Part shown: one piece after another, positions 1-64,000 of the stretch
Layout of the letters: each line of letters begins with the position of its first letter
Numbering within the stretch: position 1 is the stretch's first letter
Assembly (NCBI RefSeq): GCF_003173755.1
Contig: NZ_CP029553.1
Span: 5,956,001-6,020,000, forward strand
Source of the DNA: Methylobacterium terrae
GTDB taxonomy: Bacteria > Pseudomonadota > Alphaproteobacteria > Rhizobiales > Beijerinckiaceae
Direction: 5' to 3'
Length of the DNA: 64,000 bases
The notes under the pieces: generated by a model
Database searches by the model: none
The model's input: the letters and a program-made list of their open reading frames with translations, nothing else
What the model was told of the DNA's origin: nothing
Made by a program: the position numbers and the translations under genes

Positions 1-5
1 GGCGC

Positions 6-857
6 TCATGCGGCCAGCTCCGGGTTGCTCTTGGTCGAGGATGATTCGGGCGAATGTCTAGTGCCGGACTGTGCCGGCTCGAAGGCGGCGGGCTCCTGTC
101 CGGGCCTGATCTCCTGACTGGAGGGGATCTTCTGGCCGGGCGCTCCGGCGACGTGGAGGCCGCATTCCTGCTTGCCCGCCTGCTCCCACCACCAGCGGCC
201 GGCCCGCTCGGGCTCGCCCACCTTCACGGCGCGGGTGCAGGGCGCGCAGCCAATCGACGGGAAGCCGCGATCGTGCAGCACGTTGTAGGGCACGAAGTTC
301 TGATGGATCAGCTCCGCCAGCGCCTCGCGGGTCCAGTCGGCGATCGGGTTGAGCTTGATCAGGCCGCGGGCGTGATCGGCCTCGGCGAGCGGCGTCTCGG
401 CGCGGTTGGCCGACTGCCCGGCGCGCAAGCCCGTGAGCCAGCCGGCGGCGCCGGCGAGCGCGCGGCCGAGCGGCTCGACCTTGCGGAAGCCGCAGCAGGC
501 CTGGCGCGCCGCCACCGAGTGGCGAAAGCCGTTGATGCCGGATTCGGCGACGAAGCGCTCCTCGGCCTCGCGCTCCGGCGCGTAGGCGCGGATGCGGAAG
601 CCGTAGGCGGCTTCCGTCTCGGCCCAGGTGTCGTAGGTCTCGGGGAAGAGCCGGCCGGTATCGAGGGTCACGATCTCGGCCCGCGACTTCGCCATGCGGA
701 GCGCGTGGGTGAGGGCCTGGTCCTCGAGGCCGAAGCTCGTGGTGAAGACCAGGCGGCCGTCCACCGTCGCGTCGATGAGCGCGAGGCGCTCCGGCAGGGC
801 GAGGGGACGCAGGCGCGAGGCCAGCTCCTGCGCCGCGCGGTCGAGGGGAAGGGTCAT
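6..857 (-). CDS. cysH: APS-type assimilatory sulfate reductase
   Basis: Cytoplasmic enzyme that reduces adenylylsulfate to sulfite with thioredoxin or glutathione, the step before the CysI/CysJ sulfite reductase encoded nearby. The protein (283 aa) shows the CCGFRKVEPL pair, a CAPCTR pair followed by GRWWW, and the catalytic ECGLH at about residues 231-235. The four cysteines of the [4Fe-4S] cluster mark the APS type rather than the PAPS type. I chose the ATG at 857; an upstream TTG at 920 would add 21 residues with no family support. After ECGLH there is a 48-residue tail rich in Ser, Pro and Glu, which is unusual because this motif normally lies near the C-terminus. A palindrome at 894-915 lies just upstream. 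Confidence 0.95.
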   Translation of the reverse strand: MTLPLDRAAQELASRLRPLALPERLALIDATVDGRLVFTTSFGLEDQALTHALRMAKSRAEIVTLDTGRLFPETYDTWAETEAAYGFRIRAYAPEREAEERFVAESGINGFRHSVAARQACCGFRKVEPLGRALAGAAGWLTGLRAGQSANRAETPLAEADHARGLIKLNPIADWTREALAELIHQNFVPYNVLHDRGFPSIGCAPCTRAVKVGEPERAGRWWWEQAGKQECGLHVAGAPGQKIPSSQEIRPGQEPAAFEPAQSGTRHSPESSSTKSNPELAA

Positions 858-893
858 GGAGAGCCCGGGATTGGCTGCTTGTGTGACCGGGTA

Positions 894-915
894 ACTGTTC
901 GCTATACCGAACACT
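894..915. promoter_or_regulatory. Candidate operator upstream of cysH
   Basis: ACTGTTCG and CGAACACT flank a 6-base spacer; 7 of 8 positions pair. It sits 37 bases before the cysH ATG and faces the Lrp-type gene at 1071. A dyad of this size in an AT-richer patch is typical of a repressor or activator site; which protein binds is inference. Confidence 0.4.
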
Positions 916-1070
916 GTCAAGGCATGGCTGGGATGCGATCCCGCTGTTTTTCGCAGCGGCAGGTCCGACCTCGCCGGCTATTCGAGGCTTGGCGAACGCC
1001 TTGGTCGAAAAACCGTTCCCTGACCGAGGGTCAGTCTTGAAAGATTCTTCTCCAAAACCGGAGCCGCGCA

Positions 1071-1562
1071 GTGGATGCCATCGACCTGAAGATCCTCGCC
1101 CTGCTCCAGAACGACGCGACGCTGTCGATCGCCCAGATCGGGGAGCGCGTCGGCCTGTCGCAGACCCCGTGCTGGAAGCGCATCCAGCGCCTCGAGGCCG
1201 ACGGGGTCATCGACCGGCGCGTGGCGGTGCTCGACCCGGTCAAGCTGGGCCTGGGGCTGACGGTGTTCGTCTCGATCGAGACCAGCGACCATTCCCGCGA
1301 GTGGCTGGAGCGCTTCGCCGCCACGGTCTCGGGGATGCCGGAGGTGCTGGAATTCTACCGCATGGCCGGCGACGTGGATTACATGCTCCGCGTCGTGGTG
1401 GCCGACATGCAGGCCTACGACGCCTTCTACAAGCGCCTGATCGCGGTGCTGCCCCTGAAGAACGTGACGTCGCGGTTCGCCATGGAGAAGGTGAAGAGCA
1501 CCACTGCGCTGCCGCTCCCGTCGGCACCGTTCGTCCAGCCGCTGGCGGCGAACGGGAAATAA
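1071..1562 (+). CDS. Lrp/AsnC-family transcriptional regulator
   Basis: DNA-binding regulator of 163 aa. The N-terminus holds the Lrp winged helix-turn-helix (DAIDLKILALLQNDATLS, then a recognition helix around SQTPCWKRIQRLE), followed by the RAM/AsnC effector domain (residues about 65-145) with the motif MAGDVDYMLRVVV. The start is the GTG at 1071 with GGAG about 9 bases upstream. It lies between cysH and the cysJ-like gene, so control of sulfur assimilation or of cysteine/methionine-linked genes is plausible, but Lrp proteins often regulate distant genes. The C-terminus runs about 15 residues past the usual end in low-complexity sequence. Confidence 0.92.
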   Translation: MDAIDLKILALLQNDATLSIAQIGERVGLSQTPCWKRIQRLEADGVIDRRVAVLDPVKLGLGLTVFVSIETSDHSREWLERFAATVSGMPEVLEFYRMAGDVDYMLRVVVADMQAYDAFYKRLIAVLPLKNVTSRFAMEKVKSTTALPLPSAPFVQPLAANGK

Positions 1563-1611
1563 TCTTCTCCTGCTGCGCGTGCCGACGATAACGATGATCT
1601 CCCGCAGCCGC

Positions 1612-1627
1612 GTTCTTCAAAAAGAAC
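1612..1627. promoter_or_regulatory. Candidate operator upstream of the cysJ-like gene
   Basis: Perfect 6-base dyad GTTCTT-CAAA-AAGAAC in a short AT-rich island, 43 bases before the chosen start at 1671. It could bind the neighbouring Lrp protein or a sulfur regulator. Its core (GTTC/GAAC) resembles the dyad at 894-915, but the spacing differs. Confidence 0.4.
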
Positions 1628-1670
1628 ATTTCGGTTGACTCCGGGGCGGCGCGGGCACATCTGTGCGGGC

Positions 1671-3446
1671 ATGTCTCGCTCCGCGCTTCTTCCCCGCACG
1701 GCTCCCTTCGGCGACGCCGAGCGGGCCCATCTCGATGCCGCCCTCGGCTCCACCACCGCCCTGCAGCGCGCGTGGCTGGCCGGCTTCCTCGCCGGCCTCG
1801 ACGCCGCGGGCGGCACTGCCGCCGCCGAGGCGCCCGCCCCGGCCGCCCCGCCGCGGGCCGCCGAGCCGGTGACGATCGTCTTCGCCAGCGAGTCCGGCAA
1901 TTCGGAGAAGCTCGCCGGCGACGTGTCCAAGCTCGCCCGCAAGAGCGGCTTCAAGCCGAAGGTCGTCGATTTCGCCGACCTCGACGTGGCGGCCCTGGGG
2001 AAGGAGAAGCGCCTCGTCGTCATCGCCGCCACCTGGGGCGAGGGCGAGCCGCCGGCCCGCGCGGTGCGCGCCTACGGCGAGATCATGGGCGAGGGCGCGC
2101 CGCGCCTCGACGGGGTCGAGTTCGGCGTGCTGGCGCTCGGCGACACCTCCTACGCCGAGTTCTGCGCCATCGGAAAGCGCCTCGACGACCGCCTCGAGGC
2201 GCTCGGCGCCAGGCGCGTGCTGCCGCGGGTCGATTGCGACCTCGACTTCGACAAGCCGGCCGCCGCCTGGATCAAGGACGCCCTCAAGGCGCTGGCGCCG
2301 CCCGAGCCCGCCGGCAACGTCGTGGCGGTGGATTTCGCCCGCACGGCCGGCGCCGACGAGGAGGCCGAGGTCAGCCGCGAGCCCGTCGTCGTCGAGGTGA
2401 TCGAGCACGTGAACCTCAACTCGTCGCGCTCCGACAAGGAGACGATCCACCTCGCGCTGGCCTTCGAGGATGCCGCCCCTCCTTACGAGCCCGGCGACTC
2501 GCTCGAGCTCTACCCCGAGAACGACCCGGCCCTGGTCGACCAGATCCTCAAGGCCGCCGGCCTCGAGGGCGATTCCGTCCTGCGCCAGGCGCTGCTCGCC
2601 GAGCGCGACATCACCACCCTGTCGGCGGCCACGGTCGAGCGCTTCGTCAAGGCCACCGGCCACGAGGAGGCCCGCCGCCTGATCGACTCGAACGAGGTCC
2701 GGGCCTGGATCGAGGGCCGCCACCTCGTCGACCTGATCGAGACCTACCCGGCGAAGCTCTCGGCTCAAGCTCTCTCGGACATCACCCGGCCGCTGCCGCC
2801 GCGGGCCTACTCGATCGCCTCCTCGCGGGCCGAGGTCGGCGACGAGGCCCACCTCACCATCGCGGCGGTGCGCTACACCACCCATGACCGCGCGCGCACC
2901 GGCGTCGCCTCGGTCCACGTCGCGGACCGGATCCGCACCGGCGCCAAGCTCCGGGTGCGGGTGAAGCCGAACAAGCATTTCCGCCTGCCGAAGGACCCGG
3001 CGACCGACGTGATCATGGTCGGCCCCGGCACAGGCGTCGCGCCGTTCCGCGCCTTCGTGCAGGAGCGCCGCGCCACCGAGGCGCCGGGCCGCAACTGGCT
3101 GTTCTTCGGCGACCGCCACTTCACCCACGACTTCCTGTACCAGCTCGAGTGGCAGGAAGCGCTGGAGGACGGTTCGCTCGCCCGCATCGACGTCGCCTTC
3201 TCCCGCGACCAGCCCGAGAAGATCTACGTCCAGGACCGGATCTGGGAGCAGCGGCGCGAGCTCGTCTCGTGGCTCGACGGCGGCGCCCACTTCTACGTCT
3301 GCGGCGACGCCAAGGCGATGGCCAAGGACGTGCGCGCGGCGCTGGTGCGTGCCTTCGCCGACGTGAAGGGCCTGGACGCGGCGGCGGCCGAGGCGGCGGT
3401 GGCCGGCCTGGAGCGCAGCCACCGCTACCAGCAGGACGTGTACTAG
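1671..3446 (+). CDS. cysJ: Sulfite reductase flavoprotein (alpha) subunit
   Basis: Diflavin reductase (591 aa) that passes electrons from NADPH through FAD and FMN to the CysI hemoprotein. In order: a flavodoxin domain from about residue 66 (TIVFASESGNSEKL), a connecting/FAD-binding domain with RAYSIASS near 379, and an NADPH domain with GPGTGVAPFRAF near 451 and VCGDAKAMAKDV. The C-terminus QQDVY is the family signature. The start is the ATG at 1671 (MSRSALL); a TTG at 1635 is in frame but lies next to the dyad at 1612-1627. cysI follows after a 278-base gap filled by a hairpin repeat. The N-terminal 60 residues are Ala/Pro rich. Calling it cysJ rather than a related diflavin reductase rests on the cysI neighbour. 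Confidence 0.93.
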   Translation: MSRSALLPRTAPFGDAERAHLDAALGSTTALQRAWLAGFLAGLDAAGGTAAAEAPAPAAPPRAAEPVTIVFASESGNSEKLAGDVSKLARKSGFKPKVVDFADLDVAALGKEKRLVVIAATWGEGEPPARAVRAYGEIMGEGAPRLDGVEFGVLALGDTSYAEFCAIGKRLDDRLEALGARRVLPRVDCDLDFDKPAAAWIKDALKALAPPEPAGNVVAVDFARTAGADEEAEVSREPVVVEVIEHVNLNSSRSDKETIHLALAFEDAAPPYEPGDSLELYPENDPALVDQILKAAGLEGDSVLRQALLAERDITTLSAATVERFVKATGHEEARRLIDSNEVRAWIEGRHLVDLIETYPAKLSAQALSDITRPLPPRAYSIASSRAEVGDEAHLTIAAVRYTTHDRARTGVASVHVADRIRTGAKLRVRVKPNKHFRLPKDPATDVIMVGPGTGVAPFRAFVQERRATEAPGRNWLFFGDRHFTHDFLYQLEWQEALEDGSLARIDVAFSRDQPEKIYVQDRIWEQRRELVSWLDGGAHFYVCGDAKAMAKDVRAALVRAFADVKGLDAAAAEAAVAGLERSHRYQQDVY

Positions 3447-3460
3447 CACTGGAACTGCCT

Positions 3461-3640
3461 CCCCTCTCCCGTGTGGGAGAGGGGCCGGGGGATCGGAGAT
3501 CCCGCGTGAGGGTGCTACGCGTCAGTGGAAAGCACTAAACTCGGTGCTTGCAGCGGCGCGGTCTGAGCCCGACTCGGAACCGTAGCACCCTCGCGCGATC
3601 TTCGATCGCCCCTACCCCTCTCCCACTCGGGAGAGGGGAT
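3461..3640. repeat. Compound inverted repeat between cysJ and cysI
   Basis: The left arm begins with the self-pairing CCCCTCTCCC...GGGAGAGGGG (3461-3484) and runs to GGTGCTACG at 3519. The right arm starts CGTAGCACCC at 3581 and ends with another CCCCTCTCCC...GGGAGAGGGG at about 3615-3638. The arms are largely reverse complements and enclose about 60 bases. A related element lies at 7389-7578, so this is a dispersed intergenic repeat. In mRNA it would form a large cruciform and could act as terminator, attenuator or stabiliser between cysJ and cysI. Confidence 0.75.
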
Positions 3641-3724
3641 CCCGCGTCTCATTCGGCGCTGTCACGTGCCGGGGATGCCGGTAAATTACGCGCCGGACCC
3701 GGCGCCCGAACGGACACCACCCCC

Positions 3725-5539
3725 ATGGCCGACCACAAGACCGCCGACACCTCCACCACCGAGCGCGTCTACGAGACGCCGCCGGCCGAGCGCCCGATCA
3801 CCGAGGCGGAGGCCGCCCGCGCCGCCAAGCTCTCGGCCAACGAGCACATCAAGATCGCCAGCGGCTACCTGCGCGGCACGCTCGCCGAGGGCTTGCTCAA
3901 GAACGCCACCGGCGCGATCTCGGACGATGACGGGCAGCTCGTGAAGTTCCACGGGATGTACCTGCAGGACGACCGCGACCTGCGCGCGGAGCGGACCAAG
4001 AAGAAGCTCGACAAGGCCTATTCCTTCATGATCCGCCTGCGCATCGCCGGCGGCGTCGTGACCCCGAAGCAATGGCTGATCCTCGACGAGATCGCCCGCA
4101 CCTACGCCAACGGCACCCTGCGGGCGACGACGCGGCAGACCTTCCAGTATCACGGCGTCATCAAGTCGAACCTCAAGCGCACGATGGCGGCGATCGACTC
4201 GGCGCTGCTCGACACGATCGCGGCCTGCGGCGACGTCAACCGCAACGTGATGGCGGCGACGAACCCGGCCCAGAAGGGCGCCCACGAGGCCGCCTACAAG
4301 CTGGCGAAGGACATCTCCGACAGCCTGCTGCCGAAGACCAATGCCTGGCGCGAGATCTGGCTCGACGGCGAGCGCGTGGTCGGGGCTGAGGACGCGGCCG
4401 AGGTCGAGCCGGTCTACGGCAAGACCTACCTGCCGCGGAAGTTCAAGACCATCGTGGCGGTGCCGCCCTCCAACGAGGTCGACGTCTACGCCCACGATCT
4501 CGGCTTCATCGCGATCCTCGACAAGAAGGGCAAGGTGACGGGCTGGAACGTCACCGTCGGCGGCGGCATGGGCATGACCCACGGCGAGGCCGACACCTTC
4601 CCGCGCACCGCCGACGTGATGCTGTTCGCGGAGCCGGAATACGCCCTGAAGGTCGCCGAGGCGGTGATGACCGTCCAGCGCGACTGGGGCAACCGCACCA
4701 TCCGCAAGAACGCGCGCCTCAAGTACACGATCGAGCGCTACGGCCTGAAGGCCTTCCGGGCCGAGGTCGAGAAGCGGGTCGGCCGCACCTTCCAGGACCC
4801 GAAGCCCTTCACCTTCACGGGCAACGGCGACCGCTACGGCTGGGTCGCAGGCGACGACGGCAAGCACCACCTGACGCTCTACGTGCCGTCGGGCCGGATC
4901 AAGGACGTCGAGGGCGGGCCGCAATTCCTGGCGGGCCTGCGCCGCATCGCCGAGGTGCACCAGGGCGATTTCCGCCTCACCGGCAACCAGAACGTCATCG
5001 TCGCCAACGTCCCGGCGGACAGGAAGGCGGAGATCGACGCGCTGGTGCAGGAATACGGCCTCACCACCGGAGCGGGCGCGCTTCGCCGCAACAGCCTCGC
5101 CTGCGTGGCCCTGCCGACCTGCGGCCTGGCGCTCGCCGAGAGCGAGCGCTACCTGCCGAGCCTGATCGACGAGCTGGAGGAGAGCCTGGCCTCCCACGGC
5201 TTGGCTGACGACGACATCACGATCCGGATGACCGGCTGCCCCAACGGCTGCGCCCGGCCCTTCATCGCCGAGATCGGCCTCGTCGGCCGCGGCCCCGAGC
5301 GCTACAACCTCTATCTCGGCGCCGCCTTCGACGGCTCGCGGCTGAGCAAGCTCTACGCCGAGGACGTCACGGCCTCCGACATCCGCCCGAAGCTCGACCC
5401 GCTCTTCGCGGCCTACGCCAAGGACCGGACCAAGGGCGAGCGCTTCGGCGACTTCGTGATCCGGGCCGGCTACGTGGCGAAGACCGGCAACGGGCCGGAC
5501 TTCCACGTGCAGACGGGCGCGCGGAAGGCGGTGGCCTGA
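3725..5539 (+). CDS. cysI: Sulfite reductase hemoprotein (beta) subunit
   Basis: Siroheme and [4Fe-4S] enzyme of 604 aa that reduces sulfite to sulfide with six electrons. The cluster ligands are visible as Cys460 and Cys466 (CVALPTCGLA) and Cys505 and Cys509 (TGCPNGCARP). Upstream lies the duplicated ferredoxin-like half domain (RLRIAGGVVTPKQWL, then TRQTFQYHG), as in CysI and NirA. I chose the ATG at 3725 (MADHKTADTS); longer in-frame sequence upstream runs through the hairpin repeat and is not credible. Pairing with the flavoprotein at 1671 favours an NADPH-sulfite reductase over a ferredoxin enzyme. Confidence 0.94.
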   Translation: MADHKTADTSTTERVYETPPAERPITEAEAARAAKLSANEHIKIASGYLRGTLAEGLLKNATGAISDDDGQLVKFHGMYLQDDRDLRAERTKKKLDKAYSFMIRLRIAGGVVTPKQWLILDEIARTYANGTLRATTRQTFQYHGVIKSNLKRTMAAIDSALLDTIAACGDVNRNVMAATNPAQKGAHEAAYKLAKDISDSLLPKTNAWREIWLDGERVVGAEDAAEVEPVYGKTYLPRKFKTIVAVPPSNEVDVYAHDLGFIAILDKKGKVTGWNVTVGGGMGMTHGEADTFPRTADVMLFAEPEYALKVAEAVMTVQRDWGNRTIRKNARLKYTIERYGLKAFRAEVEKRVGRTFQDPKPFTFTGNGDRYGWVAGDDGKHHLTLYVPSGRIKDVEGGPQFLAGLRRIAEVHQGDFRLTGNQNVIVANVPADRKAEIDALVQEYGLTTGAGALRRNSLACVALPTCGLALAESERYLPSLIDELEESLASHGLADDDITIRMTGCPNGCARPFIAEIGLVGRGPERYNLYLGAAFDGSRLSKLYAEDVTASDIRPKLDPLFAAYAKDRTKGERFGDFVIRAGYVAKTGNGPDFHVQTGARKAVA

Positions 5540-5587
5540 CCGAGGATCGCGGCGGGCTCGGAGCGTCGAGGCGACCGGGCCTGCCGT

Positions 5588-5632
5588 CACTCCCACCCTC
5601 CCACCTCAGGATGAGGTTGTGGGTGGATGGAG
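5588..5632. repeat. Short palindromic intergenic repeat
   Basis: CCACCTCAGGATGAGGT lies inside a longer imperfect dyad of CCCAC and GTGGG between the ends of the convergent cysI and glutathione peroxidase genes. The core CACCTCAGGATGAGGT recurs at about 49280, so it belongs to a dispersed family. It may serve as a bidirectional terminator here. Confidence 0.55.
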
Positions 5633-5674
5633 GGGAGACGTTTCCCGCTTCCACTCTCGCGACCCGGAACCCCC

Positions 5675-6241
5675 CTACTCCGCCGCCTCCAGCTCCTTCA
5701 CGATCGCCGCGATCACCCGCGGATCGGTCGGTTCGACCGGCGTGGCGAAGGCGGCGGCGAGGTGCCCGTCGCGGCCGACCAGGTACTTGTGGAAGTTCCA
5801 GCGCGGGGTCTCGGCCGGCTTCTCGGCGGCCGCCCAGCGGTAGAACGGGTGCGCCTGCGGGCCCGTGACGCCGGTCTTCGCCACGACCGGGAAGGTCACG
5901 CCGTGGTTCTTGCGCGCGGCCTCGGCGATCGCCAGCCCGTCGAGCGGTTCCTGTCGCCCGAAATCCGCCGAGGGCACCGCGATCACCGTCAGCCCGCGGG
6001 GGCCGAAGCGGGTCCAGAGCTGCTGCAGGCCGGCGAATTGCGGGGCGTAGCCACAGGCCGTCGCGGTGTTGACCACCAGGATCGGCTTGCCCGCCTGCTC
6101 GGCGAGCGCCAGGCTGCCGCCCTCGGGCCTCGTGAAGCTGAAGGCGGAGGCCGTGACGCCGCTCTGGAGCGGCGCGGCCCGGGCCGGAACGGCGAGCGCG
6201 CCGGCGATCAGGAACAGGGCCTCGCGGCGAACGACCGGCAT
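5675..6241 (-). CDS. Exported glutathione peroxidase family protein
   Basis: Thiol peroxidase of 188 aa that reduces hydrogen or lipid peroxides. The peroxidatic cysteine is Cys63 in NTATACGYAPQ and the conserved Trp-Asn are at 148-149 in WNFHKYLVG; the loop with a glutamine of the usual tetrad is partly changed. Residues 1-22 (MPVVRREALFLIAGALAVPARA) form a signal peptide ending in ARA, so the enzyme should act in the periplasm, whereas most bacterial Gpx are cytosolic. The ATG at 6241 has GAGGAAG upstream. It is convergent with cysI and probably monocistronic. Confidence 0.92.
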   Translation of the reverse strand: MPVVRREALFLIAGALAVPARAAPLQSGVTASAFSFTRPEGGSLALAEQAGKPILVVNTATACGYAPQFAGLQQLWTRFGPRGLTVIAVPSADFGRQEPLDGLAIAEAARKNHGVTFPVVAKTGVTGPQAHPFYRWAAAEKPAETPRWNFHKYLVGRDGHLAAAFATPVEPTDPRVIAAIVKELEAAE

Positions 6242-6418
6242 CGGGGGCTTCCTCGGGAGTGTTCGCCCCGATTGTCTCGCGGCTTCCGCAGCGGCGCAAG
6301 CGGTCGCGTATGGTCAAGCTTGCGGCAAGTCCGGGACGCCGCGGCGGCGCCCCGTGAACTTCCACCCGACTGTCACGTTGTCTCGCCAGACCAATGGCAA
6401 GCGTGGTGGGAGGCGGCC

Positions 6419-6616
6419 GTGGACCGGCACGAGATCCTGAATTACTTCGAGCACCGGCGCGACGGCGCGTGGGTCTGCACCCGGCCGGTGACCCTGACCA
6501 CCGCCCGCGAGAGCGTGGCGATCCGCCCCGGCGCGCGGTTCGATTACGGCAAGAAGGTCGGCGGCATCGACCTCGCCGAGTACCTGGAGCGGCTGGGCTC
6601 GCAGTTCGGGTCCTGA
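6419..6616 (+). CDS. Small hypothetical protein (65 aa)
   Basis: I do not recognise this protein. A GTG at 6419 is preceded by GGGAGG at ideal spacing and opens a 65-residue frame beginning MDRHEILNYFEHRRDG and ending YLERLGSQFGS. Composition is soluble and mixed charged, with no signal peptide or membrane segment. It lies alone between the divergent glutathione peroxidase gene and the TetR gene. Ribosome site and codon bias support it, but no domain does. Confidence 0.5.
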   Translation: MDRHEILNYFEHRRDGAWVCTRPVTLTTARESVAIRPGARFDYGKKVGGIDLAEYLERLGSQFGS

Positions 6617-6711
6617 CGGCGGTCCCGCCCGGGTGACGCAGATGCCACACCCGACGTTAAGGTCGCCGGAGCCTTTTGACCCCGACGCGATCGGCACGAT
6701 AGGCTCCGCGG

Positions 6712-7341
6712 ATGATCCCTGCCCTGTCCGCACCTCCACCGGTCGAGGAATCCCCGCCCGATACCCGCTGCCGCATCCTGGCGACGGCGGAGCGCTTCTT
6801 CCGTGAGATCGGCTACCAGAAGACCACGGTCGCCGACATCGCCAAGACCCTGCGGATGAGCCCGGCCAACGTGTATCGCTTCTTCGACTCGAAGAAGGCG
6901 ATCAACGAGGCCGTGGTGGCGCGCATCATCGGCGAGGTCGAGGCGCGGATCGCCGTCGTGGCGGACCGGCCCGGCCTCCCGGCGGAGGCGCGCCTGCGCG
7001 AGATCATCGTGTTCCTGCACCGGGACGCCGTCGGCCGCTTCACCGGCCATCCGCGCATGCACGAGATGATCGAGGCGGCGATGTCCGAGAGCTGGAACGT
7101 CTGCCGCCACCACGTCGACCGCATCACCGCCGTGCTCGAGCGCGTCATCGCCGACGGCGCCGCGCGGGGCGAGTTCGCGGTCGAGGATCCGGCGGTGGCG
7201 GCGCGCTGCGTCCACACGGCGATCGTGCGCTTCTGCCACCCGGTGCTGGTGGTGCAGTGCCCGGAGGATTTCGTGCCGGCGCTCGACGCGATGATCGCGT
7301 TCCTGATGGGAGCGCTCAGGGCGGGGCCGCGGGTGGCCTGA
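6712..7341 (+). CDS. TetR-family transcriptional regulator
   Basis: Likely repressor of 209 aa. The N-terminal helix-turn-helix is clear at residues about 20-66 (ILATAERFFREIGYQKTT, then SPANVYRFFDSKKAI). The C-terminal ligand domain is of the TetR_C class common in alphaproteobacteria and contains FCHPVLVVQC. The ATG at 6712 gives a normal family length. The target is unknown: it is convergent with otsA, and no efflux or enzyme gene sits next to it in the usual divergent arrangement. Confidence 0.9.
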   Translation: MIPALSAPPPVEESPPDTRCRILATAERFFREIGYQKTTVADIAKTLRMSPANVYRFFDSKKAINEAVVARIIGEVEARIAVVADRPGLPAEARLREIIVFLHRDAVGRFTGHPRMHEMIEAAMSESWNVCRHHVDRITAVLERVIADGAARGEFAVEDPAVAARCVHTAIVRFCHPVLVVQCPEDFVPALDAMIAFLMGALRAGPRVA

Positions 7342-7388
7342 GCCACCGCCACATCTCCCGAAATTTCTCGACGGACGCCGCCGGTGAA

Positions 7389-7578
7389 CCCTCCCCCCTT
7401 ACGCGGGGGAGGGTGGCGAACGCAGTGTGCCGGGAGAGGGGTAGCGCAACCACTCAGGATGGGGCGCCCTTCACCCTGGTCAGCGACCTCTCCGGAACCG
7501 TGGTCCCCTCTCCCGCCCCGCGCACGAGTGCTTCGCACTCGCAGCGGGGCACCCTCCGCCGCAGAGGGGGGAGGGTTC
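7389..7578. repeat. Compound inverted repeat between convergent genes
   Basis: CCCTCCCCC...GGGGGAGGG at 7389-7412 is followed by a GGGAGAGGGG motif. About 70 bases later a mirrored CCCCTCTCCCG leads to GCACGAGTGCTTCGCACTCG (itself a hairpin) and a final GGGGGGAGGG. It is a diverged copy of the element at 3461-3640. It fills the gap between the TetR and otsA stop codons and probably doubles as a transcription terminator. Confidence 0.65.
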
Positions 7579-7600
7579 GGCGCGTCGCGCCAAATCGTGC

Positions 7601-9019
7601 CTACCTGGCCTCCGCCTCCGCCGGCGGCTCGCGCTCGACGGTGCGGAAGCCTTCGAGTTCGCCGAGGTAGCTCCGCGCCCACCAGTCGACGTCCTCGCGC
7701 GCCATGCGCTCGAACATCGGCTTCCACCGCTCCACGCGCTCGGCCTTGGGCATGTAGAGGGCGGCGCGGATCGCCTCCGCCACCTCGAACCGGTCGTAGG
7801 GGTTGACCAGCAGCGCCTCGGGCAGCTGGCGGGCGGCGCCGGCGAATTTCGAGAGCACCAGCACGCCCGGATCCTCGTCGCTCTGGGCGGCGACGTATTC
7901 CTTGGCGACGAGGTTCATGCCGTCGCGCATCGGGGTCACGACGCCGACGCGCGCCGCGCGGTAGAGCCCGGCCAGCACCGCGCGCGGATAGGCCTTGGTG
8001 ACGTACTGGATCGGCGTCCAGGACGGCTCGCCGAGCGACCCGTTGATGTTGCCGAGCACCTCGTTCACGTCGCGGCTGAGCTGCTCGTACTCGGGCACCT
8101 CGGTGCGCGACTTCGGGGCGATCTGCAGGAAGACGACGTTGCCGCGCTGGTCGGGGTTCGAGGCGAAGAAGCGCTCCACCGCCTCCATCCGCTCCGGCAC
8201 GCCCTTCGAGTAGTCGAGCCGGTCGACGCCGATGAGGAGCTTGCGGGTGCGCAGGCCCGCCACCGTGTCGCGCACGGTGCGGTTCATGCCGGCGCGCTCG
8301 GCGGCCTGGCGGAAGCCGTCGACGTCGATGCCGATCGGGAAGCTGCGGATGCGGGTGCGGCGCCCGTCGACCATCAGCGAGCCGCCGCCGAGGGGGATCG
8401 CCCTGAGCTCGTCGACGAGGTTGCGCGAGAGGTTGTGCACGTCGCTGTCGGTCTGGAGGCCGATCAGGTCGTAGTCGGAGACCGCGCGCAGCAGCTCGGT
8501 CGAGGCCGGCAGGGTGTTGAACACCTCGCCCGACGGCCACGGGATGTGGTGGAAGTAGCCGATCGGGTTCGAGACCCCGAGGCCCCTGAGCTCGGAGGCG
8601 AGCGGGATCAGGTGGTAGTCGTGGACCCAGATCAGGTCGCCCGGCTCGATCAGCCCGGCGAGCGCCTGGGCGAAGATGCGGTTGACCCGCTGGTAGCCGG
8701 CGTAGTCGGCCCGGGAGAACGCCGCCAGGCCGAGGCGGTAATGCATGATCGGCCAGAGCGCCCGGTTGGCGAAGCCGCTGTAGTACTCGCGGTGGTCCTG
8801 GGGCGAGAGGTCCATCACCGCGTACTGGACGCGGCCCCGGTCGGCGATCACCGGCTCGGAGGACGGGTTGTCGGTGATCTTGCCGCTCCAGCCGAACCAC
8901 AGGCCCTTGTAGGCCGTGAAGGCCTCCTTGAGGGCGACGGCGAGCCCGCCGGCCGCGACCGCCTTGGACCCCGCATCCGGGACGGCGACGCGATTCGACA
9001 CGATGATGAGGCGTGACAC
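7601..9019 (-). CDS. otsA: Trehalose-6-phosphate synthase
   Basis: Glycosyltransferase family 20 enzyme joining UDP-glucose to glucose-6-phosphate, the first step of trehalose synthesis in desiccation and osmotic defence. Family motifs are complete: LIIVSNRVA at the N-terminus, [58 protein letters not shown] and VLSKFAGAA. Length 472 aa is standard. I prefer the GTG at 9019 ([11 protein letters not shown]); a GTG at 9043 would add MQPESIPA. The partner phosphatase otsB is not in the window. The gene starts back to back with the stress operon at 9332. Confidence 0.95.
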
Positions 9020-9225
9020 GGCGGGTATGGACTCCGGCTGCACGGACCTTGTGGGGCGGGAACGTCGCCGCGTCCATCCGCCCCGGACGGAGAAAACGCG
9101 CGGTGAGCAAGCGCGATCCCGCGGATTTGGTCAACCCTCCCGGCGAATCCGGGCCTGCCGCACCCGCACGGGCTGTGCCCGGCGCTCCACAGGAATCCCG
9201 CCATGATTCCTCCTCGGGTGAGGCC

Positions 9226-9250
9226 GGAACCGGGCGCCTTGGCTGCTGTT
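9226..9250 (+). promoter_or_regulatory. Candidate EcfG (general stress) promoter
   Basis: GGAAC at 9226-9230 and GTT at 9248-9250 are 17 bases apart, close to the alphaproteobacterial EcfG consensus GGAAC-N16/17-CGTT (here TGTT). The expected transcript would start near 9257, about 75 bases before the first gene of the operon at 9332. The rest of the 312-base gap back to otsA shows no gene. Confidence 0.45.
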
Positions 9251-9331
9251 ACCCGCAATATCGTCGCATGTGTTCGGCGCGGTGGCCGGTCCGGCCTGCC
9301 CGCCGCGCCGGAATGAGGATGGAGTGCCCTG

Positions 9332-9994
9332 ATGAGCGCGGGTTACGAGAACGGACAGCACCGGGCCGACGACCGGGGTGCCCCCGGCGAGCGTTCGGCG
9401 GAGTGGAACGACCTGCGGTCCGACGTGCGCCAGCTCGGCGACGTCGCGATGGAGCGCGGTTTCAGCCTGGTCGAATCGGCCCGCGAGCAGGTCCACGGCT
9501 ACGTCGACCGGCGCAAGGGCGACGCCGCCCAGTCGGTCTCCGACCTCGCCCAGGCCCTGCGCGATTCCGGCGGCAAGCTCGATCAGCAGCCGAACGTGAA
9601 GGCGTTCTTCGACAGCGCGGCGGAAGGCCTGGAGCAGCTCTCCGGCTCGATCCGCGAACGCAGCTTCGAGGATTTCTACGGCGAGGTCGAGGCGGTGGCC
9701 CGGCGCCGGCCCGCCGCCGTCGCGGTGGCGACCTTCCTCACCGGCTTCCTCGCCGCCCGCTTCATCAAGGCCTCGGCCCATCCCTCCCACGTCCTCGACG
9801 GCCGCCAGGCCTTTCGCGATGCGCGGGAGCGCGCCCGCGGCGCCGACGACCGGGCGACCGACTCGTTCGGCGCGCGCGACGCGGGCTATCGGGATGCCGG
9901 CTACCGGGACGTGCCCGGCGCCCATAGCGAGCCCGAGACCGCGCGGCCCGATCCCTACCGGACCGGCGCGTCCGGCCCGCGCTACTCGGCCTGA
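9332..9994 (+). CDS. Membrane-anchored stress-operon protein (unknown)
   Basis: Function not known. The 220-aa product has a charged helical N-terminal half (residues about 25-110, coiled-coil-like, with SLVESAREQVHGYVDRRKG), one hydrophobic segment around residues 128-147 (PAAVAVATFLTGFLAARF), and a Gly/Arg/Asp-rich tail with a short duplication of DAGYR. The layout resembles the membrane-anchored ElaB/DUF883-type proteins linked to stationary phase. The ATG at 9332 has GGAG upstream. It is followed at 15 bases by a holin-X-like gene; the four genes 9332-11784 appear to form one operon behind a candidate EcfG promoter. Confidence 0.75.
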   Translation: MSAGYENGQHRADDRGAPGERSAEWNDLRSDVRQLGDVAMERGFSLVESAREQVHGYVDRRKGDAAQSVSDLAQALRDSGGKLDQQPNVKAFFDSAAEGLEQLSGSIRERSFEDFYGEVEAVARRRPAAVAVATFLTGFLAARFIKASAHPSHVLDGRQAFRDARERARGADDRATDSFGARDAGYRDAGYRDVPGAHSEPETARPDPYRTGASGPRYSA

Positions 9995-10009
9995 CGGGAG
10001 GACGCCGCG

Positions 10010-10465
10010 ATGGCCGACCCCACTGCCGGCCGCCCGCTCGGCGGCGACGGACCGAACGGGCATGGATCTCACGGGACCGGATCTCCCGGCAGCATCCAGG
10101 GCCTCCTCGGGGATGCCCTGCGCGAGACCACCGATCTCGCCCGCAAGGAGATCGCCCTCTTCCGCACCGAGATGTCGAACAACCTGAGGTCGCTGTTCCT
10201 CGGGCTCGGCATGATGGTCGGCGCCGCGGTCTTCGCGGTCGTCGCCCTCCTGGTGCTCACCGACGCCCTGGTGAAGTGGCTCGCCACGGTGGTCCATTCC
10301 GAGGCGCTCGCCGCCCTGATCGTCGGGGCGGTGTTCCTGGTGATCGGCATCGGGCTCGCCCTGTGGGGCCGCAGCGCGATGTCCCTGTCCACGCTGACGC
10401 CGACCCGCACGACGCGCCAGGTGCGCCAGGATGCGAGGGTCCTGTCTGAGAGGGTGTCGGGATGA
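10010..10465 (+). CDS. Phage holin superfamily / holin-X-like membrane protein
   Basis: Small inner-membrane protein of 151 aa with an amphipathic N-terminal region (LLGDALRETTDLARKEIALF) and two membrane helices at about residues 61-85 (SLFLGLGMMVGAAVFAVVALLVL) and 99-123 (AALIVGAVFLVIGIGLAL). The pattern matches the Holin-X (phage_holin_3_6) family found in actinobacterial and alphaproteobacterial chromosomes, where a lytic role is not established. Its stop codon overlaps the start of the DUF3618 gene by 4 bases (ATGA), so the two are translationally coupled. Confidence 0.82.
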   Translation: MADPTAGRPLGGDGPNGHGSHGTGSPGSIQGLLGDALRETTDLARKEIALFRTEMSNNLRSLFLGLGMMVGAAVFAVVALLVLTDALVKWLATVVHSEALAALIVGAVFLVIGIGLALWGRSAMSLSTLTPTRTTRQVRQDARVLSERVSG

Positions 10466-10857
10466 CCCAGTCGATCAACGAGCTCGAGCACGACATCGAG
10501 GAGACCCGCGCCCGCCTCGACCGGACCATCGACCAGATCCAGGGCCGGCTCTCGCCGGCCAGCATCGTCGACGAGATGCTCGGCACGGTGCGGCAATCGC
10601 CGGCGAGCGGCCTCTACGACGGGGCGCTCGACGCGGTGCGGCGCAACCCCGTCCCGGTGATGCTGATCGTCGCCGGGGTCGGCTGGCTGATCCACCGCGT
10701 CGCCCGCGAGTCGCAGCGCCGCCAGCACCTCGAGGCGACGATGAACGGGGCCGAGGCGGTGCCGGTGCTCAAGACCGGCGCGGCCCGGGTCTACGACCCC
10801 GACCGGCCGACCGCCCACCCCGCCGCCGACCGCGTCGCCGACGGCCTGCGGATGTGA
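10462..10857 (+). CDS. DUF3618 domain protein
   Basis: A 131-aa protein with the DUF3618 signature at its N-terminus (ELEHDIEETRARLDRTIDQIQGRLSP), followed by a hydrophobic stretch around residues 63-76 (NPVPVMLIVAGVGWLI) that may anchor it in the inner membrane. Biochemical function is unknown. In alphaproteobacteria this family is usually encoded beside holin-X-like genes, as here, which suggests a shared envelope role. It overlaps the preceding gene by 4 bases. Confidence 0.85.
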   Translation: MTQSINELEHDIEETRARLDRTIDQIQGRLSPASIVDEMLGTVRQSPASGLYDGALDAVRRNPVPVMLIVAGVGWLIHRVARESQRRQHLEATMNGAEAVPVLKTGAARVYDPDRPTAHPAADRVADGLRM

Positions 10858-10956
10858 GGGGCGCCGGCCCCGCGCCGGCGTCCCCGTCTTCGATCGACCG
10901 ACTTGCCGCAGGCGTCCGACGCGACCGTCGCACCCTGTCCACGGAGTTCCCGAGCC

Positions 10957-11784
10957 ATGGCAGAGCACACCATCAACCCGGCCAATCCCGGCGCGCCCTC
11001 GGCCCACACCCCGGCCACCGGCCCTGAGCGCACCCTGCACCAGGACCACGACACGGTGCGCCAGAACCTCGACGCGGCGCAGGGCGCCGCCGCTCACGCG
11101 GCGAGCACGGCCGGGCAGACCGCCCGCGATGCCGCCGACGCGGTGAAGGACGCCGCCTCCGACGCCTCCGAGCGGGCGAGCGACGCCGCCGCGGCGATCG
11201 GCGACCGCATCAGCCAGACCGCCGAGCAGCTGCGCGCCAAGGCCGACGCCGCCGCCGACCGGCTGAAGCAGGGCGCCAGCGACGCGGTGAACCGCGTCCA
11301 CAGCCAGGCGAGCCAGACCTACGGCGCCGTCGGCGGTCGCAGCGCCGAGACGCTCGACCGCGCCCGCGACTGGGCCAACGACCGCATCGAGACCGGCTCG
11401 CGCCGCTACGCCGACCTGCGCGACCGCGGCAGCGACCGCCTCGCGCAAGGCCAGAGCGCCGTCGAGCGCTTCGTCACCGAGAACCCGGTGCTCGTCGGCG
11501 TCGTCGGGCTCGCCGCCGGCATGCTGCTCGGCTCGCTCCTGCCGCGCACCCGCCAGGAGGACCGGACCGTCGGCGCCTACGCCGACGAGGTCCGCGACCA
11601 GGGCCTGCGCTACGCCCGCGAGGCGACGGAGCGCGGCCGCCAGTTCGTCGAGAGCGCCCTCGACCAGGCCCAGGACGCCGCCGTCGCGGCCGCCCACGCC
11701 GCCTCGGACGAGCTGCGCAAGAACCAGCCGGGCCAGGGCCCGGGCCAGCCCGGCACCGGCGAGCCGGGCCGGCAGACGCACTGA
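10957..11784 (+). CDS. LEA-like / nutrient-deprivation-induced repeat protein
   Basis: A 275-aa hydrophilic protein of Ala/Asp/Arg/Lys 11-mer-like repeats at residues about 30-150 (TARDAADAVKDAASDASERA and similar), as in LEA and apolipoprotein-like desiccation proteins. A hydrophobic segment follows near residues 173-190 (NPVLVGVVGLAAGMLLGSLL), and a second amphipathic region ends the protein. Annotated relatives are often called nutrient deprivation-induced proteins. I chose the ATG at 10957 with GGAG 10 bases upstream. It is last in the putative stress operon and is followed by a strong hairpin terminator. A role in protecting membranes during drying or starvation is inference from repeats and neighbours. 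Confidence 0.8.
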   Translation: MAEHTINPANPGAPSAHTPATGPERTLHQDHDTVRQNLDAAQGAAAHAASTAGQTARDAADAVKDAASDASERASDAAAAIGDRISQTAEQLRAKADAAADRLKQGASDAVNRVHSQASQTYGAVGGRSAETLDRARDWANDRIETGSRRYADLRDRGSDRLAQGQSAVERFVTENPVLVGVVGLAAGMLLGSLLPRTRQEDRTVGAYADEVRDQGLRYAREATERGRQFVESALDQAQDAAVAAAHAASDELRKNQPGQGPGQPGTGEPGRQTH

Positions 11785-11807
11785 TCTCCGAATCCCCGCG
11801 GACGACC

Positions 11808-11833
11808 GGCCGGCCCCTCGGGGCCGGCCTTTT
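11808..11833 (+). terminator. Rho-independent terminator of the stress operon
   Basis: GGCCGGCC (11808-11815), a 6-base loop, then GGCCGGCC (11822-11829) and TTTT. It lies 24 bases after the stop of the LEA-like gene. Confidence 0.8.
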
Positions 11834-11895
11834 CACATCCCCGACTTCCTCCCGGAACCCTGGGACCCGCGACGCCCCGCGCCGCGTTGTCGGTC

Positions 11896-12999
11896 ATGAC
11901 CTCCGCCTCCCCCGTTCCCGGCCCCCGCCTCGGCTTCTGCTGCAAGTTCATCCCGGACGAGGAGCCCGGGCGGCACAAGACGATCAAGGCGGCCAAGGAG
12001 GCCGCGCTGGTGATGAACGTCACCACGGTGACGATCGCGCATCTGCGCCGCCTCGATCCGGCGGCCGCCCGCGAGAAGCTGGTCGCGGTGGTGACCCACA
12101 ACCTCGCGGCGATGGGGCGGCAGGTCGCCTGGGTGGCGGCCCGGCCGCCGCTGGAGCGGCTCTTGCGCCTCGCGAGCTCGATCCTGCCGGGCTACACCCA
12201 TCCCGAGGTGCGCGACCTCTACGCCGACCCCGACTTCCGCCGCGCCATCGAGGTGGGGCTCGCCGCGGTCGGCGAGGCGGCGCGGGCCGGCGGCGTTCGC
12301 CTGAGCATGCATCCGGGCCCGTTCTGCATCCTGGCGAGCCGCAACCCGGCTGCGCTGGAGAACGGCATCGCCGAGCTCGACTACCACGCCGAGGTGATGG
12401 CGATGATGGGCTATGGCGGCGGCTGGCACCCGCACGGCGCCCACGTCAACATCCATGTCGGCGCCCGCGACCCCGGGGTCGACGCCTTCCGGGAGAACCT
12501 GGACCGGGTCTCGCAGGTCGCCCGCGACCTCGTCACGGTCGAGAACGACGAATCGGCCTTCGGCCTCGACGAGGTCCTGCGCCTCTCGGACCGGGTTCCG
12601 GTGGTGCTGGACCTGCACCATCACTGGATCCACAGCCGCGGCGACTACATCGAGCCCGACGATCCGCGGATCGCCCGGGTGATCGAGTCCTGGCGCGGGG
12701 TGCGCCCGATCGGCCATGTCAGCGTCTCGCGCGAGGACGTGCTGCCGGGCCACGACCCCGACGCCCTGCCCGATTTCGCAGGCCTCACCGAGGCCGGCCT
12801 CAAGGGCCGCGATCTCGCCGCCCATTCCGACATGATGTGGAACCGCGCCTTCAACGATTACGCGGCCCGCCACCTCGCCTGGTGCGACATCGAGGTCGAG
12901 GCCAAGCTGAAGAACCTCGCCTCGACGGGCCTGGCGCTCCATGTCGGGCCCGCGCTGTCGGGCATCGCCCCGGCGGTGCCGCCGCTCGCCGCGGAGTAG
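11896..12999 (+). CDS. uvsE: UV DNA damage endonuclease
   Basis: Metal-dependent nuclease (367 aa) that nicks DNA 5' of cyclobutane dimers and 6-4 products, independent of UvrABC. TIM-barrel motifs of the UVDE family are present: LGFCCKF near the start, RLSMHPGPFCIL, HGAHVNIHVG, the metal ligand motif VENDES and VVLDLHHHWIH. The ATG at 11896 is preferred to a TTG at 11887. UVDE is sporadic in bacteria, and its presence fits an organism exposed to sunlight. The terminator at 11808 separates it from the operon upstream. Confidence 0.95.
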   Translation: MTSASPVPGPRLGFCCKFIPDEEPGRHKTIKAAKEAALVMNVTTVTIAHLRRLDPAAAREKLVAVVTHNLAAMGRQVAWVAARPPLERLLRLASSILPGYTHPEVRDLYADPDFRRAIEVGLAAVGEAARAGGVRLSMHPGPFCILASRNPAALENGIAELDYHAEVMAMMGYGGGWHPHGAHVNIHVGARDPGVDAFRENLDRVSQVARDLVTVENDESAFGLDEVLRLSDRVPVVLDLHHHWIHSRGDYIEPDDPRIARVIESWRGVRPIGHVSVSREDVLPGHDPDALPDFAGLTEAGLKGRDLAAHSDMMWNRAFNDYAARHLAWCDIEVEAKLKNLASTGLALHVGPALSGIAPAVPPLAAE

Positions 13000-13056
13000 C
13001 GAGGTGCGGGGTTACCCGCTCTCGACGCTGCCGCGTCCTCACTGTAACGGTGCGGC

Positions 13057-13605
13057 ATGAGATCGGCCGATTGCGACATCCTCGTCGTCCCGGGCTACAC
13101 CAATTCCGGGCCCGACCACTGGCAGAGCCGCTGGCAGGAGCGGCTCTCGACCGCGCGCCGCGTGACGCAGGAGAGCTGGGACCACCCCGAGCCCGAGGCC
13201 TGGCGCGACGCGGTGATCGCGGCGGTGCAGGCGGCGACCCGGCCGGTGGTGCTGGTCGCCCACAGCCTCGGGGTCATCTCCTGCGTGCAGGCCGCCCCCT
13301 ATCTGCCCGAGGGCGCGGTCGCCGGCGCCTTCCTGGTGGCCCTGCCCGACATCGAGCGGCCCGACACGCCCGCCGCCCTGCGGACGTTCGCGCCGATCCC
13401 GCGTGAGCCCCTGCCCTTCCCGACGCTCCTGGTGACGAGCCGCACCGACCCCTACACGGCCTACGACCGGGCGGGCGAGTTCGCCGCCGCCTGGGGCGCC
13501 GAGCTCGTCGATGCCGGCGAATCCGGCCACCTGAACGCCGAGAGCGGGCACGGGCCCTGGCCCGAGGGGCTGATGCGCTTCGCCGGCTTCCTGCGCGGCC
13601 TCTAG
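13057..13605 (+). CDS. RBBP9/YdeN-family serine hydrolase
   Basis: Small alpha/beta hydrolase of 182 aa. The family signature VVPGYTNSGPDHWQSRW is at the N-terminus. The catalytic triad is Ser in VAHSLGV (about residue 71), Asp in SRTDPYTAYD and His in ESGHLNAESG. The physiological substrate of the family is unknown. The gene starts 57 bases after uvsE and is followed at 22 bases by the methyltransferase gene, so co-transcription is likely. Confidence 0.9.
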   Translation: MRSADCDILVVPGYTNSGPDHWQSRWQERLSTARRVTQESWDHPEPEAWRDAVIAAVQAATRPVVLVAHSLGVISCVQAAPYLPEGAVAGAFLVALPDIERPDTPAALRTFAPIPREPLPFPTLLVTSRTDPYTAYDRAGEFAAAWGAELVDAGESGHLNAESGHGPWPEGLMRFAGFLRGL

Positions 13606-13627
13606 CTCCGTGGTCCCCTCTCTCGAC

Positions 13628-14560
13628 ATGGTCGAGCCGGCGACGGCGGCGACCTTCCGCGAGGCCGATTACCTCGCGGCCAACCCGGACATCCACCTCG
13701 CGGTGCGCGAAGGGCGCCTCGCCAGCGGCCGGGCGCATTTCGACCGACACGGCCTGCGCCAGGGCCGGCGCCAGAGCCGCCTGCCCGAGGGGCTGGAGCG
13801 GATGCGGGCCGAGAAGCTCGCGCGGCTCGCTCCCCTGATGCGCGATGACCTGCCCCACCGCCGGATCGGCGAGAAGTACGACTACCTGAGCGAGGAATTG
13901 CGGGCGCTGGCGGGCGCCGAGGACAGCCCGAACGTCTCGCAGAACGCCTATGACGGCCACGTCCAGGAGCTGATCGCGTCCAACCCGGACGGGCTGATCC
14001 TCGATTGCGGCGCCGGCCGCCGCGACCGCTACTACGCCAACGTCGTCAACCTCGAGATCGCCGATTACGACACGACCGACGTGCTCGGCGTCGGCGAGGT
14101 GCTGCCGTTTCGCGATGCCAGCTTCGACGGGGTGATCTCGATCGCGGTGCTCGAGCACGTCCGCGATCCCTTCACCTGCGCCCGCGAGATCGCCCGGGTG
14201 CTCAAGCCCGGCGGCCGGCTGGTCTGCGCCGTGCCGTTCCTGCAGCCGTTGCACGGTTATCCGCACCATTACTACAACATGACCGGCGAGGGCCTGCGCA
14301 ACCTGTTCGCCGGCCACCTCGCGGTCGACCACCAGTACGTCCCGGCCTCGCTCCTGCCGATCTGGAGCCTGACCTGGATGATCCAGTCCTGGGCCGCCGG
14401 CCTGCCGCCGGACGTGCGCAAGCGCTTCCTGTCGCGCCGCCTCTCCGACTTCACCGCCGACCCGCTCTCGCTCCTCAAGGAGCCCTACGTGACAGAGCTC
14501 AGCGACGCCAAGAACCTGGAGCTGGCGAGCGGCACCTACCTGTTCGCGCACAAGGAATAG
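13628..14560 (+). CDS. SAM-dependent methyltransferase with N-terminal surface-protein repeat
   Basis: Class I methyltransferase of 310 aa. Motif I is ILDCGAGRRDRYY (about residues 119-131), motif post-I VVNLEIADYDTTD, then VLPFRDASFDGVISIAVLEH and the methyltransf_11 helix LKPGGRLVCAVPF. Residues 10-50 hold one copy of a repeat (DYLAANPDI...HFDRHGLRQGRR) that appears six times in the giant protein at 56115 and is common in glycosyltransferases and surface proteins. That points to modification of a cell-surface glycan or lipid rather than a small metabolite, as inference. Start at ATG 13628; a GTG at 13610 would add six residues. Confidence 0.85.
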   Translation: MVEPATAATFREADYLAANPDIHLAVREGRLASGRAHFDRHGLRQGRRQSRLPEGLERMRAEKLARLAPLMRDDLPHRRIGEKYDYLSEELRALAGAEDSPNVSQNAYDGHVQELIASNPDGLILDCGAGRRDRYYANVVNLEIADYDTTDVLGVGEVLPFRDASFDGVISIAVLEHVRDPFTCAREIARVLKPGGRLVCAVPFLQPLHGYPHHYYNMTGEGLRNLFAGHLAVDHQYVPASLLPIWSLTWMIQSWAAGLPPDVRKRFLSRRLSDFTADPLSLLKEPYVTELSDAKNLELASGTYLFAHKE

Positions 14561-15059
14561 TGCGCGGGTGCCCGAGATGGGACCTGTCGAGCCGCGGCTG
14601 GACGTCGAAGCCGATACTTCGCCAACCCTCCGGACTTCGACGCAAGGCGTGGGCCCGGATAGACCGACCGCTGAGGTTGAAGGAGAGAGCGGCGCGCCCG
14701 TCGCATCGGTCCACGCCTCGGGGTTCATGGGTCCGGGTTCCGTTGCGGGGCCCCGGGGTGACCGTGAGGGGCGGCAGGGCCGCCGGTGATCGAGCGGGCT
14801 CCGGCTCCACTCTCCTCCTGCGAGGCAATCCCCCGAGCTGTCATTCGGCTCCCGATATTCTTAACAGAAATATTCGGTTCTTATCAATACTGATGCCCGT
14901 TTGCGCAGTATTATACTTCAGGTTGTGCCCGGATAGGCGCATAAGTCCGCAGCGGCATCCAAGTCATAATCCGTTATCCGCGACCGATTACCGGATATAA
15001 AGGCGCCTACCCCAGGGTCGGACCTGCAACAACCGGATGATGGATTGCGACCCATAGCC
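14561..15059. other. Gene-free gap with AT-rich promoter region
   Basis: No convincing gene. The first 280 bases keep normal GC. From about 14845 to 15000 GC drops sharply and contains several -10-like hexamers (for example TATACT at 14912-14917) and small dyads. It is probably the control region of the SCO-like/copper oxidase pair. No tRNA cloverleaf could be folded. Confidence 0.4.
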
Positions 15060-15707
15060 ATGTGGCCGGCCCTGAAGACCCTCGCGGCGCTCGCGATCAG
15101 CCTGCCCCTCTGGGGCATCCCCAGTACCGCCTCGGTCGAGCCGGGGACGACCCCTGCGGGCACGGAGCGGAGCGACCTCGATACCCTGCTCCGGCCGTCG
15201 GGCGGACCGTGGCGGATCGACCAGCGCGGCACGGCCCTGCGCCCGGCGGATCTGCGCGACCGGGTCGCCGTGGTGGCGTTCGTGGCCTCCGATTGCTCGA
15301 TCGTCTGCGTCACCCGCCTCCTCGACCTCGACCGGGTCGCCGGGGCCCTGCCGGAACCGGTCCGCGACCGCGCGGTGTTCCTCGCCGTCTCCCTCGACGA
15401 TGCCACGGGCGGGGCGGCGAAGCTCCGTGCCTTCGCCGAGGGCACCGTGGGAGCCGGATCGCGGCTCCGCTTCCTCGCCGGCGACGCGGCCTGGACCGCG
15501 GCGATCGCCGCGATGCTGCGCTACCCGGCGGCCTCGCTGCCAGAGCCCCCGCCGCAGGTCATGCTGTTCGACCGGCGCGGCGGGATCGCGATGACCTATG
15601 GGGGCGACCCGCTCGATCGCCCGCGGCTCGCGGGCGACATCGCCCTCCTCGACACCTTCGCGCAGGGGCTCGACTCGGGCCCGGCGCGAGACCCCCACGC
15701 CCTCTGA
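15060..15707 (+). CDS. SCO1/SenC-like thioredoxin-fold protein
   Basis: Exported protein of 215 aa: signal sequence at residues 1-24 (LAALAISLPLWGIPSTAS), then a thioredoxin-like fold. It has a CxxxC pair at Cys79 and Cys83 (SDCSIVCVTRLL), placed as in SCO copper chaperones. The histidine that completes the copper site in SCO1 is not visible; the equivalent loop reads PEPPPQVMLF, and the only late His is three residues from the end. It is thus either a divergent copper chaperone or a thiol-disulfide reductase. The copper radical oxidase gene starts 23 bases downstream, so an operon is likely. Start at ATG 15060; the in-frame TTG at 15045 is less likely. Confidence 0.75.
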   Translation: MWPALKTLAALAISLPLWGIPSTASVEPGTTPAGTERSDLDTLLRPSGGPWRIDQRGTALRPADLRDRVAVVAFVASDCSIVCVTRLLDLDRVAGALPEPVRDRAVFLAVSLDDATGGAAKLRAFAEGTVGAGSRLRFLAGDAAWTAAIAAMLRYPAASLPEPPPQVMLFDRRGGIAMTYGGDPLDRPRLAGDIALLDTFAQGLDSGPARDPHAL

Positions 15708-15730
15708 CCCACAACCGAAAGCCTCTCCCG

Positions 15731-18703
15731 ATGACCGCTCCGACCGAGGCCGGGCGCCGCGCGCGCCTGCGCGACGCCGCGTTCCTCTCCGCCACCATCC
15801 TGGGGGCGGGCCTGCTCTCCCCGGCCCACGCCGCGCAGTTCGGCGTCGTGGTGAACCAGGTCGCCGACCCGGTGCTGGGGAGCGTGCCGCTCCCCGACAC
15901 CGCCCCCACGATGGGCGTGTTCTCGGGCGTGCAGAACTGGCCGATGAACGCCATCACCCTCGGCCTCCTGCCGAGCGGCAAGGTCGCGTCCTACGGGACC
16001 CCGGGCGGCAACCCCGGCACCCAGGACGGCCGCACCTTCGACATCTGGGATCCCAGCCAGGGCATCGCCGGCGGCCACGTCATGCTGCCGGGGGTGGCGG
16101 GCGTGAACAGCTTCTGCGCCGCGCAGGCCTTCCGGACCGACGGCTCGCTGTTCATCGCCGGCGGGATCTTCGACAACGGCAACGACAAGGGCAGCGTGCT
16201 GCTCAACAACACCGGCACCGGCGTCGGCGCGATCGGCGCCAAGCTCGCCAACGACCGCTACTACTCGAGCATGCTGACGCTGCCCAACGGCCAGCAGCTC
16301 ATCATGGGCGGCTCCTACCCCTACCAGGGCGGCTGGAACGACCCGCAGGGCAGCATCGACAAGGGCCTGATGACCGGGATGACCCCGGAGATCTACGACG
16401 GCACCCGGTGGAAGAGCCTGTTCGGCGCCAAGAGCCGCGACGCGTTCGGGCCCGACAACAACAGGTGGTGGTATCCCCGCGCCTGGATCGCCCCGAACGG
16501 CAAGGTGTTCGGCATCACCTCCGAGAAGATGTGGTTCCTCGATCCGACCGGCAACGGCTCGGTCCAGGTCATGAACTTCAAGGAGCCGCAGCGCAACGCC
16601 GGTTCCGCCACCGACGCGCCGAATGTCGGCCCGGTCTCGACCGCGGCGATGTTCGAGACCGGCCGGATCCTGCAGGTCGGCGGCAACAGCTACGACAACG
16701 GGTCCGGCTTCCTGTCGAGCAGCCGCGCCACGGTGATCGACATCAACGGCGGCGCGCCGGTGGTGACCGACACCGCGCCGATGAGCGTCGGCCGCGCCTG
16801 GGCCAACGCCACGGTCCTGCCGACCGGCCAGGTCGCCGTCACCGGCGGCAGCAAGTGGAACGACCGCGGCGACGGCGACACCGTGCTGCAATCGGAGATC
16901 TGGGACCCGAGGACCGGCCGCTGGTCGCTCGGTGCCTCCGGCGGGGTCTATCGCGGCTACCACTCGACCGCGATCCTGATGCAGAACGGCGCCCTGCTGC
17001 TCGCCGGCGGCGGCGCGCCCGGCCCGGTGGCGAACCAGAACGCCGAGGTCTTCTACCCGCCCTACCTGTTCACCACCGTCAACGGGAAGACGGCGCTGGC
17101 GCCCCGCCCGCAGATCGTCAGCCTCTCGACCGCGCAGGCCCAGTACGGCCAGGCGTTCAAGGTCGAGCTCACCTCGCAGAACGGCCTGTCTCAGGTGGTG
17201 CTGATCGGCCTGAGCACGGTCACGCACAGCTTCAACTCGGGCCAGCGCCGCATCGTCGCCGCCTTCACCCAGGCCGGCAACGCCGTGACGGTGCAGGCGC
17301 CGGCCAGCGCCAACATCGCGCCCCCCGGCTACTACCAGATCGTCGCCATCGACCAGAAGGGCGTGCCCTCGCCCGGCGTGATCGTCGCGCTGGGGGCCGG
17401 CGTCGCGGCGCCGAGCCAGGTGGCGGCCCCGGGCGTGATCGCCTCCAACGGCGGGCAGACCGGCGGCGGCACCGGTGGCACGGCCGCCGGCGGCACGGGC
17501 GGGGGCACCGGCGGCACGGGCGGCGGGACGGGCACGACCGTCGCCACCGGCGCGGCCATGAGCCTGCAGGCGAGCAACTTCACCACGAGCTACCTCACCA
17601 ACGTCGGCGGCACGGCGCGCCTCGTCACGCCGGCCAACGCCGCCGACAAGCAGCAGGCGACCTTCCGGATGGTCGCGGGCCTCGCCGGTTCGGGCGTGTC
17701 GTTCCAGGCGAGCACCAACGCCAACCAGTACCTGCGCCACCAGAACTTCCAGATCTGGCAGCAGCCCAACGACGGCGGCGACGGCTTCAAGCGCGGCGCG
17801 ACCTTCACGCCGCGCGCGGCGCTCGCCGGCACCTGCGGCTGCAACACCGGCACCTGCTCGTCCTACGAGTCGATCGACTGGCCCGGCTACTACGTCCGGC
17901 ACCAGAACTTCAGCTTCTCCATCGCGAAGCCGGATGGCGGCGCCAGCTACAACCAGGACGCCTCGTTCTGCACCGCGCCGCCGGCCGACGGCTCGGCCGC
18001 CGGTACGGGGGGCGGAACCGGCCTTCCGGCCGCGAACGGCCAGTGGACGCAGATCGGCGCGACCGCGTCCCGCGTCTCGATCGGGGCGGACGGGACCCTC
18101 GTCACCCTCAACGCCGACGCCAGGACGGCCTGGCGCTACGTGGGCGACAACAACTGGACGCAGCTGCCCGGCGCCTTCACCGACATCGCCGTCATCGGCG
18201 CCACCAGCATGTACGGCATCGGCACCGACACCAACGTCTACCGCTTCGACGGCCAGAACTGGACCATGGTCGGCACCAACGCGAAGTCCATCGCCGCCGC
18301 GGACGGCACGGTCCTCGTCACCAACGGCAACAACGACATCTGGCTCAAAGCCGCGGACGACAACACGAACGCCTGGCGACAGCTTCCCGGCAAGGCGCTC
18401 AGGGTCGCGGTCATGAACCGCAACAGCCTCTGGCACGTCGGCATCGACAACGGCGTCTACCGCGGCGACCAAGGCGGCAACTGGATCGCGGTCGGGAACG
18501 ACGCGGCCGAGATCGCGACCTCGCCCGACGGCAGCGTCGTGGTGACGAACACCGCCAGCAAGCTGATGTGGCGCAGGACCGGCGACAACGCGGCCGGGAA
18601 CTGGACGCTCGTCGACCCGAACTTCAAGGCGAATGCCCTGACGGTCCCGAACGCCCAGCGGGCGATCGTCGTCGGCGCCGACCGCAACATCTACCGCTGG
18701 TAG
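15731..18703 (+). CDS. Secreted copper radical oxidase (galactose/glyoxal oxidase-like) with AbfB and tectonin domains
   Basis: Extracellular oxidase of 990 aa that should convert an alcohol or aldehyde plus oxygen to aldehyde or acid plus hydrogen peroxide. Order: signal peptide to about residue 34 (AHA); kelch-like propeller; DUF1929 C-terminal oxidase domain to about 555. All expected copper and cofactor residues align: Cys129 (SFCAAQAF) and Tyr178 (RYYSS) for the thioether, Tyr410-His411 (GYHSTAIL) and His499 (TVTHSFNSGQRR). A Gly/Thr linker (about 577-602) leads to an AbfB-like trefoil (about 611-755; YLRHQNFQIW, YYVRHQNFSF), then five or so tectonin-type WTQ/W-rich repeats to the end. 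AbfB and tectonin modules bind glycans, suggesting targeting to plant or microbial polysaccharide. The substrate cannot be read from sequence. Confidence 0.9.
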   Translation: MTAPTEAGRRARLRDAAFLSATILGAGLLSPAHAAQFGVVVNQVADPVLGSVPLPDTAPTMGVFSGVQNWPMNAITLGLLPSGKVASYGTPGGNPGTQDGRTFDIWDPSQGIAGGHVMLPGVAGVNSFCAAQAFRTDGSLFIAGGIFDNGNDKGSVLLNNTGTGVGAIGAKLANDRYYSSMLTLPNGQQLIMGGSYPYQGGWNDPQGSIDKGLMTGMTPEIYDGTRWKSLFGAKSRDAFGPDNNRWWYPRAWIAPNGKVFGITSEKMWFLDPTGNGSVQVMNFKEPQRNAGSATDAPNVGPVSTAAMFETGRILQVGGNSYDNGSGFLSSSRATVIDINGGAPVVTDTAPMSVGRAWANATVLPTGQVAVTGGSKWNDRGDGDTVLQSEIWDPRTGRWSLGASGGVYRGYHSTAILMQNGALLLAGGGAPGPVANQNAEVFYPPYLFTTVNGKTALAPRPQIVSLSTAQAQYGQAFKVELTSQNGLSQVVLIGLSTVTHSFNSGQRRIVAAFTQAGNAVTVQAPASANIAPPGYYQIVAIDQKGVPSPGVIVALGAGVAAPSQVAAPGVIASNGGQTGGGTGGTAAGGTGGGTGGTGGGTGTTVATGAAMSLQASNFTTSYLTNVGGTARLVTPANAADKQQATFRMVAGLAGSGVSFQASTNANQYLRHQNFQIWQQPNDGGDGFKRGATFTPRAALAGTCGCNTGTCSSYESIDWPGYYVRHQNFSFSIAKPDGGASYNQDASFCTAPPADGSAAGTGGGTGLPAANGQWTQIGATASRVSIGADGTLVTLNADARTAWRYVGDNNWTQLPGAFTDIAVIGATSMYGIGTDTNVYRFDGQNWTMVGTNAKSIAAADGTVLVTNGNNDIWLKAADDNTNAWRQLPGKALRVAVMNRNSLWHVGIDNGVYRGDQGGNWIAVGNDAAEIATSPDGSVVVTNTASKLMWRRTGDNAAGNWTLVDPNFKANALTVPNAQRAIVVGADRNIYRW
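17459..17537 (+). repeat. Gly/Thr-rich linker repeats in the copper oxidase gene
   Basis: Imperfect tandem units of GGCACCGGCGGC type encode a flexible TGGGTGG linker joining the oxidase core to the AbfB-like domain. The number of units may vary between strains. Confidence 0.6.
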
Positions 18704-18712
18704 GGCGTCCTC

Positions 18713-18738
18713 GGGGGCTTCGGCGCGCCGAAGCCCCC
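18713..18738 (+). terminator. Hairpin after the copper oxidase gene
   Basis: Perfect 11-base stem GGGGGCTTCGG / CCGAAGCCCCC with a CGCG loop, 9 bases after the stop. There is no long T run, but the stem is very stable. Confidence 0.6.
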
Positions 18739-18760
18739 GATCGCGGATCGTCCCGGCCCC

Positions 18761-18786
18761 GCGCCCGGCGCCGACGCGCCGGGCGC
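18761..18786 (-). terminator. Hairpin after panE
   Basis: Perfect 11-base stem GCGCCCGGCGC / GCGCCGGGCGC with a CGAC loop, immediately beyond the panE stop on the minus strand. With the hairpin at 18713 it isolates the two convergent genes. Confidence 0.55.
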
Positions 18787-18794
18787 CTCTCTGC

Positions 18795-19733
18795 TCAGCC
18801 CTGCTCCCGCGCCCGCCGGGCCTCGTAGGCCTTGAGCTGGGTGTAGGCGGTCGCGAGGAGCGGCCGCGCGCCACCCGGATCGACTTTGCCGCCGCGGGCG
18901 ATGAGGTCGCCGACGATGTGGTCGGCCTCGATCCGGGCGCCCCGCTCGATGTCGCGCAGCATCGAGGCGGTGAAGCCGGAGCCCGCCGCCGTCAGGGTGC
19001 CGCGGCTCGTCTCCAGGAACTTGTCCCGTGGCGCCTGGCCGGCGCCCGCCGCGATGCCGCGGCACTCGTCGAGCAGGCCCAGCATCACGTCGCGCCCGCC
19101 CGGCGCCGCCACGATGTCGCCGACGGTGGCCCGCATCAGGCAGGTGCCGCAGGCGAGCGTCGCGAGGAAGACCCACTTCTCCCACATCTCGAGGAGGATC
19201 CTGTCGCTGAGCCGCGCCGTGAAGCCCGCCCCCTCCATCACGCCGGCGACCCGGGCGATCCGCTCCGAGCGCGTCCCGTCCCGCTCGCCGAAGGTCAGCG
19301 CGTGCAACTCGCTCATCTGCACGATCTCGCCCTCGGGCGAGAGCGTCGCCGCGATGGCGCAGGAGCCGCCGAGCACCCGCTCCGGCCCGAAGCGGGCGTC
19401 GAGGGCGTCGAGATGCGCCATCCCGTTGAGGATCGGCAGCACCAGCGTGTCCGGACCGACCGCCGGGGCGACGTCGTCGAGGGCGCCCGCGAGGTCGTAG
19501 GCCTTGCAGCTCAGGAGCACGAGGTCGAAGGGCCCGGGGATCGTCCCCGCCGTCACGGTCCTCGGCGTCCCGATGCGGAAGCTCCCGAGCGGGCTGCGCA
19601 CCGAGAGCCCTCCTTGCGCGAGCCGCGCCGCCCGGGCCTCGCGGACCAGGAAGGTCACGTCGCGGCCGGCCTCCGCCAGCCGCGCCCCGAAATACCCGCC
19701 GGTCGCCCCGGCCCCCACCACCAGCACCCGCAT
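18795..19733 (-). CDS. panE: 2-dehydropantoate 2-reductase family protein
   Basis: NADPH-dependent ketopantoate reductase of the pantothenate pathway, 312 aa. The Rossmann motif VGAGATGGYFG follows the start. LLSCKAYDL, the NGM motif with catalytic context (PILNGMAHLD) and the C-terminal helical domain with EMWEKWVFLAT (catalytic Lys) and GFTASMLRDIERG are present. The start is the ATG at 19733. Alphaproteobacteria often have several ApbA/PanE paralogues, so the substrate could be another 2-oxo acid. It is convergent with the copper oxidase gene and divergent from the CLC gene. Confidence 0.88.
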   Translation of the reverse strand: MRVLVVGAGATGGYFGARLAEAGRDVTFLVREARAARLAQGGLSVRSPLGSFRIGTPRTVTAGTIPGPFDLVLLSCKAYDLAGALDDVAPAVGPDTLVLPILNGMAHLDALDARFGPERVLGGSCAIAATLSPEGEIVQMSELHALTFGERDGTRSERIARVAGVMEGAGFTARLSDRILLEMWEKWVFLATLACGTCLMRATVGDIVAAPGGRDVMLGLLDECRGIAAGAGQAPRDKFLETSRGTLTAAGSGFTASMLRDIERGARIEADHIVGDLIARGGKVDPGGARPLLATAYTQLKAYEARRAREQG

Positions 19734-19844
19734 GCCGCCGCCTCCTGCCTTTGGGTCACGCCTGACCTGTTCCGGCGGAGCTTCGCATCGACGACGGATT
19801 CGTCCAAGGTGCCGGCTGGTCTGGATGGACGAGGGTTGCGGCGC

Positions 19845-21167
19845 GTGCGGGGACTGAGGGGGCGGCTGCCGGGATCGCGGGATCTCGTCGGGATCTGGGT
19901 CCGGCGCGGGCTGTTCGTGATCGGGGGCATCGCGGTCGGGGCCGCGGCGGTGCTGATGGCCTTCCTGGCGGACGCGGCGCAAGGCGCGTTCCGGGCGGTG
20001 CTCGGGATCTCGCCGCTGATCGCGCTCGTCCTCACCCCGTTCGGCTTCGGGCTCGCGGCGCTCCTCGCCCGCACGGTCTTTCCGCACTCGCAAGGCAGCG
20101 GCATCCCGCAGGTGATCGCCGCGCGCGACATCGAGGATGCCTCCGTCCGGCATCCGCTGGTCTCCCTGCGGACGGCCGCCGGCAAGATCGTCGTGATGAC
20201 GCTGGGGCTGTTCTGCGGCGCCTCGACGGGGCGCGAGGGCCCGACGGTGCAGGTCGGCGCCGCCCTGATGGCGGCGGCGGGACCGCTGGCTCCGGAGCGC
20301 CAGCGCGGCCTCCTGCTGGCCGGCGGCGCCGCCGGGGTGGCGGCGGCCTTCAACACGCCGCTCGCCGGCATCGTGTTCGGCATCGAGGAGCTCAGCCGCG
20401 CCTACGAGGCCAAGACCTCGAGCCTGATCCTCGGGGCGATCATCGCGGCGGGCCTGACCTCGCTCGCGCTCGTCGGCAACTACACCTATTTCGGCACCAC
20501 CGCCGACACCCTGCCGCCGCGGGCCTGGGCCGTGGTGCCGCTCTGCGGCGTGCTCGGCGGGTTGTTCGGCGGGGTGTTCAGCCGCATCGTCATCGCGGTC
20601 GCCCGCGGCCTGCCGGGCCTTGCCGGGCGGTTCGTCTCGGGGAGGCCGGTGGTGTTCGCCGCGCTCTGCGGCCTCGGCGTGGCCGTCTGCGGCCTCCTCA
20701 CCGACGGGCACATCTACGGCACCGGCTACGAGGAGGCGAAGGCGCTGCTCCACGGCACCGCCGAGACGCATGCCTGGTTCGGCCCGGTGAAGTTCGTCGC
20801 CACGACGCTGTCGTCGGTCAGCGGCATCCCGGGCGGGCTGTTCGCCCCCTCGCTCGCGGTCGGGGCGGGCCTCGGCGCCGAGGTCGCCACCCTGTTCGAC
20901 GGCGTTCCGGTCGGCGCGGTGGTGCTCGTCGGGATGGTGGCCTACCTGACCGGCGTGCTGCAGGCGCCGATCACCTCGTTCGTCATCGTGTCGGAGATGA
21001 CGGAGAACCACGCCCTGGTGATCCCCCTGATGGTCGCGGCCCTCATCGCCGACGCCACCTCGAAGCTGGTCTGCCCGGAGGGGCTCTACCACGCGCTGGC
21101 CGAGCCGATCGTCGAGCGCCTCACCGGGCGCCGGGCGCACGCGCCGGAGGTGAGCGGGCCGGCGTGA
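19845..21167 (+). CDS. CLC-family chloride channel or H+/Cl- antiporter
   Basis: Inner-membrane anion transporter of 440 aa with about ten hydrophobic helices. Selectivity motifs are intact: GSGIPQV, GREGPTVQVG (with the gating glutamate) and GIPGGLFAPSLAVGA. A second glutamate in GIEELSRAYE matches the proton glutamate region of antiporters, so coupled exchange is possible. There is no CBS domain. No ATG is available; I chose the GTG at 19845 with GAGGG upstream, and a GTG at 19809 is the alternative. It may support acid or osmotic tolerance. Confidence 0.88.
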   Translation: MRGLRGRLPGSRDLVGIWVRRGLFVIGGIAVGAAAVLMAFLADAAQGAFRAVLGISPLIALVLTPFGFGLAALLARTVFPHSQGSGIPQVIAARDIEDASVRHPLVSLRTAAGKIVVMTLGLFCGASTGREGPTVQVGAALMAAAGPLAPERQRGLLLAGGAAGVAAAFNTPLAGIVFGIEELSRAYEAKTSSLILGAIIAAGLTSLALVGNYTYFGTTADTLPPRAWAVVPLCGVLGGLFGGVFSRIVIAVARGLPGLAGRFVSGRPVVFAALCGLGVAVCGLLTDGHIYGTGYEEAKALLHGTAETHAWFGPVKFVATTLSSVSGIPGGLFAPSLAVGAGLGAEVATLFDGVPVGAVVLVGMVAYLTGVLQAPITSFVIVSEMTENHALVIPLMVAALIADATSKLVCPEGLYHALAEPIVERLTGRRAHAPEVSGPA

Positions 21168-21229
21168 GGGCGGCGGGCGTCCGCTCGCGGCGGCCGGCAC
21201 GATCGGCCCGACCGGTCCCACCGCACGGG

Positions 21230-21265
21230 GTCGTTCCGGGCTCCGCGGCGCGGCCCCGGAACGAC
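21230..21265. terminator. Bidirectional terminator hairpin
   Basis: GTCGTTCCGGG (21230-21240) and CCCGGAACGAC (21255-21265) form a perfect 11-base stem around a 14-base GC-rich loop, between the convergent CLC gene and the small minus-strand gene. Confidence 0.6.
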
Positions 21266-21322
21266 GATGGAGGATGATCCGGCGGCGGTTCGGGCGGGCG
21301 ATGGACGCAGGTCCCGCCGTCT

Positions 21323-21475
21323 TCAGAGCGGCGGCATGCCGAACTGGGCGACCCGGCGGTTGTGCTCGTGCCAGAGGCGCAGCATCTCGGCGAGCAGGCC
21401 CGACTTGACGGAAGCCTCGGTCGAGGCCTTGGCGGCGGCGATACGGGTCGAGGCGATCGACGAGGAGGAGGCCAT
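21323..21475 (-). CDS. Small hypothetical protein (50 aa)
   Basis: Unrecognised 50-residue protein starting MASSSSIASTRIAAAKAS and ending LWHEHNRRVAQFGMPPL. It looks largely helical, with a polar Ser/Ala N-terminus and a basic-aromatic C-terminus. The ATG at 21475 has GGAG at good spacing; longer in-frame sequence upstream lacks codon bias. It has no obvious operon partner: the next minus-strand gene ends upstream at 21683. Confidence 0.5.
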   Translation of the reverse strand: MASSSSIASTRIAAAKASTEASVKSGLLAEMLRLWHEHNRRVAQFGMPPL

Positions 21476-21682
21476 GGGTCCGGCTCCGAGTTGGGAGGTG
21501 GGGTGGAACTCTGTGGTTCCTGACCCCGACCATGACCTCCATGCTGCGTCGCAGCAATCAGCGATCTCGCGGCTGCGATATGCGCTCACGGCATGCAGGT
21601 TGCGCCATTGTGCTGAATTGCCCGTCAATCATGCACCATATGCCTGGCCGGCGGGCTTCGCGCGTGGTTCGACGGCAGGCGA

Positions 21683-23560
21683 TCACCCGTCCAGGGCGGT
21701 CCGGTCCACCTCCGTCGTGACCGTGCCGAGGATGCGGGCGCGGGCGTGCTCCAGGGTCTCGCAGGCCTCCGTCAGGGTGCGCAGCGGGGTGCGGCCCCAC
21801 TCGGTCATCAGCACCACGCCGTCGAGCAGCGGCGCGAGCGCCACGACCGCGGCCGAGCGGCCGACCGGCGGCAGGTCGACGATCACCACGTCGTAGGCCT
21901 CGGTGAGGCTGGCGAGCAGCGCCTCCATGGCGGGCGAGGCGAGCCAGTGCGGCGAGGGCAGCGCCTCGTGCGCCAGGGGGAGCACGTCGCATCCCTCCGC
22001 GAGCGCCGTGACGTGGGGGCGCCAGCGCTCGGCCGCCGCGGTCCCGAAGCCGCGCAGCTCCGCCACGATCCCCTCCCCGGCCTCGGGGTTGCGCAGGACC
22101 GGGTCGGCGGCGTCCGCATCGACGACGAGGACGCGGGCGCCCGACGCGGCGTAGAGCCGGGCGAGCTCGATCGCCGCGAGCGCCTTGGTGCGCCCGCAGG
22201 TGCGCCCCGCCGCCGTGAGGCCGATGGTGCGCAGCGGCGCGGCGTGGCTCGCCGCGGCGAGGGAGAGCCGGGTCCATTGCAGCCCCTCGGCGAGCCCGGC
22301 GCAGAGCCGCGCCTCGTCGGTCAGGCCGCGGCGGCGGGTGCTCGGCCGGGCCGGGATCCAGCCGAGGCAGTCCCGCCCGGTCGCGGCCCGGACCTGGCGC
22401 CGCGAGCGGGCGCGCCCGTCGAGCAGGAGGCCGGCGAGGCCGGCGGCGACGAACAGACCGGCCCCGGCCGCCGCACCGGCCGGCATCGTCAGCCGCAGGC
22501 CCGCATTGGAGCGGAACAGCGGCCGGGTCGCCGCGGTGATGACCCGGGAATCGGCGATCGGGGCGCTCTGGCGCTGCACCGCCTCGGCGAGCACCACGAG
22601 CAGGCTCTCGTAGACCTTGCGCGAGGTCTCGGCGGCGGATTCGAGCTCCTCGAGGGTGCCGGGCTCGTCGTCGGCGGGCGCGCGCGGGACGATCTGCGCG
22701 CCCGCGCTCGCCACCGGACCGTCGGCATCGTCGCGCCGGCCGCGCCGGATGCGATAGTTGTGCGTGGCGCGGAACTCCTGCACGGCGCGGATCGCCGCGT
22801 TCATCTGGGTCCGGAAGCGGTCGACGCGCTCGTTGAGCCAGTCGGTGGCGTAGCGCGAGGCCTCGATCCGGGCCTCCATCTTCTCGCGCAGGAACTGCTC
22901 GACCACCGCGTTGACGATGTCGGCCGCCTTCTGGGGGTCGCGGGCCGCGAAGGTGATGTCGAGGGCGTAGGCGAGGCCGGAGCGGCGCACGTCGAGCCGG
23001 GCCGCGAAGGTGTTGAGGAGGTGCCGCTCCGCCTCGAGGCCGGAATCGGCCGTCTCGCCCTCGCCCCGGCCGGTCGCGCCCTTGAACGCCGCGCGGGCGG
23101 TCTCGACGAGGCCGCCCAGGCGCTCCTGCGCGGCGACCACGAAGGCCGGCAGCCGGCTCGCGAGCCGGGCCCCGCCCCCGCCCCCGCCGAATTCCGGATC
23201 GCCCCGCAGCCCGAGCCGGTCGATCACCATCCGGGCGACCTTCTCGGAGCGCAGGATCGCGATCTGGTTGGCGATCTGGCCGGTATCGATGGCGAAGCGC
23301 GCGTCGCCGCCGGGCTCGGCGAAGAGCGGCGGCATCTTGGAATCGATCACGAGCTGCGCCCGGGCGGTGTAGACCGGCGCTGCCGTGAGCGCGTAGAGGG
23401 CGCCGAGCGCCGCCCCCGCGAGGGCGCAGGCGAGGATGCGGGCACGGCGGCGGCGCAGGAACGCGAGGATGTCGCGGACCTCGAGCGTGCGGGTCTCGGG
23501 CGGGTCGTCCCGCAGGCGCGGGGCCAGGGACGGGTCGGTCCAGATCGGATTGTTCAGCAA
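21683..23560 (-). CDS. Wzz/GumC-type polysaccharide co-polymerase with degenerate BY-kinase domain
   Basis: Inner-membrane protein of 625 aa for exopolysaccharide chain length and export. Residues about 25-60 carry the first membrane helix (ILACALAGAALGALYALTA), then a periplasmic Wzz domain with coiled coil (to about 320), a second membrane helix near 370-390, and a C-terminal BY-kinase fold. Walker A' is VLVVDADAADPVL and Walker B VVIVDLPPV, but Walker A reads GRTCGRTK, with Arg where the ATP-binding Lys belongs, and there is no C-terminal tyrosine cluster. It may be a pseudokinase. The start appears to be the TTG at 23560. A hexapeptide transferase gene is divergent at 24018; no glycosyltransferase cluster is in the window. 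Confidence 0.85.
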   Translation of the reverse strand: MLNNPIWTDPSLAPRLRDDPPETRTLEVRDILAFLRRRRARILACALAGAALGALYALTAAPVYTARAQLVIDSKMPPLFAEPGGDARFAIDTGQIANQIAILRSEKVARMVIDRLGLRGDPEFGGGGGGARLASRLPAFVVAAQERLGGLVETARAAFKGATGRGEGETADSGLEAERHLLNTFAARLDVRRSGLAYALDITFAARDPQKAADIVNAVVEQFLREKMEARIEASRYATDWLNERVDRFRTQMNAAIRAVQEFRATHNYRIRRGRRDDADGPVASAGAQIVPRAPADDEPGTLEELESAAETSRKVYESLLVVLAEAVQRQSAPIADSRVITAATRPLFRSNAGLRLTMPAGAAAGAGLFVAAGLAGLLLDGRARSRRQVRAATGRDCLGWIPARPSTRRRGLTDEARLCAGLAEGLQWTRLSLAAASHAAPLRTIGLTAAGRTCGRTKALAAIELARLYAASGARVLVVDADAADPVLRNPEAGEGIVAELRGFGTAAAERWRPHVTALAEGCDVLPLAHEALPSPHWLASPAMEALLASLTEAYDVVIVDLPPVGRSAAVVALAPLLDGVVLMTEWGRTPLRTLTEACETLEHARARILGTVTTEVDRTALDG

Positions 23561-24017
23561 GATCGCGCTCTCTTCGGCTCGACCGCGGCGGGGAATGTCT
23601 GGATTCGGCGGCTCCCCCGCGGGTGCTGGTGGCCGCCGCGGGCCGGTGCGGGACTCTCTCGAGCCCGCACGATCCGCCCGTGACCTCGGCAGGGTACGTC
23701 CGGGCCGTCCCGGGCCGGAACGCCGCGGAACGGCGTAAGGACGCCGCCGGCAAGTCCGGGCGGCGGAGGCGGGTGTCGCCCGATCGGTCGCCCCTCGCGC
23801 CTTTCGGGGCGTGGACCGGCCGGCCGGCCCCGCCCGAGGGAGGAGCGTCCTACGCCTGATGGGGGAGGACCCGCCCTCTCCCCCCGCCCCGGCCGGGTGA
23901 GGCCGCCGGAGACCGGCGCCCCGAAAGCCGGTGCTGCGGCGCGGCGCGTGCGCCGCCTAGGCTCCCTGGTCTCGCGACCGATCCTTGAACGGATCCTTGA
24001 AAGGGGAGCCCGCCCGC
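23561..24017. other. Intergenic gap between divergent genes
   Basis: 457 bases without a credible gene. GC-rich throughout, with a CCGGCCGGCC-type dyad near 23815. Two direct copies of ATCCTTGAA at 23981-23989 and 23993-24001 lie just before the transferase start and could be regulator half-sites or chance. Confidence 0.35.
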
Positions 24018-24515
24018 ATGCCGATCACCGACGTGTCCCTCGACGACGGCGCCAGCATCACGCATCCGGACCTCGTCGACCTCGCGGGCTGCCGCATCGG
24101 CGCCGGCGCCCGGATCGGGCCGTTCGTGCAGATCCGGCCCGGCAGCCGGGTCGGCCCGCGCTGCAAGGTCTCCTCGCACAGCGTGCTCGGCCCGGCGGTC
24201 GAGCTCGGCGAGGGCGTGTTCGTCGGCCACGGCGTGGTGATCGGCGACGCGCAGGCGCCGGACGCCGGGGCGCAGGACGCGACGCCGACCCGGATCGGTG
24301 CCGGCGCCTCCCTCGGCTCGCGCGCCACGGTGCTGCCCGGCCTGACGATCGGCCGGGGCGCGATGATCGGCGCCGGCGCCGTCGTCGAGACCGACGTGCC
24401 CGACTTCGCCCTGGCGGTCGGCGTGCCGGCCCGGGTGATCGGCGATGCCCGTGACCGGCGCGGCCTGCCGCCGCACGACCCGGCCGGCCGGCTCGACGAG
24501 GCGGCGGCCGGGTGA
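24018..24515 (+). CDS. Left-handed beta-helix (hexapeptide repeat) acyl- or acetyltransferase
   Basis: A 165-aa protein made almost wholly of hexapeptide turns (GCRIGAGARIGPFVQIRP, SHSVLGPAVELGEGVFVG, RATVLPGLTIGRGAMIGA), as in WlbB/WbpD-type sugar N-acetyltransferases and other LbH enzymes. It probably acts as a trimer with acetyl-CoA. The end has the usual GVPARVIG. Start at ATG 24018 with AAGGGGAG upstream. Being divergent from a polysaccharide co-polymerase, it may modify a surface sugar, but the acceptor is unknown. Confidence 0.85.
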   Translation: MPITDVSLDDGASITHPDLVDLAGCRIGAGARIGPFVQIRPGSRVGPRCKVSSHSVLGPAVELGEGVFVGHGVVIGDAQAPDAGAQDATPTRIGAGASLGSRATVLPGLTIGRGAMIGAGAVVETDVPDFALAVGVPARVIGDARDRRGLPPHDPAGRLDEAAAG

Positions 24516-24568
24516 GGAAGCGGCCCCGGGCGGGGGCGCCGGGCGGCGGGCCCGACGCCGCCGGCGGC

Positions 24569-25303
24569 TCAGGGCGTCGCGGCGGCCCTCGGCATGCCGG
24601 TGACCTGCGCCGACGGCTCCTCGCTCAGCCAGCGGTACAGGACGCCGCCGAGGGCACCGCCGATGATCGGCGCGACCCAGAACAGCCAGAGCTGCGCCAG
24701 GGCCCAGCCGCCGGCGACCACGGCCGGGCCGGTGCTGCGGGCCGGGTTGACCGACAGGTTGGTGATCGGGATGCCGACGAGGTGGATCAGGGTCAGGCAG
24801 AGCCCGATCGCCAGGGGCGCGAACCCGGCCGGCGCCTTGCCGTGGGTCGCCCCCATGATCACGAACAGGAACATCAGGGTCAGCACCACCTCGGCGAGGA
24901 AGCACGCGACCAGGGAGTACTGCCCGGGCGAGTGCTCGCCGTAGCCGTTCGCCGCGAAGCCCTTGGCGAGGTCGAAGCCCGGCGCGCCGCCGGCGATCGC
25001 CAGGAGCAGGCCCGACGCCGCGACGGCGCCGACGAGCTGGGCGGCGATGTAGGGGCCGATGTCCCGGCCCGGGAAGCGCCGGCCCGCCGCGAGCCCGATC
25101 GTCACCGCCGGGTTGAGGTGGCAGCCGGAGATGTGGCCGATGGCGTAGGCCATGGTGACCACCGTGAGGCCGAAGGCCAGGGCGACGCCGGCAAAGCCGA
25201 TCCCGAGCTCCGGGAACGCCGCCGCCAGGACGGCGCTGCCGCAGCCGCCGAAGGTGAGCCAGAAGGTGCCGATCGCCTCGGCCGCGCATTTTCGGATGTC
25301 CAT
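24569..25303 (-). CDS. aqpZ: Aquaporin Z water channel
   Basis: Inner-membrane channel of 244 aa with six helices and the two NPA loops: HLNPAVTIG and [10 protein letters not shown]. The selectivity residues of AqpZ are present: Phe in ALAFGLTVV, His in [11 protein letters not shown], Thr in the same segment and Arg after the second NPA. This indicates a water channel rather than a glycerol facilitator. Start at ATG 25303 ([15 protein letters not shown]); in-frame sequence further upstream is not family-like. It is convergent with the hexapeptide transferase gene. Confidence 0.96.
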
Positions 25304-25770
25304 CGGTCCTCTCCTCGTGCGGGACCCCGTCCCGGGCGGGCAGGGTCCGGTGCCGGACGTCGCGCCGGCTCTTGGGTGGGCGCGGAGGACGTCGGCCGCG
25401 GGCATCCGGCCCCGTGCGCGGCGGGGTGCGCCGGCCGGGATCCGTCGGGGGCGAGGCTGACCTGAGTCGGAATGCGATCCTTCGTGGTCGCTTTCGTTCC
25501 CTATACAGGAGATGTTGCTGAAGAGGAACGGGGCGATCCTGCAACTCTACTGAACGATGCTGCGACCGGTTGCCCGAAACTGCCGGCGAACGCCGTGACG
25601 CGCCCGCGCCCCGCGGGCGAGAGGCCGTTCCCGCCGAACCGCGACGCCGTCTCCCATCGCTGCGGCCGAGCCGGAACGATGCGCGTCCCCTCGCGGAGCC
25701 TCGCCGCCCTCCTCGGCGCCCTCCCGCGCCTGGCGGCGGCCCCGGGCGCACGCGATGCACCCGTCCGGTC
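25304..25770. other. Intergenic region with a lower-GC patch
   Basis: 467 bases between aqpZ and the pirin gene. Around 25470-25560 GC falls and codon-like bias is lost. A frame from ATG 25472 to 25780 exists, and a 13-codon frame lies at 25511-25552, but neither has codon bias or a good ribosome site. CGTTCC and GGAACG near 25496 and 25530 form a loose dyad. Confidence 0.3.
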
Positions 25771-26709
25771 TCAGGGATAGCGCACCGGCGGCGGATCCTC
25801 CGGCAGGGGGATGAACTCGGCGTCGTTCGGCACCGTGTCGAACCGGCCCTGGCGCCAATCCTCCTTGGCCTGGGCGATCCGCTCGGGCCGCGAGGAGACG
25901 AAGTTCCACCACAGGTGCCGCGGCCCGTCCATCGGCTCGCCGCCCAGCACCATGAATCGCGCCCCTTGCGTCGCCCGCACGCTGATGCGGTCGCCGGGGC
26001 GCAGGACCAGGAGCTGGCCGGGGCCGAAGCCGTCGCCGGCGATCTCGATCGCGCCCGAGACCGTGTAGATCGCGCGCTCGTCGTAGGTCGCATCGACCGG
26101 CAGGACGGCGCCGGCCTCGAGCGCCACGTCGGCGTAGACCATCGGGGTCGAGGTCCGCACGGCTGAGCGCGCGCCGTAGGCCTCTCCGGCGATCAGCCGC
26201 ACGGTCTTGCCCTCGCCCGAGACGACCGGCAGCGCGGCGGCGTCGTAATGCTCGAAGGCCGGCGCCGTCTCCTCGTCGCGGGCCGCCAGGGCGACCCAGC
26301 TCTGGAGGCCGAACAGCCGCGAGCCGGTCCGGCGCAGGTCGCTCCCGGTCCGCTCCGAATGGGTGATGCCGCGCCCCGCGGTCATCCAGTTCAGCTCGCC
26401 CGGCCGGATCGGCAGCTCGGTGCCGAGGCTGTCGCGGTGCATGATCTCGCCGTCGAACAGGTAGGTGACGGTGGACAGGCCGATATGCGGGTGCGGCCGC
26501 ACGTCCATGCCCTGCCCGAGCAGGAATTCCGACGGCCCCATCTGGTCGAAGAAGATGAACGGGCCGACCATCCGGCACTCGGCCGACGGCAGGGCCCGCC
26601 GCACGGCGAAGGAGCCGAGGTCGCGCGAGCGCGGCACGATCAGGGTCTGGATCGCGTCGCAGCTGAAGCGATCGCCCGGGATCGGATCGTCGGCACCGTG
26701 CCAGCTCAT
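25771..26709 (-). CDS. Pirin family protein
   Basis: Bicupin protein of 312 aa; bacterial pirins are metal-binding and some have quercetinase activity. The first cupin carries the metal motif [22 protein letters not shown] and ITHSE, so the three His and one Glu ligands are present. The second cupin ends near [23 protein letters not shown], and the C-terminus has the pirin_C signature. Start at ATG 26709 (MSWHGADDP). It is divergent from a small unknown gene at 26934 across a region with a clear dyad at 26803-26821. Confidence 0.93.
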
Positions 26710-26802
26710 CGCTCTTGCTCCGTCGTCCTGCTCGCGCGGCCGGGACGCCGCGTCGACGAGCCGTACTCTGGCTCCGTCTCGTTGGATTGAAAACGGAAAC
26801 GA

Positions 26803-26821
26803 TCGAAACACATCGTTTCGA
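26803..26821. promoter_or_regulatory. Candidate operator between pirin gene and 26934
   Basis: Perfect 7-base dyad TCGAAAC-ACATC-GTTTCGA in an AT-richer stretch, about 95 bases upstream of the pirin start and 113 bases upstream of the plus-strand gene. No regulator gene is adjacent. Confidence 0.45.
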
Positions 26822-26933
26822 GTTCTGACGCTATCGACGCCGCCTCGCCGGTCGGGGGCGGTCCGCGGGCTCGCAAGCTCCGCGCAACCCACCTCATACA
26901 CGCTCTGCGTTCATCGGCAGGAGGGTTCAAGCG

Positions 26934-27260
26934 ATGAGCGAAGAAGCGCTGACGGAGGAGCGGGCGGCCGAGCGTTTGGCCCACCACCTGCTGCGGGAGG
27001 CCTATCACGACCTCGCGGCGGTGCTGCTGAGCGCCAACGCCAAGGCGGCCGAGAGCCTGTTCTACGCCATCGAGAAGCGCACGGCGGACGCGCTGCGCAC
27101 CATCGTCGCCGACCGGGCCGAGGGCGCGGCCTCGACCCGCATCGCCCGCACGGTCGGCGTCGAGCTCGACGAGCTTTTCGCATGCGCGCACGGCCGCACC
27201 GGGATCCCGGCCTCGCAGCGGGTCGCCTCGCAGCGGGTGGCCTCGCAGCAGGTGGCCTAG
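26934..27260 (+). CDS. Hypothetical helical protein with C-terminal tandem repeat
   Basis: I do not recognise this 108-aa protein. It is predicted soluble and mainly helical (EERAAERLAHHLLREAYHDLAAVLL), with acidic and Ala-rich segments. Its last 16 residues are three copies of a five-residue unit (ASQRV, ASQRV, ASQQV), encoded by a perfect-length 15-base tandem repeat. The ATG at 26934 has AGGAGGG about 10 bases upstream. It stands alone, 100 bases before the tricorn-like protease gene. Confidence 0.65.
   Translation: MSEEALTEERAAERLAHHLLREAYHDLAAVLLSANAKAAESLFYAIEKRTADALRTIVADRAEGAASTRIARTVGVELDELFACAHGRTGIPASQRVASQRVASQQVA
27210..27254 (+). repeat. 15-base tandem repeat, three copies
   Basis: GCCTCGCAGCGGGTC, GCCTCGCAGCGGGTG and GCCTCGCAGCAGGTG in frame at the 3' end of the preceding gene. 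A unit length divisible by three lets the copy number change without shifting the frame. Confidence 0.85.
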
Positions 27261-27360
27261 CGGCGGTCGGGAATGTCGTGCCGGGCGGCAAGCTCGACAG
27301 CGGCCGGGCAAGGCCTTACGCTGGGGTAGAACGCCGCTTCCAACCCCCCGACGGTCCGCC

Positions 27361-30300
27361 ATGCGCAGGCTCCTCGTCACCGCGCTCGTCCTCCTGTGCA
27401 CGGCGGCGGGGGCCCGGGCCGCCGAGCGGCCGCCCTGGCTGCGCGAGCCGGCCCTGTCGCCGGATGGCGGCCGCATCGCCTTCCGCTACCGGGGCCGGAT
27501 CTGGACCGTGCCGGCCGCCGGCGGCGAGGCCCGGGCGCTGACCGCCGCCGGCGCCCATGCCGAGACGCCGGTCTGGTCTCCGGACGGGCAAAGCCTCGCC
27601 TTCGCCTCCGACCGCTCCGGCGCCCTCAACCTCTACGCCGCGCCGGCCGAGGGCGGCGAGGCGCGGCGCCTGACCTGGTACTCCCTCGACGAGCGCCCGA
27701 CGAGCGTCACGCCCGACGGCCGGTCGGTGCTGTTCGCCTCGCGGCGCCTCGGCGACGCCGCCCGCACCTTCGCGCCGCCGGGGCGCTCCGAGCACGCGAC
27801 CCAGGTCTACGCCGTGCCGCTGGCGGGCGGGCGCGAGACCCTGGTGCTGCCCAACGCCGCCCTCGACGCCCGCTGGGATCCCGAGGGACGCCGCCTCCTC
27901 TACACCAGCCCCAACGTCGAGCAGCCCTTCCGCCAGCACCAGGTCTCCGCCGCGGTGCGCCAGGTCTGGCTCTACGACGCCGCCACCGGGCGCCACGAGC
28001 GCCTGACCGACGGCACCCGCGAGAACCGCGGCGCGGTCTGGCTCCCCGGCGGCGAGATCGCATACTTGAGCGAGGCCTCGGGCTCGCTCAACGTCTGGCG
28101 CCTGTCCCTGGCGGACCGGACGCCGCGCCAGGTCACGCGTTTCGACGGCGCGCCGGTGCGCTTCCTCTCCGCCTCCCGCGACGGCGACCTCGCCTTCGCC
28201 CGGGACGGGCAGGTCTACCGCCTGCGCGCGGGCACGACGGCGCCCGAGCCCGTGCGGGTCGCGGTCGCCGAGGCGACCTTCGCCGACGAGGTGCCGGGCC
28301 GCACCTCCGACTTCAACACCCTGGTGCCGTCGCCGAACGGCCAGGAATTCGCCCTGGTGGCCCAGGGCGAGATCTACGTCGCCTCGCGGGACGGGCAGTC
28401 GGTCAAGCGGGTCACCCGCACGGCCGGCGAGGAGCGCAGTCCCGCCTTCTCGCCCGACGGCCACCGCCTCGTCTACGCGGCCGAGCGCGACGGGCATTGG
28501 GGCCTCTACGAGGCGACGCCGGCGGATTCCGACGAGCGCGGCTTCGCGCAGGCGACCCGCCTCGTCGAGCGGGCGCTGCCGACCCCGCCGGGCGACGCCT
28601 TCCTGCCGACCTGGTCGCCCGACGGCCGCCGCCTCGCCTACATCCACGACCGCGGCACGGTCCGCGTCCTCGATCCCGCGACCGGGATCGACCGGGAGGT
28701 GGTGGGGGCGGGCCTGTTCTACCCCTACTACGACGGCTCGTGGTGGCTGTCCTGGTCGCCGGACGGGCGCTGGCTCGCGCTGCCGGTCCAGCTCGACCGC
28801 GGCTTCGCGCGCAACGTCGCGGTGGTGCCGGCGGACGGCTCGGCGCCGCCCCGGCGGGTGGCGCCCGCCGGCGAGGGCCAGAGCGAGGCGCAGTGGAGCC
28901 CGGATGGCGGGATGCTGGTCTGGCGCAGCGAGCCGGAGGACCTGCACTCCGCCTCGGGCGCCACCGACCCGGCCGACATCGACGCGGTGTTCGCCTCCCG
29001 CCGGGCCCGCGACGCCTTCGAGGCGCGCCTGCGCGCCCCCGCTCCCCCCGAGGCGGCCGGCACGCCCGCGCGGGCGGCGGAGCCGGGCGCCGCCGAGCCC
29101 GGACCGGCCCCGGAGCGGGCCGCGGCCCGCCCGGCGCCCGAGCCCCAGGCCTTCGACCCGGACGGGCTCGAGGACCGCCAGCACCGGCTGTCGCAGGGGC
29201 ATGTCGACGTCGTCCTCGCCGCGATGATGCGCGACGGGGTGAGCCTCCTCGTCGTCGAGCGCAGCGAGCGGCCGAAGGGCGGGGGCTACGCCCTCACCGG
29301 CACGCTGCGCGACCTGCGCCAGGGCACGCGCCGCACGGTCTTCTCGGACCTGCCGTACAAGCGCTTCACCCCGGTGCGGCTGAGCCGCGACCAGCGCACC
29401 CTCGCCTTCCTCACCGGGACCGGCTTCACCGAGGTCGACCTCGCCAAGGGTACCCCGCGCCACGTCCGGGTCGAGGCGGAGGCCGGCCACGACCCGGAGG
29501 CGCGCCTCGCGGCGGCCTTCGCGCAGTACTGGCGCCTGACGCGGGCGAAGTTCCTCGATCCCGGCATGCACGGGGTCGACTGGGACGCGGTGCGGGCCCG
29601 CTACGCCCGCTTCCTGCCGGCGCTGGCCGACGCCCGCGATCTCGCCGAGCTCCTGTCCGAGATGGCGGGCGAGCTCGACGCCTCGCATACCCGCGCCTCC
29701 CTGAGCCCCGGCGTGCCGCCGGGCGAGGAGACCGCCTCCCTCGGCCTCTACTACGACGAGACGTTTCCGGGGCCCGGCATGCGCGTGGCGGCGATCCTGC
29801 CCGCCGGTCCCTTCGACGCCGGCGACACGCGGCTCTCCCCCGGCGACGTGATCACGGCGATCGACGGCGAGGCCCTGCCCGAGGCGGGCGGCCTGCGCCG
29901 CCTGCTGCGCGGGCGGAAGGACCGGCGGGTCGAGGTCGCGTTCGTCAAGCCGGACGGGAGCGTGGTGCGCGAGCGCCGGGTGCCGGTGAGCCTCGATCGC
30001 GAGCGCGACCTCGCCTTCGAGCGCTGGCGGCGCAACCGCCGCGACGCGGTGGCGGCCCGCTCCTGCGGCCGTCTCGGCTACGTCCACGTCAGGGCGATGA
30101 ACGCCGCCTCCTACCGCAGCACCTTCGCGGAGGTGTTCGGGCGCTTCGGCGCGGCCGAGGGGCTGGTGGTCGACGTGCGCTTCAACGGCGGCGGCAACCT
30201 GCACAACCAGCTGCTCACGATGCTCTCGGGCCGCCCCTACCTGACCTTCGCGCCCCGCTCCGGTCCGGTCCAGAGCGACCCGCGCGACCGCTGGAGCCGG

Positions 30301-30660
30301 CCCTCCGCCGTGCTGATGAACGGCGCGAGCTACTCCGACGCCTCGATCTTCCCGCAAGGGTACCGCGACCTCGGCATCGGCCCGCTGATCGGCGAGCCGG
30401 TGGCCGGGACCGGCACCTTCGTCTGGTGGGTGGATTCGCCGATCGTGCCGCGCCTCACCTACGGCCTGCCGCAGGTCGCCACCCACCGCATCGACGGCAC
30501 CCGGCTCGAGAACACCGACGTGCTGCCGGACCTCGCGGTCCCCGCCGACCCCGCCGCCTGGGCCGAGGGCCGCGACCCGCAGCTCGACGCGGCGGTGGAC
30601 CGGCTGCTCGGGGGACGCGGTGCCTGCCGGCCGGCGAGCGCCGCGGCGGCGGCGCCGTGA
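27361..30660 (+). CDS. Exported tricorn-like S41 peptidase
   Basis: Large protease of 1,099 aa. Residues 1-20 form a signal peptide (LLVTALVLLCTAAGARA). A PD40-type beta-propeller follows to about residue 540 with repeated SPDG motifs (PVWSPDGQSLAFASD, AFSPDGHRLVYAAE), then a Pro/Ala linker near 565-600. The tricorn core domain has His776 in DASHTRAS, a PDZ domain lies at about 795-875 (SPGDVITAIDGEAL), and the S41 catalytic domain has the nucleophile Ser992 in ASYSDASIFPQG and VVDVRFNGGGN. Archaeal tricorn is cytosolic; bacterial homologues with signal peptides are periplasmic and their substrates are poorly known. It is convergent with priA, with 3 bases between the stop codons. Confidence 0.9.
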   Translation: MRRLLVTALVLLCTAAGARAAERPPWLREPALSPDGGRIAFRYRGRIWTVPAAGGEARALTAAGAHAETPVWSPDGQSLAFASDRSGALNLYAAPAEGGEARRLTWYSLDERPTSVTPDGRSVLFASRRLGDAARTFAPPGRSEHATQVYAVPLAGGRETLVLPNAALDARWDPEGRRLLYTSPNVEQPFRQHQVSAAVRQVWLYDAATGRHERLTDGTRENRGAVWLPGGEIAYLSEASGSLNVWRLSLADRTPRQVTRFDGAPVRFLSASRDGDLAFARDGQVYRLRAGTTAPEPVRVAVAEATFADEVPGRTSDFNTLVPSPNGQEFALVAQGEIYVASRDGQSVKRVTRTAGEERSPAFSPDGHRLVYAAERDGHWGLYEATPADSDERGFAQATRLVERALPTPPGDAFLPTWSPDGRRLAYIHDRGTVRVLDPATGIDREVVGAGLFYPYYDGSWWLSWSPDGRWLALPVQLDRGFARNVAVVPADGSAPPRRVAPAGEGQSEAQWSPDGGMLVWRSEPEDLHSASGATDPADIDAVFASRRARDAFEARLRAPAPPEAAGTPARAAEPGAAEPGPAPERAAARPAPEPQAFDPDGLEDRQHRLSQGHVDVVLAAMMRDGVSLLVVERSERPKGGGYALTGTLRDLRQGTRRTVFSDLPYKRFTPVRLSRDQRTLAFLTGTGFTEVDLAKGTPRHVRVEAEAGHDPEARLAAAFAQYWRLTRAKFLDPGMHGVDWDAVRARYARFLPALADARDLAELLSEMAGELDASHTRASLSPGVPPGEETASLGLYYDETFPGPGMRVAAILPAGPFDAGDTRLSPGDVITAIDGEALPEAGGLRRLLRGRKDRRVEVAFVKPDGSVVRERRVPVSLDRERDLAFERWRRNRRDAVAARSCGRLGYVHVRAMNAASYRSTFAEVFGRFGAAEGLVVDVRFNGGGNLHNQLLTMLSGRPYLTFAPRSGPVQSDPRDRWSRPSAVLMNGASYSDASIFPQGYRDLGIGPLIGEPVAGTGTFVWWVDSPIVPRLTYGLPQVATHRIDGTRLENTDVLPDLAVPADPAAWAEGRDPQLDAAVDRLLGGRGACRPASAAAAAP

Positions 30661-30663
30661 GTC

Positions 30664-32850
30664 CTACAGGAAGCTCTGGGGATCGACGTCGATGCCGACC
30701 CGGAGGTTGCCCCGGACCTTCGGCCCGCGGGCGAGCCAGTCGCGCAGGTAGCCCTGGAGGTCGATCTCGCGCTCGGTCTTGACCAGCAGGCGGAAGCGGT
30801 AGCGGCCGCGCACCAGCGCCAGCGGCGCCTCGGCGGGGCCGAGCACCATCACGCCGGGCGGCGGCTCGGCGACGCGGGCGAGCGCCCGGCCGTGGGTCTC
30901 GGCCGCCTCGCGGTCGGTGCAGGAGATCACGAGCGCGGCGAGGCGCCCGAAGGGCGGCAGGCCGGCGACCTCGCGGGCGGCCGTCTCCTCGGAATAGAAG
31001 CGCTCGGCGTCCCCCGAGATGAGCGCCGCGATCACCGGGTGCTCGGGCTGGAAGGTCTGGACCAGCGCCCGGCCCGGCTTCTCGCCGCGCCCGGCCCGGC
31101 CCGTGACCTGCTGCAGGAGCTGGAAGGTGCGCTCGGCGGCGCGGGGATCGCCGGAGGTCAGCCCGATATCGGCGTCGAGCACGCCGACGAGCGTCAGGTG
31201 CGGGAAGTTGTGGCCCTTGGCGACGAGCTGGGTGCCCACCACGATGTCGCAGCCGCCCTCGGCCACGGTCTGGAGCTCGGCCCGCAGCCGCTCGGCCCCG
31301 CCGGGAAAGTCGCTCGACAGGACGATGACGCGCTTGTCCGGGAAGGTGGCGGCGACCTCCTCGGCGATGCGCTCGACGCCCGGCCCGCAGGCGGTCAGGT
31401 TGTCGAAGGTGCCGCACTCGGTGCAGGCTTCCGGGCGGCGCTCGGCGTGGCCGCAATGGTGGCAGACGAGCGCCCGGCGGAAGCGGTGCTCGACGAGCCA
31501 GGTCGAGCAGTTCGGGCATTGGTAGCGGTGGCCGCAGGCGCGGCAGAGCGTGAGGGGGGCGTAGCCGCGGCGGTTGAGGAAGAGGAGCGCCTGCTCGCCC
31601 CGCCCGTTGGTCTCGGCGATGGCCGCGACGAGGCTCGGCGACAGGTAGCGCCCGCGCGGCACCTTCTCGCCCCGCATGTCGATGGCGCGGATCTCCGGCA
31701 GGCGCCGGCCGCCGAAGCGCTCGGGCATCACCACCCGGCGGTAGCGGCCGCGCTCGGCGTTGACCCGGGTCTCGATCGCGGGCGTGGCCGACGCCAGCAC
31801 CACGGCGGCGTTCTCGAGCTTGCCGCGCACCACCGCCATGTCGCGGGCGTGGTAGCAGACGCCGTCATCCTGCTTGTAGGCGCCCTCGTGCTCCTCGTCG
31901 ACCACGATCAGGCCGAGCTTGGCGAACGGCAGGAACAGCGCCGAGCGGGCGCCGACCACCACCTGCACCTCGCCCGACGCCACGCCGGCGCGGATCTTCT
32001 CGCGACGCCGCCCGCCGATTCCGGAATGCCAGGCGGCGGGCCTGACCCCGAATCGCTTGGCGAAGCGGTCGAGGAACTGGGCCGTCAGCGCGATCTCGGG
32101 CATCAGCACGAGCGACTGCACGCCCCGGCGCAGGGCCTCGGCCACGACCTCGAAATAGACCTCCGTTTTCCCTGAGCCGGTCACGCCCTCGAGCAGCGTC
32201 ACGCCGCCCTCGCCGGCCGTCCCGCCCGCGGCCGGCGGCGCGGTGAGCGTCGCGATGAGCGCGCGCGCCGCCTCGGCCTGGGGCTCGGAGAGGGCGTCGT
32301 GCGGGTGGTCGGGGTCCGGCGGCTCGGCGACCCGGTCGGGGGCGAGCGCCACGGTCTCGAGCACCCCGTCGTCGATCAGCCCGTCGATCACGCCGGCGCT
32401 GACCCCGGCCTCGAGCGCCAGCGCCCGCTTGCCCCGCACCGCGCCGTCGGCCGCCGCCGCCACCACCTTGCCCCGCGCCGGGGTCATCCGGCTCGGCGGC
32501 ATCCCGGTCGCGCGCACGCCGACCTTGGCGGTCTCGGTGCGGCTCTCCTCCGGCAGGCGCAGCGCCATGGCGAGCGCCGAGCCCTTCGGCGCCAGGGTGT
32601 AGCGGGCGATCCACTCGACGAGGCGGCGCAAGGCGGGGCTCAGGGCCTCGACGCCGATCCGCCCGCTCACCCGGCGCAGGTTGGAGCCGGCGCCGTCGCG
32701 CAAGGCCCACACCACCCCGACGGTCTCGCGCGGCCCGAGCGGCACCTGCACCACGTCGCCCTCCGCGAGCGTCAGCTCGGGCGGCACGGCGTAGCTGTAG
32801 GCCTGGTCGAGGGCGAGCGGGATCAGGATTTCGGCGATCGGGGCGGTCAT
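30664..32850 (-). CDS. priA: Primosomal protein N' (replication restart helicase)
   Basis: 3'-5' DNA helicase of 728 aa that reloads the replisome at stalled forks. The N-terminal 3'-BD domain begins ILIPLALDQAYSYAVP. Walker A is GVTGSGKTEVYFE and the DEAH-type motif is DEEHEGAYKQDD. The zinc-binding insertion has four CxxC pairs (CRACGHRYQCPNC, CHHCGHAERRPEACTEC), and late motifs include GTQLVAKGHNFP and QVTGRAGRG. The ATG at 32850 fits the family. It is followed upstream by a frameshifted DUF2293 gene in the same orientation. Confidence 0.97.
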   Translation of the reverse strand: MTAPIAEILIPLALDQAYSYAVPPELTLAEGDVVQVPLGPRETVGVVWALRDGAGSNLRRVSGRIGVEALSPALRRLVEWIARYTLAPKGSALAMALRLPEESRTETAKVGVRATGMPPSRMTPARGKVVAAAADGAVRGKRALALEAGVSAGVIDGLIDDGVLETVALAPDRVAEPPDPDHPHDALSEPQAEAARALIATLTAPPAAGGTAGEGGVTLLEGVTGSGKTEVYFEVVAEALRRGVQSLVLMPEIALTAQFLDRFAKRFGVRPAAWHSGIGGRRREKIRAGVASGEVQVVVGARSALFLPFAKLGLIVVDEEHEGAYKQDDGVCYHARDMAVVRGKLENAAVVLASATPAIETRVNAERGRYRRVVMPERFGGRRLPEIRAIDMRGEKVPRGRYLSPSLVAAIAETNGRGEQALLFLNRRGYAPLTLCRACGHRYQCPNCSTWLVEHRFRRALVCHHCGHAERRPEACTECGTFDNLTACGPGVERIAEEVAATFPDKRVIVLSSDFPGGAERLRAELQTVAEGGCDIVVGTQLVAKGHNFPHLTLVGVLDADIGLTSGDPRAAERTFQLLQQVTGRAGRGEKPGRALVQTFQPEHPVIAALISGDAERFYSEETAAREVAGLPPFGRLAALVISCTDREAAETHGRALARVAEPPPGVMVLGPAEAPLALVRGRYRFRLLVKTEREIDLQGYLRDWLARGPKVRGNLRVGIDVDPQSFL

Positions 32851-32910
32851 CGGGACTTCGGGATCGGGCGGTGCGTGAGCCCGTATATAGGAGCGGCCAC
32901 GCCGTCGCGC

Positions 32911-33287
32911 TCACGCCTCCTCCGCGTCCGCGCTCTCCTGATCCGGATTCTCTCCGTCCACATTCTCCTCGCCGATCCGCCGGCGCACGCCCCATTCGGC
33001 GAGCACGGCGTTGAGGTCGTCGAGGACGAAGTGGCGGGCGCTGTCCTGGTCGTAGCCCTCCTCCAGGAGGGAATCGTACTCGGTGAAGACGTGGCGGGCG
33101 TACGACACCATGCCGAGCCAGGCCGCGGTCTCGGGTGCGGCACCCCGCAGGCCGGTGCTCGCCAGCGCCCGGTCGACGATCGCCTCGCCCTCGAAGTCCG
33201 GCACCCGGGGGCGAGGCGGGACAAGGCCGCCTCCACCGCCTCGCGGCGCGTCGGGGGCGCGGACGGGAGCGGATCGGAGCGGCTCAT
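32911..33287 (-). CDS. DUF2293 domain protein with apparent frameshift
   Basis: The downstream frame encodes a normal DUF2293 core ([58 protein letters not shown]). The natural N-terminus [20 protein letters not shown]...LSRLAP starts at ATG 33287, but in a different frame. The two join if one base is added in the C/G run at about 33204-33211, where the read would become [13 protein letters not shown]. So the gene either carries a one-base deletion or the sequence has an error at this homopolymer. Read without correction, the core frame opens only at a GTG at 33300 with an Arg/Pro/Gly-rich, unlikely N-terminus. DUF2293 has no known activity. An acidic tail ends the protein. Confidence 0.7.
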
Positions 33288-33404
33288 CGTTCGTCCTCAC
33301 GGGGCGGGACGCCGACCCTGCCGGACCGGGCCGGGCCTGTCACCCCCGCGCGCCGCGGGTCGGGCACGCACAGCGGGGCCCGATCATCCCTCCGCTCGGC
33401 AAAA

Positions 33405-33429
33405 CATTCGTAAGCATCATCGACGAATG
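33405..33429. promoter_or_regulatory. Dyad upstream of the chemoreceptor gene
   Basis: Perfect 7-base inverted repeat CATTCGT and ACGAATG around an 11-base spacer, in an AT-richer island 35 bases before the chemoreceptor start. Candidate regulator site or mRNA hairpin near the start. Confidence 0.35.
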
Positions 33430-33463
33430 CTGTGTCATCACTTCGATCGCGGCGCACCACCCC

Positions 33464-35146
33464 ATGTCGGTCCTCACCCGCCTCACCGGACGCTTCCTCA
33501 CGCTGTCGCTGCTTTTGGGCGGCATCATGGTGGCGCTCTGCGCCCACACGCTGATGCAGTTCGAGGAGAGCGCCGCGACCACGGCGCGGATCGGCAGCCG
33601 GATCCTGCCGATGGTCGACCGCCTCGGGGACCTGCGCGCCACCATGACGCGGGTGCGCCTCGGCGCCACCCGGGTGCTCGACGCGGGCGACGCGACCGGG
33701 ATGGCGCGGGCGAGGGAGCGCAACGAATCCCGCATCGCGGAGATGCAGGGCCAGGTCGAGGGATTCCGCACCCTGCCGCTGACGCCGTCCGAGCGCGAGG
33801 CCTTCGAGGTCTTCTCCCGGACCTGGAGCGCCTACCTGGCGCAGCAGGCGGCGACCTTCGGGCAGGCGGCGCGGGATCCCCTCGCCGCCAAGGCCGCCTT
33901 CAACGGCCCGGCCAACGCGACCTACGACCAGGCCTGGAAGGAGCTGGAGCGCCTGAAGGGCAGCACCGCCGCGGAGGCCAGGGCCGCGGTCGTCGCCTCG
34001 GAGGCGGCCCGGATCGACACCGACCGGACGGTGATGGCGGCGACCGGATGCGGCGTGCTCGTCGCCATGCTGCTGATGGGCTGGCTCGCCCGCGACATCG
34101 CCGGTCGGGCGGTGCGGCTCGCCGCGACCATGCGGCAGCTCGCCGAGGGGCGGAGCGAGATCGAGATCCCGTGCACCGGGCGCGGCGACGAGATCGGCGA
34201 CATCGCGCAGGCGGCGATCGGCTTCCGCGAGAGCCTGCGCCGCAACCGCGCCCTCGAGGCGGAGGCGGCGACGGCCCGGGCGGGCATCGAGGCCCAGCGC
34301 CGCCGGGCGATGGGCGAGGTCGCCGACGCCTTCGAGCGGGCGGTCGGCGGCGTCGTCGGCGCGGTCTCGGCCTCCGCCGAGCGGCTGCAGGACGCGGCCC
34401 GCACGATGAGCACGATCGCCGCCGAGACCTCGACCCGGTCGGGCGCCGCCGCGGCGTCGGCCCGGGACGCGGCGACCAATGTCGGCATGGTGGCCGCCGC
34501 CGCCGAGGAGCTCGGCGCCTCGGTGGACGAGATCGGCCGCCAGGTCGGCGGCTCGGCCGATCTCGCCCGGGCCGCGGTCGGAGACGCCGACGCCACCGCC
34601 CAGCACGTCCAGGCCCTCAGCGAGGCGGCCGCGCGGATCGGCGACGTCGTGAGCCTGATCTCCTCGATCGCCGGGCAGACCAACCTGCTGGCCCTCAACG
34701 CCACGATCGAGGCGGCCCGGGCCGGCGAGGCCGGCCGCGGCTTCTCCGTCGTCGCCGCCGAGGTGAAGCAGCTCTCGGCCCAGACCAGCCGCGCCACCGA
34801 CGAGATCACGGGCCAGATCGGGCAGATCCAGGCCGCGACCGGCCGGGCCGTCGAGGCGATCGGCGGCATCGCGGGCCGCATCCGCGAGCTCAACGGCGTC
34901 GCCGCCTCGATCGCGGCGGCGGTGGAGGAGCAGGGCGCCGCGACCCAGGAGATCGTCCGCAACGTCTCCGAGGCCGCCGCCGGTACCGGCGCGGTCACCG
35001 GCACGATCGGCGAGGTCGCGGGCGCGGCGCGCGAGACCGGCGACGCGGCGGGCCAGGTCCTCGACGCCGCCTCGGCCCTGTCGCGGGAGGCCGTGCACCT
35101 GTCGGCCGAGGTCGGGCGGTTCCTGGCGACGGTCAGGGCGGCCTGA
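33464..35146 (+). CDS. Methyl-accepting chemotaxis protein
   Basis: Transmembrane chemoreceptor of 560 aa. Residues about 9-31 form the first membrane helix ([21 protein letters not shown]), then a periplasmic four-helix bundle sensor to about 185 and a second helix ([20 protein letters not shown]). A HAMP domain follows with [19 protein letters not shown]. The signalling hairpin tip is intact: [25 protein letters not shown], read with [13 protein letters not shown]. There is no C-terminal NWETF-type CheR tether. The ATG at 33464 is the first sensible start. No chemotaxis cluster is adjacent; the ligand is unknown. Confidence 0.94.
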
Positions 35147-35317
35147 AGGGCGGCCTCCCGCGCGACGGCATGGAGGAGCGGCCGTGGAGGCGCGGCCATG
35201 GACGCCGGATGCGCCGATCGGCGCCGGTGTCGCGCCGGGCCGAAAAATGCAAAGGTGTCGGCCACCTTTCCCGTATCCGGCCTCCCGCGACCCCGCGGGC
35301 GGCCCCGAGACCCCGCC

Positions 35318-35638
35318 ATGCGCCTCCTCCTCGCCGCCACCCTCCTCGCCGCTCCGCTCCTGGCCTTCGCCGGCGCCGCCGCGGCGCAGACCGAGACCCC
35401 CGCCCCGCTCGGGACCGCGCCCTCCGCCGTCGCCGCGCCCGACGCGAGCGCCGCTGCCGCCTCCGGCCGGCGCCAGCCGCGCCGGGTCGACGGGGCGCAG
35501 GCCGCGGCGAAGCCCGCGCCCGCCAAGGCCGATGCGGGCGAAACCCTCCGCAAGGCCCAGGCCGCCACCGCCGCCCGCGACAAGGCGTGGGACGCCCGGA
35601 TGAAGCGCACCCTCGGGTCGATCTGCCACGGCTGCTGA
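35318..35638 (+). CDS. Small secreted hypothetical protein
   Basis: A 106-aa protein with a clear signal peptide (MRLLLAATLLAAPLLAFAGAAAA, cleavage near residue 24). An Ala/Pro-rich, probably disordered middle follows, and a short C-terminal segment (RDKAWDARMKRTLGSICHGC) ends in Cys-x-x-Cys. The two terminal cysteines might bind metal or form a disulfide. No family recognised. Start at ATG 35318. The ABC ATPase gene begins 35 bases downstream. Confidence 0.65.
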   Translation: MRLLLAATLLAAPLLAFAGAAAAQTETPAPLGTAPSAVAAPDASAAAASGRRQPRRVDGAQAAAKPAPAKADAGETLRKAQAATAARDKAWDARMKRTLGSICHGC

Positions 35639-35673
35639 GCCCGGCCGGGCTTTCCGAAGCGAGAGGCGCGCCG

Positions 35674-36621
35674 ATGATCCGCTTCGAAGGGGCCGCCAAG
35701 ACCTATCCCGGCCAGGCCCGGCCGGCGCTCGACGCCTTCGACCTCGCGGTCGAGGCCGGCACCACCTGCGTGCTGATCGGCCCGTCGGGCTGCGGCAAGT
35801 CGACGGCTCTGCAGATGGTCAACCGGCTGGTGGCGCCGAGCGCCGGCCGCGTCCTGGTCGAGGGGCGCGACGTCGCGGGGCTCGACCCGATCTCCTTGCG
35901 CCGGGGTATCGGCTACGTGCTCCAGGGCGTCGGGCTGTTTCCGCACCGGACGGTCGGCCAGAACGTCGCCACCGTGCCGGGGCTGCTGGGCTGGACGCGC
36001 GCGCGGATCGCCGAGCGGGTCGACGCGATGCTCGACCTCGTCGGCCTCGAGCCCGGCGAGTTCCGGGACCGGCGGCCGGACGCGCTCTCGGGGGGGCAGC
36101 GCCAGCGCGTCGGCGTCGCCCGGGCGCTCGCCGCCGACCCGCCGGTGCTGCTGATGGACGAGCCGTTCGGCGCCGTCGATCCGGTGGCGCGCACCCGCCT
36201 GCAGGACGAGGTCCGGGGGATCCTGGTGCGGCTGAGGAAGACCGTGCTGATGGTCACCCACGACATCGACGAGGCGGTGCGGATGGGCGACGCGGTGGCG
36301 CTGATGCGCGAGGGCCGGCTCGTCCAGGTCGCAGCCCCCGCGACCCTGCTCGCCGCCCCCGCCGACGCCTTCGCGGCCCGGTTCGTCGGCGCCGACCGGC
36401 TCCTGCGCCGCCTCTCGCTGCTGCCGGCCCGCGACCATGCCGAGCCGGGCCCCGCCGGCGCCGCGCCGCGCCTCGGTCCCGGCGCCTCGCTCAAGGACGC
36501 GCTGGCGCTGATGCTGGCGAGCGGGCAGGAGCGCGTCGGCGTGAGTGACGGCTCGGGCGAGGGCTCGGTGACGCTCTCGGCCCTGCTGCGCGAGGCGGCG
36601 GGCGGGTCCCCGCCCGCCTGA
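35674..36621 (+). CDS. ABC transporter ATPase, glycine betaine/osmoprotectant type (OpuCA-like)
   Basis: Nucleotide-binding subunit of 315 aa. Walker A is GPSGCGKSTALQMVNRL, with the VNRL following as in the ProV/OpuCA subfamily; Q-loop YVLQGVGLFPH; signature LSGGQRQRVGVARAL; Walker B VLLMDEPFGAVDP; H-loop MVTHDIDEA. The C-terminal 60 residues hold a reduced, CBS-like segment (SLKDALALMLASGQERVGVSD). Permease and binding-protein genes normally accompany this subunit, but none is in the window; trpA follows at 117 bases. It must pair with a distant permease or be a relic. Start ATG 35674. Confidence 0.88.
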   Translation: MIRFEGAAKTYPGQARPALDAFDLAVEAGTTCVLIGPSGCGKSTALQMVNRLVAPSAGRVLVEGRDVAGLDPISLRRGIGYVLQGVGLFPHRTVGQNVATVPGLLGWTRARIAERVDAMLDLVGLEPGEFRDRRPDALSGGQRQRVGVARALAADPPVLLMDEPFGAVDPVARTRLQDEVRGILVRLRKTVLMVTHDIDEAVRMGDAVALMREGRLVQVAAPATLLAAPADAFAARFVGADRLLRRLSLLPARDHAEPGPAGAAPRLGPGASLKDALALMLASGQERVGVSDGSGEGSVTLSALLREAAGGSPPA

Positions 36622-36738
36622 AACTTTATCTGCGGCCCCCGATGGTGTAGGCGCGACGATCCGTTCCGCCCGTCCGCGGCGCGCGCCCGTCCGGGAGCGC
36701 CGCGCCGCCCCCCAAGGCCCAGTCCAAGGTCGCCCCCG

Positions 36739-37569
36739 ATGACCACCCGCCTCGCCGACACCTTCGCCCGCTGCCGCGCGGAGGGCCGCGCCGCCCTCGT
36801 CACCTACGTGATGGCCGGCGATCCGGACCCCGAGACCTCGCTCCAGATCCTGCGCGCCCTGCCGGAGGCCGGGGCCGACATCGTCGAGTTCGGCCTGCCC
36901 TTCACCGACCCGATGGCGGACGGGCCGGCGATCCAGGCGGCGGGCCTGCGGGCGCTCAAGGGCGGGCAGACCCTGGAGCGCACCCTCGACCTGGTGCGCC
37001 GCTTCCGGGCCGAGAATACTGGCACGCCGGTGATCCTGATGGGGTACTACAACCCGATCTACACCTACGGCGTCGCGCGCTTCCTCGAGGACGCCAAGGC
37101 CATCGGCATCGACGGGCTGATCGTGGTCGACCTGCCGCCCGAGGAGGACGACGAGCTCTGCCTGCCGACGCTCCAGGCCGGCCTCGCCTTCATCCGCCTG
37201 GCCACCCCGACCACCGACGAGGCGCGCCTGCCCGCCGTGCTCGCGAACACCACGGGCTTCGTCTACTACGTCTCGATCACCGGGATCACCGGCACGGCGA
37301 CCCCGGATTTCGGCGCCGTGGCCGGCGCCGTCGCGCGCATCCGCCGCCACACCGACCTGCCGGTGGTGGTCGGCTTCGGCGTCAAGACCGGCGAGCACGC
37401 CGCCGCGATCGCCCGGGGCGCCGACGGCGTGGTGGTCGGCTCGGCGATCGTCGACGCGCTCGCCCGCTCCCTCGATGGCGAGGGCCGGGCCGGTGCGGGC
37501 TCGGTCGAGGCGGTGACGACGCTCGTGCGCGATCTCGCCGCCGGCGTGCGCGCCGGCCGGGCGGGCTGA
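36739..37569 (+). CDS. trpA: Tryptophan synthase alpha subunit
   Basis: Cleaves indole-3-glycerol phosphate to indole and glyceraldehyde-3-phosphate and channels indole to TrpB. 276 aa, TIM barrel. Catalytic Glu is in [17 protein letters not shown] and the catalytic Asp in [12 protein letters not shown]; phosphate-binding loops are [11 protein letters not shown] and [11 protein letters not shown]. trpB is not in the window; in Rhizobiales trpFBA often precede accD-folC, so the break here just before trpA is noteworthy. accD begins 51 bases downstream, consistent with one transcript. Confidence 0.96.
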
Positions 37570-37620
37570 GGCCGCAGACCCCATATCACCGAACACGATT
37601 CCGACGACCGAGGAGCGATC

Positions 37621-38568
37621 ATGGTCGAGGCGATGAACTGGATCTCCGAGGTCGTGCGCCCGAAGATCAAGACGCTGTTCAAGCGCGAGACGCCGGAGAA
37701 CCTCTGGGTGAAGTGCCCGGAGACCGGCCAGATGGTGTTCCACAAGGAGGTGGAGGCCAACGGCTGGGTGATCCCGGGCTCGGAGCACCACCTGCGCATC
37801 ACCGCGCAGCAGCGCCTGAAGCTGATGTTCGACCAGGGCACCTGGCTCGACGTGCCGCTCCCCGACGCGCCGGCCGACCCGCTGAAGTTCCGCGACGAGA
37901 AGCGCTACGCCGACCGGCTCAAGGATGCCCGCGCCAAGACCGGCATGACCGACGCGTTCAAGATCGGGTTCGGCCGCGTCGCCGGCCTGCCGATGACCCT
38001 GGCGGTGCAGGATTTCGGCTTCATGGGCGGCTCGCTCGGCATGGCGGCCGGCGAGGCCTTCGTGCGCGGCGCCGAGACGGCGCTCGAGAAGCGCACCCCC
38101 TACGTGCTGTTCGCGGCCTCCGGCGGGGCGCGGATGCAGGAGGGCATCCTATCGCTGATGCAGATGCCCCGCACCACGGTGGCGGTGCGCCGGCTCAACA
38201 CCGCCCGCCTCCCCTACCTGGTGGTGCTGACGAACCCGACCACCGGCGGCGTGACCGCCTCCTACGCGATGCTCGGCGACGTGCACCTCGCCGAGCCCGG
38301 GGCGCTGATCGGTTTCGCCGGCCCGCGGGTGATCGAGCAGACCATCCGCGAGAAGCTGCCCGACGGCTTCCAGCGCGCCGAGTACCTGAAGGAGCACGGC
38401 ATGGTCGACCAGGTCGTGCACCGGCGCGACCTCAAGGGCACCATCGCGCGCCTGTGCGGGCTGCTGATGCAGGTGCCGGCGGAGGGCCCGGCCGTCGAGG
38501 CGCCGGCCGAGGCCCGGGCGGAGGCCAAGGTCGAGGCGAGGGCCGAGGCCAGGCCCGTCCCGGCCTGA
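37621..38568 (+). CDS. accD: Acetyl-CoA carboxylase carboxyltransferase beta subunit
   Basis: Transfers carboxyl from carboxybiotin to acetyl-CoA together with AccA, the first step of fatty-acid synthesis. 315 aa. The crotonase-like core is intact ([58 protein letters not shown]). The N-terminal zinc ribbon is degenerate: KCPETG and IPGSEHH stand where E. coli has CxxC and CPKC, so three of four ligands are gone, a pattern seen in other alphaproteobacteria. The start ATG at 37621 has GAGGAG upstream; ATG 37633 is possible. The last 35 residues are an Ala/Glu tail. Confidence 0.96.
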
Positions 38569-38653
38569 GCCCTCGCGGCGCCCGTTTCTCTCCCTCCTCG
38601 CCCCTCCTCGCGTCCCGCCGCCCGCCTGGCGGCGGGACGGACGGAACGCCCCG

Positions 38654-39979
38654 ATGGAATCCTCCGACGCCCTGATGGCGCGCTTCCTGGCGCTGCACCC
38701 GCGCACCATCGATTTGTCGCTCGGCCGGATCGAGCGGCTGCTCGCGGCGTTGGGCCATCCGGAGCGGCGCCTGCCGCCGGTGATCCACGTCGCCGGCACC
38801 AACGGCAAGGGCTCGACCATCGCCACCATGCGGGCGATCCTGGAGGCCGGCGGGCTCTCGGCCCACGTCTACACCTCGCCCCACCTCGTGCGCTTCCACG
38901 AGCGCATCCGCATCGGCGCCGTCGGCGGCGGCCGCTTCGTGCCCGAGGAGCGCCTGGCCGAGGCCTTCGCCCGCTGCGAGGCGGTCAATGCCGGGGCGCC
39001 GATCACGGTGTTCGAGATCACCACCGCGGCCGCCCTGCTGCTGTTCTCCGAGGCACCCGCCGACGTGCTGCTGCTGGAGGTGGGGTTGGGCGGCCGGGTC
39101 GACGCCACCAACGTCATCGACCGGCCGGCCTGCGCCGTGGTGACGCCGATCGGCCGCGACCACGCCGAGTATCTCGGCGATACCGTCGAGGCGGTGGCGG
39201 GCGAGAAGGCCGGCATCTTCAAGCGCGGCTGCCCGGCGGTGATCGCCCCGCAGGACTACGCCCAGGCCGACGCGGTCCTGTGCGCCCGGGCCGAGGCGGT
39301 CGGCGCCGCGCCGATCCTCGTCGGCAACCAGGACTTCTCCGCCCACGAGGAGCGCGGCCGGCTGGTCTACCAGGACGAGGACGGGCTCCTCGACCTGGCC
39401 CGGCCCAAGCTCGCCGGGCGACACCAGATCGTCAATGCCGGCACGGCGATCGCGGCCCTGCGGGCGTCGGGCTTCGGCGACATCGGGACGGAGGCCTTCG
39501 AGGCCGGGCTGGCGGCGATCGAGTGGCCGGGCCGGCTGCAGCGCCTGCGCCAGGGGCGGCTCGCCGGCCTGGTGCCGCCGGGCGCGGAGCTCTGGCTCGA
39601 CGGCGGCCACAACATCGACGGCGGGCGCATCCTCGCCGCCGCGATGGCCGACCTGCAGGAGCGCGGCGACGCGCCGCTCGTGCTCGTCTCGGGGCTCCTC
39701 GGCACCAAGGACGCGGAGGGCTTCCTCGCCAATTTCTCCGGCCTCGCCCGCTTCCTGGTGGCGGTGCCGCTGCCGGGCCAGATGGCGGCGCGGCCGGCCG
39801 AGGAGGTCGCGGAGATCGCCGGGCGGGTCGGCCTCTCCGCCGCGACGGCGCCGAGCCTCGAGGCCGCCCTGGTCTCGCTGCGCGACCGGGCCTGGGAGCG
39901 CCCGCCCCGGGTGCTGATCTGCGGCTCGCTCTACCTCGCCGGGGCCGCGCTCGCCGCCAACGGCACGCCGCCGATCTGA
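38654..39979 (+). CDS. folC: Bifunctional folylpolyglutamate/dihydrofolate synthase
   Basis: Adds glutamate to dihydropteroate and to reduced folates. 441 aa, Mur-ligase-like. The P-loop is VAGTNGKGSTIA near residue 40, followed by HVYTSPHLVRFHERI (folate-binding loop), LLEVGLGGRVDATNV, GRDHAEYLGDTV and the C-terminal domain with LWLDGGHNIDGGRI. It is third in the conserved trpA-accD-folC order. Start at ATG 38654, 85 bases after accD. Confidence 0.96.
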   Translation: MESSDALMARFLALHPRTIDLSLGRIERLLAALGHPERRLPPVIHVAGTNGKGSTIATMRAILEAGGLSAHVYTSPHLVRFHERIRIGAVGGGRFVPEERLAEAFARCEAVNAGAPITVFEITTAAALLLFSEAPADVLLLEVGLGGRVDATNVIDRPACAVVTPIGRDHAEYLGDTVEAVAGEKAGIFKRGCPAVIAPQDYAQADAVLCARAEAVGAAPILVGNQDFSAHEERGRLVYQDEDGLLDLARPKLAGRHQIVNAGTAIAALRASGFGDIGTEAFEAGLAAIEWPGRLQRLRQGRLAGLVPPGAELWLDGGHNIDGGRILAAAMADLQERGDAPLVLVSGLLGTKDAEGFLANFSGLARFLVAVPLPGQMAARPAEEVAEIAGRVGLSAATAPSLEAALVSLRDRAWERPPRVLICGSLYLAGAALAANGTPPI

Positions 39980-40197
39980 AGGCCGCGACCTGACGACGAA
40001 AGACCTGTGCGCGCTGCCCGAACCGGCGCCACGCAGCCTGTGGGATCCGCTGGATCGTTTGCCGGCAGGCTTGACTTTTCCCCGTCGTCGCTCGGGCGGT
40101 CCGTGTCGTTGCCGCACCGATGTGGCTGAACTGCTACATCGTACCCGGCGGAAATGGTCTAGCTTCACCTCGATCGGGGAACCTGCTGGGGACCATC

Positions 40198-41109
40198 ATG
40201 AAGAAACTCCTGAGTGCTTTCGCTGCCTTCACCGCGCTGACCGCCGCCGCCTCGGCCGCGGACCTGCCGCGCCGCGTCGCCCCGCCGCCGGTCTTCACGC
40301 CGGTGCCGGTCTTCACCTGGACGGGCTTCTACGCCGGTTTCAACGCTGGCTACGGCTTCAACACCGCTGACACCCGCGCCCCGACCGTGATCGGCGTGCC
40401 GGCCGGCGTGAACGCCGCCAGCAGCGTGTTCGTGACCGCCGCCGGCGTCCCGACCACCGGCGTCGTCGCCTTCAACAACCGCAACAGCAACGACGGCTTC
40501 GTCGGCGGCGGCCAGATCGGCTACAACTACCAGTTCACCCCGGGCTCGGGCGTGGTCGTCGGCATCGAGGCCGACGCCCAGTACGTCGACTTCGGCCGCA
40601 GCCGCAACCGCTTCGCCTTCGCCACCGTGCCGGGCGGCAGCGTCGCTCCGGGCGCCCTGGTGTTCAACCCGAACGGCATCTCGGGCCTGGACTTCTTCGG
40701 CACCGTGCGCGGCCGTCTCGGCTACGCCTGGGACCGCACCCTCGTGTACGCCACCGGCGGTTTCGCCTACGGCTCGGGCGGCGGTCGCGACTTCGGCCTG
40801 ACCAACGCTTCGCGCGACGACTTCCAGACCGGCTGGACCGTCGGCGGCGGCGTCGAGTACGCCCTGCCCACCGACTCGTTCCTGAACTTCTTCCGTTCGT
40901 CGGCCGTGACCCTCAAGGTCGAAGGCCTGTACGTGAAGCTCGACCAGGGCAACCGCAACAACGGCGTGTTCGCCCAGACCCTGAACGGCACGCAGTACTC
41001 GGTGTTCTCGCCGGGCGTCGTGTCGGTCGGCCCGGCCAACCTGTACCGTCGCGAGACCGAGTTCGCGGTCGTCCGCGCCGGCCTGAACTACAAGTTCGGC
41101 TCGTACTAA
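40198..41109 (+). CDS. Outer-membrane beta-barrel protein (Omp25/RopB-like)
   Basis: Surface porin-like protein of 303 aa. A signal peptide ends at ASAA (MKKLLSAFAAFTALTAAASA). A proline-rich segment (PPPVFTPVPVF) leads to the first strand WTGFYAGFNAGYGF, typical of the OmpA-like transmembrane/Omp25 family. The barrel has about eight strands (for example GGGQIGYNYQF, GRLGYAWDRTLVYATGGFAYG) and closes with RAGLNYKFGSY, ending in an aromatic residue as needed for BAM assembly. Codon use is tightly biased, suggesting high expression. A strong terminator follows. Start ATG 40198. Confidence 0.92.
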   Translation: MKKLLSAFAAFTALTAAASAADLPRRVAPPPVFTPVPVFTWTGFYAGFNAGYGFNTADTRAPTVIGVPAGVNAASSVFVTAAGVPTTGVVAFNNRNSNDGFVGGGQIGYNYQFTPGSGVVVGIEADAQYVDFGRSRNRFAFATVPGGSVAPGALVFNPNGISGLDFFGTVRGRLGYAWDRTLVYATGGFAYGSGGGRDFGLTNASRDDFQTGWTVGGGVEYALPTDSFLNFFRSSAVTLKVEGLYVKLDQGNRNNGVFAQTLNGTQYSVFSPGVVSVGPANLYRRETEFAVVRAGLNYKFGSY

Positions 41110-41140
41110 GACCTGAACTTCCGTCACCTTCGACGGAGCG

Positions 41141-41171
41141 GAGCCCGGCCTCACGGCCGGGCTCTTCGCGT
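41141..41171 (+). terminator. Rho-independent terminator of the porin gene
   Basis: GAGCCCGGCC (41141-41150), loop TCAC, GGCCGGGCTC (41155-41164), then TTCGCGTTT. Perfect 10-base stem 31 bases after the stop. Confidence 0.85.
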
Positions 41172-41509
41172 TTGGGGGGGCGTATGGGGTGTCCGGTACG
41201 GCGCGATGATCGCCCGATCCAAGCCCTCCTTCAAGCGTGCCTGGCCGGCGTAGCCGATCGAACCGGCACCTTCCCCGTCATACATCCCTGGTTTCGCTTC
41301 GCGGCTCCGGAATGACGGAGAGGGATCCGGAATCATCGAGCGTCGAGCCGGCGCCTCAAGCATCAGCCGATCATGATGCCGTCGGACGGTGCGACAGGGG
41401 TCGAAACCGACCCTTGGTAAAGGGCGGCCGAGCATGGACAGCGTAACTCCGCCGGTCGGTTCTGGACGTCCGGGTCGCGGACTGAAGCGGGCGTGATCCT
41501 GGGGCCGGC
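41172..41509. other. Gene-free gap
   Basis: About 340 bases between the porin terminator and the end of the hydrolase gene. It contains GGCTCCGGAATGACGG and GATCCGGAATCATC, motifs like the dispersed CCGGAAT hairpins near 55612, but no complete dyad. No convincing gene. Confidence 0.35.
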
Positions 41510-42304
41510 TTACGGGACGGCGCACCGGCCGAGAAACCGCGTGACCGCTTGCAGCACCGCATCCGGCCGCTCTCGGTGCGGGACATGCCCGCAATCCTCG
41601 ATCAGCACGACCTCGGACCGTCCTCCAGCGTGGCGTGCGATGCGGTCAGGGTAGGCCCGCGAGCCGTACTCGTCCCGGTCGCCGTGGAGCGCCAGCAGCG
41701 GGCAACGCACGCGGGCGAGATCTTCATCGAGGGTCCAGCCGGCAAAGGCCGGATCGAGCCAGGTCTCCGTCCAGGCATCGAGAGCCCACCGCGCCTTGTC
41801 GCCGTGGTATCGGGCGATCCGTGCGAGCTGATCGGGACTCCGGAGCACGCGGCGCGCCTCGATGATCCCGGTCCGGGTGCGCTCCTCGACGAAGGCTTGT
41901 GCCCCCACGGTGATGACGGCGGCGCAGCGGTCGGGATCACGGGCGGCGGTGGCAACCGCCATCGCGCCGCCGACGCTGTGACCGAACGCGATCAACCGGC
42001 CGAGGCCGAGCCGAGCGATCAGGGCGGGGACGGCGCCGGCGGCTTCGTCCTGCATGAAGTCGAGCGGCAGAATGCCGGGATGCGGGTCCGACCGGCCGAA
42101 CCCGAGCCGGTCGTAGGCGACGACCGGCAGGCCGGTGGCGGAGGCCAGCCGCTCCGGGAAGTCGCGCCAGACCTCGACGCAACCAAGGCTCTCATGAAAC
42201 AGGAGAAAGCTCGGACGCTCGCCCGCGCCCCGTGTGTCGGGGGTCCAGGATCGCGCGAACAGCCGCCCGTGCGGGCCGTCAATCCAATCATCCGCCGTCT
42301 GCAT
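41510..42304 (-). CDS. Alpha/beta hydrolase
   Basis: A 264-aa hydrolase of the AB_hydrolase_1 fold. The oxyanion region is LLFHESLG (HES in place of the more common HGG or HGF). The nucleophile Ser is in AFGHSVGGAMA, the acid Asp in LHGDRDEYGS and the catalytic His in EDCGHVPHRE. The cap between strands 6 and 7 is helical. The substrate is unknown; possibilities are an esterase or a C-C hydrolase. It lies 7 bases downstream of azlD in the same orientation, so it is probably co-transcribed with azlCD. Confidence 0.9.
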   Translation of the reverse strand: MQTADDWIDGPHGRLFARSWTPDTRGAGERPSFLLFHESLGCVEVWRDFPERLASATGLPVVAYDRLGFGRSDPHPGILPLDFMQDEAAGAVPALIARLGLGRLIAFGHSVGGAMAVATAARDPDRCAAVITVGAQAFVEERTRTGIIEARRVLRSPDQLARIARYHGDKARWALDAWTETWLDPAFAGWTLDEDLARVRCPLLALHGDRDEYGSRAYPDRIARHAGGRSEVVLIEDCGHVPHRERPDAVLQAVTRFLGRCAVP

Positions 42305-42311
42305 CGCGTCC

Positions 42312-42611
42312 TCAACCTAGGAGATGTCGGAGCAGGCCGGCTGCCGCGACGCCGATCAGGACGGTGGGCAGCAAGGGCAGGCGCGTCGCCGCCGCCAGCG
42401 TGACCGCCAGCGCGACCAGGTCCGCCGGTCGGTTCACCACGAAGGCCGGGGCGATCACCGCGATCAGCACGCAACCGGGCGCGGCATCGAGAACCGCCGT
42501 CGTGCGGGCATTCAGCGCGCGATCGCGTAGGGCGACGTAGCCGAGGATGCGCGTTAGGTACGTGACCAGCGCCATCAGGCCGATCGTCAGAAGGGTCGAG
42601 GTCTGGATCAT
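42312..42611 (-). CDS. azlD: AzlD-like branched-chain amino acid exporter subunit
   Basis: Small inner-membrane subunit of 99 aa with about four helices (LLTIGLMALVTYLTRILGYVAL, LIAVIAPAFVV, ALAVTLAAATRLPLLPTVLIGVAAAGLL). It pairs with AzlC to export branched-chain amino acids and analogues. Its ATG overlaps the azlC stop by 4 bases (ATGA), indicating translational coupling. Start ATG 42611. Confidence 0.92.
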   Translation of the reverse strand: MIQTSTLLTIGLMALVTYLTRILGYVALRDRALNARTTAVLDAAPGCVLIAVIAPAFVVNRPADLVALAVTLAAATRLPLLPTVLIGVAAAGLLRHLLG

Positions 42612-43336
42612 CGTGCCCGTCCCGCCTGAGCGTAAGCCCACGTCACGCCCGACAGCGCACCGGCGGCGACGTGCCAGGCTCCCGGCAAGAGCAGGTGGAC
42701 GGCGGCGGCGACCACGAGGCTGATCAGCCACGGCGCAGCAGCCCTGGCCCCCTTCCACATGCCGCGCAGCAACACCAGGAACACGGCCGGGAAGGCCATG
42801 TCGAACCCGTAGACGGTGACGTCGCCGATCGTCGGCCCGAGCAGCGCACCCAGCGCCGTGAAGACGACCCACGTGAGGTAGAGCCCGGCGGAAACGCCGA
42901 GGTAGTAGAGCAGGCTGAACCCGCTCGCCCGTCGCTTGGCATCGGCCAGCCCCATGGCCCAGCTCTCGTCGCACATGAAGAAGAGGGCCGGGAGGGTGCG
43001 GCTTCTGGGCAGGTCGCGCAGATGCGGGGCGAGCGCCGCCCCCATCAGCAGGTGGCGGCTGTTCACCAGGAACGTCATCGCCACGATGAGCAGGAGGTGA
43101 GGCGGCGAGGTCCACAACTCGACGGCGGCGAACTCTGAGCCGCCGCCGAAGTTCAGGCCGGTCATCAGCGGCACCTCGATGGGGCTGATGCCCTTCCGGA
43201 CCGCCTGCGCCCCCAGCACCAGTGCGAAGGGGATAAATCCCACCATCACCGGCAGCGCGGCGGTTGCGCCCCGCAGGAGTTCAGCGCCGCGCCCGGTGGC
43301 CGCGTCCTCCGTGATGCCAACGTCCAAGCCTGTCAT
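42608..43336 (-). CDS. azlC: AzlC-like branched-chain amino acid exporter subunit
   Basis: Main inner-membrane subunit of 242 aa with eight predicted helices. Family motifs: LPVMVGFIPFALVLGAQA near the N-terminus, MTGLNFGGGSEFAAVELW, FLVNSRHLLMGAALAPHL (the NxRHxLxG motif) and FFMCDESWAM. It is the first gene of azlC-azlD-hydrolase and is divergent from an Lrp-type regulator, the same layout as B. subtilis azlB-azlCD. Start ATG 43336. Confidence 0.94.
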   Translation of the reverse strand: MTGLDVGITEDAATGRGAELLRGATAALPVMVGFIPFALVLGAQAVRKGISPIEVPLMTGLNFGGGSEFAAVELWTSPPHLLLIVAMTFLVNSRHLLMGAALAPHLRDLPRSRTLPALFFMCDESWAMGLADAKRRASGFSLLYYLGVSAGLYLTWVVFTALGALLGPTIGDVTVYGFDMAFPAVFLVLLRGMWKGARAAAPWLISLVVAAAVHLLLPGAWHVAAGALSGVTWAYAQAGRAR

Positions 43337-43415
43337 GCCCCACCCTTCTCTCGAGGCAGTCTACGCCGGCGCCTTCGGCAGTTGGTTGCGTTCTACGACG
43401 GCAAGGGGCTCCAAG

Positions 43416-43432
43416 GCGCAATTTTGTTGCGC
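43416..43432. promoter_or_regulatory. Candidate Lrp-family operator in the azlC/regulator gap
   Basis: Perfect 6-base dyad GCGCAA-TTTTG-TTGCGC centred 33 bases before the regulator start and 88 bases before azlC. AT-rich core and symmetric arms are typical of Lrp/AsnC sites. It could mediate autoregulation and azlCD control. Confidence 0.55.
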
Positions 43433-43456
43433 TAGCGATGGGTTCGAGGGCATGGT

Positions 43457-43927
43457 GTGCCGATGGAGCTCGACGCCATCGACCGCCGGATCCTGAGCGC
43501 CTTGCAGCGCGACGGCCGCTTGCAGAACGTCGACCTCGCGCAGGAGGTCGGGCTGTCCCCGTCCCCCTGCCTGCGGCGGGTCCGGCGGCTGGAGGAGGCG
43601 GGCGTGATCGCCGGCTACACCGCCCAGCTCGACCCGTCCAAGATCGACCTCGGAATGACCATCTTCGCGCGGGTCTGGCTGACGGGGCAGGACGAGGAAA
43701 CGGTCAGCGCATTCGTTGCGGCAGTGCAGAAGCTGCCGCAGGTGGCGGAGTGTCACCTGATGGCGGGCGATTGCGATTTTCTGTTGCGCGTGCTGGTGAA
43801 GGATCTCGACGCCTACCGGCGGTTTCAGATCGAACACCTTGCCCGGATTAGGGGGTTGCGTAGCATCAAGACCGACATTCCCATGCAGACGGTCAAGCAG
43901 TCGGCCGCGTTCCCGATCCCGATCTGA
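43457..43927 (+). CDS. Lrp/AsnC-family regulator (probable azlCD regulator)
   Basis: DNA-binding protein of 156 aa. The winged helix is at residues 3-60 (MELDAIDRRILSALQRDGR, then LSPSPCLRRVRRLEEAGVI) and the RAM effector domain at about 67-150, with AECHLMAGDCDFLLRVLV. It is divergent from azlCD with a dyad in the gap, so I infer it senses a branched-chain or other amino acid and controls export. GTG 43457 has GAGGG at good spacing; ATG 43463 is the alternative start and removes two residues. Confidence 0.93.
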   Translation: MPMELDAIDRRILSALQRDGRLQNVDLAQEVGLSPSPCLRRVRRLEEAGVIAGYTAQLDPSKIDLGMTIFARVWLTGQDEETVSAFVAAVQKLPQVAECHLMAGDCDFLLRVLVKDLDAYRRFQIEHLARIRGLRSIKTDIPMQTVKQSAAFPIPI

Positions 43928-44144
43928 CGTCGAGAAGCCACGACGAGGGTTCGCGTCTCATCCGCCCTGGTCATGGCAGCCGGGATGCTGGAATATCGGC
44001 ATGGCGCCGAGATCGGCTCCTCGCGCAGCCGGGCCGATCGCCGCGCACGACGGCCGGGCTCGGCCGTGCTGCTGGGGGCGCTGGGCCGTCCGCAGGCCTC
44101 ACCCTCTCCCGGATCTCCTTCCGGTCCGCTCCGCCGAAGCGCTC

Positions 44145-45485
44145 CTAGCGGTAATCGTTCGGGTCGAGGCCGTGGCGGGCGATCTTGTCGTAGAGGGTCT
44201 TTCGCGGCGTGCCGAGGGCTTCGGCCGCCACCCGCACGTCGCCGCCGGCCATGATCAGCTCGTCGCGGATCAGGCCGCGCTCGTGGCGGTCCATCTGCTC
44301 GGCGAGCGTCGCCGCCTTCGCGGGCTCAGGCACGGCCGGGCCGGTGGGATTCAAGCCGAGCGCGCAGCGCTCGGCGAAGTGGCCGAGCTCGCGCACGTTG
44401 CCCGGCCAGTCGTGCCGGCTCAGGTGCTCGCGCATCGCCGGGGTCACCGGCGGCGGCTCGCGGCTGAAGCGGGCGGCGGCCTTGCGCAGGAAGTGCTCGA
44501 ACAGCAGCGCCACGTCCTCGCGCCGCTCGCGCAAGGGGGGGATCGCCACCGAGACGACGTTCAGCCGGTAGTAGAGGTCGTCGCGGAACGTGCCTTGGGC
44601 CGCGGCCTGGCCGAGGTCGATCTTGGTCGCGGCCACCACCCGCATGTCGACGGGCTGGATCGCGTTGGTGCCGAGCGGCTCCACCACCCGCTCCTGCAGC
44701 ACCCGCAGGAGCTTGACCTGGATGGTGAGCGCCATGCTCTCGATCTCGTCGAGGAAGAGCGTGCCGCCGTCGGCATGCGCGATGCGCCCGACCCGCTTCT
44801 TGAGCGCGCCCGTGAAGGCGCCGGCCTCGTGGCCGAAGAGCTCGCTCTCGACCACCGTGTCGGGGAGCGCCCCGCAATTCATCGCGACGAAGTTGCCCTT
44901 GGCCCGGCGGCTCCAGCGGTGGAGCGCGCTCGCCACCACCTCCTTGCCCGATCCCGTCTCGCCCAGCACCATGACGTCGACGTCGGCCTGCGCCACCTCG
45001 CGCACGAACTGGCGCAGGCGGGTGATGCCCGGGGAGATGCCGAGGAAGGCCGGGTCCTCCGCCACCGCGGCGTCGAGGCGGGCGCGCAAGCTGCGGTTCT
45101 CCTGCACCAGGCTGCGGCGCTCGAGGGCGCGGCGCACCGAGGCGACCAGGGTCTCGGCCGGGTAGGGCTTGGCCAGGAAGTCGTAGGCGCCCGAGCGCAT
45201 CGCCCGGACCGCCATGGTGATGTCGCCGTGTCCGGTGATCAGGATCACCGGCAATTCGGGATCGGCCTCCTGGAGGGCCGAGAACAGCCCGAGCCCGTCG
45301 AGCCCCGGCAGGCGCACGTCGGTGACGACGACGCCCGGTGGATCGGCGAGGATCGCCCGCAGGGCCGATTCGGCGTCGGCATGGGTCTCGACCGTGAAGC
45401 CGGCGAGGTCGAGGCTCTGGCCGTTGGCGCGGCGCACCTCCTCCTCGTCGTCGACGAAGACCACGCGGTTGGCGCTTGAGCTCAT
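44145..45485 (-). CDS. dctD: Sigma-54-dependent response regulator (C4-dicarboxylate)
   Basis: NtrC-family activator of 446 aa. The receiver domain has its acidic pocket at VFVDDEEEV and the phosphoacceptor Asp56 in VVVTDVRLPG. The AAA+ domain has Walker A GETGSGKE, the sigma-54-contacting GAFTGA loop, Walker B GGTLFLDEIE and the arginine-finger region FRDDLYYRLNVV. A Fis-type helix-turn-helix (GGDVRVAAEALGTPRKTLYDKI) ends the protein. The ATG overlaps the dctB stop by 4 bases. Adjacent dctA has a sigma-54 promoter and matching boxes, which supports the assignment. Confidence 0.95.
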   Translation of the reverse strand: MSSSANRVVFVDDEEEVRRANGQSLDLAGFTVETHADAESALRAILADPPGVVVTDVRLPGLDGLGLFSALQEADPELPVILITGHGDITMAVRAMRSGAYDFLAKPYPAETLVASVRRALERRSLVQENRSLRARLDAAVAEDPAFLGISPGITRLRQFVREVAQADVDVMVLGETGSGKEVVASALHRWSRRAKGNFVAMNCGALPDTVVESELFGHEAGAFTGALKKRVGRIAHADGGTLFLDEIESMALTIQVKLLRVLQERVVEPLGTNAIQPVDMRVVAATKIDLGQAAAQGTFRDDLYYRLNVVSVAIPPLRERREDVALLFEHFLRKAAARFSREPPPVTPAMREHLSRHDWPGNVRELGHFAERCALGLNPTGPAVPEPAKAATLAEQMDRHERGLIRDELIMAGGDVRVAAEALGTPRKTLYDKIARHGLDPNDYR

Positions 45486-47437
45486 GCGGCGGCTCCGGTC
45501 GATGCGGGGGGACCTCCGGCGCCGGCGGGGGCGAGCGGCAGATCGACCCGGAACAGGGCACCGCCCTCCGGCGAGGCGCCGGCCGAGAGCGTGCCGCCGG
45601 AATCCTCGACGATGCCGCGCGAGATCGCCAGCCCGAGGCCGAGGCCGTTGGCCTTGGTGGTGAAGAACGCGTCGAAGACCTGCCCTCCCCCGTCCGGCAG
45701 CCCGCCGCCGTTGTCGCCCACCTCCAGCACCGCGCGCTCCCCCGTGACCCGCACCGTCACGGCGATGCGTGGATTCTTCGCGCCCGCGACGGCGTCGAGG
45801 GCGTTCTGCACCAGGTTGACCACGACCTGCTCCAGCCGCGGCCCCTCCCCCAGGACATAAGGCGAGGGCTCGGGAAGCGCGAGGGCGAGGTCGATGCCGG
45901 AGAGCCGCCCCTCCACCACCTCCAGGCTCGCCCGCACCACGCTCACCAGCGCCACCGGGTCGCGGCGCCCGGAGGCCTTGCGGGCAAAGCCCTTGAGCTG
46001 GCGCGTCAGCCCGGCGATGCGCTCGGTCAGGCGGCCGACCGCCGACAGGTTCTCGGCCGCCTCCGGCAGCCGCCCGCGCTGGATCAGGATGCCGGCATTG
46101 TCGGCGTAGGAGCGGATCGCGGCGAGCGGCTGGTTGATCTCGTGCGCCATGCTGGCGGCGAACTGGCCTAAGGCCGCGAGGCGCCCGGCATGGGCGAGCT
46201 CGCGCCCGAGGCGCTGGCGGTCGGCCTCGGCGCGCCGTCGCTCGGCGATCTCGGCCTTGAGCTTCTGGTTGGCTTCCGTGAGGGCTTGCGTCCGCGCCCG
46301 CACCCGCTCCTCGAGCTCGGTGCGCCGCGCCGCCGCCTCGGCGAGGCTGTCCCGCAGGCGCCGGCGCCGGCCGACGATCTCGGCGAGGCCGAGGCAGGCG
46401 AGGCCGACCGCGAGGCCGGCGATGACCTGGGCCTGGACCCGCTCGCGCGCCACCGCGACGCCGATCCGCGTCAGGGTATGGAGCCGCCAGGTCGTGCCCG
46501 GGATCGGGGCGTCGAGGGGGAGCGCCAGGCGCGCCGGCTGCGCGCCGCTGCCGACCCGCACGAGGCCCGAGCCGTCCGAGGAGGGGTAGAGCGGCAGGGG
46601 GCTGAGCGGCGCCGCGCCGAATTCGAGCCGCTCGCGGATCAGCCGGCGCTCCTCGTCCGGCACCGGCCGCATCGTGCCGAAGCGCCAGGCCGGCTCGCTC
46701 GCCATCAGGACGATGCCGCGGGGATCGGTGACCATCACGGTCTCGCCGCCCTTCGTCCAGGAATCGCGCCAGGCGTCCTCGATGGCGTCGAACTCGACCT
46801 TGACCACCACCACCCCGGTCCGTCCGTCCGGCCCGGCGACCCGGCGGCTGAGATAGAGGCCGGGCCGGCCGCTGACGGTGCCGAGCGCGAATTGCCGGCC
46901 CGCCCCCTCGGCGAGCGCCTGCTGGAAGTAGGGCCGGAACGCGTAGACCGCGCCGACGAAGCTGCCCGGCTCGCCGGCATTGCTCGCCGCCACCGCCGTG
47001 CCGTCCCGGCGGATGACGTAGATGACGGCCGCCCCCGAGGCGCGGGCGATCTCGGCCAGGCGGTCGTCGACCCGGGCGATGAGCGCCGGATCCGGGGAGG
47101 CGCCCACCACCGCGGCGATCTCCGGGTCGCTCGCGAGCGCCAGCGGCAGCGAGCCCTGCTTCTGCATCTCGGTGCGGAACGCGGCGACCTGGAGCGCGAG
47201 CGTGGAATTCGCCGAGCGCCGCAGGTCGGCGAGCGCCGCCCGCTCGGCGATCCGGCCGGCGACGATCGCGGCCGCCAGCACCGCCGCGAGGCTCAAGGTC
47301 CATGGCAGCGCCGGGGAGCGCAGCCACGCGCGCCAGCCGGCCGGGGCCGCCCGGCGGGGCGGCGGACCCGGCTCCGGGGCGTTGCGGATTTCCGCACGGT
47401 TCCGCGGTCGACGTTGCGGCACACCGGAAGGTTCCAC
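45482..47437 (-). CDS. dctB: C4-dicarboxylate sensor histidine kinase
   Basis: Inner-membrane kinase of 651 aa. A membrane helix lies at residues about 46-64 (LPWTLSLAAVLAAAIVAG). A periplasmic double-PDC sensor runs to about 325 with VIYVIRRDGTAVAASN and GLYLSRRVAGPDG. A second helix (VIAGLAVGLACLGLAEIV) leads to a coiled coil. The H-box is SMAHEINQPLAAIRSYADN; N, G1 and G2 boxes include NLVQNALDAVAG, VGDNGGG and GLGLAIS. No ATG is near; the GTG at 47437 is used. The first 50 bases of the gene contain a DctD-like palindrome (47383-47396), so coding and regulatory sequence overlap. Confidence 0.94.
   Translation of the reverse strand: MEPSGVPQRRPRNRAEIRNAPEPGPPPRRAAPAGWRAWLRSPALPWTLSLAAVLAAAIVAGRIAERAALADLRRSANSTLALQVAAFRTEMQKQGSLPLALASDPEIAAVVGASPDPALIARVDDRLAEIARASGAAVIYVIRRDGTAVAASNAGEPGSFVGAVYAFRPYFQQALAEGAGRQFALGTVSGRPGLYLSRRVAGPDGRTGVVVVKVEFDAIEDAWRDSWTKGGETVMVTDPRGIVLMASEPAWRFGTMRPVPDEERRLIRERLEFGAAPLSPLPLYPSSDGSGLVRVGSGAQPARLALPLDAPIPGTTWRLHTLTRIGVAVARERVQAQVIAGLAVGLACLGLAEIVGRRRRLRDSLAEAAARRTELEERVRARTQALTEANQKLKAEIAERRRAEADRQRLGRELAHAGRLAALGQFAASMAHEINQPLAAIRSYADNAGILIQRGRLPEAAENLSAVGRLTERIAGLTRQLKGFARKASGRRDPVALVSVVRASLEVVEGRLSGIDLALALPEPSPYVLGEGPRLEQVVVNLVQNALDAVAGAKNPRIAVTVRVTGERAVLEVGDNGGGLPDGGGQVFDAFFTTKANGLGLGLAISRGIVEDSGGTLSAGASPEGGALFRVDLPLAPAGAGGPPASTGAAA
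47383..47396. promoter_or_regulatory. Candidate DctD-binding site 1 (inside dctB)
   Basis: TGCGGA-TT-TCCGCA, with perfect 6-base arms, lies within codons 14-19 of dctB and about 150 bases upstream of the predicted dctA transcript start. It resembles rhizobial DctD sites built on a GCGGAAATCCGC core. Confidence 0.55.
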
Positions 47438-47495
47438 CGGGACGTCTCCTCCAGGTTTTGAAAAAGCCTTTTATTGGTCGTCACTTAACAAAAAA

Positions 47496-47510
47496 TTGCG
47501 ATTTTCCGCC
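47496..47510. promoter_or_regulatory. Candidate DctD-binding site 2
   Basis: TTGCGATTTTCCGCC matches site 1 (TTGCGGATTTCCGCA) at 12 of 15 bases and abuts the -24 element. The two centres are 114 bases apart, with an A/T-rich stretch (47458-47505) between them that could bend or bind IHF. Confidence 0.4.
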
Positions 47511-47513
47511 GGC

Positions 47514-47528
47514 TGGCACGCCGGTTGC
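47514..47528 (+). promoter_or_regulatory. Sigma-54 (-24/-12) promoter of dctA
   Basis: TGGCAC-GCCGG-TTGC is an exact match to the consensus TGGCAC-N5-TTGC with correct spacing. Predicted transcript start near 47540 gives a 150-base leader to the dctA ATG at 47690. The next gene is a DctA transporter and the activator DctD is encoded alongside, so the call is strong. Confidence 0.9.
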
Positions 47529-47689
47529 CATTGTGTATCCGTCCGCGGCCCGCCGGTGCCCGGCAGGACCGCGAAAAGGTCGATGATCGCTGCGAGGCAG
47601 ACCCTGCCTCGCGGCCAAGAGCAAGAGCGTCACCGCGGCTCACCGCCGCCAACGCCGTCCCGTCACCCGCCATGCAGGGAGAACGTCCA

Positions 47690-49045
47690 ATGGCCACCAC
47701 CGTCCCGTCGCCGCTGACCGCGCCGCACGCGCCGCCGAAGCCCAAGCCGATCTACAAGACCCTCTACTTCCAGGTCCTGGTCGCGGTCGCGATCGGCATC
47801 ACGCTCGGGCACTTCTACCCGCAGCTCGGCGCCGACATGAAGCCGCTCGGCGACGCCTTCATCAAGCTCGTCAAGATGATCATCGCCCCGGTGATCTTCC
47901 TCACCGTGGTCTCCGGCATCGCCGGCATGACCAACCTCGAGAAGGTCGGCCGGGTCGGCGGCAAGGCGCTGGTCTACTTCCTCACCTTCTCGACGCTGGC
48001 GCTGATCGTCGGCCTGATCATTGCGAACCTCGTCCAGCCGGGCGCAGGGATGCACATCGATCCGAAGTCGCTCGATCCCAAGCAGATCGCGATGTACGCC
48101 GAGAAGGCGAAGACGCAGACGATCACCGACTTCCTGATGAACATCATCCCGTCGACGGCGGTGGGTGCGTTCTCGGGCGGCGAGATCCTGCAGGTCCTGT
48201 TCTTCTCGGTGCTGTTCGGCTTCGGCCTCGCCTTCCTCGGCGAGCGCGGCAAGCCGGTCCTCGACTTCATCAAGATCCTGTCCGAGGCGATCTTTGGCGT
48301 CGTCCACATCATCATGAAGGTCGCTCCCATCGGCGCCTTCGGCGCGATGGCCTTCACCATCGGCAAGTACGGCATCGCCTCGCTCGCCAACCTCGCCTAC
48401 CTCGTCGGCGCGTTCTACCTGACCTCGGCGATCTTCGTCTTCCTCGTCCTCGGTGCGGTGGCCCGCTACAACGGCTTCTCGATCGTCAAGCTGATCCGCT
48501 ACATCAAGGAGGAGCTGCTGCTCGTCCTCGGGACCTCGTCCTCCGAGTCGGCCCTGCCCTCGCTGCTCGAGAAGATGGAGCGTGCCGGCTGCTCGAAGCC
48601 CGTCGTCGGCCTGGTGGTCCCGACCGGCTACTCGTTCAACCTCGACGGCACCAACATCTACATGACCATGGCGGCCCTGTTCATCGCCCAGGCGACGGAC
48701 ACGCCCCTCACCTACGGCGAGCAGGCCTTGCTGCTCCTCGTCGCCATGCTCTCGTCCAAGGGCGCGGCCGGCGTCACCGGCTCAGGGTTCATCACCCTCG
48801 CCGCGACCCTCGCGGTGGTCCCCTCCGTGCCGGTCGTCGGCATGGCGCTGATCCTCGGCATCGACCGCTTCATGTCGGAGTGCCGGGCGCTCACCAACTT
48901 CATCGGCAACGCGGTCGCCTGCATCGTGGTCGCCCGCTGGGAAGGTGAGGTCGACATGGACCGCCTGAAGGCCGCCCTCGACGGCAACCCGATGCCGCTC
49001 GAGGACGAGATCGGCCCGGTCCCGGCCCTCCAGGCCGCCGAGTAA
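47690..49045 (+). CDS. dctA: C4-dicarboxylate/H+ symporter DctA
   Basis: Inner-membrane importer of succinate, fumarate and malate, 451 aa, DAACS family. Hydrophobic helices cover most of the protein. Family motifs: [39 protein letters not shown] (serine-rich hairpin), [23 protein letters not shown] and [20 protein letters not shown]. The last region has [19 protein letters not shown]. Start at ATG 47690 with AGGGAGA 8 bases upstream. It is driven by the sigma-54 promoter at 47514 and divergent from dctBD. Confidence 0.97.
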
Positions 49046-49053
49046 GCGACCAT

Positions 49054-49122
49054 CCGGGGCCCTCAAGGCCCCGGCCATCAGAAAAAGGGGGCGGCCCTGC
49101 GCGCGGCGCGGGGCCGCCCCTT
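49054..49122 (+). terminator. Tandem terminators after dctA
   Basis: First hairpin CCGGGGCC-CTCAA-GGCCCCGG (49054-49074). Second GGGGCGGCCC (49088-49097) and GGGCCGCCCC (49111-49120) followed by TT and preceded by AAAAA. Both stems are perfect. Confidence 0.75.
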
Positions 49123-49177
49123 GCCGTTCATGGGTTATCGTCCCGCAGGGAGCTTGTCCGACCGGAACGAGACGCGT

Positions 49178-49308
49178 CCTCCCGCCCGCGACCTCATCCC
49201 GAGGTGCGACCGACGGGAGCCTCGAAGGAGGGCCCCGGGGATCGCCGAGACTTCCGGACCCCTCCCTCGAGGCCTCCGGCACCTCAGGATGAGGTCGCGG
49301 GTGGGATG
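49178..49308. repeat. Long imperfect inverted repeat (dispersed family)
   Basis: The left arm CCTCCCGCCCGCGACCTCAT...GAAGGAGGG (49178-49232) and the right arm CCCTCCCTCGAGG...CACCTCAGGATGAGGTCGCGGGTGGG (about 49259-49306) are largely complementary over some 50 bases with a short spacer. The core ACCTCAGGATGAGGT is shared with 5588-5632. It is the kind of palindromic intergenic element common in Rhizobiales genomes. Confidence 0.7.
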
Positions 49309-49373
49309 AAGAAGAATCCGTGGGACTGTTCTTGCCGGTCGGACACGCTTCGAAACTCTCTCGGAGGACGACG

Positions 49374-50192
49374 ATGGCGGGTGGCGACTGGCGCGGGATG
49401 GACCGCGCGACGCTCAGCAGGGCCTACGACAATTCCGGTGCGGTCGCCGGCAGCAGCGCCTTCATGGCGGGCCTGCGCGAGCGCAGCGCGGCCTTTCGCG
49501 AGGCGAATGCCGGCGAGCTCGACCAGCCCTACGGCCACGGCGTGCGGCAGCGTTTCGACCTCTTCCGCTGCGGCCGTGCGGGAGCGCCTCTGCTGGCCTT
49601 CATCCACGGCGGCTACTGGCAGCGCAACGACAAGCACGGCTTCTCGGCGCTCGCCGAGGGCCCGCTGGCGCGCGGCCTCGACGTGGCGATGATCGGCTAC
49701 ACCCTCTGCCCCGAGGCGACGATGACGGCGCTCTGCGCCGAGATCCCGGCGGCCCTGGCCCGCCTGCGGGCCCATGCGAGCCCGCCGCGCCTCGTCGTCT
49801 CGGGCTGGTCGGCTGGCGGCCACCTCGCGGCGCTCGCCATGGCCTGTCCCGAAGTCGATGCAGGGCTGGCCGTCTCCGGCGTCTTCGACCTCGCGCCGAT
49901 CCGCCGCACGGCCCTCGACGACGCCCTCCATCTCACCGACGACGAGGTGGCGGCGCTCTCGCCGATCCGCCACCTGCCGGCCCAAGCCGGGCCGCTCACC
50001 GTGGCGTATGGGGCTGGCGAGCTGCCGGAGCTGTGCCGCCAGTCGCAGGTCTACCAGGCCGCCTGGGCCGGGACCGGGCTCCCCGGCGACCTCCTGCCGC
50101 TGCCGGGCGACGACCATTTCACGGTGCTCGACCAGATGATCCGGCCTGACGGGGCGTTGACGGAGGCGGCCCTGCGCCTCGCCGCCGGCTGA
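49374..50192 (+). CDS. Alpha/beta hydrolase, arylformamidase-like
   Basis: A 272-aa hydrolase of the HGG (hormone-sensitive lipase-like) class. The oxyanion motif is FIHGGYWQRNDK, the nucleophile Ser is in VSGWSAGGHLAA, and the terminal His is in GDDHFTVLDQM. HGGYW plus GxSAGGHL is characteristic of kynurenine formamidase (KynB-like) and related esterases. No other kynurenine pathway gene is in the window, so the substrate is open. Start at ATG 49374 with GGAGG upstream. A CDF transporter gene follows after 98 bases. Confidence 0.85.
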   Translation: MAGGDWRGMDRATLSRAYDNSGAVAGSSAFMAGLRERSAAFREANAGELDQPYGHGVRQRFDLFRCGRAGAPLLAFIHGGYWQRNDKHGFSALAEGPLARGLDVAMIGYTLCPEATMTALCAEIPAALARLRAHASPPRLVVSGWSAGGHLAALAMACPEVDAGLAVSGVFDLAPIRRTALDDALHLTDDEVAALSPIRHLPAQAGPLTVAYGAGELPELCRQSQVYQAAWAGTGLPGDLLPLPGDDHFTVLDQMIRPDGALTEAALRLAAG

Positions 50193-50290
50193 GGCTCCCA
50201 CCCCGCGGGGCTCGCCGTCCCGCGGGGTCCGCCCTAAAGATACGGGCGCGCCCGCCCGGAACGGCCCGGGCGCAGGATCAGGGACCGGGC

Positions 50291-51307
50291 ATGGGCCAGC
50301 ACCACGACCACGCGCACGGCGAACACGATCACTCCGGCCATGATCACTCCGGCCATGATCACTCCGGCCATGATCACGGTCACCGTCACCACGGCGGAGG
50401 CCACGCGCACGGCCCCGGCCACGTCCATGCCCCGGCGAATTTCGGCCGCGCCTTCGCGATCGGCATCGCGCTCAACACCGGCTTCGTGCTGATCGAGGGC
50501 GCCTACGGGTTCCTGACCGACTCGGTGGCGCTGCTCGCCGATGCCGGCCACAACCTGTCCGACGTGCTCGGCCTCGTCGTCGCCTGGGCGGCGGCGACGC
50601 TGGGCCGGCGCCGGCCGACGGCGCGGTTCACCTACGGCCTGCGCTCGTCCTCGATCCTCGCCGCCCTGTTCAACGCGGTGTTCCTGCTGGTCGCGGTCGG
50701 CGCCATCGCGCTCGAGGCGGTGCAGCGGTTCAGCGCCCCCGCCCCCGTCCCGGGCCTGACCGTCACGATCGTGGCGCTGATCGGCATCGCGGTGAACGGG
50801 ATCACCGCCTGGCTGTTCGCGTCCGGCCGCAAGGGCGACCTCAACGTGCGCGGCGCCTACCTGCACATGCTGGCCGACGCCGCGGTCTCGGCCGGGGTCG
50901 TGGTGGCGGGCCTCGTGATCCTGTGGACCGGCTGGACCTGGGTCGATCCGGTGACCAGCCTCGTCATCGTGGCGGTGATCGTCGCCGGCACCTGGGGGCT
51001 CCTGCGCGACAGCGTCGTGCTCTCCCTCGACGCCGTGCCGCCGGGCATCGACCCGGCCGAGGTGCGGGCCTGCCTCGCCGGGCGCCCGGGCGTGGCGGAG
51101 GTCCACGACCTCCACGTCTGGCCGATGAGCACCACCGAGACGGCGCTCACCGCCCACCTGGTGATGCCCGACGGCCACCCCGGCAACGCCTTCCTCGACG
51201 AGTGCGCCGCGACCTTGCGCCGCCGCTTCGGCATCGCCCACGTGACGCTGCAGGTGGAACTGGCGGGAGGACCGGCCTGCGCGCTGGCGCCGGATCACGT
51301 CGTGTAG
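50291..51307 (+). CDS. Cation diffusion facilitator (zinc/divalent metal exporter)
   Basis: Inner-membrane Zn2+/H+ antiporter of 338 aa, CzcD/ZitB type. The first 48 residues are very His-rich (HDHSGHDHSGHDHSGHDH), a cytoplasmic metal-binding tail encoded by a 15-base tandem repeat. Six helices follow. The tetrahedral site residues are in LLADAGHNLSDVLG (helix 2) and YLHMLADAAVS (helix 5), the HD/HD pattern that favours zinc. A C-terminal ferredoxin-like domain has EVHDLHVWPMSTTETALTAHLV. Start ATG 50291. It is convergent with the EF-G-like gene, 6 bases between stops. Confidence 0.95.
   Translation: MGQHHDHAHGEHDHSGHDHSGHDHSGHDHGHRHHGGGHAHGPGHVHAPANFGRAFAIGIALNTGFVLIEGAYGFLTDSVALLADAGHNLSDVLGLVVAWAAATLGRRRPTARFTYGLRSSSILAALFNAVFLLVAVGAIALEAVQRFSAPAPVPGLTVTIVALIGIAVNGITAWLFASGRKGDLNVRGAYLHMLADAAVSAGVVVAGLVILWTGWTWVDPVTSLVIVAVIVAGTWGLLRDSVVLSLDAVPPGIDPAEVRACLAGRPGVAEVHDLHVWPMSTTETALTAHLVMPDGHPGNAFLDECAATLRRRFGIAHVTLQVELAGGPACALAPDHVV
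50327..50371 (+). repeat. 15-base tandem repeat in the CDF exporter gene
   Basis: Three identical copies of GATCACTCCGGCCAT, with a partial fourth, encode HDHSG units. Being exact and in frame, the array can expand or contract to change the number of metal-binding histidines. Confidence 0.9.
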
Positions 51308-51313
51308 GGGGTC

Positions 51314-53344
51314 CTACCCCGCCTTGCGCACCGGCTGGCGCGCCAGCACCGCGTCGGCGGCGCGGCCTGTCAGCTCCGCGCGATGGTCGAAGCGGGTGGT
51401 GAAGGTGCCGACGCCCGCGGTGGCCGAGCGCAATTCGACGATCAGGTCGGTCATCTCGGCCTCGGGGATCAGCGCGTCGACCACGTCCCAGCCGGACCAG
51501 CCGGGGCGGGCATCGAAGCCGAGGATCTGGCCGCGGCGGGCGGTGACGAGGCCGGTGGCCTTCGCGGTGGCGCCGCTCGGCACCGCCATCGACACCGCCA
51601 GGATCGGCTCCAGCAGCACCGGCCCGGCCTTGGCGAGCGCGTCCTCCAGCGCCAGGCGCGTCGCGGCCTGGAAGGCGGCGTCCGAGGAATCGACCGCGTG
51701 GGCGGCGCCGTCCTTGAGCGTCACGGCGATGTCGACGACGGGGAAGCCGAGCGGCCCCTTGGCGGTGAAGGCCCGGGCGCCGGCCTCGACGGAGGCGATG
51801 TACTGGCGCGGCACCGCGCCGCCCACCACCTCGTCCTCGAACGAGAAGCCCTCGCCCCGCTTCAGCGGCCGCACCGCCAGGGCGACGTCGGCGAACTGGC
51901 CATGGCCGCCGGTCTGCTTCTTGTGCCGCGCCCGCGCCTCGGCGGGTCCCCGGACCGTCTCGCGGTAGGCGACCCGCGCCCGCTCGGTCTCGACCCCGAT
52001 GCCGAAGCGCGAGGCCAGCCGCTCGACCGCGACCCGCAGGTGCATCTCGCCCTGGCCCGACAGGCGCAGGTCGCCGAGCTCGGCGCGGTGCTCGACGATC
52101 AGCGCCGGGTCCTCCTCGGCGAGCTTCGTCAGGGCGGCCGAGAGGCGGACGTCGTCCTTGCGGTCGCGCACCCGCAAAGCCAGGGCGTGGACGGGCTCGG
52201 GCGCCGGCAGGTCCACGAGGGCGCCGGGCGCCTCGGGGCCGGTCGTCAGGGTCTCGCCGGTGGCGACGGGATCAAGCTTGGCGAGGCCCGCGACCTCGCC
52301 CGCCCGCAATTCCGGGAGCCGGCTGCCGGCCGCCCCCGCGAGCTGGGTCAGCGCCGCCACCCGGGCGGTGCCGCCGCCCGCGCCCGTCACCCCCTCGCCC
52401 TCGCGGACGACGCCGCGCAGCACCCGGCCGACCGAGAGCTTGCCGCCGAAGCCGGTATGCAGGGTCTTCATCACCTGGACCAGCGGCGCCCCCTCCTCGG
52501 CGACGCCGAGGCGCCCTCGCGTCTCGGGCAGGCCCGGCGCCTCGTGACGGAGCGCCTTCAGCAGGCGGGTGATGCCGTGGCCGTGCTCGGCCGAGCCGAA
52601 CAGCACCGAGACGACCTGGCCCCGGCGCAGCTCGTCGGCGAGATCGGCGAAGACCCGGTCGGCCTGCGGCTCGACCTCGGCGATCAGATCCTCCATCAGC
52701 GCGTCGTCGTGGTCGGCCAGGCGCTCCAGCATCGTGTAGCGCTCGGCCTTCTCCCGCGGCAGCTCGCCGTCGGGCAGGGCCACCACCTCGCTCTGCGCCT
52801 GCTCGCGCCAGATGAAGGCGCGCTCGAGCGCGAGATCGATGAAGCCGACCGCCGCCTCGCCCTCGATCAAGGGGATCTGGCGCATCAGCAGCGGCACCCG
52901 CGAGGCGGGCTGGAGCAGCGCCAGCGCGTCGCGCAAGCTACCCGCCGCGGTCTCGGCCTTGTTGATGAAGAGGAGGCGCGGGATGCCGGCGGCCTCGAGC
53001 GTGCGCAGGGTCAGTTCCAGGGCCGGCCGCTTGCGCTCGTCGGCTTCGCAGACCACGATCGCGGCGTCGCACGCCGGCAGCACCGCCGCGAGGTCGTGGC
53101 CGAACTCGATCGAGCCCGGGCAATCGACGAAGGTGAAGGCCTCGCCGAGGAAGCGCGCGGTGGCGAAGGCCGGCTCGACGCTCATGCCGTGGGCCCGTGC
53201 CTCGGGCGAGGTGTCGCCGACCCTGGCACCGGCGCGCCCGGGCCGGTCGATCGCGCCGGTGCGATGGAGGATGGCCTCGAGCAGGGCGGTCTTGCCGCTC
53301 TGGAACGGACCGACGATCGCGATGCACCTGTGCTGCGCAGCCAC
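51314..53344 (-). CDS. Elongation factor G-like GTPase (EF-G homologue without catalytic His)
   Basis: Translation-factor-type GTPase of 676 aa with all EF-G domains: G domain (1 to about 255), domain II, III (GEMHLRVAVERL), IV (SVEAGARAF) and V (PEAEMTDLIVELRSATAGVGTF). G-domain motifs deviate: P-loop GPFQSGKT, switch I HGMSV where EF-G has RGITI, G3 DCPGSIEFGHD where EF-G has DTPGHVDF, and G4 NKAE instead of NKxD. The His that triggers GTP hydrolysis is thus replaced by Ser. Such paralogues occur in alphaproteobacteria, and their role is not settled (ribosome recycling, stress or a non-translational task). Start is a GTG at 53344. The true fusA is presumably elsewhere. Confidence 0.9.
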   Translation of the reverse strand: MAAQHRCIAIVGPFQSGKTALLEAILHRTGAIDRPGRAGARVGDTSPEARAHGMSVEPAFATARFLGEAFTFVDCPGSIEFGHDLAAVLPACDAAIVVCEADERKRPALELTLRTLEAAGIPRLLFINKAETAAGSLRDALALLQPASRVPLLMRQIPLIEGEAAVGFIDLALERAFIWREQAQSEVVALPDGELPREKAERYTMLERLADHDDALMEDLIAEVEPQADRVFADLADELRRGQVVSVLFGSAEHGHGITRLLKALRHEAPGLPETRGRLGVAEEGAPLVQVMKTLHTGFGGKLSVGRVLRGVVREGEGVTGAGGGTARVAALTQLAGAAGSRLPELRAGEVAGLAKLDPVATGETLTTGPEAPGALVDLPAPEPVHALALRVRDRKDDVRLSAALTKLAEEDPALIVEHRAELGDLRLSGQGEMHLRVAVERLASRFGIGVETERARVAYRETVRGPAEARARHKKQTGGHGQFADVALAVRPLKRGEGFSFEDEVVGGAVPRQYIASVEAGARAFTAKGPLGFPVVDIAVTLKDGAAHAVDSSDAAFQAATRLALEDALAKAGPVLLEPILAVSMAVPSGATAKATGLVTARRGQILGFDARPGWSGWDVVDALIPEAEMTDLIVELRSATAGVGTFTTRFDHRAELTGRAADAVLARQPVRKAG

Positions 53345-53490
53345 GTGACGTCTCCACCTTGGTCTTTGTTGACAGGAAGTTAAGCACCGGGCCGGGGCGC
53401 GGTCCAGGCGGCAGGTGTGCAGGCGCGAAGAGGGGCCGATATACGGTGGAGACGCCGGTACGGCGCGGCCGAGGGACTGAGGACACCGTG

Positions 53491-54330
53491 ATGCCCGAGA
53501 TTGACATCGACCACCTGCGCGGCTGGATCGGCCGGACCCGGGAGGTCGAGGACTTCGTGACGCCGCGCCTCGTGGCCGAGTACCGGGCGACGCTGGCGCC
53601 CCACCTCGCCCCGGTGGCCGACGGCGAGGCCCCGCTGGCGCTCCACTGGTGCCTCGCCCCCGAGACGCCGGCCGCCGACGCGCTCGGGCCCGACGGGCAC
53701 GCGGCGAAGGGCGGGTTCCTGCCGCCGGTGCCGCTGCCGCGGCGGATGTGGGCCGGCGGCGAGGTCGAGACCCTGGCCCCCTTGCGCGTCGGCGACCGGG
53801 TCGTGCGGCGCGAGACGGTCTCGGACGTCCAGGTGAAGCGGGGCCGCACCGGCACGCTGTGCTTCGTCACCGTGCGGCACGAGTACCTGACCGAGCGGGG
53901 CCCGGCGATCCGCGACCGGCAGGACATCGTCTACCGCGAGGCGAGCCGGCCGGGCGACGCCGCGCCGGCGGCAAAGCCCGCCCCGGCGGAGGACGAAGCG
54001 GCCTGGTCGGTCGAGGCCAATTCCGTGCTGCTGTTCCGCTACTCGGCCATGACCTTCAACGGCCACCGCTTCCACTACGATCACCCCTATGCCACGCAGG
54101 TCGAGGGCTATCCCGGCCTGGTGGTGCACGGGCCGATGCAGGCGAGCCTGCTCCTCAACCTCGCGGCCGCGCGCCTCGGCCGGGTGCCGGCCCGGTTCCG
54201 CTACCGCGGCGTCGCGCCGATGATCGCGGGCGCACGCTTCGCGGTGGCGGGACGGCGGGAGGGCGAGGGCTTTCGCGGCTGGACGGCCTGCAACGGCCAA
54301 GTCCACATGGAGGCGGAATCCGGGGGTTAG
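53491..54330 (+). CDS. MaoC/FAS1-type acyl-CoA hydratase
   Basis: A 279-aa double hot-dog protein. The N-terminal half is a FAS1_DH-like fold with LPPVPLPRRMWAGGEVE and VGDRVVRRETVSDVQVK. The C-terminal half has the MaoC-like hydratase motif with catalytic Asp/His region RYSAMTFNGHRFHYDHPYA and GLVVHGPMQA. Close families are mesaconyl-C4-CoA and itaconyl-CoA hydratases. Methylobacterium uses mesaconyl-CoA in the ethylmalonyl-CoA pathway, but this short form is not necessarily that enzyme. Start at ATG 53491, just after a GTG at 53488. The TRAP binding-protein gene follows at 75 bases. Confidence 0.82.
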   Translation: MPEIDIDHLRGWIGRTREVEDFVTPRLVAEYRATLAPHLAPVADGEAPLALHWCLAPETPAADALGPDGHAAKGGFLPPVPLPRRMWAGGEVETLAPLRVGDRVVRRETVSDVQVKRGRTGTLCFVTVRHEYLTERGPAIRDRQDIVYREASRPGDAAPAAKPAPAEDEAAWSVEANSVLLFRYSAMTFNGHRFHYDHPYATQVEGYPGLVVHGPMQASLLLNLAAARLGRVPARFRYRGVAPMIAGARFAVAGRREGEGFRGWTACNGQVHMEAESGG

Positions 54331-54405
54331 GCGATCGGCGCATTGCGCCGGCGGGCCCGAACTGTCAGCCTCGCGGCCAAACCAGAACGAGGACGAGGAA
54401 ACGCC

Positions 54406-55413
54406 ATGCTGACTCTGACCCGCCGCGCCCTCGCGGCCGGCACTGCCCTGATGCTCCTGTCGGGGGCGGCGCTGGCGCAGGCGCCGATCGTGATCAAGTT
54501 CAGCCACGTGGTCGCGCCGGACACCCCGAAGGGCCGCGGCGCCGACAAGTTCAAGGAACTGGCCGAGAAGTACACGAACGGCAAGGTGAAGGTGGAGGTC
54601 TACCCGAACTCGCAGCTGTTCAAGGACAAGGAGGAGGTCGAGGCGCTCCAGCTCGGCGCGGTGCAGATGCTGGCGCCCTCGCTGGCGAAGTTCGGGCCGC
54701 TCGGCGCCAAGGAGTTCGAGGTCTTCGACCTGCCCTACATCCTGCCCGACAAGGCGGCCCTGCGGCGGGTCACCGACGGCGCGCTCGGCAAGCGCCTGTT
54801 CGACAAGCTGCAGTCGAAGGGCATCACCGGGCTGGCCTACTGGGACAACGGCTTCAAGGTGATGAGCGCCAACAAGCCGCTGCGGATGCCGGCCGACTTC
54901 CGCGGCCAGAAGATGCGGATCCAGTCCTCGAAGGTGCTGGAGGCGCAGTTCCGGGCGCTCGGCGCGATCCCGCAGGTGATGGCCTTCTCGGAGGTCTACC
55001 AGGGCATGCAGACCGGCGTGGTCGACGGCTCGGAGAATACGCCCTCGAACATGTTCACCCAGAAGCACCACGAGGTGCAGAAATACATCACGCTCTCCGA
55101 TCACGGCTATATCGGCTACGCGGTGATCACCAACAAGAAGTTCTGGGACGGCCTGCCGCCCGAGGTGCGGACCGAGCTCGACAAGGCGATGAAGGAGGCG
55201 ACCGTCTACGCCAACCAGGTCGCCGACAAGGACAACGCCGACGCCCTCGACGAGATGAAGAAGTCCGGAAAGACCACCTTCATCGAGCTGACCCCCGACG
55301 AGAAGGCGGCCTGGAAGGCGGCACTCGAGCCGGTCACCGCCGACATGGCGAAGCGCGTCGGCAAGGACGTGATCGAGGAGTTCCAGAAGGAAGCGAAGGG
55401 CGGGACGCAGTAA
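54406..55413 (+). CDS. TRAP transporter solute-binding protein (DctP family)
   Basis: Periplasmic receptor of 335 aa for carboxylic acids. Signal peptide to about residue 25 (ALMLLSGAALAQA). Typical DctP features: IKFSHVVAPDTPKGRGAD, VEVYPNSQLFKDKEEVEALQLG, the ligand-binding Arg region RGQKMRIQSSKV and the MQTGVVDGSENTPSNM loop. No dctQ or dctM membrane genes are beside it, so it must pair with a TRAP permease elsewhere. Start at ATG 54406. It follows the MaoC gene in the same direction, suggesting a carboxylate or acyl-CoA catabolic theme. Confidence 0.93.
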   Translation: MLTLTRRALAAGTALMLLSGAALAQAPIVIKFSHVVAPDTPKGRGADKFKELAEKYTNGKVKVEVYPNSQLFKDKEEVEALQLGAVQMLAPSLAKFGPLGAKEFEVFDLPYILPDKAALRRVTDGALGKRLFDKLQSKGITGLAYWDNGFKVMSANKPLRMPADFRGQKMRIQSSKVLEAQFRALGAIPQVMAFSEVYQGMQTGVVDGSENTPSNMFTQKHHEVQKYITLSDHGYIGYAVITNKKFWDGLPPEVRTELDKAMKEATVYANQVADKDNADALDEMKKSGKTTFIELTPDEKAAWKAALEPVTADMAKRVGKDVIEEFQKEAKGGTQ

Positions 55414-55611
55414 GGGCGGGCCGGATTCGCCGCTCGGTTTTCGATATTCCGTGTCATCCCGGGGTTCGGCGCAGCCGGAGAGCCCGGGGTGGCCTATCGA
55501 ATATTTATTCTATTCGACATGACGACGAATCCGATGCGGTCGATCCGCTCGCTTCGTGTGCCGCACCGGAGCCGGCACTCTCCGCGTCCTCCCGAGGCTC
55601 GTCGAAGGCGA

Positions 55612-55704
55612 GAGCCCGGAATCCAGAACCGCAAGTCGTGCAGGGCGATGCGGAGCGCGGCCCGCTCATGTCTGAACCACCTGTGATTTCTGGATTCCGG
55701 GCTC
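55612..55704. repeat. Inverted repeat in the gap after the TRAP gene
   Basis: GAGCCCGGAATCCAGAA (55612-55628) and TTCTGGATTCCGGGCTC (55688-55704) are perfect 17-base arms around 59 bases. It is a dispersed-type intergenic palindrome; the flanking 55450-55500 carries similar CCCGGGGTTCGG fragments. Confidence 0.75.
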
Positions 55705-55899
55705 CGCTTTCGCGGCCCGGAAACGACCGGGGGTGTCAGGCTCGTCGCGACGATCCGGCGGCGGCGTGCCTTGCCCGTGCCTCTCCGCGGACGTGACGCC
55801 TGGGAAACGAGCCGGCCGGGCTTCTTTCCGCGAACGAGCGACGTCTACGACCGCGCGCCCGAGAGCGGCTCCGGCAGCCCGCCGTCAACCTTCACAGCG

Positions 55900-55917
55900 C
55901 TGTCGCAAAACGCCCAT
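55900..55917 (+). promoter_or_regulatory. Possible Pho box
   Basis: CTGTCGCAAAACGCCCAT agrees with the PhoB consensus CTGTCATAWAWCTGTCAY at about 13 of 18 positions; the first half is good, the second weak. Location about 200 bases upstream of a secreted nuclease/5'-nucleotidase gene makes phosphate control plausible. Confidence 0.25.
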
Positions 55918-56114
55918 ACAGAGCGAACACAGTTCGAAACATGCTGTAACAAGGCAGCCTCGCCCTCCCGGTTAGACACGCCGAACGATCGCGGGCGAGC
56001 TCCCCGCCGCTGCGCGCCCTCCTCTCCCTGCAAGACCTAACAGCTTCGCGCTGAAGGGTGGCGCCGCGCCCGGTTGCCGCCGCCGTTCCCGCGCGCCCGG
56101 AGACACTGGAAGCC

Positions 56115-59100
56115 ATGGCCACGACGCTCGTCAACGGCACCGCGATCTTCGATGCGGCGCCCTCGCTCCAGGGCCTGTCCGGCGCCACCGCCACGACGCC
56201 GCCGTCCGCGACGAACGCGCTCCGGCTCGTGCGGCTCGGCGCCTACGCCACCACCAACGACGCCGCCACGGCGATCGCGCCGAACGCCGAGGTCGTGGCC
56301 TACGATTCCTCGACGAGCCGGCTCTACGTCCAGAACACCAACGAGAACCGGATCGAGATCGTCGCCCTCGACGCCGCCGGCGGCTTGCGCAAGACCGGCG
56401 AGATCCTGCTGTCGGGTCTCGAGCAGTACGGCTCGGTCAACTCCGTCGCGGTCTTCAACGGCCTCGTGGCGGTGGCCTACGCCAACGCCACCGGGGACGC
56501 GCCCGGCCGCGTCGCGCTGTTCAACGCCGACGGCGCGCTCCAGCGCTCGCTCGCCGTCGGGGTCGGCCCCGACCAGATCGTCTTCACCCGCGACGGCGGC
56601 CGCCTCCTCGTCGCCAACGAGGGCGAGCAGGCGAGCGCCGGGAGCAACCCGCTCGGCAGCGTCTCGATCATCGACGTCTCGGGCGGGGCCGCCACGGCCT
56701 CGCTCGCCACGACCGTCGGGTTCACGGGCCTGAACGGCGCCGAGGCGACCTTGCGCGCCCAGGGGCTGGCGATCACGCCGGGCAACGCGGCCGCCGCCGA
56801 CATCGAGCCCGAATACATCGCGATCTCGCCCGACAACCGCTTCGCCTACGTCACCCTGCAGGAGGTGAACGGCGTCGCGGTGATCGACCTGGCCAACCCG
56901 GGCACGGCGCCGATCGCGATCCAGCCGCTCGGCGCGGTCAACCACGCGCTGCCCGGCAACGAGTTCGACGCCTCCGACCGCGACGGTCCAGGCGGCACCG
57001 CCTCGATCCGGATCGCCACGACCCCGGCGAACGCCCCGATCTACGGCCTGCTCCAGCCCGAGAGCATCGCCTCCTTCACCACCGGCGGCGCGACCTACTT
57101 CGTGACCGCCAACGAGGGCGACCAGCGGGTCATCGGCGGCGCCGACGACGCGAACGACGTCGCCCGCCTGAGCACGATCGCCAACAGCCGCCTGACGCCG
57201 GAGCTGCAGGCGCTCAAGGCCGACCCGGCCTATGCCCGCCTCAACGTGCTGCTGCGCACCGGCGACACCAACGGCGACGGGGTGATCGACCAGCTCAACA
57301 CGCTGGGCGGCCGCGGCATCTCGATCTTCCGCCAGAACCCGGACGGGACCATCACCAAGGTGCGGGAGACCGGCGGGGAATTCGAAAAGATCTTCGCCCA
57401 GATCGCGCCGGAGCGGTTCAACAACGACCAGACCGTCGCCAACACGCCGGACGACCGCTCCGACAACAAGGGCCCGGAGCCCGAGGGCATCACCGTCGGC
57501 ACGGTCAACGGCCGGATCTACGCCTTCGTCGGCCTGGAGCGCCAGAGCGGCATCCTCGTCTACGACGTGACCGACCCGGCGAACGCCGCTTACGTCTCCT
57601 ACATGCCGCCCCTCGCCGGCTCTCCCGCCGATCTCGGCCCGGAGGTGCTGACCTTCATCGCCGCCGACCGCAACCCGACCGGCACGAACCTGGTGGTTTC
57701 GGCGAACGAAGTGGCGAATGGCGGCGCGACCCTCTACGCCGCGCTGCCGCAGGGCGCGACGCAGGAGATCTCCTTCGCGCCCGGTTCGCTCAGCGTGAGC
57801 CAGGCCGAGGGCAACGGCGGCACGACGACTTTCAGCTTCACGGTCCAGCGCTCGAACGGCACGCTCGGCGCCGTCGCCTTCACGGCCGAGCTCACCGGCA
57901 CCGGCACGAACCCGGCGAATGCCGCCGACTTCCCCGGGAGCCCTGCCCTGCCGCTCACGCTCGCCGGCACCATCCCGGCGGGCGCCGCCTCGGCGGTGGT
58001 CAGCGTCACGGTGCAGGGCGACGCAGTGCCGGAGCAGAACGAGACCTTCGCGCTCAAGCTCCTCGGCGCGACCTCGAACCAGACCGGCATCACCGCGACG
58101 TTGAGCGCCGGCAACGCCACCGCCACCGGCACCATCGTCAACGACGACGTCACCCTGATCTCGGCGGTGCAGGGCGCCGGCAGCGCGAGCCCCCTCGTCG
58201 GCCGGACCGTCACGGTCGAGGCGATCGTGGTCGGCGACTTCCAGAACGGCGACGCGGACGGAAAGCGCAGCATCGGCGGCTTCTACCTCCAGGAGGAGAA
58301 GGCCGACCGGGATGCCGACCCGCTGACCTCGGAAGGGCTGTTCGTCTACGAGGGCACCGGCAACCGCCTCGTCGACGTCGCCGAGGGCGACCGGGTCCGG
58401 GTCACCGGCACGGTCACCGAGTTCAACGGCGAGACGCAGCTCACGGTCAGCGCCGCCGCCGGCATCCAGGTCGTCCAGGCCGGCGCGCTCTCGGCCGCCG
58501 AGGTGAAGGCGCAGGCCGTCGACGTCACCCTCCCGGCCGCCGGCACCGTCGGCACCGGCACGACGGCGCAACCGGACCTCGAGCGCTACGAGGGCATGCT
58601 GGTCCGCTTCCCGCAGACGCTGTCGATCTCCGAGCAGTTCAACCTCGACCGCTTCAACGAGATCCGCCTCGCGGCGGGCGGGCGCCCCGAGACCTTCACC
58701 AACGAATTCGAGCCGAACGCGGCCAATTACGCCGCCTACCTCGCCCGGACCGCCGCGCGCTCGATCACCTACGACGACGGGTCGAGCGCCCAGAACTTGC
58801 CGATCGAGACCCTCGACGGGTTCGGCCCGACCTACTCGACCGCCACGGCGCCCCGGATGGGCGACACCGTGACCGGGCTCACCGGCACGCTCGGCTACGG
58901 CCCGACCAACGCCTTCCGGGTGCGGGCGATCGACGACGGCGACAACAGCTTCGCCAAGGCCAATCCGCGTCCCGGCGCGCCCGACGCGGTCGGCGGCACG
59001 CTGAAGGTCGGCAGCCTCAACGTCCTCAACTACTTCACGACGCTCAACGCCTCGTCGGGCTCGCTCACCGCGATCGGCCAGGCGCCGCGGGGCGCCAACA

Positions 59101-62100
59101 CGAGCGAGGAACTGGCGCGCCAGACCGAGAAGCTCGTGACCACGCTGATCGGCACCGGGGCCGACGTGCTCGGCCTGACCGAGCTCGAGAACCAGTTCCA
59201 GCCCGGCAACCCGGGCAACGCGCTGGAGTACCTCGTCGGCCAGCTCAACGCCCGTGCGGGCGCCGGCACCTACGCCTACGTGAACCCGGGCAGCCAGCTC
59301 GACCGGGGCCAGTTCCTCGGCGGCGACGCCATCGCGGTCGGCTTCATCTACAAGCCCAGCAAGGTCACCGTCGCGCTCAACACCACGATCGAGGCGCTCG
59401 ACGATTCGGACGTGGCGCGCCTCGATCCGTCGCTCCTGCAGCAGAGCACGATCGGCCACGTCTTCAACGGGGCGAATACCAGCCGCGCGTCCCTTGCGGT
59501 GACCTTCCGGGAGAACGCCACGGGCGAGGATTTCACGGCCGTCGTCAACCACCTGAAGTCGAAGAGCGGCACCGGCACCGGGGCGGACGCCGACCAGGGC
59601 GACGGCCAGGGCGCCTGGCAGCAGCAGCGCGAACTCGCCGCGCAGGCGCTCACCCGGTGGGTGGCGACGAAGCCGACCGGCACGCGGGACAGCGACGTGA
59701 TCCTGCTCGGCGACTTCAACGCCTACCTCAAGGAGGACGCCCTCGACCTCGTCAAGGCCGGCGGCTTCACCAACCTCGCCGAGGACCGCCTCGCCGACCC
59801 GTATTCCTACGTCTTCGACGGGGCCTACGGCGCCCTCGACCACGCCTTCGCCAACGGCAGCCTCAACGGCCAGGTGACGGGCGTGACCGAGTGGCACGTC
59901 AACGCCGACGAGGCCGACGCGATCGACTACAACCTCGATTTCGGCCGCTCGCCCTCGTACTTCGACGGCCAGGTCGCGGCGCGGGAATCCGACCACGACC
60001 CGGTGCTGGTCGGCCTCAAGCTCGACCAGACCGCCCCGACCCTCGTCTCCGCCAACCCGGCCGACGACGCCACCGGAATCGCCCCGGGCGCCAGCATCTC
60101 CTTGCGCTTCAGCGAGGCGGTGAAGGCCGGCACCGGGTCGATCACCCTCACCGACGGGGCGGGCGACACCCGCACCATCGCGGTCGCCGACGCCGCCCAG
60201 GTCTCGATCCGCGGCGACACCGTGACGATCGACCCGAGCGCCGACCTCAAGGCGGGCACCGCCTACGACGTGATCGTGCCGCGGGGCGCGATCACCGACA
60301 CCGCCGGCAACGCCTTCGCGGGCCTCGCCCAGGACCAGCTCGACTTCACCACCCGGCAGGCGGCTCCGATGACCTACACGCTCCAGATCCTGCACGCCTC
60401 GGACTGGGAGGCCGGCCTGCTGGCGACCCAGCGGGCGCCGAACTTCGCGGCGATCGTCGACAAGCTCGAGGACGCGACCCCGAACTCGATCACCCTGTCC
60501 ACCGGCGACGGCTGGATCCCGAGCCCGTTCTTCATCGCCGGCGCCGACCCGCAGCTGAACGCGACCTATAACGGCGTCTACAACCAGCTCTACGGGTTGT
60601 CGGGCGCCAACGCCTACAACCGGCTCACCGCCTCGCCGGGCCGGGCCGACATCACGATCCAGAACATCATCGGCGTCCAGGCCGCGGTGTTCGGCAACCA
60701 CGAGTTCGACTCAGGCCCCACCGAGGTCGCCAACATCGTCGGGGCCAATCTCGGTTCCGCGGCGGGTGCTTCCGACGACACCTGGGTCGGCGCGCAATTC
60801 CCCTACCTGTCGACGAACCTCAACTTCTCGCGGGAATCGGCGCTGTCGGGCCTCGTCCACCGGGACGGCGACGCCGCCACCTTCGCCCAGACCGGCCCGA
60901 CCTCGACCCAGACCGGTACCGGCGCCGACAAGATCGCGAAGTCCACGATCATCGTCGAGAACGGCGAGACGATCGCCTTCATCGGCGCCACCACCCAGCT
61001 CGAGCCGCTGCTGACCACGCTCGGCAACGTGACCCTCGACGGCTTCACCGGCCGCGACGAGATCGCGCTGCTCGCCCAGCAGATCAACGCCGAGGTCGAC
61101 CGGGTGCTGGCGGCCAATCCCGGCCTCAACAAGGTCATCGTCGGCACCCACCTGCAGCAACTCGCCAACGAGCAGGCGCTCGCTCCGCTCCTGCGCAACG
61201 TCGACGTGCTGATCGGCGGTGGCTCGCACACGCTCCTCTCCGACTCCAACGACCGGCTCCTGCCCGGCGACGTCCCGGGCGGCACCTACCCGCAATTCTT
61301 CACCAACGCCTCGGGCCAGACCCTGGCGCTGGTCAACACCGCCTCCGAGTACTCCTATGTCGGCCGCCTGACCGTCACCTTCGACGACAAGGGCAACGTG
61401 ATCCGCGACTCGGTCACCCCGCAGAACTCGGGCGCGGTCGCGGTCGACGACGCCACGGTGGCGCAGCTCTGGGGCTCGACGGCGGCCGCCTTCACGCCCG
61501 GCAGCAAGGGCTTCCTCGTCCGCGAGATGATCGAGGGCCTCGACGTCAACAACGACGGCATCCAGGAGACCGCCGGCGTCGCCGACATCATCCGCCAGCA
61601 GGACGGCAACATCCTCGGCCGCACCGGCGTCTATCTCGAGGGGCGCCGCGGCGAGGTCCGCACCGAGGAGACGAACCTCGGCGACCTCTCCGCCGACGCC
61701 AACCTCTGGTACGCCAAGCAGTACGATGCCTCCGTCGCGGTCTCGATCAAGAACGGCGGGGGCCTGCGCGACTCGATCGGCTCGTTCTCGACCGCGGGCG
61801 GCGGCACCTCCGAACTGCCCCCGGCCGCGAACCCCTCCGCCGGCAAGCAGGCCGGCGACATCTCGCAGCTCGACGTCACCAACTCGCTGCGCTTCAACAA
61901 CGCGCTCGCCGTCACCACGGTCTCGGCGCTGGAGATGAAGCGGATCCTGGAGCACGCGGTGGCGGCGACCGCCGCCGGCGCGACGCCGGGCCAGTTCCCG
62001 CAGATCGGCGGCCTGAGCTTCTCCTTCGACGCCACGAGGCAGTCCCAGACCCTCGACGCCAACGGCACCGTGACCCGCGAGGGCCAGCGGATCCTCAACG

Positions 62101-63569
62101 CCGCGATCATCGACGAGAACGGCCGGATCCTCGACACCCTGGTGCAGAACGGCCAAGTCGTCGGCGACCCGAACCGGGGCATCCGCACCGTCACCCTCGA
62201 CTTCCTGGCGACCGGCACCGCGACCGCGCCGGGCCTAGGGGGCGACAACTACCCCTTCCCGGCCTTCGGCGAGAACAAGGTGGCGCTGGCCTCGGCGCGG
62301 CCCGGCTCCTCGCTGCCGAACTCCGCGACCTTCGCCGCGCAAGGAACCGAGCAGGACGCGCTCGCCGAGTACCTGCGCGCCTTCTACGCCACCACTCCCT
62401 ACGGCACCGCCGACACCGCGCCGGCCGGCGACACCCGGATCCAGAACCTCGCCGCCCGCGGCGACACGGTGCTGGCCCGGGGGATCAACCGGAACGGCAC
62501 GGACGGCAACGACACGCTCTCCGGCACGGCCTTCGACGACATCGTCAGCGGTGGGGCCGGCGACGACACCATCGTCAACTCGCCCGGCAACGACATCCTG
62601 CTCGGCGGCCGGACCCCGACGGGCCCGACCGGGACCGACACCCTGGTGTTCAACTCGCGGCTCGCCGACGCCACCGTCACCCGCGACGGCGCCTACACGC
62701 TGATCGTCGGGCCGGAGGGCCGGGACCGGGTCACCGGGTTCGAGCGCTACCTCTTCACCGACGCGACGGTGGTGACCGGCGACGGGGCGCCGCTCGTCGA
62801 CGACCTGTTCTACCTCGCGAACTACAAGGACGTGCTCGCCGCCGGCCAGGACGCCGACACCCACTACGCGACCTACGGCTGGAAGGAGGGTCGCGACCCG
62901 AATGCCCTGTTCTCCACCGCCGGCTACCTCGCGGCCAACCCGGACGTGCGCGCCGCCGGCCAGAACCCGCTGGAGCAGTACGACCAGGCCGGCTGGAAGC
63001 AGGGCCGCGACCCGTCGGCCGCCTTCGACAACGAGCTCTACCTCGCCCGCAATCCGGACGTGAAGGCCGCCGGGATCGATCCGCTCAAGCACTACATCGA
63101 GTACGGCCAGGGCGAGGGCCGGCCGATCTACGACGCGATCGGCAGGACCTCCGACCTCGCCGTGCATCCGGGCTTCGACGCCGAGTACTACCTCCTGTCG
63201 AACCTCGACGTGGCCCGGGCCGCGACGGCCTCCGGCCAGGACGCGTTCGCCTACGCCTACGAGCACTACCGGACCTACGGGTGGAAGGAGGGCCGCAACC
63301 CGAATGCGGTGTTCGATACCAAGGGCTACCTCGACGCCTACGGGGACGTGAAGGCGGCCGGGATCGACCCGCTGATGCATTACGACCAGTACGGCTGGAA
63401 GGAGGGCCGCGACCCGTCGAAGGGCTTCGACTCGACGGCCTACCTCGCGGCCTACGGCGACGTGACCCAGGCCAGGATCGACCCGATGCAGCACTACCTG
63501 CAATACGGCGCGCTCGAGGGCCGCGAGCGCTTCGCCGACACCACCTTCGGCGCGGGCAACATCGGCTGA
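56115..63569 (+). CDS. Giant secreted nuclease / 5'-nucleotidase with RTX and C-terminal repeats
   Basis: A 2,484-aa extracellular protein combining several modules. About 30-545: choice-of-anchor-I type propeller. About 551-678: Calx-beta. About 681-944: OB-like ExeM N-domain. About 963-1305: endonuclease/exonuclease/phosphatase fold of the ExeM/NucH family (GSLNVLNYFTTL, TELENQ, LGDFNAY, ESDHDPVLVG). About 1306-1412: SbsA-like Ig. About 1420-2096: UshA-type 5'-nucleotidase (LHASDWEAG, STGDGW, FGNHEFD; C-terminal substrate domain). About 2128-2166: RTX nonapeptides (GNDTLSGTAFDD, GAGDDTIVNS). About 2229-2472: six ~37-residue repeats. No signal peptide, as expected for type I secretion. Together the modules could cut extracellular DNA and strip phosphate from the nucleotides. 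Start ATG 56115. No secretion genes are adjacent. Confidence 0.9.
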   Translation: MATTLVNGTAIFDAAPSLQGLSGATATTPPSATNALRLVRLGAYATTNDAATAIAPNAEVVAYDSSTSRLYVQNTNENRIEIVALDAAGGLRKTGEILLSGLEQYGSVNSVAVFNGLVAVAYANATGDAPGRVALFNADGALQRSLAVGVGPDQIVFTRDGGRLLVANEGEQASAGSNPLGSVSIIDVSGGAATASLATTVGFTGLNGAEATLRAQGLAITPGNAAAADIEPEYIAISPDNRFAYVTLQEVNGVAVIDLANPGTAPIAIQPLGAVNHALPGNEFDASDRDGPGGTASIRIATTPANAPIYGLLQPESIASFTTGGATYFVTANEGDQRVIGGADDANDVARLSTIANSRLTPELQALKADPAYARLNVLLRTGDTNGDGVIDQLNTLGGRGISIFRQNPDGTITKVRETGGEFEKIFAQIAPERFNNDQTVANTPDDRSDNKGPEPEGITVGTVNGRIYAFVGLERQSGILVYDVTDPANAAYVSYMPPLAGSPADLGPEVLTFIAADRNPTGTNLVVSANEVANGGATLYAALPQGATQEISFAPGSLSVSQAEGNGGTTTFSFTVQRSNGTLGAVAFTAELTGTGTNPANAADFPGSPALPLTLAGTIPAGAASAVVSVTVQGDAVPEQNETFALKLLGATSNQTGITATLSAGNATATGTIVNDDVTLISAVQGAGSASPLVGRTVTVEAIVVGDFQNGDADGKRSIGGFYLQEEKADRDADPLTSEGLFVYEGTGNRLVDVAEGDRVRVTGTVTEFNGETQLTVSAAAGIQVVQAGALSAAEVKAQAVDVTLPAAGTVGTGTTAQPDLERYEGMLVRFPQTLSISEQFNLDRFNEIRLAAGGRPETFTNEFEPNAANYAAYLARTAARSITYDDGSSAQNLPIETLDGFGPTYSTATAPRMGDTVTGLTGTLGYGPTNAFRVRAIDDGDNSFAKANPRPGAPDAVGGTLKVGSLNVLNYFTTLNASSGSLTAIGQAPRGANTSEELARQTEKLVTTLIGTGADVLGLTELENQFQPGNPGNALEYLVGQLNARAGAGTYAYVNPGSQLDRGQFLGGDAIAVGFIYKPSKVTVALNTTIEALDDSDVARLDPSLLQQSTIGHVFNGANTSRASLAVTFRENATGEDFTAVVNHLKSKSGTGTGADADQGDGQGAWQQQRELAAQALTRWVATKPTGTRDSDVILLGDFNAYLKEDALDLVKAGGFTNLAEDRLADPYSYVFDGAYGALDHAFANGSLNGQVTGVTEWHVNADEADAIDYNLDFGRSPSYFDGQVAARESDHDPVLVGLKLDQTAPTLVSANPADDATGIAPGASISLRFSEAVKAGTGSITLTDGAGDTRTIAVADAAQVSIRGDTVTIDPSADLKAGTAYDVIVPRGAITDTAGNAFAGLAQDQLDFTTRQAAPMTYTLQILHASDWEAGLLATQRAPNFAAIVDKLEDATPNSITLSTGDGWIPSPFFIAGADPQLNATYNGVYNQLYGLSGANAYNRLTASPGRADITIQNIIGVQAAVFGNHEFDSGPTEVANIVGANLGSAAGASDDTWVGAQFPYLSTNLNFSRESALSGLVHRDGDAATFAQTGPTSTQTGTGADKIAKSTIIVENGETIAFIGATTQLEPLLTTLGNVTLDGFTGRDEIALLAQQINAEVDRVLAANPGLNKVIVGTHLQQLANEQALAPLLRNVDVLIGGGSHTLLSDSNDRLLPGDVPGGTYPQFFTNASGQTLALVNTASEYSYVGRLTVTFDDKGNVIRDSVTPQNSGAVAVDDATVAQLWGSTAAAFTPGSKGFLVREMIEGLDVNNDGIQETAGVADIIRQQDGNILGRTGVYLEGRRGEVRTEETNLGDLSADANLWYAKQYDASVAVSIKNGGGLRDSIGSFSTAGGGTSELPPAANPSAGKQAGDISQLDVTNSLRFNNALAVTTVSALEMKRILEHAVAATAAGATPGQFPQIGGLSFSFDATRQSQTLDANGTVTREGQRILNAAIIDENGRILDTLVQNGQVVGDPNRGIRTVTLDFLATGTATAPGLGGDNYPFPAFGENKVALASARPGSSLPNSATFAAQGTEQDALAEYLRAFYATTPYGTADTAPAGDTRIQNLAARGDTVLARGINRNGTDGNDTLSGTAFDDIVSGGAGDDTIVNSPGNDILLGGRTPTGPTGTDTLVFNSRLADATVTRDGAYTLIVGPEGRDRVTGFERYLFTDATVVTGDGAPLVDDLFYLANYKDVLAAGQDADTHYATYGWKEGRDPNALFSTAGYLAANPDVRAAGQNPLEQYDQAGWKQGRDPSAAFDNELYLARNPDVKAAGIDPLKHYIEYGQGEGRPIYDAIGRTSDLAVHPGFDAEYYLLSNLDVARAATASGQDAFAYAYEHYRTYGWKEGRNPNAVFDTKGYLDAYGDVKAAGIDPLMHYDQYGWKEGRDPSKGFDSTAYLAAYGDVTQARIDPMQHYLQYGALEGRERFADTTFGAGNIG
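62797..63535 (+). repeat. Six protein-level repeats at the C-terminus of the giant protein
   Basis: Six units of roughly 37 codons, with pattern YLAANPDV-x-AAG-x-DPL-x-HY-x-xYGWKEGRDP-x-x-xF. Unit 4 is longer. The same unit occurs once at the N-terminus of the methyltransferase at 13628. The role may be surface attachment or secretion, as inference. Confidence 0.8.
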
Positions 63570-63597
63570 CCCGTCGGGCTCGCCCCACACGTGAGAC

Positions 63598-63630
63598 AGA
63601 CCCGTGCGGCCGCCGCCGCACGGGTCTTTC
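63598..63630 (+). terminator. Rho-independent terminator of the giant gene
   Basis: AGACCCGTGCGG (63598-63609), loop CCGCCG, CCGCACGGGTCT (63616-63627), then TTTC. Perfect 12-base stem 28 bases after the stop. Confidence 0.88.
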
Positions 63631-63650
63631 CCCTTGTCAGGTCACCGCCG

Positions 63651-64000
63651 TCAGGCCGCCGCGCGGTCGTGGCGGCCCTCCTGGATCTCCTCGATGATCT
63701 TGGCCGAGAAGGCGTCGAGATCGCCCGGGTTGCGGCTCGTCACGATGCCCCTGTCGGTCACCACGGGCAGGTCGTGCCACTCGGCGCCGGCATTGATCAC
63801 GTCGGTCTTGATCGAGGCGAACGAGGTCATCTTGCGGCCCTTGGCGGCGCCGACCTCGACCAGCAGCCAGGGCGCGTGGCAGATCGCGGCCACGACCTTG
63901 CCGCTGCCGAGGAAGCCGCGGAGGATCTCGAGCGCCTTCGGCTCGAGGCGCAGCTTGTCCGGGTTGATCTGCCCGCCGGGCAGCACCAGGGCGTCGTAGG
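63651..64000 (-). CDS. PfpI/DJ-1 family protein, 3' part
   Basis: Partial gene whose start lies beyond the window. The visible 116 residues run from YDALVLPGGQINPDKLR to the C-terminus. They hold the nucleophile-elbow motif AAICHAPWLL with catalytic Cys and following His, and the family ending RNPGDLDAFSAKIIEEI. It belongs to the type 1 glutamine amidotransferase-like PfpI/YhbO group, proposed as deglycases or proteases in stress defence. It is convergent with the giant gene, the terminator lying between them. Confidence 0.9.
   Translation of the reverse strand, partial: YDALVLPGGQINPDKLRLEPKALEILRGFLGSGKVVAAICHAPWLLVEVGAAKGRKMTSFASIKTDVINAGAEWHDLPVVTDRGIVTSRNPGDLDAFSAKIIEEIQEGRHDRAAA

Follow-up and report, generated by a model that had tools for sequence, protein, structure and literature searches.

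The closest described counterpart of the locus studied here is GlxA of Streptomyces lividans, a copper radical oxidase with a Cys-Tyr cofactor, which needs a SCO-type protein for its maturation at low copper according to the available part of PMC4736821. The same text describes this Sco as a copper chaperone encoded away from glxA, and Sco beside such oxidases is already in print there, with sco next to the oxidase cluster in Frankia and, in certain Burkholderia, occurring together with Gox genes. The role of SCO proteins at cytochrome oxidase is debated, copper hand-over and thiol reduction both being given as models, and TlpA of Bradyrhizobium japonicum reduces client cysteines ahead of copper loading (PMC7558416, available excerpt). 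In Arabidopsis, a redox role was proposed for the SCO homologue HCC2, which lacks the copper His; however, this protein is mitochondrial and its cysteines are missing too (accessible text of PMC3971200).

The window analyzed here comprises 64,000 nt of Methylobacterium terrae (NZ_CP029553.1, 5,956,001-6,020,000, forward strand), and all coordinates are positions within it. In contrast to the Streptomyces arrangement, the SCO-like gene adjoins the oxidase gene and encodes a protein without the His. It differs in the same way from ScoI of B. japonicum and other SCO1/SenC proteins, having EPPP instead of the distal His, and it shares the thioredoxin fold and a Cys pair with the thiol-disulfide reductases TlpA and ResA. 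The oxidase resembles fungal galactose/glyoxal oxidases (AA5) in its propeller, E-set domain, Cys-Tyr pair and Tyr-His-His ligands, but is bacterial, carries C-terminal AbfB and tectonin domains and is associated with a type II secretion system (T2SS) in its genus. An exopolysaccharide link as for CslA-GlxA was rejected, as no cellulose-synthase-like family was present among the 20 ORFs scanned (7601-41109; seven without an assigned family).

A literature search, which had most subscription journals outside its range, yielded no publication on a link between T2SS and radical copper oxidases or on this His-less SCO form, and none of the titles listed dealt with a Methylobacterium galactose oxidase or its type II secretion. 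PMC11676643, retrieved for galactose oxidase together with type II secretion, is unrelated in its available portion, and the available portions of PMC11267884 and PMC3543389 do not mention Methylobacterium.

Conservation and arrangement of the gene pair

The initial annotation had placed a SCO1/SenC-like gene 23 bases upstream of a galactose-oxidase-like gene, and both genes could be confirmed (Table 1). Methylobacterium species retain the pair with little space between the genes. Of 19 related loci, 17 have the oxidase gene directly downstream of the SCO-like gene and in the same orientation, and a chance neighbourhood was rejected on the grounds of this conservation. According to the gene starts of a rough script caller, the gap to a Met spans 25-35 bases in six of the eight measurable relatives and 67 and 127 bases in the other two. 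The relatives carry the pair in two different chromosomal settings, and in M. aminovorans it is located between gspD and gspHIJK. A scan of positions 14500-18850 revealed no sigma-70 promoter and one terminator-like site (1.6 expected). We infer that the two genes are co-transcribed as a small operon. A Wzz-like gene (21683-23560) is found 3 kb past the oxidase, with panE and chloride channel genes in between.

Table 1 Features of the SCO-like and oxidase genes (window positions).
Feature	Position	Strand	Basis or remark
SCO-derived thioredoxin-fold gene, 215 aa, His-less LPEPPP type	15060..15707	+	ORF, Pfam, fold
CxxxC motif, Cys79 and Cys83	15294..15308	+	invariant in 55/55 aligned relatives
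Pro161-Glu162-Pro163-Pro164-Pro165 at the place of the SCO copper His	15540..15554	+	alignment
Intergenic gap, 23 bases	15708..15730	+	sequence
Galactose-oxidase-like copper radical oxidase gene, 990 aa	15731..18703	+	ORF, profiles, PDB matches
Cys129, predicted thioether cysteine	16115..16117	+	only Cys of the catalytic region
Tyr178, predicted thioether tyrosine	16262..16264	+	aligned position conserved
Tyr410-His411, predicted copper ligands	16958..16963	+	alignment
GO-like E-set domain, residues 459-553	17105..17389	+	profile, 82.6 bits (cut-off 25)
His499, predicted copper ligand	17225..17227	+	alignment
AbfB domain, residues 611-699, best of two passing stretches	17561..17827	+	profile
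Tectonin domain, residues 781-971	18071..18643	+	profile

The oxidase was already thought to hold all copper and Cys-Tyr cofactor residues, and the alignment bears this out (C129, Y178, Y410, H411, H499). Together with the E-set domain and a kelch propeller supported by PDB matches (E 1.6e-39), these residues mark the protein as a putative AA5 copper radical oxidase; its scores stay below the cut-offs of the Glyoxal_oxid_N and Kelch_6 profiles and it is not a GlxA equivalog (NCBIfam NF052501, 120.4 bits, cut-off 800). The N-terminus is hydrophobic and signal-like, and the enzyme is probably secreted; an RR as in Tat-type signals is present at some N-termini and missing from others.

The genus yielded 53 oxidase matches. 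By a hand tally, 25 of them adjoin the His-less SCO-like gene, 11 have a His-containing SCO no more than about 3.1 kb away and 15 have neither form, one of these being a tandem second copy; two remained unassigned (G780:C1:566644, sequence not retrieved; G755:C204, a contig-edge piece). All oxidases with the His-less partner (26 of 26 genes, 25 loci) have a single Cys in the catalytic region, namely that of the cofactor.

Loss of the copper histidine in the SCO-like protein

The SCO-like protein passes the Pfam SCO1-SenC profile (25.4 bits, cut-off 22.8), and its model has a thioredoxin fold, for which SCO proteins are the closest solved structures. It thus shows the profile, the fold and the CxxxC of canonical SCO1/SenC proteins and lacks their distal His. 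Alignment of 55 of the 65 proteins (without P0028, P0033, P0037, P0039, P0057, P0058, P0059, P0062, P0064 and P0065) revealed P161, E162 and P163 in 55/55, P164 in 54/55 and P165 in 50/55 sequences. The canonical distal His column, placed by sequence alignment and not on the model coordinates, holds Pro in the window protein and 29 other rows of a 43-row alignment, His in 12, including both further SCOs of M. terrae, and a gap in one. In the SCO tree, which was built without named duplicates and fragments, the support of the His-less group is low (0.675).

It had been proposed that the protein supplies copper as Sco does for GlxA. None of the 55 relatives in the alignment has the His that serves as third copper ligand, nor do they share a His at any other position. 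Because this His is missing and the CxxxC is kept, plain copper donation is unsupported, and a thiol-redox role appears at least as likely. The case for the latter consists solely of the absent ligand and the single Cys in the catalytic region of the oxidase.

A less likely alternative is that the SCO-like protein still delivers copper, with Cys79 and Cys83 binding Cu(I) and Glu162, another residue or the client providing the third ligand, and loads the oxidase as has been proposed for Sco and GlxA. The invariant CxxxC fits this, as does Glu162, which is found in all 55 aligned proteins one residue ahead of the His position, but the protein lacks the distal His that completes a Cys-Cys-His Cu(I) site, and some members of the wider clade do without the Glu: L087 has Asp, L162 has Leu and L094 and L166 have a gap. 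Further points in favor are the disturbed GlxA maturation of Streptomyces sco mutants, which is rescued by copper (PMC4736821, available part), and the His-containing SCOs that accompany divergent oxidases within the genus, so that copper donation could be the original function.

Association of the oxidase with type II secretion

In 111 Methylobacterium species genomes, the oxidase is present in 41 and the cognate gspK in 39, both occurring together in 36, the oxidase alone in five and gspK alone in three (Fisher p 2.9e-20, uncorrected for kinship). The GspK protein itself served as probe in place of PF03934, a poor probe with its own-genome match elsewhere than gspK. Since the genome searches scored a subset of their initial candidates (at most 7, 6 or 21, depending on the search), genes could have been missed; draft assemblies may hide genes as well, and species are non-independent samples. 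Nearly whole gspD on one contig was detected in 29 of the 36 genomes with both genes, and two pieces on different contigs in two; gspD is lacking in G764, partial in G779, and partial with matches close to contig starts in G330, G755 and G791. The two gspD pieces of G300 and G780 are in frames of different length and may be broken. The genomes with gspK only yielded no gspD (G786, G801) or one reduced to residues 32-198 of 790 (G252). Three of the five oxidase genomes without cognate gspK have a very divergent long oxidase, and G789 carries a His-type SCO-oxidase pair with neither cognate gspK nor gspD found.

The two loci are also neighbours in part of the genus, as gspK or gspD is found no more than 16 kb from 21 of the 53 oxidase genes (19 genomes). 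In the oxidase tree, from which pieces below 300 residues such as G300b and G755b were excluded, these oxidases fall into three separate parts, two with His-type SCO and one with the His-less form; several divergent oxidases by the T2SS are accompanied by a His-containing SCO instead of the His-less one. In M. terrae, Pfam identifies GspE, secretin, GspG, GspH and GspK, encoded 1.34 Mb from the pair. S. lividans, the host of GlxA, is Gram-positive and would not be expected to possess a T2SS.

This association suggests a dedicated make-and-export line and speaks against the self-contained maturation and oxidase unit that the initial annotation had envisaged. So do G224 and G369, whose clade oxidases retain all active-site residues with no intact SCO-like gene beside them. 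G224, a single contig, harbors a SCO-like remnant upstream of the oxidase and a frame-broken copy elsewhere, so either the partner is dispensable or another SCO substitutes for it. What stands of the original reading is the conserved pair and the recurrence of SCO-type genes by related oxidases, and not the copper supply or the self-contained unit.

Proposed maturation and export of the oxidase

We propose, with about even confidence for and against, that a T2SS-exported radical copper oxidase is served by a SCO-type maturation factor, which here is His-less and works through thiols, its gene lying apart from the T2SS locus. The oxidase would cross the inner membrane, fold in the periplasm, take up copper and form the Cys129-Tyr178 cofactor. 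The SCO-like protein would act as maturation factor via its CxxxC thiols instead of donating copper from a standard Cys-Cys-His site; most likely, it would hold Cys129 in the free-thiol state until copper has bound. The folded enzyme would then be carried over the outer membrane by the T2SS encoded elsewhere in the genome; outside the cell, AbfB and tectonin domains could anchor it to glycans, where it would oxidize alcohols and yield peroxide. More tentatively, and with doubts prevailing, the T2SS may be kept for this one cargo, served by a formerly copper-binding SCO protein that turned into a redox enzyme guarding the cofactor Cys before the mature enzyme is exported in folded form. If true, a SCO lineage with thiols, without the His and with one client holding a single catalytic-region Cys would separate the copper and thiol roles directly; export routes for bacterial radical copper oxidases and a cargo for an alphaproteobacterial T2SS would also be provided.

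It is improbable that the T2SS or other exported proteins are the true clients of the SCO-like protein and that its adjacency to the oxidase is secondary. In strains J-076 and B4, the SCO-like gene indeed adjoins gspHIJK or gspJK with no oxidase beside it, and G054 has it flanked by gspG and the oxidase. However, both strains look like decay: B4 has no oxidase that could be found, a SCO-like gene that continues in frame into gspJ and only residues 32-198 of gspD, its T2SS appearing broken, and the only oxidase found in J-076 sits elsewhere, frame-broken and with Tyr at the copper-His place, though gspD is whole. Moreover, the directly downstream oxidase of the 17 loci includes genomes with a distant T2SS.

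Similarly small is the probability that the neighbourhoods reflect inherited gene order, that is clade history and no function: the T2SS link does rest on one genus and G054, with kinship outside the statistics, and did not appear in the small number of more distant genomes examined, but the pair persists in both chromosomal settings, the T2SS-adjacent oxidases are spread over separate tree parts and a whole secretin is likewise missing from the three genomes that have gspK but no oxidase.

Outside the genus, the association is weak. Of the family, 14 further oxidase-bearing genomes were sampled; T2SS genes by the oxidase are restricted to G054, and a SCO is near the oxidase in three (G054, G352, G357). 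In seven oxidase-bearing genomes outside the family, the probes used detected no T2SS gene by the oxidase, and one (G506) has a SCO nearby.

Conservation of the SCO-oxidase pair

The two genes are separated by 23 bases in the sequence (see table). The window that contains them covers 5.956-6.020 Mb of a genome that is one contig of 6.16 Mb; UvdE, serine hydrolase and methyltransferase genes lie upstream of the pair, and ketopantoate reductase and chloride channel genes downstream. In Methylobacterium platani (L066) the neighbour genes occur in the same order with 90-95% identity, which points to a Methylobacterium host. The approximately 500 bases upstream of the pair (14561-15059) contain no kept gene, appear by eye to be in part richer in A+T and gave no sigma-70-like match in the promoter scan; they would be a likely site of a control region.

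Coordinates of the paired genes in the window
Feature	Position	Strand	Basis
SCO-like gene	15060-15707	+	sequence
Oxidase gene	15731-18703	+	sequence

The SCO-like alignment, run against one genome of each species, found 19 loci, and the oxidase gene follows directly on the same strand in all except those of strains J-076 and B4 (17/19). The single oxidase gene of J-076 is located elsewhere, frame-broken and carries a Tyr at a copper-His place; in B4 no E-set oxidase was found and the SCO-like frame continues in frame into gspJ. This B4 locus (L082, 7001-8143), which lacks the oxidase and in which the secretin gene gspD is cut short, could be a locus in decay or could encode a fusion protein. 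Twelve of the 397 genomes in the family sample, the window's own among them, contain a member of the SCO-like clade at E < 1e-20, which is directly followed by the oxidase in nine. Of the three exceptions, G252 has the same locus as B4, G369 harbors an intact SCO-like gene followed by an oxidase remnant as well as two oxidases elsewhere with a SCO-like remnant upstream, and G224 has a frame-broken SCO-like gene and an oxidase elsewhere with a SCO-like remnant upstream. These three arrangements speak against a strict dependence of the genes on each other.

The bare sco-oxidase pairing is not new: sco is a direct neighbour of the oxidase cluster in Frankia, and certain Burkholderia carry oxidase genes together with sco, as described in PMC4736821, where GlxA maturation in S. 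lividans is also described as disturbed in sco and dtpA mutants at copper limitation.

Association of the oxidase with a type II secretion system

Pseudopilin genes (gspH, I, J and K) border the pair in many relatives, and the T2SSK and N_methyl genes next to it were confirmed by Pfam. The pair is located between gspD and gspHIJK in M. aminovorans, and G054, a genome of a different genus, shows the order gspG, SCO-like gene, oxidase, gspD. According to Pfam, the window's own genome encodes GspE, a secretin, T2SSG, GspH and T2SSK at 4.62-4.63 Mb. Overall, 21 of the 53 oxidase genes (19 genomes) lie at most 16 kb from gspK or gspD.

A strong match to the cognate gspK (E < 1e-65) was obtained in 26 of the 27 probed genomes carrying the SCO-like gene or the oxidase, the remaining one being G054 with a weak match (4.8e-5). 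Among 111 species genomes of the genus, 41 contain the oxidase and 39 gspK (both, 36; oxidase only, 5; gspK only, 3; neither, 67), a co-occurrence with a Fisher p of 2.9e-20 uncorrected for kinship. No whole secretin gene was found in the three gspK-only genomes (G252 has only residues 32-198 of 790, and G786 and G801 gave no match), and in G801 gspK is in two pieces, too. As read by eye from the matches, gspD is nearly whole and in a single piece in 25 of the 36 genomes with both genes, and split into two overlapping pieces within a single contig in four, including G300 and G780, where the pieces lie in frames of different length and the gene is perhaps broken. In G813 and G817 the pieces are on separate contigs and do not add up to the whole gene, gspD is partial with matches near contig starts in G330, G755 and G791 and also partial in G779, and it was not found in G764. 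A further, distant secretin with 36-39% identity across some 700 residues was observed in G777, G239, G320, G780, G779, G797 and G811, with one internal TGA in G811; judged from these sequences, several Methylobacterium genomes perhaps have a second T2SS-like system.

The surroundings of 39 oxidase matches from 30 genomes of the family sample were examined; 15 of the matches have a SCO within 5 kb and seven a T2SS gene within the stretch fetched. In its 14 oxidase genomes outside the genus, T2SS genes occur by the oxidase in G054 only, and a SCO in G054, G352 and G357. The phylum sample (349 genomes) contains the oxidase in 10, seven of them outside the family; among these seven, only G506 has a SCO nearby, and no T2SS gene was matched with Methylobacterium proteins as probes. 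The link between oxidase and T2SS is thus shown for the genus Methylobacterium and G054 only. Searches of open-licence papers found no report of a link between copper radical oxidases and T2SS.

Two forms of the SCO partner

Of the 53 oxidase matches, 51 could be assigned: 25 adjoin the His-less form, 11 a SCO with the normal distal copper-binding His, and 15 neither. The oxidases paired with the His-less form belong to one clade of the oxidase tree, with G054 at its base. The His-type SCO is found in other parts of the tree and accompanies divergent oxidases from within the genus (G778, G374, G239, G769, G777, G755, G789, G814, G779, G780 and G300); most of these lie by a T2SS of the same kind, with T2SS genes nearby in all except G789, G779 and G780. 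The SCO-oxidase pairing therefore extends past the His-less clade, and loss of the His, as far as sequences indicate, may be a later change inside a working partnership. Our search of the open-licence literature, narrow for bacteria, found no description of a His-less SCO of this kind.

Both forms occur together in G054 (L152, 7129-13343), where a canonical SCO, a PCuAC-like gene, gspG, the His-less SCO-like gene and the oxidase lie in a row; the second gene we take to be PCuAC-like from inspection by eye.

Oxidase residues and putative maturation

Copper radical oxidases are defined by a residue set known from galactose oxidase, and the alignment showed every one of these residues in the window's oxidase. 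In all 26 oxidase genes adjoining the His-less form (25 loci; one gene is cut by a contig end), the only Cys of the catalytic region is the cofactor Cys, and the C-terminal part contains 0 to 12 Cys, an even number every time; it is therefore plausible that the cofactor Cys must be guarded from wrong disulfides.

SCO proteins bind Cu(I) via two Cys and a distal His, and a model described in the same source assigns reduction of client cysteines to Sco1 and delivery of copper to PCuAC (PMC7558416). A His-less SCO beside a client with a lone catalytic-region Cys would fit such a reducing role, in which it would reduce the cofactor Cys of the oxidase. Alternatively, it could donate copper with a substitute ligand, e.g. 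Glu162. The oxidase would mature in the periplasm and then leave via the T2SS; maturation prior to export would be consistent with the export of folded proteins by this system (PMC10128026).

The AbfB and tectonin domains at the oxidase C-terminus differ among relatives. Very long open frames (1944-2418 aa) in L107, L108 and L170 contain a divergent galactose-oxidase domain, with no SCO and no cognate T2SS genes within the stretch fetched. In L099 and L158, divergent oxidases with 18 cysteines in the C-terminal part are flanked by gspD and gspG, and a His-type SCO lies close by.
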